Position numbers and translations under genes: made by a program | Shown: positions 1 to 22,758 of the stretch, in pieces | Position numbering within the stretch: the first letter of the stretch is position 1 | Layout of the letters: every line of letters begins with the position of its first letter | Source of the DNA: a virus | Strand: one strand, 5' to 3' | IMG/VR virus record: IMGVR_UViG_3300035199_000056 | Span: 1-22,758 of that record | Length of the DNA: 22,758 bases | The notes under the pieces: generated by a model | What the model saw: the letters and a program-made list of their open reading frames with translations, nothing else | Database searches by the model: none | What the model was told of the DNA's origin: nothing

Positions 1-37
1 CGAGGTCTATCTCGACGCGAGGAAAGGCAAGCAATGA
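1..37 (+). CDS. 3' end of an unidentified plus-strand gene (partial)
   Basis: Only the last eleven codons are visible (frame beginning at base 2, residues EVYLDARKGKQ, TGA at 35-37). The stop overlaps an ATG at 34 (ATGA), and that ten-codon ORF in turn ends at 64-66 overlapping the GTG at 63. This is the style of a tightly coupled phage operon. Frame 1 is also open to 66, so it is possible that frame 1 rather than frame 2 is the real upstream gene. The fragment is too short to assign a function; it shows only that plus-strand genes continue to the left of the window. Confidence 0.3.
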   Translation, partial: EVYLDARKGKQ

Positions 38-62
38 CAACTGCCACGACCACGGGGGCGGC

Positions 63-176
63 GTGAGCGCGTTCTCGCTGGACGGCTTCTTGTCGCAGCC
101 GTGGCAGGGTCCGCTGCTCCTCGTCATCGCAGTCCTCCTCGTCTGCGTTGTGGTCCATTACGTCGAGAGTCGATAA
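63..176 (+). CDS. Small single-span membrane protein, 37 aa
   Basis: GTG start at 63 overlaps the preceding stop (GTGA), and TAA is at 174-176. The product is 37 aa. A short polar N-terminus (SAFSLDGFLSQPWQG) is followed by an uninterrupted hydrophobic stretch of about 17 residues (roughly 18-34) and a polar end (HYVESR), so a single membrane span is predicted. The Shine-Dalgarno is weak (the G-run at 55-59). It sits at the end of what appears to be a plus-strand operon and just before the promoter at 180. Its function is unknown; tiny membrane proteins of this type are common in phage early and lysis regions. The start is supported mainly by the overlap. Confidence 0.45.
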   Translation: MSAFSLDGFLSQPWQGPLLLVIAVLLVCVVVHYVESR

Positions 177-179
177 GGC

Positions 180-209
180 TTGACGTAGGGGACACCTGTC
201 CCCCATATT
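180..209 (+). promoter_or_regulatory. Promoter of left plus-strand cassette with embedded dyad operator
   Basis: A TTGACG (180-185) lies 18 bp before CATATT (204-209), a reasonable sigma70-type pair. Between them is a perfect inverted repeat, GGGGACA-CC-TGTCCCC (188-203). A dyad between -35 and -10 is the usual place for a repressor operator. The same dyad and -10 recur upstream of the second plus-strand gene at 17155-17183. The regulator is not encoded in this window. The hexamers are inferred by eye. Confidence 0.5.
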
Positions 210-254
210 CCCTGTATGGCAAACAACCTTCGCAACAGGAGTACTGAGATGACC
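188..254 (+). repeat. Shared leader, copy A (direct repeat of 17162-17228)
   Basis: This 67-bp stretch aligns without gaps to 17162-17228; by eye about 54 of 67 positions are identical. The best-kept blocks are TGTCCCCCATATTC (197-210), CCTTCGCAACAGGAG (227-241) and GAGATGACC (246-254), which carry the operator arm plus -10, the Shine-Dalgarno, and the start codon. Similarity stops just after the start codon, where the two coding sequences become unrelated. Confidence 0.8.
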
Positions 255-806
255 TTCCCAGACATCATCATTCGATGGACCGACGAAGCGACCGAGACGA
301 CCGGCCTACTCTTCAAGGTCCGCGAGAATGCGTACCCGCGTTTCACCGGGGGAAACAAGTGGGGGGCGATGCGCTTCTACACGCTGGCCGAAGCCGAGGC
401 CGCGCTCGACGTTTGGGCCGAGGGGATGGACATCAACGACCTCGACGAGCTTCGCGAGAGCGGTCGGATCACGCTCGACACGCTCGGCGGGAAGTATGAT
501 ACCCGCGAGGAAGCCGAGGCGCTCCTCGAAGCGTTCCCCGGTCGCATCGTCGCAGACGCTGGCCCGCACTGCTGGCCGCGCTTCAGCATCGTGACGCCGC
601 CCGCAGTAGGCGACAAGGTTTCGTATGCGTTCAACGGCGACTGCACACCAGACGGCGAGGTCGTGAAGGTCTCGAAGTCGCTCAAGGTCGTGACAACCTC
701 GACGGGCGCGAAGTTCTACCGCCGCCGTGAGTCGGGTGCGTGGATCAAGGACGGAACGTGGAGCCTAGTCCCCGGCCACGTCTCGAAAAGGAACCCTCAC
801 TTTTAG
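249..806 (+). CDS. Uncharacterised phage protein, 185 aa, left plus-strand cassette
   Basis: The start chosen is ATG 249, because AGGAG at 237-241 is 7 nt upstream and both are conserved in the second cassette. An in-frame ATG at 216 would add MANNLRNRSTE. The protein is soluble and acidic in its first half, with two similar helical segments (FYTLAEAEAAL near residues 46-56 and YDTREEAEALLEAFP near 84-98). The C-terminal ~65 residues are rich in beta-prone sequence (GDKVSYAFNGD ... GTWSLVPGHVSKRNPHF). From memory that ending resembles uncharacterised phage proteins, but this is unverified. It is the only large plus-strand gene at this end, has its own promoter and terminator, and faces the late operon head-on. 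Function unknown; regulation by the dyad at 188-203 is inferred. Confidence 0.8.
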   Translation: MTFPDIIIRWTDEATETTGLLFKVRENAYPRFTGGNKWGAMRFYTLAEAEAALDVWAEGMDINDLDELRESGRITLDTLGGKYDTREEAEALLEAFPGRIVADAGPHCWPRFSIVTPPAVGDKVSYAFNGDCTPDGEVVKVSKSLKVVTTSTGAKFYRRRESGAWIKDGTWSLVPGHVSKRNPHF

Positions 807-826
807 AGAGCGGACCACCGCGAGGA

Positions 827-858
827 GAGAGGGGGCCGAGAGGCCCCCTCTCTTTTTT
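827..858 (+). terminator. Rho-independent terminator of left plus-strand cassette
   Basis: A perfect 11-bp stem GAGAGGGGGCC/GGCCCCCTCTC (827-837 with 842-852) closes on a GAGA tetraloop and is followed by six T (853-858). It lies 21 nt after the stop of the 185-aa gene. Read on the minus strand there is no T-tract, so it acts mainly for the plus-strand transcript, although the hairpin also sits at the end of the converging late operon. Confidence 0.92.
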
Positions 859-890
859 GTCCATAAGCCCCGAATTCGCCCCGTTCAGGC

Positions 891-1529
891 TCAGTTGCTT
901 AGAAGAAACCCCAAGGCGGCTCCGACCGCTACCAGCGGAACGCCGACCTTGGCCGAACGCAGGAAGCGCAGACTGAATGGCGGATTGAGGAGTTGCTGAA
1001 GCTGCCCGATGCCGACCGCCTGCTGCTGGATCTCCGCGCGCAGGCTCGCCTCCAGATCGACCCCGAGGTCGACGAGATCCATGAGCGAGGCGTTCGCGGT
1101 ACGGAGCGACACGTTCGCCAATCGCACGACGCTCAACTGAGACTCCAGCGCACTGGTCTCAGTGGCGTGCTCGGCCACCAGCGAGTCGACGAGCCCGAGC
1201 GTCGTCGAATCGACACGCGCTCGAATCGAGTCGGCCAAGGTGCTCGCTCTCGCCCTGGCGCGTTGGGCGCGCTCATTCGCCGCCTCAAGCTCGCGAGCCC
1301 AGCGGAGCGAGTCCGATTGCAAGGCTTCCCGTTGGGCCTCCACGACAAGCCGTAGGCTGTCCTCACGCATCTCCAGCGGTACACGCGCCTCGACCAGCGT
1401 GGCTATAGAGTCGGACGCGACATCGAGCACCTCGCGAGCACGGGCGGCTCCCAACACGCTATAGATGCCATGAGCCAACAGGACGACGAGCAGCGCGAGG
1501 ACCACGACCAGCCAGCGCACGTTGGTCAT
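891..1529 (-). CDS. Spanin-like membrane-anchored coiled-coil protein, 212 aa
   Basis: The start is ATG 1529, which overlaps the upstream 42-aa gene as ATGA; the longer open frame to 1637 has no support. Residues 5-27 form a strongly hydrophobic N-terminal anchor (WLVVVLALLVVLLAHGIY). Residues ~30-180 are a long, Ala/Glu/Arg/Leu-rich helical region with coiled-coil character. The end (193-211, AKVGVPLVAVGAALGFLL) is a second hydrophobic segment. Position after the endolysin and the anchor-plus-coil layout fit an Rz/i-spanin role, linking inner and outer membranes at lysis. The second C-terminal hydrophobic segment is not typical of i-spanins, and no lipobox partner is evident, so the role is inferred. 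It is the last gene of the late operon. Confidence 0.75.
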   Translation of the reverse strand: MTNVRWLVVVLALLVVLLAHGIYSVLGAARAREVLDVASDSIATLVEARVPLEMREDSLRLVVEAQREALQSDSLRWARELEAANERAQRARARASTLADSIRARVDSTTLGLVDSLVAEHATETSALESQLSVVRLANVSLRTANASLMDLVDLGVDLEASLRAEIQQQAVGIGQLQQLLNPPFSLRFLRSAKVGVPLVAVGAALGFLLSN

Positions 1530-1654
1530 TGCTGCTCCAGTTCGCGGAACTGCTGGAGCTTCGTTGGCTCGTCCGGCCCGAGGCCCACTACCAGTGCCAG
1601 CAAGACGGAGCCCGTGATGAGGGCGAGGCAGGCCCAACGCGAGATTCTCACCAT
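1526..1654 (-). CDS. Hidden 42-aa membrane protein in the lysis cassette
   Basis: ATG 1654 to TGA 1526-1528. The start overlaps the endolysin stop by 7 nt (ATGGTGA; GTG 1651 is an alternative start), and the stop overlaps the next gene's start as ATGA, so it is bracketed by coupling signals on both sides. The N-terminus MVRISRWACLALITGSVLLA runs into LVVGLG, one membrane span or uncleaved signal (about 6-26), followed by a short charged tail ending in FRELEQQ. A Cys at position 9 is not within a normal lipobox, so an Rz1-type o-spanin is not supported. It may be a holin/antiholin accessory or a lysis-timing peptide. Function unassigned. Confidence 0.65.
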   Translation of the reverse strand: MVRISRWACLALITGSVLLALVVGLGPDEPTKLQQFRELEQQ

Positions 1655-2112
1655 CGGGCAGGTGATGGACGAGCGATCATTCCACGAATATCCAGATGCG
1701 TGAAGGATTTGTAACGGCCTATGCCTAAGAGTTTGGCGTCTGGGTGGTCTTCTAACATATCCGCGACCTCATCCGGCGTGAATCCCGGCTTGATGATATC
1801 GGCTGCGCCACAGGTCAAGTGCATAGATCCCGTGACGCCACCGACAGCGTGGTTATAGAGGGAATCGCGATACCAACTGTTGACGCGCACCGGCATTGGC
1901 CTGCGCGCTGCACGGAGATCGCACAGGACGCGACAGAGCATAATCGCGTTTGAGATCAGGTGGGCCGGTGGCACCTTGAGACGCTGCGCTGGGAACGAAG
2001 ATGATGCTGCACACACGCGCCCCGCATCGCATATCTCTAATGGGTGGAAGTGGTCGATGCCCTCCGCTTCGAGGGCCTCGCCACAGACCTCGACCCATTC
2101 ATTTTTCGTCAT
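1648..2112 (-). CDS. Endolysin, M15-family peptidase (D-Ala-D-Ala carboxypeptidase-like), 154 aa
   Basis: It shows the zinc-peptidase pattern of Peptidase_M15_3: VNSWYRD near residues 76-82, SMHLTCGAADI (His98 and Asp105, spacing H-x6-D) and the distal FTHLDIRG (His139, Asp141). These are the expected metal ligands and catalytic residues. The 154-aa length fits a single-domain phage endolysin that cleaves the peptide part of peptidoglycan. There is no signal peptide, so it would need a holin for release. ATG 2112 overlaps the upstream holin-like gene by 14 nt, and the coding end overlaps the 42-aa gene. A tail-associated or virion M15 domain is the alternative, but the lysis-gene neighbourhood favours endolysin. 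Confidence 0.85.
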   Translation of the reverse strand: MTKNEWVEVCGEALEAEGIDHFHPLEICDAGRVCAASSSFPAQRLKVPPAHLISNAIMLCRVLCDLRAARRPMPVRVNSWYRDSLYNHAVGGVTGSMHLTCGAADIIKPGFTPDEVADMLEDHPDAKLLGIGRYKSFTHLDIRGMIARPSPARW

Positions 2113-2410
2113 CGCTGAACGCCGGATCGTTGTCTAGCAGTTTGGGTCTGCGCGGCTCCTTGCGCGCTGCGGCGATCCCGCTCGCGACGGCCCCGATTTG
2201 TGGGCCGATGTGCTGACTTATTCTAGGACCGGCGGTCCACGCGCAGAGGCCCATCACCAGCGAGCCCAAGACTACCCAGGCCGGATCAGGAACCGCGAAC
2301 CATGTAGACGCCGCATCGACGACGATGACGAGCGCGAGGAAGATCATCGTCACGACAAGCAGTCGCCGTGCCGCCGATGGCTGTCCGCGCTCGTCGCTGA
2401 GTACGCTCAT
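2099..2410 (-). CDS. Holin-like protein with two membrane spans, 103 aa
   Basis: Two hydrophobic segments (about 17-34, LLVVTMIFLALVIVVDAA, and 44-60, WVVLGSLVMGLCAW) are separated by a short turn. They are preceded by a charged N-terminus and followed by a basic then acidic tail (RKEPRRPK ... DDEK). The size, two-span topology and place immediately upstream of the endolysin are what class II holins look like. The ATGA overlap at 2407-2410 couples it to the preceding coiled-coil membrane gene. No family could be recognised, so holin is an inference from topology and context. Confidence 0.65.
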   Translation of the reverse strand: MSVLSDERGQPSAARRLLVVTMIFLALVIVVDAASTWFAVPDPAWVVLGSLVMGLCAWTAGPRISQHIGPQIGAVASGIAAARKEPRRPKLLDNDPAFSDDEK

Positions 2411-2700
2411 CGCGAGTCCGAACGACGGTCCTTGAGGCCATCGGTCACCCAGCCCTCCAGCCGCTCCATCCAGCTTTGCTGTAATGTGGCCGTAGACTTG
2501 ATCCCTGAGATTGTCGCCTTGATCGCTGCGATTTCGGCACTTTGCTCGGCGTCACTTTCCAGTAATTTTTCTAAAGACGCTCGGCACTCAGCAACGTCTT
2601 CCTTCAAGCCATTGATTGCGTACTTCGTTCCGAGAACCGCTACTCCACACGCAATAGCGATGGTGCCTATTCGCAGCACAACATCCAGCGGAATATCCAC
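2407..2700 (-). CDS. Membrane-anchored coiled-coil protein, 97 aa, possible holin partner
   Basis: GTG start at 2700; the stop overlaps the next start as ATGA. One N-terminal hydrophobic segment (about 7-25, VVLRIGTIAIACGVAVLGT) is followed by a Glu/Ala/Lys-rich helix (30-70) that looks like a coiled coil, and then a charged tail. The single-anchor-plus-coil plan is common in phage lysis-region proteins (some called holin, antiholin or DUF2730-like). No Shine-Dalgarno is obvious before the GTG, so translation may depend on coupling from the upstream gene, whose stop is 1 nt away. Function inferred only from context. Confidence 0.65.
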   Translation of the reverse strand: MDIPLDVVLRIGTIAIACGVAVLGTKYAINGLKEDVAECRASLEKLLESDAEQSAEIAAIKATISGIKSTATLQQSWMERLEGWVTDGLKDRRSDSR

Positions 2701-2701
2701 C

Positions 2702-3028
2702 CTATGCTGCCGCAGCGGCTACCCGCGCCAGAACTCCCACGTGGTCCTCGAAGTGATATTGGACGTCACTGCTGATGAATTGATACGGCTCGCGCCCTGC
2801 GGGGCGTCCGCGATTATTCGCCTGCTCTAGTAGGTCATCAAATTCAAGGCCGGTCACGGTGTAGTCCCAGCGAGAGCCGAGCGAGCATATCACGAAGTCG
2901 TCGCCGCTGGCCGTGCCGTAAAAGCCACGGACGGCCACGCCATTCGGCACCTTTTGCTCGCTGATAACCCCGATATGCGTGGAGCCATCTGCGGGTGCTT
3001 CCAGCGCGAAGGTGTACAGGATGCTCAT
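2702..3028 (-). CDS. Uncharacterised phage protein, 108 aa
   Basis: ATG 3028 has an AGAAAGGA ribosome site in the 18-nt gap after the fibre gene. The product is soluble with no membrane segment. It has alternating hydrophobic sequence in its first half (FALEAPADGSTHIGVISE), GLEFDDLLEQANN in the middle and an alanine-rich end (ARVAAAAA). It lies between the tail fibre gene and the lysis genes, a slot often taken by fibre-assembly helpers or small virion proteins. No family recognised. Confidence 0.7.
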   Translation of the reverse strand: MSILYTFALEAPADGSTHIGVISEQKVPNGVAVRGFYGTASGDDFVICSLGSRWDYTVTGLEFDDLLEQANNRGRPAGREPYQFISSDVQYHFEDHVGVLARVAAAAA

Positions 3029-3046
3029 GTGATTGTGTCCTTTCTG

Positions 3047-4930
3047 TTAGGCCGTGAGTGGTCCCACAGTTGCTCCGTTGATGCGGACATACAAGCCAGC
3101 GGTGGTAGTCCAGATGTCGCCATTTACCGGCGATGTGGGGGCAGCACCGTGCGGCAGTCGTAGACCAGCAGAACTAGTGGTCGAGAGGACGGTAGTGACT
3201 AGGCCCCCGAAGTAACTCGACCCTGAAGCAATGTGGAGCGCGTCGTTCAGCACACCCTCTGTCGGTGCGTTTTTGATGTACAATGTTGACGCGATCCCAA
3301 TCGTGCCGGTGCCCGAGAGGTTGTTCGTGATATCAGGCTGGTCCACGGAAAGTGCCGCCATCACCGCTACCGACTGATCGGCCACCGTTTGCGTTGTTAG
3401 TGATCCGGCAATCTTGACCAACTCTATCGCAGACGTATCACCCGCCGCGCCGGTTATCGTCATGCCGAAGCTCCAGCCAGCCGCGCTAGTTGCAGACCCG
3501 TCACTCGTAAAGCCACCGCGAGCCGTGAACGCCCTGTACCCCTGCGCGCCGCCGCCTGCGAGGCAGTTAGGGCCGGTGCCGGTGTTCGTGAACACACCAG
3601 TCATAGAAACGTCACCAGCGGCGAGGCTCGCTATCGTGCCGAGGCTAGTGATCTGGGTCTGCGCGGCTTCGACATTCAGTGTGACCGTGCCAGTAGTGCC
3701 ACCGCCTGACAACCCCGTGCCAGCAGTTACTCCCGTGATATCGCCACCGACTGACGCCCAAGTCGGCACGCCGCTCGCTAGCATCAATACCTCGGTATCG
3801 CTGCCCTTCGCGAGCTTGGCGAGCGTAGTCGCGCCACTCGCGTAGATGATGTCGCCAGCAGCATAACTCGCCAGTCCCGTGCCGCCTTGGTTCACCGCCA
3901 CGGTCGTGCCCTGCCACGTGCCGCTGGTTATCGTGCCCGTCGTGACAAGCGAACTGTCCCCAGGATAGGCGGTCGCGTCACTGAGGTTGAACGCTGGCGT
4001 GGTGTCGGCTCCTCCAAGGGACAGGCTGACGCCGCCGTAGGCGACCGTGCTGTTGGTGAGCGAACCATTCGCGATAGCTGAGAGGGTGTTGGTCGAGCCC
4101 GAGATGCTCTTGTTGGTCAGCGTGTCGGTCGTTGCCTTGCCCACCAGCGTGTCCGTGCTTGTGGGCAGGGTGACCGTCCCAGTGTTGGAAATCGAACTGA
4201 TGACTGGAGTCGTGAGCGTCTTGTTGGTGAGGGTCTGGCTACCACTCAACGTCGCCACCGTCGAGTCGATGGCGAAGGTGACCGTGGTGCTCGACGCACT
4301 CGACGCGAGACCCGTGCCACCCGCCAGCGTCAACGACTCAGAGTCGAGGTCGATGTCGATGTTGCCGCTGTCGCTGATAATGTCGAGGTCTTGAGCCGTC
4401 ACCTGTGCATCCACGTAGGTCTTGATCGCGCCCTGCGTAGCGAGAAGCGTAGCCGATCCGGTAGCCACGCCACCGTTGTCGATGCCAGTGACGGTCGCCC
4501 CAGATGCCAGGGCGAGGCTAGTGCTCCCGCTGATCGTCGTGAATGAGGCAGCGCCAGCGGTGAGCGCCGAGGAGCCGATGTCGATAGCTCCGAAGCCGCT
4601 GGTGATCGAGCCCGAGTTGAGTGCTCCGGTAGTCACCAACGTGCTGTCGCCAACGTAGGCGGGCGTCAGCGTCCCGGCAGAGTCGTCGTAGGTCCATGTG
4701 AGCCCACCGCCTGCCGAGTCCTGTATGAGCGCGGCCACGCGGTCGTCGACGTTCTCCGTGATCGTCTGATAGATCCACTCCGACGACGAGGTCGAGTAGG
4801 TCATCACCTCGCCATCTGTAGGCACGCCGGTCTCAATGGAGCGCCCACGCAGAGAGATCGCATCCCTCGAACTCGTTATCTCTAGCGTCTGTTGGGTGGC
4901 GTCGATTTCTAGCAGGGTGGGCGCGGCCAT
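3047..4930 (-). CDS. Tail fibre / receptor-binding structural protein, 627 aa, low-complexity beta repeats
   Basis: The protein is dominated by Ser/Thr/Gly/Ala repeats. Landmarks are the phage fibre motif SGSQTLTNKTLTTP (about 229-242) with a degenerate second copy TDTLTNKSISG (268-278). Another is a GGTGLASYAAGDIIYAS segment (349-365). Two related GDS(T/S)LVTTG elements (95-102 and 324-332) and a C-terminal APTSPVNGDIWTTTAGLYVRI (597-617) complete the set. These are typical of trimeric beta-helical fibres of environmental phages. No peptidase S74 chaperone is visible. It starts 1 nt after the BppU-like gene stop, consistent with a fibre attached via that baseplate protein. Host-binding role is inferred from the family pattern. 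Confidence 0.82.
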   Translation of the reverse strand: MAAPTLLEIDATQQTLEITSSRDAISLRGRSIETGVPTDGEVMTYSTSSSEWIYQTITENVDDRVAALIQDSAGGGLTWTYDDSAGTLTPAYVGDSTLVTTGALNSGSITSGFGAIDIGSSALTAGAASFTTISGSTSLALASGATVTGIDNGGVATGSATLLATQGAIKTYVDAQVTAQDLDIISDSGNIDIDLDSESLTLAGGTGLASSASSTTVTFAIDSTVATLSGSQTLTNKTLTTPVISSISNTGTVTLPTSTDTLVGKATTDTLTNKSISGSTNTLSAIANGSLTNSTVAYGGVSLSLGGADTTPAFNLSDATAYPGDSSLVTTGTITSGTWQGTTVAVNQGGTGLASYAAGDIIYASGATTLAKLAKGSDTEVLMLASGVPTWASVGGDITGVTAGTGLSGGGTTGTVTLNVEAAQTQITSLGTIASLAAGDVSMTGVFTNTGTGPNCLAGGGAQGYRAFTARGGFTSDGSATSAAGWSFGMTITGAAGDTSAIELVKIAGSLTTQTVADQSVAVMAALSVDQPDITNNLSGTGTIGIASTLYIKNAPTEGVLNDALHIASGSSYFGGLVTTVLSTTSSAGLRLPHGAAPTSPVNGDIWTTTAGLYVRINGATVGPLTA

Positions 4931-4931
4931 T

Positions 4932-5291
4932 CTAGTTCCTCGTAACGCTAGGGGTGAACTCGCACGTCCCCTCGACCAGTCGGAGATTCGAGCCTGCGCT
5001 GTCGATCAGTTCGAGATCCCACACGCCAGGGCCAGGGGTGACCGCCGCCGTCTGCGTGTCTGTGAGCGCGATGACGATGGTGCCTGCGCTACCGCCTAGC
5101 GTGATGCCGGAGCCGCTGGTGAGTGCGATCAGAGCCGCCGAGTCGGACTGCTTGCGCCTGATGTCCATCGCAGCCGTGTAATTGCTCAAGTCAACGGTGG
5201 CTGATTTCGCGCTTGTCACGTACCACGTCATGGTGACACTGAACTCCGAGTATGTCGGAATCTCGAAATGGACTGGTCCGGCAGTAGCCAT
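4932..5291 (-). CDS. Tail/baseplate accessory protein with BppU-N-like beta domain, 119 aa
   Basis: The sequence follows a common phage pattern: a beta-rich opening, YTAAMDIRRKQSD (about 38-50), an ITLGGSAGTIVIALTD strand pair (64-79), and GVWDLELIDSAGSNLRLVEG followed by a VTR-containing end. This resembles the N-terminal domain of baseplate upper proteins and Ig-like adaptor proteins found next to fibre genes. It is likely to dock the 627-aa fibre onto the tail tip. It sits between the 120-aa gene (9-nt gap) and the fibre gene (1-nt gap). The domain name is by pattern memory. Confidence 0.7.
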   Translation of the reverse strand: MATAGPVHFEIPTYSEFSVTMTWYVTSAKSATVDLSNYTAAMDIRRKQSDSAALIALTSGSGITLGGSAGTIVIALTDTQTAAVTPGPGVWDLELIDSAGSNLRLVEGTCEFTPSVTRN

Positions 5292-5300
5292 CCTCCCCCC

Positions 5301-5663
5301 CTAGTTCTCCGGTGCGGCTGTCGTAGTGTTGGCAGCGAAATCTAACCGATCCAGCACGCCAGGGATGCAGCGCACGCTCCACGTCTGGAAACGTCCGATA
5401 CCACGATCCAAGTGGTCGCGCAGCGTGTCCGGTGCCCCTGCGGGCAATTCGAGCTTGATGTCGCGCTCGATGGTATACATACGCGGCAGGCCGTTTGACT
5501 CAGCGCCTATCGCCTGCCCCGCGTCCTCGAAGGCGCTGAGTATGTCGTTGAGGTTCCGCTGCTCACCTACCGACTCGACCGAACTGGTGATCAGTATCCG
5601 GTAGATCGTCTCGTATTCGTGTTGGTTGAGTTTCACTCTTGGCATCGTTCGCTGTCCGTTCAT
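5301..5663 (-). CDS. Uncharacterised tail-region protein, 120 aa (start uncertain)
   Basis: It lies between the hub gene and the BppU-like gene, so a tail-tip or fibre-assembly role is likely by position only. The N-terminus MPRVKLNQHEYETIYRILI would be the first residues if ATG 5645 were used. ATG 5663 adds six residues; neither start has a convincing Shine-Dalgarno. Helical first half, beta-prone middle (MYTIERDIKLELP), then RFQTWSVRCIPGVLDRLDF and a Thr/Ala-rich end. No family recognised. The 53-bp gap upstream (5664-5716) is unusually long and more A+T-rich than this operon's norm but shows no clear promoter. Confidence 0.68.
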   Translation of the reverse strand: MNGQRTMPRVKLNQHEYETIYRILITSSVESVGEQRNLNDILSAFEDAGQAIGAESNGLPRMYTIERDIKLELPAGAPDTLRDHLDRGIGRFQTWSVRCIPGVLDRLDFAANTTTAAPEN

Positions 5664-5716
5664 CAGAGGGCTATAGGTTGCTCTATTCTACTACCGTGCA
5701 TCGCTATCTACTAATG

Positions 5717-7678
5717 TCACTCTGGCCCTGCGATCTCGAAGGTCAAGGTCAAGGCCGCGCCAGCGATGCCGCCCGCCGCCGCGTCTGGGTAAGGCGTGAA
5801 CGTGATCGTCGATATGCCCGTCGGCGGCTCACTGGCATCGAACGGGAACGGCGTCGTGCCAGTCGCGGCATTGTACAGCGTGACAGTCGTCGACGTGCCC
5901 GTGAAGTTGGTTGTGTAGTTGTAGGCGCTGCCTGAGTCTGGAGCGTGGTGGACGTTGTAGCTGCCCATGCCGCCGGTAAAACTCAGCGCCATATCTAGGA
6001 ACCAGATGTCGCTGCCTTGCGGCATGGCGTAAAGGAAGGCGTTGAGAACTTCGACCGTGACGCCGGTCCCGGCGTAACGTGACGGCAGCACCGAGTCGAT
6101 CAGCGCGAGCTTCACCGTCATCGTGGGCACGGTATACACGGCGGGGTCGTATTCCTTGAGCGCGAGTTGCACTAGCCCGTCACGACGAAGCCCTATCGCT
6201 TCCACCCACATCTTTTGATCCGTCCAGCTAGGCGTGTCATGGTTCACGTTCACCACGTCACCCACCCCCAGCTTGAGCGCCTCGCGTTGCGCGACCAGCG
6301 CGCAGCCCATATCCGCTCGCCGTTCGAGTAGCTGCTGGCTGGCGATCATTTCGGCCATGTAATAATTTTCGGTGAACGGCAACTCCAGGCGGGCCTCCAC
6401 GCCATAATCGTTGTCGAGCGCCAGGTACGAGTTTGTCACGCCTGCCTCGGGCCACATCGCAATCTGCGGCTGGTAGTTCAACTCCTTGTCGATGTAGGTC
6501 GCGACGAGCGTGTTGGGCGTTTCATTTACGCCAGTGCGGAGGAAGCTCCATTCACCGACGATGTTCGTGCGGTTCAACTCGAACGTCTCAGCAGATTGCG
6601 TCTGGCGGATGAGCAGATGATACTGACCGCCTTCCATGACCAGCCGCCCAGAACATGACGAGAGCAGGCGCTCCAGATTCGCGAGCGGCCCATCATCAGG
6701 CATCAGGAAGCCGTTGCAGGTGTACCTAGCCGGGAGCGTTACATCGTCCCCGCCAGTAATTGTGATCGTCACATCATCTTCATCGCAATAAGCGGCAGCG
6801 GTAGAGAAGCTCGCGGTATTGATCTGCGCGACAGGGATGCCCATCCCGTAGCGTTTCGAGGTCATAAAGTCATAGATGCAGTCGGCGGGGTTTTCGCTGT
6901 AACGGGCAGCGGCCACCAGATCCTGCACGTTCTTAATCTTATTGCCCTGCACCTCCATCGTGACGTTCGGCACGCCGTTCGTGTAGATTTCCTCGTTGAA
7001 ATACAGCCAGAGCACGATATAAGCCACGCCGACGCCTTCCGCGTCTGTACCCCACGCACCGCCAAAGGCGTCTCCTCCTTCGTCGTTGAGTGCGTAGTCC
7101 ACAACTTGATCGTCGTCGCCGTCGTGAATGAAGTATTCGAGCCAGAAGTCGGTGCCGAACGTGCCACTCGTCACGTTGCCGTTCCAGGGGCTCTCAACCT
7201 TATCGCTATCGAATGGCGTGGGGTTGTTGCTTGAGTTGTTGTCCCCGAATATCGGGCCGTCGAGCGCCTTATCCTCATTGAAATAAACGTTGGTGACCGC
7301 CTGGATACCGCTGCCCGCCTCTGGCGCTATCGCGATGGCACCGACGAGGACGAGCACGTTCGCGTCGTCGCCCAGTCGCGTGTCGACGATGCTCATGCCC
7401 ACCTTCGCCGTCCCGTAAATGATGGGAACCGTGACATCGGTGCCGGTGGGGTTGTACTGGATACCCGCCTGCTGGGCTGATATCCCATCATTAAGGTTGT
7501 CTAGCCTAGATTTGAGCCCGTGCGCTTTGATGGCGCTCGCCACGACTGTCGAAATCGCGAGGGCTGTCGTCCAGCCCATCTTAGCCCAACCGAGCGCACC
7601 CGCCGCTGCTCCACCAGTGTAAAAGACGGCGGCGGTTATCGCGGCGAACTTTACGAGACCCTTCGCGGTATCGCTCAT
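5717..7678 (-). CDS. Tail tip hub / host-specificity (J-like) protein, 653 aa
   Basis: The order after the Cys-peptidase-like gene, the ATGA overlap at 7675-7678 and the size fit the central tail hub (lambda gpJ role), which caps the tube and contacts the host. A hydrophobic Ala/Gly-rich N-terminus (about 8-52) resembles the small gpI-type hydrophobic region that precedes hubs in other phages. Next comes TVPIIYGTAKVGMSIVDTR (83-101), the characteristic P-[VI]-[VI]-YG entry to hub domain I. A KRYGMGIP motif (about 273-280) and a CSGRLVMEGGQYHLLIR segment (~341-357) follow, as in other J-like proteins. It is shorter than lambda gpJ and lacks long fibronectin repeats; receptor binding is probably delegated to the fibre gene. 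Confidence 0.78.
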   Translation of the reverse strand: MSDTAKGLVKFAAITAAVFYTGGAAAGALGWAKMGWTTALAISTVVASAIKAHGLKSRLDNLNDGISAQQAGIQYNPTGTDVTVPIIYGTAKVGMSIVDTRLGDDANVLVLVGAIAIAPEAGSGIQAVTNVYFNEDKALDGPIFGDNNSSNNPTPFDSDKVESPWNGNVTSGTFGTDFWLEYFIHDGDDDQVVDYALNDEGGDAFGGAWGTDAEGVGVAYIVLWLYFNEEIYTNGVPNVTMEVQGNKIKNVQDLVAAARYSENPADCIYDFMTSKRYGMGIPVAQINTASFSTAAAYCDEDDVTITITGGDDVTLPARYTCNGFLMPDDGPLANLERLLSSCSGRLVMEGGQYHLLIRQTQSAETFELNRTNIVGEWSFLRTGVNETPNTLVATYIDKELNYQPQIAMWPEAGVTNSYLALDNDYGVEARLELPFTENYYMAEMIASQQLLERRADMGCALVAQREALKLGVGDVVNVNHDTPSWTDQKMWVEAIGLRRDGLVQLALKEYDPAVYTVPTMTVKLALIDSVLPSRYAGTGVTVEVLNAFLYAMPQGSDIWFLDMALSFTGGMGSYNVHHAPDSGSAYNYTTNFTGTSTTVTLYNAATGTTPFPFDASEPPTGISTITFTPYPDAAAGGIAGAALTLTFEIAGPE

Positions 7679-8109
7679 GGCGCGAACCGATAGGCCACTG
7701 CCCGACGCCTTAGATCAGAGGTGCCAATCCAGTGAGGCCCCTGCACTGGATCACTGGTCAGTAGCACCTCGTCATCCAGCGCGAGCGCGAGACGCGGCAA
7801 CCTGTCCGATGTACCAGGCCTGACGACGACATCGCCCCCACGCAACTCGTCGAGCGGCTGGCGGGATGCGCCGCATCTCTCGAAGTATTTGCTCGCGCTC
7901 GCGCCCATCTCGATCATCCACGCACGGGCCTCCTCACGCGATGCGTAGGCGATCTCCATGAGCGGGCGACCGAACACGACCTCCAGACCCTCACGCAGCA
8001 ACGTCCCGCAATCCGTTTCACCCCACGCCCACTGCCGCCTCCGCTGGCGTTCCCCCCAGAGCAATAGCTCGCGCTGCCAGTGCGGCACGCGCTCATTCGT
8101 TGATGTCAC
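7675..8109 (-). CDS. Tail assembly Cys peptidase-like protein (NlpC/P60-type, DUF6950-like), 144 aa
   Basis: The start chosen is GTG 8109 (MTSTNERVPHWQ), overlapping the previous gene by 17 nt; the longer frame to 8238 lies wholly inside that gene. The core signature is WAWGETDCGTLLREGL with Cys34 in a W-x-x-GETDC context, the usual nucleophile position of the small peptidase/tail-assembly proteins found just before phage hub genes (lambda gpK position). LRGGDVVVRPG and GPHWIG follow. A catalytic His cannot be fixed by eye. It probably helps tail-tip assembly or local murein cleavage at infection. Confidence 0.72.
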   Translation of the reverse strand: MTSTNERVPHWQRELLLWGERQRRRQWAWGETDCGTLLREGLEVVFGRPLMEIAYASREEARAWMIEMGASASKYFERCGASRQPLDELRGGDVVVRPGTSDRLPRLALALDDEVLLTSDPVQGPHWIGTSDLRRRAVAYRFAP

Positions 8110-8764
8110 TGTCTGGCCCCGAATAAGATATGGGCGGGTTGGCAGTCGCGCCTTTGCGGCCCCAATAGACGGGCCTGCCCACCAGATCGGGCAGCGTGTG
8201 GAAGAAGAGGTCAGGATTGCTGCTATCGAATACGCCACCCCGCGCCTGAAGCTGCCGCAAGCTTGTGGTATTAGTTCTGAGCATCCGCCGGAAAAGATAG
8301 CGCGCCATCTCGCTCACTATCGTCGTCGACACGGACACCGTGCCGCGCGTCCCTTGATCGGACGGCGTGTGCAAAATCTCCCAACTCGCATTCATCAGGC
8401 CCGAAAATGCTTCAATCGGATCGACGACGACATCGCCCGTTCTCGTTAGGATCTGCCCCCAGTACAATTTGCAAATCCGACCTCGTAACTCATAATCGAG
8501 CACCTCGGTGATCATCGCCGTGTCGACACCGGACAGCGTGAGCCCGAGGCTCTGCCCCGATGGGTCCGTGGTTTCAGCCGGTGGATCGAACTCGATCAAG
8601 CCACCGATGCCTGTCCATGTCACCGAGTCCCAGGTCACATCGCTCGGTGCCGTCGTATAGCGCAGCGTGGTGTTCGACGCCGCGATCTCGATGAGCCAGA
8701 CATCCGCGTAGCCTTCTTTCGCGCTGATCGCGGTCTGCATCGCCGTGGTCAGGGTGCGGCCCAT
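8093..8764 (-). CDS. Distal tail / baseplate protein, DUF2163-like (lambda gpL position), 223 aa
   Basis: Opening GRTLTTAMQTAISA, then DVWLIEIAAS, TWDSVTWTGIGGLIEF and SLGLTLSGVDTAMI, a pattern typical of DUF2163-like tail proteins (gene transfer agent and siphovirus distal tail components between tape measure and hub). ATG 8764 abuts the preceding stop (TAGATG). Only one Cys (GRICKLYWG) is seen in the middle, so the Fe-S cluster of lambda gpL is not supported. Its C-terminal segment (IYWGRK-type GRPVYWGRKGATA) is odd and may be specific to this phage. Role in the tail-tip complex is inferred. Confidence 0.72.
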   Translation of the reverse strand: MGRTLTTAMQTAISAKEGYADVWLIEIAASNTTLRYTTAPSDVTWDSVTWTGIGGLIEFDPPAETTDPSGQSLGLTLSGVDTAMITEVLDYELRGRICKLYWGQILTRTGDVVVDPIEAFSGLMNASWEILHTPSDQGTRGTVSVSTTIVSEMARYLFRRMLRTNTTSLRQLQARGGVFDSSNPDLFFHTLPDLVGRPVYWGRKGATANPPISYSGPDSDINE

Positions 8765-9397
8765 CTAGGGTGCCTCGCGGAAGGTGACTTGCAGACCTCC
8801 GATGAACTCGTCCGGCCCAGCGACCGCATCACTGTAGTCGAGGATAACCGCAGTAAGCGTGGCGGATGAGAGGGTTAACGCCGCATTGTCGGCAGGAGAA
8901 CTACCGGCAAGGATGGGCGGCTCAACCGCCAAGTTCTGTGCGTCCGTAGATGTGCCCGATGTCGCGTCGGCTGTGACTCGAAATAGCACATCAAGGCCAG
9001 CGATGTTGAAGCAATCGCCCGCCTTCATCCGGTTAGCGGCTTCCGTCGTCCACCCGTCCGTGACGAGGGCTCTGCCAGCCTGATCCGCGCCGTTCATAAG
9101 AGGCGTCCCACCGCCTGTTCCGTTGCGCGACATCCCGCTACCGGGGAGGAGGTAGTGCGTCAGCGTGCAAGTCTCCCCAGTATTGTAGAGATTCTCGATA
9201 GTCGTCAATAGCTCCTGCACGTCTTCGCTTCCGGCGGGCAACGCTGCCCACGTCTCCTGCCACGTTCGGCCTTGTGCGGCCTCTGAGCGCGTCTGGATCG
9301 CACCGCTCTGGCCCATGCTGATTAGGCTCCCGAGCACTTTCGGGTAGGTCACCCGAGCGGGAGGCACGGTACGCGGGAAAGGATCGCCAGCAGCCAC
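8765..9397 (-). CDS. Distal tail-like protein, 210 aa
   Basis: GTG start at 9397, 3 nt after the tape-measure stop. It occupies the lambda gpM / Dit position: first gene after the tape measure. Features are RTWQETWAALPAGSEDVQ (about 44-61), a central HYLLPGSGMSRNGTGGGTP segment and alternating beta strands to the end LQVTFREA. This fits a tail-tube-like ring protein that joins tube to hub, but no family could be confirmed by eye. No membrane segment or low-complexity fibre repeats. Confidence 0.62.
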   Translation of the reverse strand: MAAGDPFPRTVPPARVTYPKVLGSLISMGQSGAIQTRSEAAQGRTWQETWAALPAGSEDVQELLTTIENLYNTGETCTLTHYLLPGSGMSRNGTGGGTPLMNGADQAGRALVTDGWTTEAANRMKAGDCFNIAGLDVLFRVTADATSGTSTDAQNLAVEPPILAGSSPADNAALTLSSATLTAVILDYSDAVAGPDEFIGGLQVTFREAP

Positions 9398-9400
9398 GCT

Positions 9401-11149
9401 CTACGCGCCCTGAAGTTGGCGACGGTAGCCGGTCGAATCTTTCGCCGCCTGCGCGACGACATCCGCTATCGTGCCGCCTTGCTCGCGCAGGAACTGGGAG
9501 GCGGAACGCCCGTCGATGGCGGAGACGGTGAAGTTAATCGTCTGGTTCACGACCGTCTTCCTAGATGCCTGCGCTGATCCGATCACGCCTGTGATGGTAC
9601 TCACCTTGCCCACCACTTTGCCGTAGTCTGCGCCCGTGCCGATATCCGCCCCGGCTTTGACTTTGGACGGCGCGCCGAATCCGGTCAACCGCTCGGCCCA
9701 CTCCCCGAACTCGCCGCCCTTGATCTGCATGATCGCCTTGAATAGCAGAAACTTGATCGCCATCTCGATCAGCTTCTTGCTCATCCACGCGAAGAAGCCA
9801 GCGAATGCGTCTTTGCCGCCTTGCACTGCATCCGCCATGCGCCCGACGAAGTCGTTAGCGAATCTCTCCGTCAGGCTCTTGAGCCGCGACTCAAGGGTCT
9901 CAACCACGTCGACAAGATCCGTGAGCGCGTCCCCTCCCTCGTCGGCTGTCTCCCTGATGACTGGGGTCAAGTTCTTGAACGCATCCGAAGCATCGCCCGC
10001 CGCTGTCGTTACGCCCATGAAGGCCGTCATAAACACTGCGGCGAAGTCCAGTTCCGCTTCAGTGACGTTCAGGATGGCTTCGCCCATTTTGTCCCAGTGC
10101 GTATTCATGCGGTCTAGCGCGTCCCTCATGCCGTCCAAGTCCATAACCGCAAACGCCGTGAGTATGTTTAGCAACTCGCCAATCGTCAGGCCCAGATTTA
10201 ACGCCAACTTGAAGGGGGCTATCAGCGCCTTAGCGAACAGCGCCATCGCGGAGAACCCCACCGAGGCCCATGCCGAGATGGCCCCCGCGTTCTCGATGAT
10301 CTCGTTCTTCAGAGTGACGAACTTGCCCTCGTTGTCCTCCAGTTTCGTGAGCAACTCGGTAAACGCTGGCAGCACAGCATTCACGAGCGCATCACGGATC
10401 TCAAGGAACCGAGCCCAGAGCCTCTTGGCTACGTTCGCGGCGGACCCCTGCGTCCGATTCAAGTCTCCAATAGCGACTCCCGCCTTCTCGGTAATGATCT
10501 GAAGCGTGGCGGTCGCCTTCTCCTGCTGGGTCAGCGTCTTAGCTACGGTCTTGCCGGTGTTCGCGAACGCGCGGGCCTGGACATCAGCCTCCTGCACCAC
10601 GATTCCGAGGGCTTTGAGTTGTTCACGTTCTCCCGTTAATGCTGACGAAATAGCGTGGAGCGTGTCTGCGGTGGGGATATTATTAAACGAGGACAAGTCC
10701 CCGGCCAACTTGGTGATCGCTATCGCCGCCTGACCAGATGCTTTCTGCGTGAAGCCCAGCCCCTGAGCAATCGCGCCCGTGGTCGCGACCAGCGCCTTCG
10801 CCTCGGTGGTCGTCAGCCCCGCTTTGTTGGCGAAGTTGTCGAGGAACGCCGACACCTCTGCCGATGCCTCGGACCCGAAGACGGTGCGGAACTTCGAGCC
10901 CGTCTCGGCTATGCTCGCTCCAAGAGAAAAGACCTTCTTGGCACCCCACGCAATTCCAGCTATGACCGCCGCCGCCGCCGCCGCCTGCATGGCGAACGCC
11001 TTCAAGTCGGCTCCGACCTTGCTCAAGGAGGCTCCGACCTTACCCGCTCCAGCGCGGAAGCCTTTGATCTTGTCCGCCGCCTTGTCCATCTGTCGAGCGA
11101 ACGCTGATGTCGAAGCCGTCAACTTGACGTTCATCTCGCTGATGATCAT
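9401..11149 (-). CDS. Tape measure protein, 582 aa
   Basis: The position after the gpG/gpGT chaperone and the composition are diagnostic. There is an Ala/Lys-rich N-terminus with MDKAADKIKGFRAGAGKVG and a hydrophobic segment AAAAAVIAGIAWGAKKVF (about 57-74). A PhageMin_Tail-like region follows (FSLGASIAETGSKFRTVFG ... SAFLDNFANKAGLTTTEAKALV and SALTGEREQLKALGI). Then comes a second long hydrophobic region (about 287-340) and a helical C-terminus. It sets tail length and helps deliver DNA. At roughly 0.15 nm per residue its length suggests a tail just under 90 nm, an estimate from the general rule. It starts with ATGA overlap on the chaperone's shifted frame. Confidence 0.92.
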   Translation of the reverse strand: MIISEMNVKLTASTSAFARQMDKAADKIKGFRAGAGKVGASLSKVGADLKAFAMQAAAAAAVIAGIAWGAKKVFSLGASIAETGSKFRTVFGSEASAEVSAFLDNFANKAGLTTTEAKALVATTGAIAQGLGFTQKASGQAAIAITKLAGDLSSFNNIPTADTLHAISSALTGEREQLKALGIVVQEADVQARAFANTGKTVAKTLTQQEKATATLQIITEKAGVAIGDLNRTQGSAANVAKRLWARFLEIRDALVNAVLPAFTELLTKLEDNEGKFVTLKNEIIENAGAISAWASVGFSAMALFAKALIAPFKLALNLGLTIGELLNILTAFAVMDLDGMRDALDRMNTHWDKMGEAILNVTEAELDFAAVFMTAFMGVTTAAGDASDAFKNLTPVIRETADEGGDALTDLVDVVETLESRLKSLTERFANDFVGRMADAVQGGKDAFAGFFAWMSKKLIEMAIKFLLFKAIMQIKGGEFGEWAERLTGFGAPSKVKAGADIGTGADYGKVVGKVSTITGVIGSAQASRKTVVNQTINFTVSAIDGRSASQFLREQGGTIADVVAQAAKDSTGYRRQLQGA

Positions 11150-11681
11150 CGGCGCTGCATCTTCTGGTCGACCCTGGCGATCATCTCAGCTTTCTCTAGC
11201 TCCTCTGCCTGGATGCGGCCTCGCGCGATCCACTCCGCGAACTCCGCACTCGTCATCCTGTCTTGCAACTCCGCTACTGGGCAACCCATCAACTCTGCGA
11301 GATCGAACCAGACGCGCCTTGAGGGGTTGCTTCTAAGTTTTTTTCAAGTGCGTCCACGTCGCTTTCCGTGATACCGCTCAGACGGCAGCAGACCTCGAAC
11401 AAGCGGTTCAGTGCAGTCGCAGACTTGTCGCCTAGCTCGGTCGCTTCCTTGGCCGTGAACAGCCGCTCGCCAGCTTCGTCAATCGCGCTGCTCGCGACGA
11501 GCCGCGCCCTCATGTTCCGCATCGACACGTTGCGTTTACTGTCCAGCGAACCCTCCTCGAAGGCGTCACGCTCGCGTCCACGCAACTCGCGGAGAAGAAC
11601 CACGCCGCCCCATTCGGGGGTGTCGACCGATTCGCGTTTCAGATCATCGGCCTGGAGTATCTGTTCCTTTGAAAGAACCAT
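11146..11681 (-). CDS. Tail assembly chaperone, long form (gpGT-like) by -1 frameshift, 178 aa
   Basis: Reading gpG to A-AAA-AAC (11343-11337) and slipping -1 opens a frame of 63 further codons that ends at TGA 11146-11148, overlapping the tape-measure ATG as ATGA. The added part contains VWFDLAELMGCPVAELQDR and MTSAEFAEWIARG, a DUF4035-like pattern typical of gpT extensions, followed by a charged helix. A coherent protein with such a motif, ending exactly on the next start, would be unlikely by chance. There is no separate start for this segment. Family knowledge: a -1 shift at this locus is conserved among siphoviruses. Confidence 0.82.
11289..11681 (-). CDS. Tail assembly chaperone, short form (gpG-like), 130 aa
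   Basis: A hydrophilic, helix-rich protein between the tail-tube genes and the tape measure, the invariable place for the tape-measure chaperone. Start ATG 11681; motifs WGGVVLLRELRGRERDAFE (about 24-42) and MRARLVASSAIDEAG (57-71) resemble other phage TAC proteins. The zero-frame ends shortly after the slip site at GASGSISQS. Most ribosomes would make this form; a minority would make the extended product described separately. Expected to bind the tape measure with the long form and recruit tail-tube subunits. Confidence 0.85.
   Translation of the reverse strand: MVLSKEQILQADDLKRESVDTPEWGGVVLLRELRGRERDAFEEGSLDSKRNVSMRNMRARLVASSAIDEAGERLFTAKEATELGDKSATALNRLFEVCCRLSGITESDVDALEKNLEATPQGASGSISQS
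11337..11343 (-). promoter_or_regulatory. Programmed -1 frameshift site (A AAA AAC)
   Basis: On the minus strand the zero-frame is GAA-AAA-AAC, giving the canonical heptamer X-XXY-YYZ; both tRNAs can re-pair on AAA after slipping. The zero-frame stop is 46-48 nt downstream. No strong stimulatory stem was found by eye just after the site. Confidence 0.8.
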
Positions 11682-11723
11682 GAGACTGCTGCCTGTGTGA
11701 AGAGAGGGACTTGGACGTGCATA

Positions 11724-12140
11724 CTACGAGGTGGCTCTGGTCAGCGCCGAGGCGCTTTGGAACGTCGCACTCGCCATCGCCTGATCGCCCACCGAACCGC
11801 CGATGGGGTTGTAACTTTCGAGCACGCCAGATCCAGTATAGGATGGATTGGTCGATGACACCGAACCGCTCGTCGGCTTCACGATGATCGTAGGCGGGGT
11901 GACGCCGACGCCGAGCAGAGGCTCCAGGGTAGCGTCGACCTTCGACGAGGCGTAGTCCTGAAGGAACTCCACCGAGATCGACCATGTAGCCAGACCTGGG
12001 GCGTTGCTGACGAAGGCATCGCCCATCGCCGTGTCGTCAGCCATGTTCTGCCCAGCGTCAACAGTCACGGATCGGACGTGATCACTCAAATCAACCCCAC
12101 CGATAGACACACTAGCGTCGTACAGTACAAAGGTAGCCAT
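11724..12140 (-). CDS. Tail tube protein paralogue 2, 138 aa
   Basis: It opens MATFVLYDASVSIGGVDLSD and carries DDTAMGDAFVSNAPGL (about 35-50), matched in the upstream gene by DDTVYGDTFVSNAAGL. LESYNPIGGSVGDQA near 108-122 likewise matches its STYNPISTGTVGS. This pattern (N-terminal strand, VDLSDHV, internal DDT..G) is typical of small phage tail-tube proteins. Located directly before the chaperone, the normal site of the major tail protein. It is separated from the paralogue by 9 nt with a GGAG ribosome site (TTAGGAGACC). Which of the two builds the tube and which is a minor or capping variant cannot be told from sequence. Confidence 0.8.
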   Translation of the reverse strand: MATFVLYDASVSIGGVDLSDHVRSVTVDAGQNMADDTAMGDAFVSNAPGLATWSISVEFLQDYASSKVDATLEPLLGVGVTPPTIIVKPTSGSVSSTNPSYTGSGVLESYNPIGGSVGDQAMASATFQSASALTRATS

Positions 12141-12149
12141 CTTGGTCTC

Positions 12150-12872
12150 CTAAATTATCCCGAGTGAGCAAATAAAGTCGAAAGAAGGGTCACCGCCGCC
12201 AACGGTCCACTTGACGCGCCAGTAGGCGTCTGTGATCGCGCCCGCCGCACTTTTCATCTCTGCGCCTAGCGCCGTGAACTGCGTGTGGGTGATCCGAGTG
12301 CTCTCGCCTGACCAGTTGGATGGCGCGCTCTCGACGATCACGTCCAGCGTACCATTCGCGGAGGTCACGTGGATGGCGCTGTACACGGACTGCGTGGCAC
12401 TCACGGCACCGATAGAGGCGTTGGTCGCCGTTTCCGAAGAAGTCGTATATGCCTGCGGGATCACAAGGATTTCGCCCGACACACTCTTCTCACCGCGCCC
12501 CTCGGCGCTGAGGGAGAAGCCCATCATACTGCCGACCGTGCCCGTGCTGATCGGGTTGTAGGTCGAGGTAGTGACCTTGGAAAACAGGGAGGGAGAGCCT
12601 GCCGCCTGATCCACTGGTGTCACGCTCAGAACAGTGTCAGCGACGTTGACTGCCAACCCCGACTGAAGCACCGAATCAGTCGCGCTCTCCCAGAAGCCCT
12701 CTGCTTCAAGTTGAACAGACGACAGGCCAGCAGCGTTGGAGACGAACGTGTCACCGTAAACGGTATCGTCTTGCGGGCTGTTCCCGAGATTTAACGCGAT
12801 GGCATTGAAGCTGGAGGCTAGGCTGTAGCCTCCCCAGTAAAGCCCCACGTTTGTCTGTACGAAGGTCGCCAT
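12150..12872 (-). CDS. Tail tube protein paralogue 1, 240 aa
   Basis: Same N-terminus (MATF) and matching landmarks to the 138-aa gene downstream, but 100 residues longer. The core is about 1-130 with DDTVYGDTFVSNAAGL (36-51) and STYNPISTGTVGS (102-114). The extra C-terminal part (about 150-240) includes SVYSAIHVTSANGTLDVIVE, GESTRITHTQFTALGAEM and AYWRVKWTVGGGDPSFDF. That last region looks like a surface beta-domain of the kind added to tube or minor tail proteins. Gene order places it between the DUF3168 completion gene and the shorter paralogue. Duplication and extension within this phage lineage is the simplest explanation. Confidence 0.75.
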   Translation of the reverse strand: MATFVQTNVGLYWGGYSLASSFNAIALNLGNSPQDDTVYGDTFVSNAAGLSSVQLEAEGFWESATDSVLQSGLAVNVADTVLSVTPVDQAAGSPSLFSKVTTSTYNPISTGTVGSMMGFSLSAEGRGEKSVSGEILVIPQAYTTSSETATNASIGAVSATQSVYSAIHVTSANGTLDVIVESAPSNWSGESTRITHTQFTALGAEMKSAAGAITDAYWRVKWTVGGGDPSFDFICSLGII

Positions 12873-12875
12873 CTG

Positions 12876-13271
12876 CTACTCCCGATATGCGATAGAGAAA
12901 TCCTTCTCGCTGGCGAACAGATCAGCGCCGAAATCGAACTCGTCGAACCCGTTCTCCGGCCAGCATCCGTCGACCACTGGAGTCGTCGTCGAGTCCGAAT
13001 AATAGCCGATACTCGCCTTCACGGTCGCCGCCAGAGTCCTGGCGTTCTCAGGCGTGTCTGCTTGGCAACTGAACCTGAATCTCGCGATCACGTTGCCGGG
13101 ATCTGAGACCATCGCGGCGGGGCTGAACTCGCCCACGCGATCAAAAACAATCAGCGGCAAGCTCGCGTCCGCAGGCCGACGAATCGGGTAGACTCGCGTC
13201 GATACGAGATCGGTCACCGCCGAGGTGGCCTGGAGCCTGGAATAGATCACGTCCTCGATCTGGTTCGCCAT
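12876..13271 (-). CDS. Tail completion protein, DUF3168 (gp17-like), 131 aa
   Basis: MANQIEDVIYSRLQATSAVTDLV, then RVYPIRRPADASLPLIVFDRVG and ADTPENARTLAATVKASIG, is the DUF3168 pattern: a helix, a YP motif leading to a P-x-I-V-F strand, and a central helical segment. Length near 130 aa is normal. These proteins form the tail terminator ring where the tube meets the head. ATG 13271 overlaps the gp10-like stop by one base (TAATG) and it precedes the tail-tube genes, as expected. Confidence 0.88.
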   Translation of the reverse strand: MANQIEDVIYSRLQATSAVTDLVSTRVYPIRRPADASLPLIVFDRVGEFSPAAMVSDPGNVIARFRFSCQADTPENARTLAATVKASIGYYSDSTTTPVVDGCWPENGFDEFDFGADLFASEKDFSIAYRE

Positions 13272-13759
13272 TACAAACCCTTCTTGGCTGCTCGCCGGAT
13301 TAGCCGACTGAGTTGCACCTTGACCTCCCTGGCGACCGCTTCACGCTTGGACAAGTATGCGGGGATCAGGAACGGACGTTCAGGCCCCCTGCCTGTGCTG
13401 GCTGGCTTCTTGAGCGGTTTCTTGCGCCACTTCTTGCGGAAGCGCGACTTGGTGCCCTTCTCAACCATGATGCCGTAGAACGCATCAGTACGTGACGCCC
13501 GCCCTTTGCGCCACGAGACTCCGACCTTCGCCAGCTTGCTGGTCGACTTCAACTTCACGGTCGTGATGCTACGGCGCAGTGTGCCCCCTTTGCCGCCCTT
13601 CCTCACTGGGGCGCGTGCCTTGGCTTCGCGCTCCACGATCTCCGCGCCCTGCGTCACTGCGTGGAGGAGTGCCTGAGTGCGGAATCCCTTGGACATCGCC
13701 TTGAGCTTCCGAATCAACTCCACGTCGCCTTCGACATCGACTCGATAGTTCTTCGCCAT
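13271..13759 (-). CDS. HK97 gp10-like head-tail joining protein, 162 aa
   Basis: The start is ATG 13759 (MAKNYRVDVEGDVELIRKLK), which overlaps the adaptor stop (TGATG). The longer frame up to 13960 is in the adaptor gene and is not used. Helical N-terminus, AEIVEREAKARAPVRKGG (about 43-60) with TLRRSITTV following, and the typical FYGIMVEKGTKSRF and RPFLIPAY stretches make this the HK97 gp10 family. Very basic, with a Lys/Arg-rich insert (about 109-119, KKWRKKPLKKP) that is richer than usual. Predicted to sit at the neck during tail attachment. Confidence 0.88.
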   Translation of the reverse strand: MAKNYRVDVEGDVELIRKLKAMSKGFRTQALLHAVTQGAEIVEREAKARAPVRKGGKGGTLRRSITTVKLKSTSKLAKVGVSWRKGRASRTDAFYGIMVEKGTKSRFRKKWRKKPLKKPASTGRGPERPFLIPAYLSKREAVAREVKVQLSRLIRRAAKKGL

Positions 13760-14106
13760 CAGTCGAGCACCCCCGTGCCGGTCGTACACACGAACTCCAG
13801 CCAACGGTTCTCCTCGTCGACGTTCACCATCGACACGATGTCGTATATGGTGCTTCCGTTCTTCATCCTCCAGCGATCCGGCTCCACGTCCTTGATCACG
13901 GTGTCGTAGTGGGTGCGGATTTTGAGACCTTGAGATCCGAGCACCGCGTGGGAGTCCCAATACTCGCGGCCCTGTAGCGGCTCGACCTGACAGAAGCGTT
14001 CGCCCTTGTCAGTCCAGTCTGCTTCCTCGTAGCCGTCCGTGTCCTTGGTCCGCGTGTCGTATTGCAGCATCAGCTTGGTGCGGAGACGGCTCTTGCGTTT
14101 CGCCAT
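13759..14106 (-). CDS. Head-tail adaptor / head closure protein (SPP1 gp16-like), 115 aa
   Basis: A small beta-rich protein with VEPLQGREYWDSHAVLG (about 41-57), KIRTHYDTVIKDVEPDRW and IYDIVSMVNVDEENRWLEFVC. This is the layout of the Phage_H_T_join family (PF05521) whose members seal the connector. It is preceded by the gp6/gp8-type connector gene (3-nt gap) and followed by the gp10-like gene with a 1-nt overlap. Start ATG 14106 is next to the TAGGAG end of the previous gene. Confidence 0.85.
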   Translation of the reverse strand: MAKRKSRLRTKLMLQYDTRTKDTDGYEEADWTDKGERFCQVEPLQGREYWDSHAVLGSQGLKIRTHYDTVIKDVEPDRWRMKNGSTIYDIVSMVNVDEENRWLEFVCTTGTGVLD

Positions 14107-14109
14107 CTC

Positions 14110-14712
14110 CTAGTACCTCTCGAATCGTTCAGAGTCGATCAAGCGACTCACGCCCAGCGGTAACTCTGTCGCGATGGTGCCAGTGATCACAGGCAAAGGC
14201 TGATCGAAGAAATAGGCGGCGGTCATGCAGACTGCGGCCTGGATCGCGGCGGGCACGTCGTCAGTGTCCGCACCAAAGCCTGCCTGGAACTGCACCTCGA
14301 TAGGGTTGGGCCGGTCCATGAGTTCGGGCCAGTCCTTGTCCTCGTTGAGCCAGATCACGCCGGGATCGCCTCCGGTCGAGACCGTGTAGCTGCCGCTGCT
14401 GAAAGTGTCGAGGGTCTCGGTTGTGTCGCCGTAATATTTCACGCTGTCCACCGAGATGAGCGGCGGGTAGGGAAGCTGGATCTCGCGTCCCGGCCACTTG
14501 TCCAGATAGAGCGTGTAGACCGTCGTCGTCAGCGCACGACCGAGATCAGCGGACACTGCACCGCTCGCGCTCTGGATAAGCTCCTGCAACGTCGTGTCGA
14601 AGTCGCGCACGTTGTCTAGCCCGAGCGACCGTTTGACGCGGCTCAATGACACCGCCTCCGTGACCGCCGCCGTCGTCGTGACGATGCGATTCCAGGGCGT
14701 CTGCTGATGCAT
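14110..14712 (-). CDS. Head-tail connector (HK97 gp6 / phiE125 gp8-like), 200 aa
   Basis: Recognised by SLSRVKRSLGLDN (about 22-34) with TLQELIQSASGAVSADLGRAL, then TLYLDKWPGREIQLPYPPL (67-85), ISVDSVKYYGD and IEVQFQAGFGADTDDVPAAI with YFF near 167. All are hallmarks of the gp6-like connector family that forms the second ring below the portal. The ATG overlaps the preceding stop by one base. Length matches the ~190-200 aa of the phiE125 gp8 type. Confidence 0.9.
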   Translation of the reverse strand: MHQQTPWNRIVTTTAAVTEAVSLSRVKRSLGLDNVRDFDTTLQELIQSASGAVSADLGRALTTTVYTLYLDKWPGREIQLPYPPLISVDSVKYYGDTTETLDTFSSGSYTVSTGGDPGVIWLNEDKDWPELMDRPNPIEVQFQAGFGADTDDVPAAIQAAVCMTAAYFFDQPLPVITGTIATELPLGVSRLIDSERFERY

Positions 14713-15002
14713 CAGGTCAGCGCATCGACTAGATCGCGCTTGAGCACCGCGCCACCCTTACCGCTACCGCTGACGCTCACGCCTCGCCTCGCAGCTTCCG
14801 CCTCAAGCTCTGCGCGAGTCATCTTGCCGACGGGCTTCCCTGACCCTGGCGTCTCTGGCGCTGCGGGCGCTGACACGTTGTGCGCGCCGAACGTCGCCCG
14901 CTCCGCTTGACCCGTCGAGATCATCGCTTCCGCGAGGTCGTCTCGCTCGATGTAGACCTGACCAGCGATAGGCCCGTCGAGCCGTACAATCGCGATTCCC
15001 AT
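14712..15002 (-). CDS. Small head protein with C-terminal HeH/LEM-like motif, 96 aa
   Basis: The start is ATG 15002 with GGGAGAG upstream; the longer frame to 15047 would begin within the hairpin region and is not used. MGIAIVRLDGPIAGQVYIE is followed by a Pro/Ala/Gly linker (about 46-60). Next is VGKMTRAELEAEAARRGVSV and a LKRDLVDAL end, the helix-extended-helix pattern found in small phage proteins (PF12949-like, Rho-N/SAP relatives). It lies between decoration and connector genes. Its job is not established; a nucleic-acid-binding or head-stabilising role is inferred from the motif and place. Confidence 0.78.
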   Translation of the reverse strand: MGIAIVRLDGPIAGQVYIERDDLAEAMISTGQAERATFGAHNVSAPAAPETPGSGKPVGKMTRAELEAEAARRGVSVSGSGKGGAVLKRDLVDALT

Positions 15003-15025
15003 ATGCAACTCTCCCTCAGTTGAGC

Positions 15026-15064
15026 AATGCCTGACGGGGGGCACCACGCCCCCCGCCAGTCATT
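15026..15064 (-). other. Strong intergenic RNA hairpin after the capsid genes
   Basis: Bases 15026-15042 pair with 15048-15064: seventeen positions with one mismatch and one G-U, including GGGGGGC/GCCCCCC, around a 5-nt loop. In the minus-strand transcript it follows the decoration gene and precedes the ribosome site of the HeH-motif gene. There is no U-tract, so it is not a standard terminator; it may stabilise the abundant capsid mRNA 3' end or act as a processing or partial attenuation site. Confidence 0.75.
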
Positions 15065-15076
15065 GTCGCTGGTACG

Positions 15077-15556
15077 TTAGGCGATGGCCGTTGGGGCCTC
15101 GACCTCGGCGTACCTCGCACCTGAGAGAATGACGCCGATGCTGGCGAACGTCGCTGAACCTGGATCGCTCATATGGACAGTGACCCACTCCGAACCATCA
15201 GACAGGTCTTCGGCGTTCAACTCGATGATGTAGAAGATCCCGTCGGTCGTGGCCGTCGCGAAGCCCGAACTGGTCGCAGCTGTTCTCGCGCCAGTCGTGT
15301 CTCCGCCAGCAGTCGCCTCTCCGTAGTACGAGAAGGCTATCGCAGTCGCACCAGTGCCAGAGGCGTCGGTGTTCTCCTTGACGGTGACCGTACTGGCCGC
15401 ACCCGTCACGCCCAGCGCGATGATGATCGTCGCGTGGGAGTAGTTCGCCATCTTGAACGCATCCGATGTCTGCGCTCCAGCGTCAATGTCGACGGGAGCG
15501 ACACCCAGAACGAAGTGGCCTTGCCCCTCGCCAATGCTGAATCCTTGAGCCGCCAT
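15077..15556 (-). CDS. Probable capsid decoration / head accessory protein, 159 aa
   Basis: It directly follows the major capsid gene (6-nt gap), the usual place of a head-decoration or cement protein. The sequence is beta-rich and Ala/Thr/Gly-rich with FKMANYSHATIIIALGVTG (about 34-52), TVTVKENTDASGT, FYIIELNAEDLSDGSEWV and IGVILSGARYAEVEAPTAIA. This matches, from memory, uncharacterised proteins next to capsid genes in environmental phages, but no named family could be confirmed. Low charge and strand content fit a surface protein. Confidence 0.65.
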   Translation of the reverse strand: MAAQGFSIGEGQGHFVLGVAPVDIDAGAQTSDAFKMANYSHATIIIALGVTGAASTVTVKENTDASGTGATAIAFSYYGEATAGGDTTGARTAATSSGFATATTDGIFYIIELNAEDLSDGSEWVTVHMSDPGSATFASIGVILSGARYAEVEAPTAIA

Positions 15557-15562
15557 GATCTT

Positions 15563-16918
15563 CTAGCTCCGCGTTGCGAGGTTAACGAAGGGACTGAGAG
15601 TGTTCGACCCGTTGAGCGGGGTCAGCGCCGAGTTCCAGCTAGGCTGGCCGTCGACGCGGTACATCCAGCGGAACGCGCGCTCGTCGTAAAGGAAGCGAAC
15701 GCTCATCGACGAATCCGCGCGGACTCCGCCCTTATCGATCATGAAGTACTGACTCAGATCGAGAAGCTGTATGTCTCCGACTGTGCCGAGCGTGGAGCAG
15801 TACTCGGACATGAGGACCGGACGGTTGTACAACCGGGAGAATGGCGTGTCAGACAGCCCCCCAGGCGGCAGATAGATCGCGTTGCCGTTGGAGTCGGCCA
15901 GAGCCGTCAACTGCGGCTCGGCGTCCTGATTGATGAGCCAGACCGCATTCGCCCTGCTCGGCCCCCAGAGTCGGCTCCACATCTTCTCGACGTTGGTGGC
16001 GTTGATCGTGGTCGCCGTCTGCCCACTTTCTTTCGCCTGAGACACGACGGCTGCGCTGTTGCTGATGCCGAGCGGCTGACCGCTGCCGCTGCCTTCGAGG
16101 ATCGCTTCCTCGACCTTGAAGCTGATCTCCTGCGGAACCACCCTCTCGACCAAGCCCGCAAGAGCGGTCTGGTCCATCAGGAGTTCTTCCGTGCTGTAGA
16201 AGAGCGCCGCGACCTTCTTGAGCGTCAACTCGACCTGTGCAAAAGTCGGCTCTGAGCTTGTCAGTGCTCCGGCCTCTGCAACCCAGTACGCGCGGACGCC
16301 GCCCCAGCGCGAGCCTGCCGCTCTGGAACTCTCGTCGATGATGTTGAACTTGAGGCCGTTCGCTTCGGGTCCGATGCTCTGGCGCGTCACCCGTGAGGCA
16401 ATTTCACCGATGCTGTAAACGCGCTCCATGATGGCAGTGTTGAAATCCTTCTGGACGAGGAAGCCGCCCTTCGAGGCTACCGCCTCCGACGCTCCTGACT
16501 GTCGGATCTCGCCGTTCGGATCGCCGCCACGCTCCTCTAGATAGAAGAGGCGCTTGTCGACTTGCTCGTAGCGGCTCTCTGGATGCGATGCGTGGGCAAC
16601 CGCCTGCAACTGCTCACCGATGTTCCCGAACCCGCGAGCAACGGCGCGGTCGTGACCAACCACGATCTCGCGTGTCTGCTCCGGCTCCAGTGCCGCCGTC
16701 GGGCCTACCGACGGGGTGGCTGGTTCTGCGAGCCCTGCGGAAACTACCGCAAGGCTGTCGGCGCGTCGGATCTGCGCCAGGGCACCTTCGAGTTCGACGA
16801 ACTTGGAGTCGTACTTCTGCTGCTCGTCCTCACTGAGGGTGCGGTCCTCCGCTTCGGCTGTGCTTAAAAGCTGTTCACAACCAGCCTTCAGGTCACGCGC
16901 CTTCTCGCGAATGGTCAT
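15563..16918 (-). CDS. Major capsid protein, HK97 fold, 451 aa
   Basis: The start is ATG 16918 (MTIREKARDLKAGCEQLLS), with GGGGA 5 nt upstream. The frame stays open to 17122, but that stretch reads as non-coding. Residues ~1-100 form the helical delta/scaffold region (EKARDLKAGCEQLLS, DEQQKYDSKFVELEGALAQI). The shell domain begins near GGFLVQKDFNTAIMERV (about 137-153) and has the familiar FYSTEELLMDQ, GSGSGQPLGI, WLINQDAEPQL and LYDERAFRWMY segments. Length and pattern match HK97-family MCPs (PF05065) made with an S78 protease. Structural role: hexamers and pentamers of the icosahedral head. Its leader contains a hairpin that includes the ribosome site. Confidence 0.95.
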   Translation of the reverse strand: MTIREKARDLKAGCEQLLSTAEAEDRTLSEDEQQKYDSKFVELEGALAQIRRADSLAVVSAGLAEPATPSVGPTAALEPEQTREIVVGHDRAVARGFGNIGEQLQAVAHASHPESRYEQVDKRLFYLEERGGDPNGEIRQSGASEAVASKGGFLVQKDFNTAIMERVYSIGEIASRVTRQSIGPEANGLKFNIIDESSRAAGSRWGGVRAYWVAEAGALTSSEPTFAQVELTLKKVAALFYSTEELLMDQTALAGLVERVVPQEISFKVEEAILEGSGSGQPLGISNSAAVVSQAKESGQTATTINATNVEKMWSRLWGPSRANAVWLINQDAEPQLTALADSNGNAIYLPPGGLSDTPFSRLYNRPVLMSEYCSTLGTVGDIQLLDLSQYFMIDKGGVRADSSMSVRFLYDERAFRWMYRVDGQPSWNSALTPLNGSNTLSPFVNLATRS

Positions 16919-16921
16919 AGA

Positions 16922-16946
16922 TGTCCCCGGTGGTGGGCCGGGGACA
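16922..16946 (-). promoter_or_regulatory. Hairpin over the capsid-gene ribosome binding site
   Basis: TGTCCCCGG (16922-16930) and CCGGGGACA (16938-16946) are a perfect 9-bp inverted repeat with a 7-nt loop. In the minus-strand mRNA the arm next to ATG 16918 carries the only Shine-Dalgarno-like run (GGGGA), so folding would hide it. A U6 run lies just before the stem, so it is not a terminator. The arms repeat the seven bases TGTCCCC/GGGGACA seen in the left cassette operator, but in divergent orientation. Confidence 0.55.
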
Positions 16947-17092
16947 AAAAACTGCCCCAGCACCACGTGAGCTAAAATGTGGCACGCTGCGGGCAGTCGC
17001 GTTCGAGCAAGCGTCACGCACTGGCCTGAGAGGAGATCAGATTGTCGTGCCCCGTCTGGGCTCGTCACCCCTCCCTCAAATATCCTGGCCCC

Positions 17093-17122
17093 AATGTACG
17101 GCAGCACTCCCCGCAAGGTCAA
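17093..17122 (-). promoter_or_regulatory. Weak candidate promoter for the capsid genes
   Basis: On the minus strand TTGACC (17122-17117) is 18 bp before TACATT (17098-17093), about 175 nt upstream of the capsid start. A local promoter would re-start late transcription after the plus-strand cassette. The match is modest. The rest of the noncoding stretch 16919-17154 shows only this and the ribosome-site hairpin. Confidence 0.22.
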
Positions 17123-17154
17123 GACGGGCTCGCAAACAATCGTGAGCCTACCCC

Positions 17155-17183
17155 TTGCGCAGAGGACAGGTGTCCCCCATATT
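17155..17183 (+). promoter_or_regulatory. Promoter of the internal plus-strand cassette with dyad operator
   Basis: TTGCGC (17155-17160), 17-bp spacer, CATATT (17178-17183). Between them is GGACA-GG-TGTCC (17164-17175), the same half-sites as at 188-203 but with GG instead of CC in the centre and one mismatch further out. Conservation of the half-sites with change of the centre is what an operator would show. Confidence 0.48.
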
Positions 17184-17228
17184 CAGTCTATGAAAGTTAA
17201 CCTTCGCAACAGGAGCACCGAGATGACC
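17162..17228 (+). repeat. Shared leader, copy B (direct repeat of 188-254)
   Basis: Gap-free match to copy A over 67 bp, roughly 80% identical by eye, spanning the operator, -10, leader codons, Shine-Dalgarno and start. Two of the differences, at 17216 and 17219, are synonymous third-position changes in the upstream-ATG frame. Confidence 0.8.
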
Positions 17229-17462
17229 GACCTCCGCCCCGGCACCTACTGCCTAGCCCACCGCCTTGTCGGCTTCGATTCCGATACCCTGCGCGTCAAG
17301 GTGGAGAGAATCATCTCCGACCACGACGTGCTCGTCCGTACCGCCAGCCTACAGGACGCTGGCTCGCCGCTCCTGCTGAAGCCCGATCAGTTGACGCCGC
17401 TGGCCGACTACGTGAGCATCGGCGTCCAGCACAAGGACGGCCTCGTCATCTTCGACGCCTGA
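17223..17462 (+). CDS. Uncharacterised 79-aa protein, plus-strand cassette inside the head module
   Basis: The start chosen is ATG 17223 (AGGAG 7 nt upstream, as in the left cassette); an in-frame ATG at 17190 would add MKVNLRNRSTE. The protein opens MTDLRPGTYCLAHRLVGFDS. It continues with beta-prone segments (TLRVKVERIISDHDVLVRTA), KPDQLTPLADYVSIGV and KDGLVIFDA. It looks like a small compact beta-barrel-like domain; no family recognised. The gene runs against the structural operon between the protease and capsid genes and has its own promoter and terminator, the definition of a moron. Coding choice is supported by the conserved leader and the terminator directly downstream. Confidence 0.75.
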   Translation: MTDLRPGTYCLAHRLVGFDSDTLRVKVERIISDHDVLVRTASLQDAGSPLLLKPDQLTPLADYVSIGVQHKDGLVIFDA

Positions 17463-17485
17463 GAGCGTTCCCTGCCGACGCCCGA

Positions 17486-17516
17486 GGGGCCACTCCGAAA
17501 GGGGTGGTCCCTTTTT
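17486..17516 (+). terminator. Rho-independent terminator of internal plus-strand cassette
   Basis: Eleven paired positions (17486-17496 with 17501-17511, two of them G-U) close on a GAAA tetraloop and are followed by five T (17512-17516). It ends 2 nt before the protease stop codon, so the cassette transcript stops just short of antisense overlap with that gene. No T-tract on the minus strand. Confidence 0.88.
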
Positions 17517-17518
17517 CT

Positions 17519-18424
17519 TTAGAGGTCGACCGTCATCAGCCGCAGCCGCTCGCGCCTCATCGTCTCGTCCGGTGCGCTCCTCTCCCACGGGGCCTCCTCA
17601 CCGAACGCCTCATAATGCGCGGCGAGGTGGGCTCGCACCGCGCCCATCGCGCTGTCCGGTAGTCGCGTCTGGTCGAGCCTGCCAGCGGCAGCGACCAAGC
17701 CACGCCAGATCACCTTCCCGTCGGACGCACGATGATGCGGCAGCGCCAACTCGCTGAAGCTGTCCGGTGGCATCGTCGGTGCCCACGTGAAGTGGCCCGC
17801 TATGTCGTCGCGCTCCTCATCACTGAGATCAGACCACTGCTCCGAGGTAAAGTCTTCGAGGCGAGGCTTCTCCCACGGGGTGCGCCGGTCCTCGTCGACT
17901 GCTGTCGAGATGTTATCCGGCACTACACGCAAGGCGATGCCAGCATCATGGGCGCTGCGTACTGCCACACTCGTCTGCTTGTACGCGGGCCACGTGACTG
18001 GGGAGATCTCGCGCAACTCGATCTGCTTGAGCGTCCGCCTGACTGGCTTCGATTCCTGCTCCCACTCGTCTTCGATGGTCACGAAGCCGAAGCTCATAGA
18101 CTTCACCACGCCGCGCTGGAGCAGATCCAACTGGCGGTCACTGAAGTCGCTCGCCTGCGCCTCGAACCAGAGACCGGACTTCCGCACCTCAAGTTCAAGC
18201 CCGCTCGACTGTCGGGTAATCGGGTCCGTCGAGTCGTGTTGCCAGAGCATCACGATGTCGCTGTCCGCGACAGAGACCGCCCCCGGTTCGATGCGTTCGA
18301 TGAAGCCGCCGAGGTCCGCGCTGTTGCGATTGAAGGGCAGCGCCATGCCTCTGATGGTCTGGCCGCTCTCAGTCTCGCGGACCTCAAGGCCCTCAAGATC
18401 GTAGTCTCTGCGTTCAATACTCAT
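17519..18424 (-). CDS. Prohead protease (HK97 family, S78) with extra C-terminal domain, 301 aa
   Basis: N-terminal ~165 residues are the S78 protease: IRGMALPFN (24-32), FIERIEPGAV, LWQHDSTDPI (His63), the VVKSMSFGF serine motif (Ser109 or Ser111), and IELREISPVTWPAY (acidic residue near 136-139) as third catalytic element. It matures the head by cutting the capsid N-terminal region. Residues ~180-290 are an added domain: an acidic WSDLSDEERDDIAGH stretch, LPHHRASDGKVIWRGLVAAA, and AHLAAHYEAFGEEAPWE. That domain recurs in other phage structural proteins. Strong AGGGGAAAA ribosome site before ATG 18424, 12 nt after the portal stop. The downstream domain may be a scaffold. Confidence 0.9.
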   Translation of the reverse strand: MSIERRDYDLEGLEVRETESGQTIRGMALPFNRNSADLGGFIERIEPGAVSVADSDIVMLWQHDSTDPITRQSSGLELEVRKSGLWFEAQASDFSDRQLDLLQRGVVKSMSFGFVTIEDEWEQESKPVRRTLKQIELREISPVTWPAYKQTSVAVRSAHDAGIALRVVPDNISTAVDEDRRTPWEKPRLEDFTSEQWSDLSDEERDDIAGHFTWAPTMPPDSFSELALPHHRASDGKVIWRGLVAAAGRLDQTRLPDSAMGAVRAHLAAHYEAFGEEAPWERSAPDETMRRERLRLMTVDL

Positions 18425-18436
18425 ATCTTTTCCCCT

Positions 18437-20458
18437 TTAGAATCCCGGCGAGATGAAGCAGTCGCAACCGGGGTGAGCGGGTGGATGCCCCACGTTGCTT
18501 CGCGGCACCAGCTTGCCCTCGTCCGTGTCCAGTGCCTGCCCTGCGCTGATGAAGTTCTCGAACGACTCGACGACCTTGCCACTCAGTTTCCGGCAGAACG
18601 GACACGTCGCCGCGCCTGCCGTCACCCAGCGCACGCTGATCACGCCGCCCGCTATGTACGCGAACTTGGAGAAGGCCCCGTTGCCCTCCGTCGTCTGCCG
18701 TTTCGCCATCTTTTGTGCTCGCTTTTCGAGCCACTCAGCGAGCTTCAACTCTAGCGCGTTGAGCACCTCCGTGAAGCTCATCGTGCTGATGAGCGACTGC
18801 AACTCCTGTCGCGAGGTCCGAGCGTGTTGCGTTGCCGAGACCGCCACGTAGCCCCGGATGAACTCCTCTAGCTCTGGCGTGAACTCAGGAGGGAAACCGA
18901 CCTCCAACGCCGCCTGCGTGTAGATCTCTCTGGCGTAGGAGCGCACCACTGGGAGCAGCGCCTCCGCGATGACCTCCGTGAATTCACCGTGGTAGAACTC
19001 CTCCAGATCGTTGTGCAGCCCGTCCGTGCCACGCAACTCGCGACCGGATGGCAGGCCCTCTAGTTGCTTCTTCATCATACGACGCACCGCCTTCACTTCC
19101 CTCTTGAGCAGCCGCTGGCTGGCCTCCTCAATCAGCGGTCTCGTCGCTTCCGCGACCTTGCGCCGGTTCGCCAGACTGCGGAGTTCGCGCAGGCCGAAGC
19201 TGTCGTCGACCTCCACGTGCTGGCTCCGCAGTTCGTTGCGTAGCTGACGCGCCGCGTCCTCTTCGCTCGGGCCTGCTTCCGCCACACTGACCGGCGCGAT
19301 GTTCAGCGGCATCCAGTGGACTTCGCCAGCTCTTGAGTCGAGCGGGTTCAGGTTCTCGCGAGCCCGCCACTCGTCGATGGTGAGTGCGCCGTTCTGGAGC
19401 AGGATTTGATTCGCCTGGGCTCTCGCCATCGTATCGGGGCGGAGCAGCGCGTCCATCTCGAACTCGGTCTCCAGCGAGCGATCCCCGAACCGTTCGAGGA
19501 TAGACTTGCGGATCGCCTGCTCCCATCTGGTCGCCCACGGTCTGATGCAGTTCGTCGCGAACGATTTGTTCTGCTCGGTGACGTTGCTGAAGGTCGAGCG
19601 GTCAAGGAGCATCAAAAGATGAGGCGGCACGTTGAAGAGCCTGCACACTTCTTCGGCCTGATATTTCCGAGTGGCGATAAACTGGGCTTCCTCTGGGCTG
19701 ACGCTCATCGCGGTCCACGCAAGGCCCTCTTCCAACAGCGCGACCGAGTGCTGCTTGCCCGAGCCGTGAGCGGACTGCCACGACTTTTTGATGTTACTGC
19801 GCGCTTCTGGTTTCAGCTTGCCGGGATGGCTCAAGATCCCGCTAGGTGTCGCGGAGTTCTCGAAGAATCTTGCGCCGTACCGCTCCGCTGCCTTGCTCAG
19901 TGCGAGCGTGCCCGCCCCGACCGTGATGGGGCTGTAGCCGATCAGCCCATCAGAACTCAAGCCCTTCACGTGCATGATTTCTTCGGACGCGAACACGCGA
20001 GGGGTGCCTGCACCTTGCTGGTAATGGTACTCGATGATGCCATCACTGAGCAGCTTGAGCTTCATCTTGTCAGGGTGCAGCGGCACGATGCCGACCAACT
20101 CATCAGCGCGGTTGACCTCTAGGCGAGCGAACGCATTCCCTCGCATACACAGATGGCCCTGTCCCATTTCCATAAACTCGACAGCCGTCTGGAATGCGTT
20201 GGGGCTCCATCGCAGCAAATCGTAAAGTGGCAGATCTGTCGCGCGTTCTTTCCCGCCATTCTCTAGCTCGCGATAGAGGATGAGCGGCAGTGAGCCGATG
20301 GTGCCCGAAATCAGATTGACCGCCGCCCAGACAGGCGTGGATGTCAGCGCGTTGGCGACCGAGACATCAGGCTGGCCGAGGCTGTTGAGCGGCTCGTACC
20401 AGAAGTCGTCGAGTGGTCCCGGCGATTGCCGCTCTTCGAGGATCGAAAAGATGCCCAT
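18437..20458 (-). CDS. Portal protein fused to MuF-like minor head protein, 673 aa
   Basis: Residues 1-~390 are an HK97-type portal (PF04860 pattern): VWAAVNLISGTIGSLPLILY (43-62), IMHVKGLSSDGLIGYSPI, the NSATPSGIL stretch and the characteristic IDEWRARENLNPLD (361-374). The remaining ~280 residues are helical and end in ATCPFCRKLSGKVV (617-630) plus GHPPAHPGCDCF (657-668), the CxxC...HPxCxC ending of the Phage_Mu_F / SPP1 gp7 minor head family (a likely metal site). Ordinary HK97 portals are about 400 aa, so this is a two-domain fusion. The portal forms the dodecameric gate in the head; MuF-type proteins sit inside the head near it. ATG 20458 follows the 49-aa gene by 1 nt. Confidence 0.9.
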   Translation of the reverse strand: MGIFSILEERQSPGPLDDFWYEPLNSLGQPDVSVANALTSTPVWAAVNLISGTIGSLPLILYRELENGGKERATDLPLYDLLRWSPNAFQTAVEFMEMGQGHLCMRGNAFARLEVNRADELVGIVPLHPDKMKLKLLSDGIIEYHYQQGAGTPRVFASEEIMHVKGLSSDGLIGYSPITVGAGTLALSKAAERYGARFFENSATPSGILSHPGKLKPEARSNIKKSWQSAHGSGKQHSVALLEEGLAWTAMSVSPEEAQFIATRKYQAEEVCRLFNVPPHLLMLLDRSTFSNVTEQNKSFATNCIRPWATRWEQAIRKSILERFGDRSLETEFEMDALLRPDTMARAQANQILLQNGALTIDEWRARENLNPLDSRAGEVHWMPLNIAPVSVAEAGPSEEDAARQLRNELRSQHVEVDDSFGLRELRSLANRRKVAEATRPLIEEASQRLLKREVKAVRRMMKKQLEGLPSGRELRGTDGLHNDLEEFYHGEFTEVIAEALLPVVRSYAREIYTQAALEVGFPPEFTPELEEFIRGYVAVSATQHARTSRQELQSLISTMSFTEVLNALELKLAEWLEKRAQKMAKRQTTEGNGAFSKFAYIAGGVISVRWVTAGAATCPFCRKLSGKVVESFENFISAGQALDTDEGKLVPRSNVGHPPAHPGCDCFISPGF

Positions 20459-20459
20459 C

Positions 20460-20609
20460 TTACAATCTCCCCATCCGGTAGGTGCCGAGATACAGGCCGA
20501 CGATGCCGAGAGCGATCAGCGCGCCTTCCCAGCCGACGAGACCGAACACGCCGACCGCGATGAGCGCCATGCCGCCATAGATGTGAACGTCGCGAAGATC
20601 GACTTTCAT
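20460..20609 (-). CDS. Small membrane protein between TerL and portal, 49 aa
   Basis: ATG 20609 overlaps the TerL stop (ATGA) and TAA is at 20460-20462, 1 nt before the portal ATG, so the whole gap is coding. MKVDLRDVHIYGGMALIAVG begins it; a hydrophobic block (about 13-42) with a small charged break (GWEG near 26-29) suggests a two-span hairpin or one long span, followed by TYRMGRL. Small membrane proteins at this position occur in several HK97-type phages, without a confirmed function. It could help anchor early head assembly at the membrane, but that is speculation. Confidence 0.7.
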   Translation of the reverse strand: MKVDLRDVHIYGGMALIAVGVFGLVGWEGALIALGIVGLYLGTYRMGRL

Positions 20610-22288
20610 AGAATCATTATACCCTCATCCTCGTAGACGCTGCCACCGTCCCAGAGGGACGCGCGAGCGAGCGCGATGATGGATGCCGCGATGCCGTCGA
20701 TCTTGTGCGTCTTTTGGCCCTTGTCGGGCTTGATGTTCCCTGCCGGATCGTGGCGCACAGTCACGTTGTTCGCCTGCCACGCGAGGCAACTGTTCCCGCC
20801 GTGCGCGAGCTTGCCGCTCACGACCAGCCGCTCGAACTCCTTCGTCGGCTCCGACAGCGACATGAAGCCCTGACGGATCGGCACAACAGGGAGGCCCATA
20901 TCGTCGCGAATCCTGAGAGCCGTCTGCTGGGCGCTCCACGGATCATATGCGACTTCCTGCACGTTGAATCGCTCGCTGAGTTCTAGAATGTCGCGCTCGA
21001 TCCAAGTGTAGTCGATCACGTCGCCCTCGGTGGGCGTCACCCAGCCGTCGCGTTCCCACATCGAATAAGGTATCCGGTCGACGCGCTCGCGTTCCGCCAT
21101 CGACTCGCGCGGGATGTAACAGGTGACCCAGAGCCGCCAGAGGTCATCGTCGGTTGGCGGGAAGATGAGCGCCAGCGCCGTGAGGTCGAGCTTGCTCGAC
21201 AGGTCGATCCCCATATAGCACTCGCGCCCCTCCAACTCATCGAGGTTCACCTTGTAGTTGCAGGCGTCCCAGTGCGCCATGTCCAGCCACCGCTCGATCT
21301 GCTGGGTCCACTGGTTCAGGTGCAAGCGCGTGAAGGCGTTCAGCGAACTCGGCTGCGATAGCGCCTCGCTCGCTCGCTGTTCGATGAAGTCGGGGTAGAT
21401 GCTGACGCCGAGGTTGGGGTTCGCCTTCTCCCACGTCTCCCGAGCATACGGATCGTCGTCCCGGTCTGCCGCACTGATCCAGACGAACCAGCTATCGTCT
21501 TCGACCGTGCCATTGAGCAAGGCGCAGGCGTGCTCATGAAGCTGGTAACCAATTTTCTCTGGATCGTAGATGCCAGCCGTCGTGATACAGACGCTCATCG
21601 GCTGGCGGCGTGACGCCTGCGCGGTGATCAATTTGTCGTACACCGACCTGTCACGATGACTGTGGAGTTCGTCGATTATCGTGCCGTGCGGGCTCAGTCC
21701 GTCGAGCGTGTCGCCTTCGCTGGACAGCGGCTCGAACTTCGAGCGGGTACGGAGCACGCTCATGTTCGTCCGCTGGACCTTGACGTGCCGCGCGAGATCG
21801 GGGTTCTGATTCACGATCTCCTTGGCGAACTGGAAGACGATGCGGGCTTGGTCGCGCTTCGTCGCGCTGGAGTAGACCTCCGCGCCCTGCTCGCCGTCAG
21901 CTACGAGAAGGTAGACGCCAAGCGCAGCGGCTAGCGCGCTCTTGCCGTTCTTGCGACCTAACTCCAGCCACATCGTGCGGTGGACCCGAAACCCGTCCTC
22001 GCGCATCCAGCCGAACGCTTCCAAGAGGATGACCTTCTGCCAATTCTCCAGCAGCATCGGCGTCCCGGCCCACTCGCCTTTGTAGTGCCGACAATATCCC
22101 TCGACAAACTCGATGACGCGCAAGCCAGCCGCGAGGTCGAACGTGTAGCCCTTCGCGGGCCACTCCTGATGAGCGCGCAGGATGCGCTCCCGCGCCAGCG
22201 TCTCGTGCTCGCCTATGGCGCGATCCGTCTCCAGTAGACCAGCAACCATCTCCGTGCCGATGTCCAACGGAGCACAGACTACCGTCAC
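20606..22288 (-). CDS. terL: Terminase large subunit (TerL), 560 aa
   Basis: GTG start 22288, overlapping the small-terminase stop as GTGA. ATPase domain: Walker A variant GRKNGKS (111-117), Walker B TIIDEL (203-208, Asp206/Glu207) and coupling motif ITTAG (235-239). Nuclease domain (about 355-535): GIDLS with Asp362, the YDPW motif with Asp449, and HKIDG with Asp531, the RNase H-like acidic triad. Length and motif order match the Terminase_1/COG4626 type that packages DNA into HK97-like heads. It cuts concatemers and drives DNA through the portal. Confidence 0.95.
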   Translation of the reverse strand: MTVVCAPLDIGTEMVAGLLETDRAIGEHETLARERILRAHQEWPAKGYTFDLAAGLRVIEFVEGYCRHYKGEWAGTPMLLENWQKVILLEAFGWMREDGFRVHRTMWLELGRKNGKSALAAALGVYLLVADGEQGAEVYSSATKRDQARIVFQFAKEIVNQNPDLARHVKVQRTNMSVLRTRSKFEPLSSEGDTLDGLSPHGTIIDELHSHRDRSVYDKLITAQASRRQPMSVCITTAGIYDPEKIGYQLHEHACALLNGTVEDDSWFVWISAADRDDDPYARETWEKANPNLGVSIYPDFIEQRASEALSQPSSLNAFTRLHLNQWTQQIERWLDMAHWDACNYKVNLDELEGRECYMGIDLSSKLDLTALALIFPPTDDDLWRLWVTCYIPRESMAERERVDRIPYSMWERDGWVTPTEGDVIDYTWIERDILELSERFNVQEVAYDPWSAQQTALRIRDDMGLPVVPIRQGFMSLSEPTKEFERLVVSGKLAHGGNSCLAWQANNVTVRHDPAGNIKPDKGQKTHKIDGIAASIIALARASLWDGGSVYEDEGIMIL

Positions 22289-22758
22289 TGGACCGCCTTG
22301 GGACCGAACAAGAACTCCTCGGTGGCGTTGGCTGCTTTCTGCCTGCCGTCAGTAGCGATGCCGCTACGGCTCGACGGGTCCAGGCCGAAGCGCGTCCCGA
22401 TGCGCTGCATGACCTGATACGCCTTGTCGCGGCTGGCGACCTCTGGGATGACCTGACGATAACCGGACTCAGTTTCCGAATACCAGTTCGCCACGCCGAG
22501 CTTATTGAGGAGTCGAGTCAACTCCAGCCAGTCGGCATAGGCTTGGCAGTAGACGGCAAACGTGCTCTGGTCGATCTCAGACAGCAATCCGAGGTCGTGG
22601 AGCTTCGGGCCGAGCGACTTCCACACACGACCGGCCTGCGAACTCAGCCCGATGGCGCGCGTCGGCATCCCGGTCGCAGTCGCGCTCGACTCGACCGTGC
22701 GGTCTTTCCGAGCCGTTCCGTGCAGTTTCTTCAACGCATCCGGCTTCCTGGGACGCCC
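22285..22758 (-). CDS. terS: Terminase small subunit, P27 family (5' end outside window)
   Basis: The in-frame coding continues to the window edge: GRPRKPDALKKLHGTARKDR is the recognised N-terminal signature of P27-type small terminases, so the TTG at 22734 is not the start; the true ATG lies beyond 22758. QAGRVWKSLGPKLHDLGLLS and STFAVYCQAYADWLELTRLL follow, the P27 pattern, with SRDKAYQVMQRIGTRFGLDP near the end. It recognises packaging sites and recruits TerL. The stop overlaps the TerL start. Confidence 0.9.
   Translation of the reverse strand, partial: GRPRKPDALKKLHGTARKDRTVESSATATGMPTRAIGLSSQAGRVWKSLGPKLHDLGLLSEIDQSTFAVYCQAYADWLELTRLLNKLGVANWYSETESGYRQVIPEVASRDKAYQVMQRIGTRFGLDPSSRSGIATDGRQKAANATEEFLFGPKAVQ

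Follow-up and report, generated by a model that had tools for sequence, protein, structure and literature searches.

The leader in front of two genes of an uncultured siphophage is real and repeated and, as judged from the alignment of its copies, carries signs of selection on its elements. We recovered seven copies at three loci in four such phages (two each in the window, G002, and L073, and one in L021). The genes behind them are unrelated and encode proteins of 79 aa and 185 aa and an SNF2 helicase or form a leftward early operon. All four phages are represented by metagenomic fragments, with one or two copies per visible fragment. We consider it probable that the leader is a composite module, combining promoter-operator and translation start, by which early and accessory cassettes are controlled jointly.

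According to this proposal, the leader would act as a composite control module before early and accessory units that lie on the strand opposite to the structural genes. A sigma-70-type promoter would bear a dyad of 14-16 bp (GRGGACA-NN-TGTCCCC) between its -35 and -10 regions, and a putative dimeric DNA-binding protein bound there would block RNA polymerase, so that all units sharing the dyad would switch together. The predicted transcription start coincides with a conserved AUG or lies within about one nucleotide of it; the mRNA would then carry this AUG at its 5' end, next a weak CUUC-loop-GGAG hairpin over the Shine-Dalgarno (SD) sequence, and finally the AUG of the gene. The role proposed for the 5'-terminal AUG is that of a standby site for ribosomes or of a leaderless start, and that of the hairpin is to restrain or regulate initiation led by the SD sequence. 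The cargo behind the leader is exchanged between phages.

Two Plus-Strand Cassettes and Their Leaders

The window, i.e., the whole stretch of DNA analyzed here, is an IMG/VR virus fragment of 22,758 bases. The structural module of a siphophage (genes for the small and large terminase, portal, protease, major capsid protein, tail proteins, and an M15-type endolysin) occupies the minus strand, and two genes lie on the plus strand (Table 1). Each of these two possesses its own promoter and terminator on the strand opposite to the structural genes, and their presence varies between relatives at one site. On these grounds, the two cassettes can be regarded as moron-like units, as an earlier note on this DNA had proposed, with the caveat that the cassette-2 promoter scores below the threshold of the sigma-70 consensus scan, which only the promoter of cassette 1 passes (9/12). 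The 11-bp GNRA-loop terminators described in that note are likewise present, with GAGA and GAAA loops and subsequent T runs; the terminator scan also lists the one of cassette 1, with a shorter stem.

Over its C-terminal 100 residues, the cassette-1 protein aligns at 40-58% with hypothetical proteins from large phages of Vibrio and Aeromonas, which one would not expect of an accessory gene in an unrelated siphophage. A family search with the 79-aa protein of cassette 2 gave no match, and structure predictions for the 185-aa protein and for the helix-turn-helix (HTH) candidate discussed below were of poor quality.

Table 1. Positions of the elements of the two cassettes and of a neighboring promoter-like site in the window
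Feature	Position	Strand	Description
Cassette-1 promoter	180..209	+	-35 TTGACG (180-185), 18-nt spacer, -10 CATATT (204-209)
Probable operator 1	188..203	+	Perfect dyad GGGGACA-CC-TGTCCCC between -35 and -10
ATG1, cassette 1	216..218	+	6 nt past -10, near predicted transcription start; in frame with ATG2 (249)
CUUC-GCAACA-GGAG hairpin, cassette 1	228..241	+	Covers the SD sequence; predicted from fold and conserved stem
Cassette-1 gene	249..806	+	185 aa; C-terminal domain in PHROG 9742 (unknown function)
Cassette-1 terminator	827..858	+	11-bp stem with GAGA loop (827-852), T run; read directly
Promoter-like site for major capsid gene	17093..17122	-	TTGACC-18-TACATT; from scan; divergent from cassette 2
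Cassette-2 promoter	17155..17183	+	TTGCGC-17-CATATT; by alignment to the cassette-1 leader and relatives
Probable operator 2	17162..17177	+	GAGGACA-GG-TGTCCCC
ATG1, cassette 2	17190..17192	+	6 nt past -10; in frame with ATG2 (17223)
CUUC-GCAACA-GGAG hairpin, cassette 2	17202..17215	+	Predicted; includes the SD sequence
Cassette-2 gene	17223..17462	+	79 aa; sits in the protease-capsid gap
Cassette-2 terminator	17484..17513	+	11-bp stem, GAAA loop, T-rich tail; from scan, with different stem limits

Among the direct repeats of the window, the one formed by the two leaders (184-254 and 17158-17228) ranks first; 71 nt align without gaps at 80% identity, in agreement with the gap-free alignment over about 67 bp reported before. 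The sequence GGACANNTGTCC occurs exactly twice in the window (190-201 and 17164-17175); with one mismatch allowed, three matches were found versus 0.58 expected, a number reached by 1 of 100 shuffles. The block AACCTTCGCAACAGGAGNACNGAGATG is present in both leaders only, with no occurrence expected. The palindrome score of operator 1 was matched by 0.18% of composition shuffles. Direct inspection confirmed that both dyads sit between -35 and -10, with half-sites kept and the center changed, and this pattern recurs among the relatives. The -35 hexamers of the two leaders are unlike each other; those of the relatives center on TTGCGT. The -10, SD sequence, and start are all shared, as had been noted, and we refine the start to two in-frame ATG codons, termed ATG1 and ATG2.

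The neighboring capsid gene has features of its own. A TTGAC...TANATT sequence similar to its promoter-like site is readable 5' of the capsid genes of G002 and L021. Its 5' leader also contains a structured RNA (16994-17061, minus strand) that is found at the same place in 13 relatives. Fourteen pairs are predicted, with 93% of cells paired and nine pairs changed on both sides, counts that are somewhat inflated since the structure was predicted from the same alignment; the covariation score is 0.505, compared with 0.06-0.10 when slid. A search of Rfam with the window and six relatives gave no relevant match at E<=1. The hairpin GTCCCCGG...CCGGGGAC just 5' of the capsid start resembles a dyad half-site by chance, and the relatives differ there.

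Copies of the Leader in Related Phages

Exact searches for the second element of the leader showed that contigs G001 and G002 carry the same leader. Capsid and terminase searches gave more relatives, among them the capsid relative L021 with a diverged copy, and the G002 exonuclease as a query led to L073, which contains two further leaders. When a profile of all seven leaders was run over 156 sequences (1.52 Mb), it returned the same seven with E-values of 1e-17 to 1e-22, which express similarity only and are not independent tests since these leaders built the model, and one weak match in L054. A model made from five leaders independently recovered the two of L073 (8e-13 and 5e-10). As a second independent test, the composite pattern (-10, ATG at 5-7, CTTC, GGAG, start), which was written after all eight of its sites had been seen, matches the seven leaders and the dyad-less leader of L054 in 1.5 Mb and nothing in shuffles. 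Searching IMG/VR with GGACANNTGTCCNNCATATT yielded three AT-rich contigs (L003-L005) in which the remainder of the leader is absent, and we discarded them as chance matches. The leader had no match in 50,697 phage records. Capsid matches were all below 60% identity, the best listed (28-35%) being to Caulobacter and Streptomyces phages, and when GTDB genomes were searched for the host with the capsid profile, the matches were no more than distant (up to 47%) and scattered.

The loci are constant and the cargo changes. The protease-capsid gap is a hotspot among the relatives: the leader is followed there by the 79-aa gene in the window, by small genes and then an SNF2 helicase gene in G002, and by the helicase gene directly in L021. 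At the same locus of L054, a 111-aa gene follows a leader without the dyad, and no leader is found in this gap in L022-L026 and L037. The second locus lies after a gene for a small membrane protein, with whose end (EVYLDARKGKQ) the window opens; in L073, a homologue of this gene (IEIYLDARKGKR) precedes the second leader, behind which other genes are found. At the third locus, the leader heads a leftward operon in G002 (copy G2b) and L073 (copy L073a) that diverges from an operon encoding a PD-(D/E)XK exonuclease, an SNF2/methylase protein, and a DnaB-like helicase. In more distant phages (L077-L085), the operons that contain SNF2 helicase genes lack the leader, which is thus not tied to the SNF2 gene. 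The search of relatives for further cassettes that the earlier note had recommended was productive, bringing the count to seven leaders in four phages, with changing cargo at constant loci.

Comparison of the fragments yielded further observations. The contigs of L021, L045, L047, L049, L050, L054, and L059 start with a common sequence (AGTTTG...GATGTCA...GGGGGGG) before the small terminase gene, which suggests a physical, cos-like genome end; the window ends about 120 bases short of this sequence. Two adjacent tail-region genes (11724-12140 and 12150-12872) are paralogous (34%), as they are in relatives. The endolysin gene and its neighbors (1648-2700) have no tblastn counterpart in G002 and L073 and the flanking genes do; the lysis module thus appears to have been replaced between these phages.

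Conservation of the Elements and Candidate Regulators

We aligned the seven leaders manually, element by element, and calculated mean pairwise identities. In the promoter part, these are 0.76 for the -35, 0.86 for the left dyad arm, 0.26 for its center, 0.93 for the right arm, and 0.91 for the -10. Downstream follow the discriminator (0.48), ATG1 (1.00), the next 7 nt (0.40), (A)CCTTC (0.95), the loop (0.56), GGAG (1.00), the spacer to the gene start (0.56), and the gene ATG (1.00); this contrast is descriptive only, since the blocks were defined after the alignment had been seen. Any two leaders are identical at 28-33 of 33 element positions and at 2-10 of 15 spacer positions.

These figures bear on the idea that the leader was duplicated or recombined in the genome and is kept alike by ancestry and by constraint on the promoter and SD sequence, with no operator and with its homology serving mainly cassette shuffling, as has been proposed for PeSLs (see below). 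Such an origin would account for the same loci with different cargo, including the hotspot in the protease-capsid gap, and for the L054 leader, which keeps promoter, ATG, and SD sequence without the dyad. However, the two leaders of the window share 32 of 33 element positions and merely 5 of 15 spacer positions, which argues against a recent copy, and the dyad arms, dispensable for promoter and SD function, are kept at 0.86 and 0.93 around a center at 0.26. We therefore regard duplication without an operator as improbable and the dyad as a likely operator on the strength of this pattern.

The spacing between -35 and -10 is 16-18 nt among the leaders, with the dyad inside. Two of the seven dyads are perfect, four have one mismatch, and one (L073a) is an imperfect 15-nt version, with shuffle p-values for the individual leaders of 0.002 to 0.24. 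Since a compensatory change on both arms occurs in none of the seven leaders, the palindrome is supported by its presence rather than by covariation. Both dyads of L073 are imperfect, one copy having one arm changed and the other being the 15-nt version; the T of TGTCCCC is gone at both loci. The earlier note had considered its reading refuted if the half-sites varied freely in relatives with persisting cassettes. The L073 dyads and the dyad-less L054, where part of the module persists, go some way in this direction; the arms are otherwise well conserved.

Two conserved parts of the leader, ATG1 and the hairpin over the SD sequence, had been missed in the earlier note. ATG1 is invariant and lies 5-6 nt past the -10 in all eight leaders, L054 included. 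Its distance to the gene start is 33 nt in four leaders, 36 nt in two, and 30 nt in one, and thus in frame in 7/8; in L073a it is 35 nt and out of frame. When the four 33-nt leaders are counted once, 4/5 lengths are in frame, which has a chance level of about 0.05 and makes the frame merely suggestive. That ATG1 is the true start of a conserved N-terminus is unproven, and we did not retain this idea: the peptide differs from group to group, and the frame is lost in L073a. The distance from the SD sequence to ATG2 is 5-7 nt.

The CUUC-N5/6-GGAG hairpin is present in the minimum free energy fold of 7/8 leaders, with L021 preferring another fold. Its stem is only 4 bp long (about -2.5 kcal/mol), and whole-fold energies, other pairs included, range from -2.5 to -4.4 kcal/mol. 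The loop is GCAACA in both copies of the window and both copies of G002 and AUAUUA and AAUUA in L073. Copies in the same phage are identical at 17/18 loop positions, compared with 2/7 in the adjoining 7-nt spacers of those pairs. This within-phage identity, set against 0.56 for the loop over all pairs, might point to a phage-specific RNA operator or processing site (nut-like or RegA-like) as the second element of the leader, in which case control would be mainly post-transcriptional and the DNA dyad secondary. An RNA site would also fit the similar element CCTTCGACACAGGAG in the divergent exonuclease leader, which is present in both G002 and L073 and is followed by an ATG that is not conserved. 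However, G002 and L073 have one and the same loop, GACACA, in this divergent copy, which breaks a strict rule of one loop for each phage; moreover, the window and G002 share one loop, and the stem is short. A mainly RNA-based control thus seems unlikely to us, to much the same degree as plain duplication. We judge even less probable an arrangement with two locks, in which a phage regulator on the dyad and an RNA-binding factor on the SD loop, together with a 5'-terminal AUG as standby site, would at once subject any gene inserted behind the leader to the transcriptional as well as the translational control of that phage.

The leader of the rightward exonuclease operon (L016, 9520-9740; L073, 7790-8010) is itself conserved and contains hairpin-like repeats in addition to CCTTCGACACAGGAG. 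A tRNA scan of this divergent leader found no tRNA. A second dyad in the divergent leader of G002 (GGGGGCGTCTGCCCCC) was dropped as a candidate, as it is not palindromic in L073.

In the visible fragments, we recognized neither a repressor nor an integrase, nor any HTH protein that was convincing. A 66-aa protein from the leftward operon of G002 and L073 contains an HTH-like stretch (DARFAQEVMRVHPRTLRRWKG), but its matches to Pfam HTH_23 (E 0.075) and to the VC1465 family (E 0.02; 15 bits versus a cut-off of 70) are below threshold. Its AlphaFold model is of low confidence (pLDDT 60), and it had no match in the PDB and no homologue among annotated phages. The search for a nearby HTH repressor gene suggested in the earlier note thus provided this weak candidate alone. 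The protein differs by two residues between G002 and L073 and the dyads differ by more; because it is near-identical where the dyad arms are not, we do not favor it as the regulator.

Both the lack of a phage regulator among the genes found and this near-identity would be expected if the dyad were the site of a host regulator, i.e., if the phage borrowed a host-controlled promoter and its accessory genes followed the state of the host. The ACANNTGT core with its 2-nt center, which we take to resemble BlaI/CopY-type operators, offers a lead in this direction. We nevertheless hold a host regulator to be rather unlikely, since the leftward early operon headed by two of the seven copies belongs to the phage itself and the loss of the T of TGTCCCC at both L073 loci fits a phage-specific partner. 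For the common control by a phage module that we prefer, the earlier proposal of one regulator switching both units stands in so far as the leader is shared, its cargo is swapped, and the dyad arms are conserved; the regulator itself was not found. As to timing, the suggestion of lysogeny gained no support, and early infection fits better because two copies head the leftward operon that diverges from exonuclease, helicase, and replication genes. This early timing is inferred from gene content.

Relation to Known Systems

Of the known systems, the ESAS/SAS leader of cluster K mycobacteriophages comes closest. These phages carry 13-bp start-associated sequences, about half of which have an extended inverted-repeat part that includes SigA-like hexamers 17-18 bp apart; the authors of these studies suspect a repressor, which they have not identified (PMC3203893; 2024 Adephagia study, PMC11373665). 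The present leaders are alike in being repeated before non-structural genes, in combining a SigA-like promoter with an inverted repeat at similar spacing (17-18 nt there; 16-18 nt here, with the dyad inside), in their conserved AGGAG surroundings just 5' of the start codon, and in an inverted-repeat consensus that varies between phage subgroups. They are not members of this system, given their different sequence, their different dyad geometry, and the unrelated phages that carry them. The 13-bp GGGATAGGAGCCC is absent; the leaders possess CCTTCGCAACAGGAG or variants instead, and the AGGAG core alone is common. The dyad measures 14-16 bp with a 2-nt center, in contrast to repeats of 15-17 bp with a longer spacer; an ATG lies close to where transcription is predicted to begin; some copies stand before an early operon as well; and there are one or two per visible fragment, compared with 11-19 copies. 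If our interpretation is correct, an ESAS/SAS-like leader arose or spread outside the mycobacteriophages, common control of phage accessory genes would be a general strategy, and a second system would be at hand in which to seek the missing regulator.

Certain E. coli mRNAs (e.g., ptrB and rcnR) combine a 5'-terminal AUG with an SD-led start; the 5' AUG can be required for the downstream start, and a standby role has been proposed (PMC4965119). The leaders would resemble these 5'-uAUG mRNAs in the AUG at the predicted 5' end and in a short leader of 30-36 nt with an SD sequence and the gene AUG, but differ from them as a repeated, phage-borne module with an operator-like dyad, for which the transcription start is a prediction. 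The pairing of such a dyad with a near-5'-terminal AUG and an SD hairpin can be tested with simple reporters.

Promoter and stem-loop units also accompany shuffled small genes in the PeSL cassettes of T4-like phages (Arbiol 2010 and Comeau 2014, as cited in PMC4503421). On the account given there, terminator and promoter are combined in the PeSL stem-loop; what sets the present leaders apart is the SD element and a dyad that lies within the promoter. Like the morons of lambdoid and other phages, the cassettes add a gene with a promoter and a terminator of its own among the structural genes, on the other strand, and they occur in some relatives and not in others. Whereas morons usually do not depend on each other, several of the units described here share one control leader, a multi-gene early operon included.
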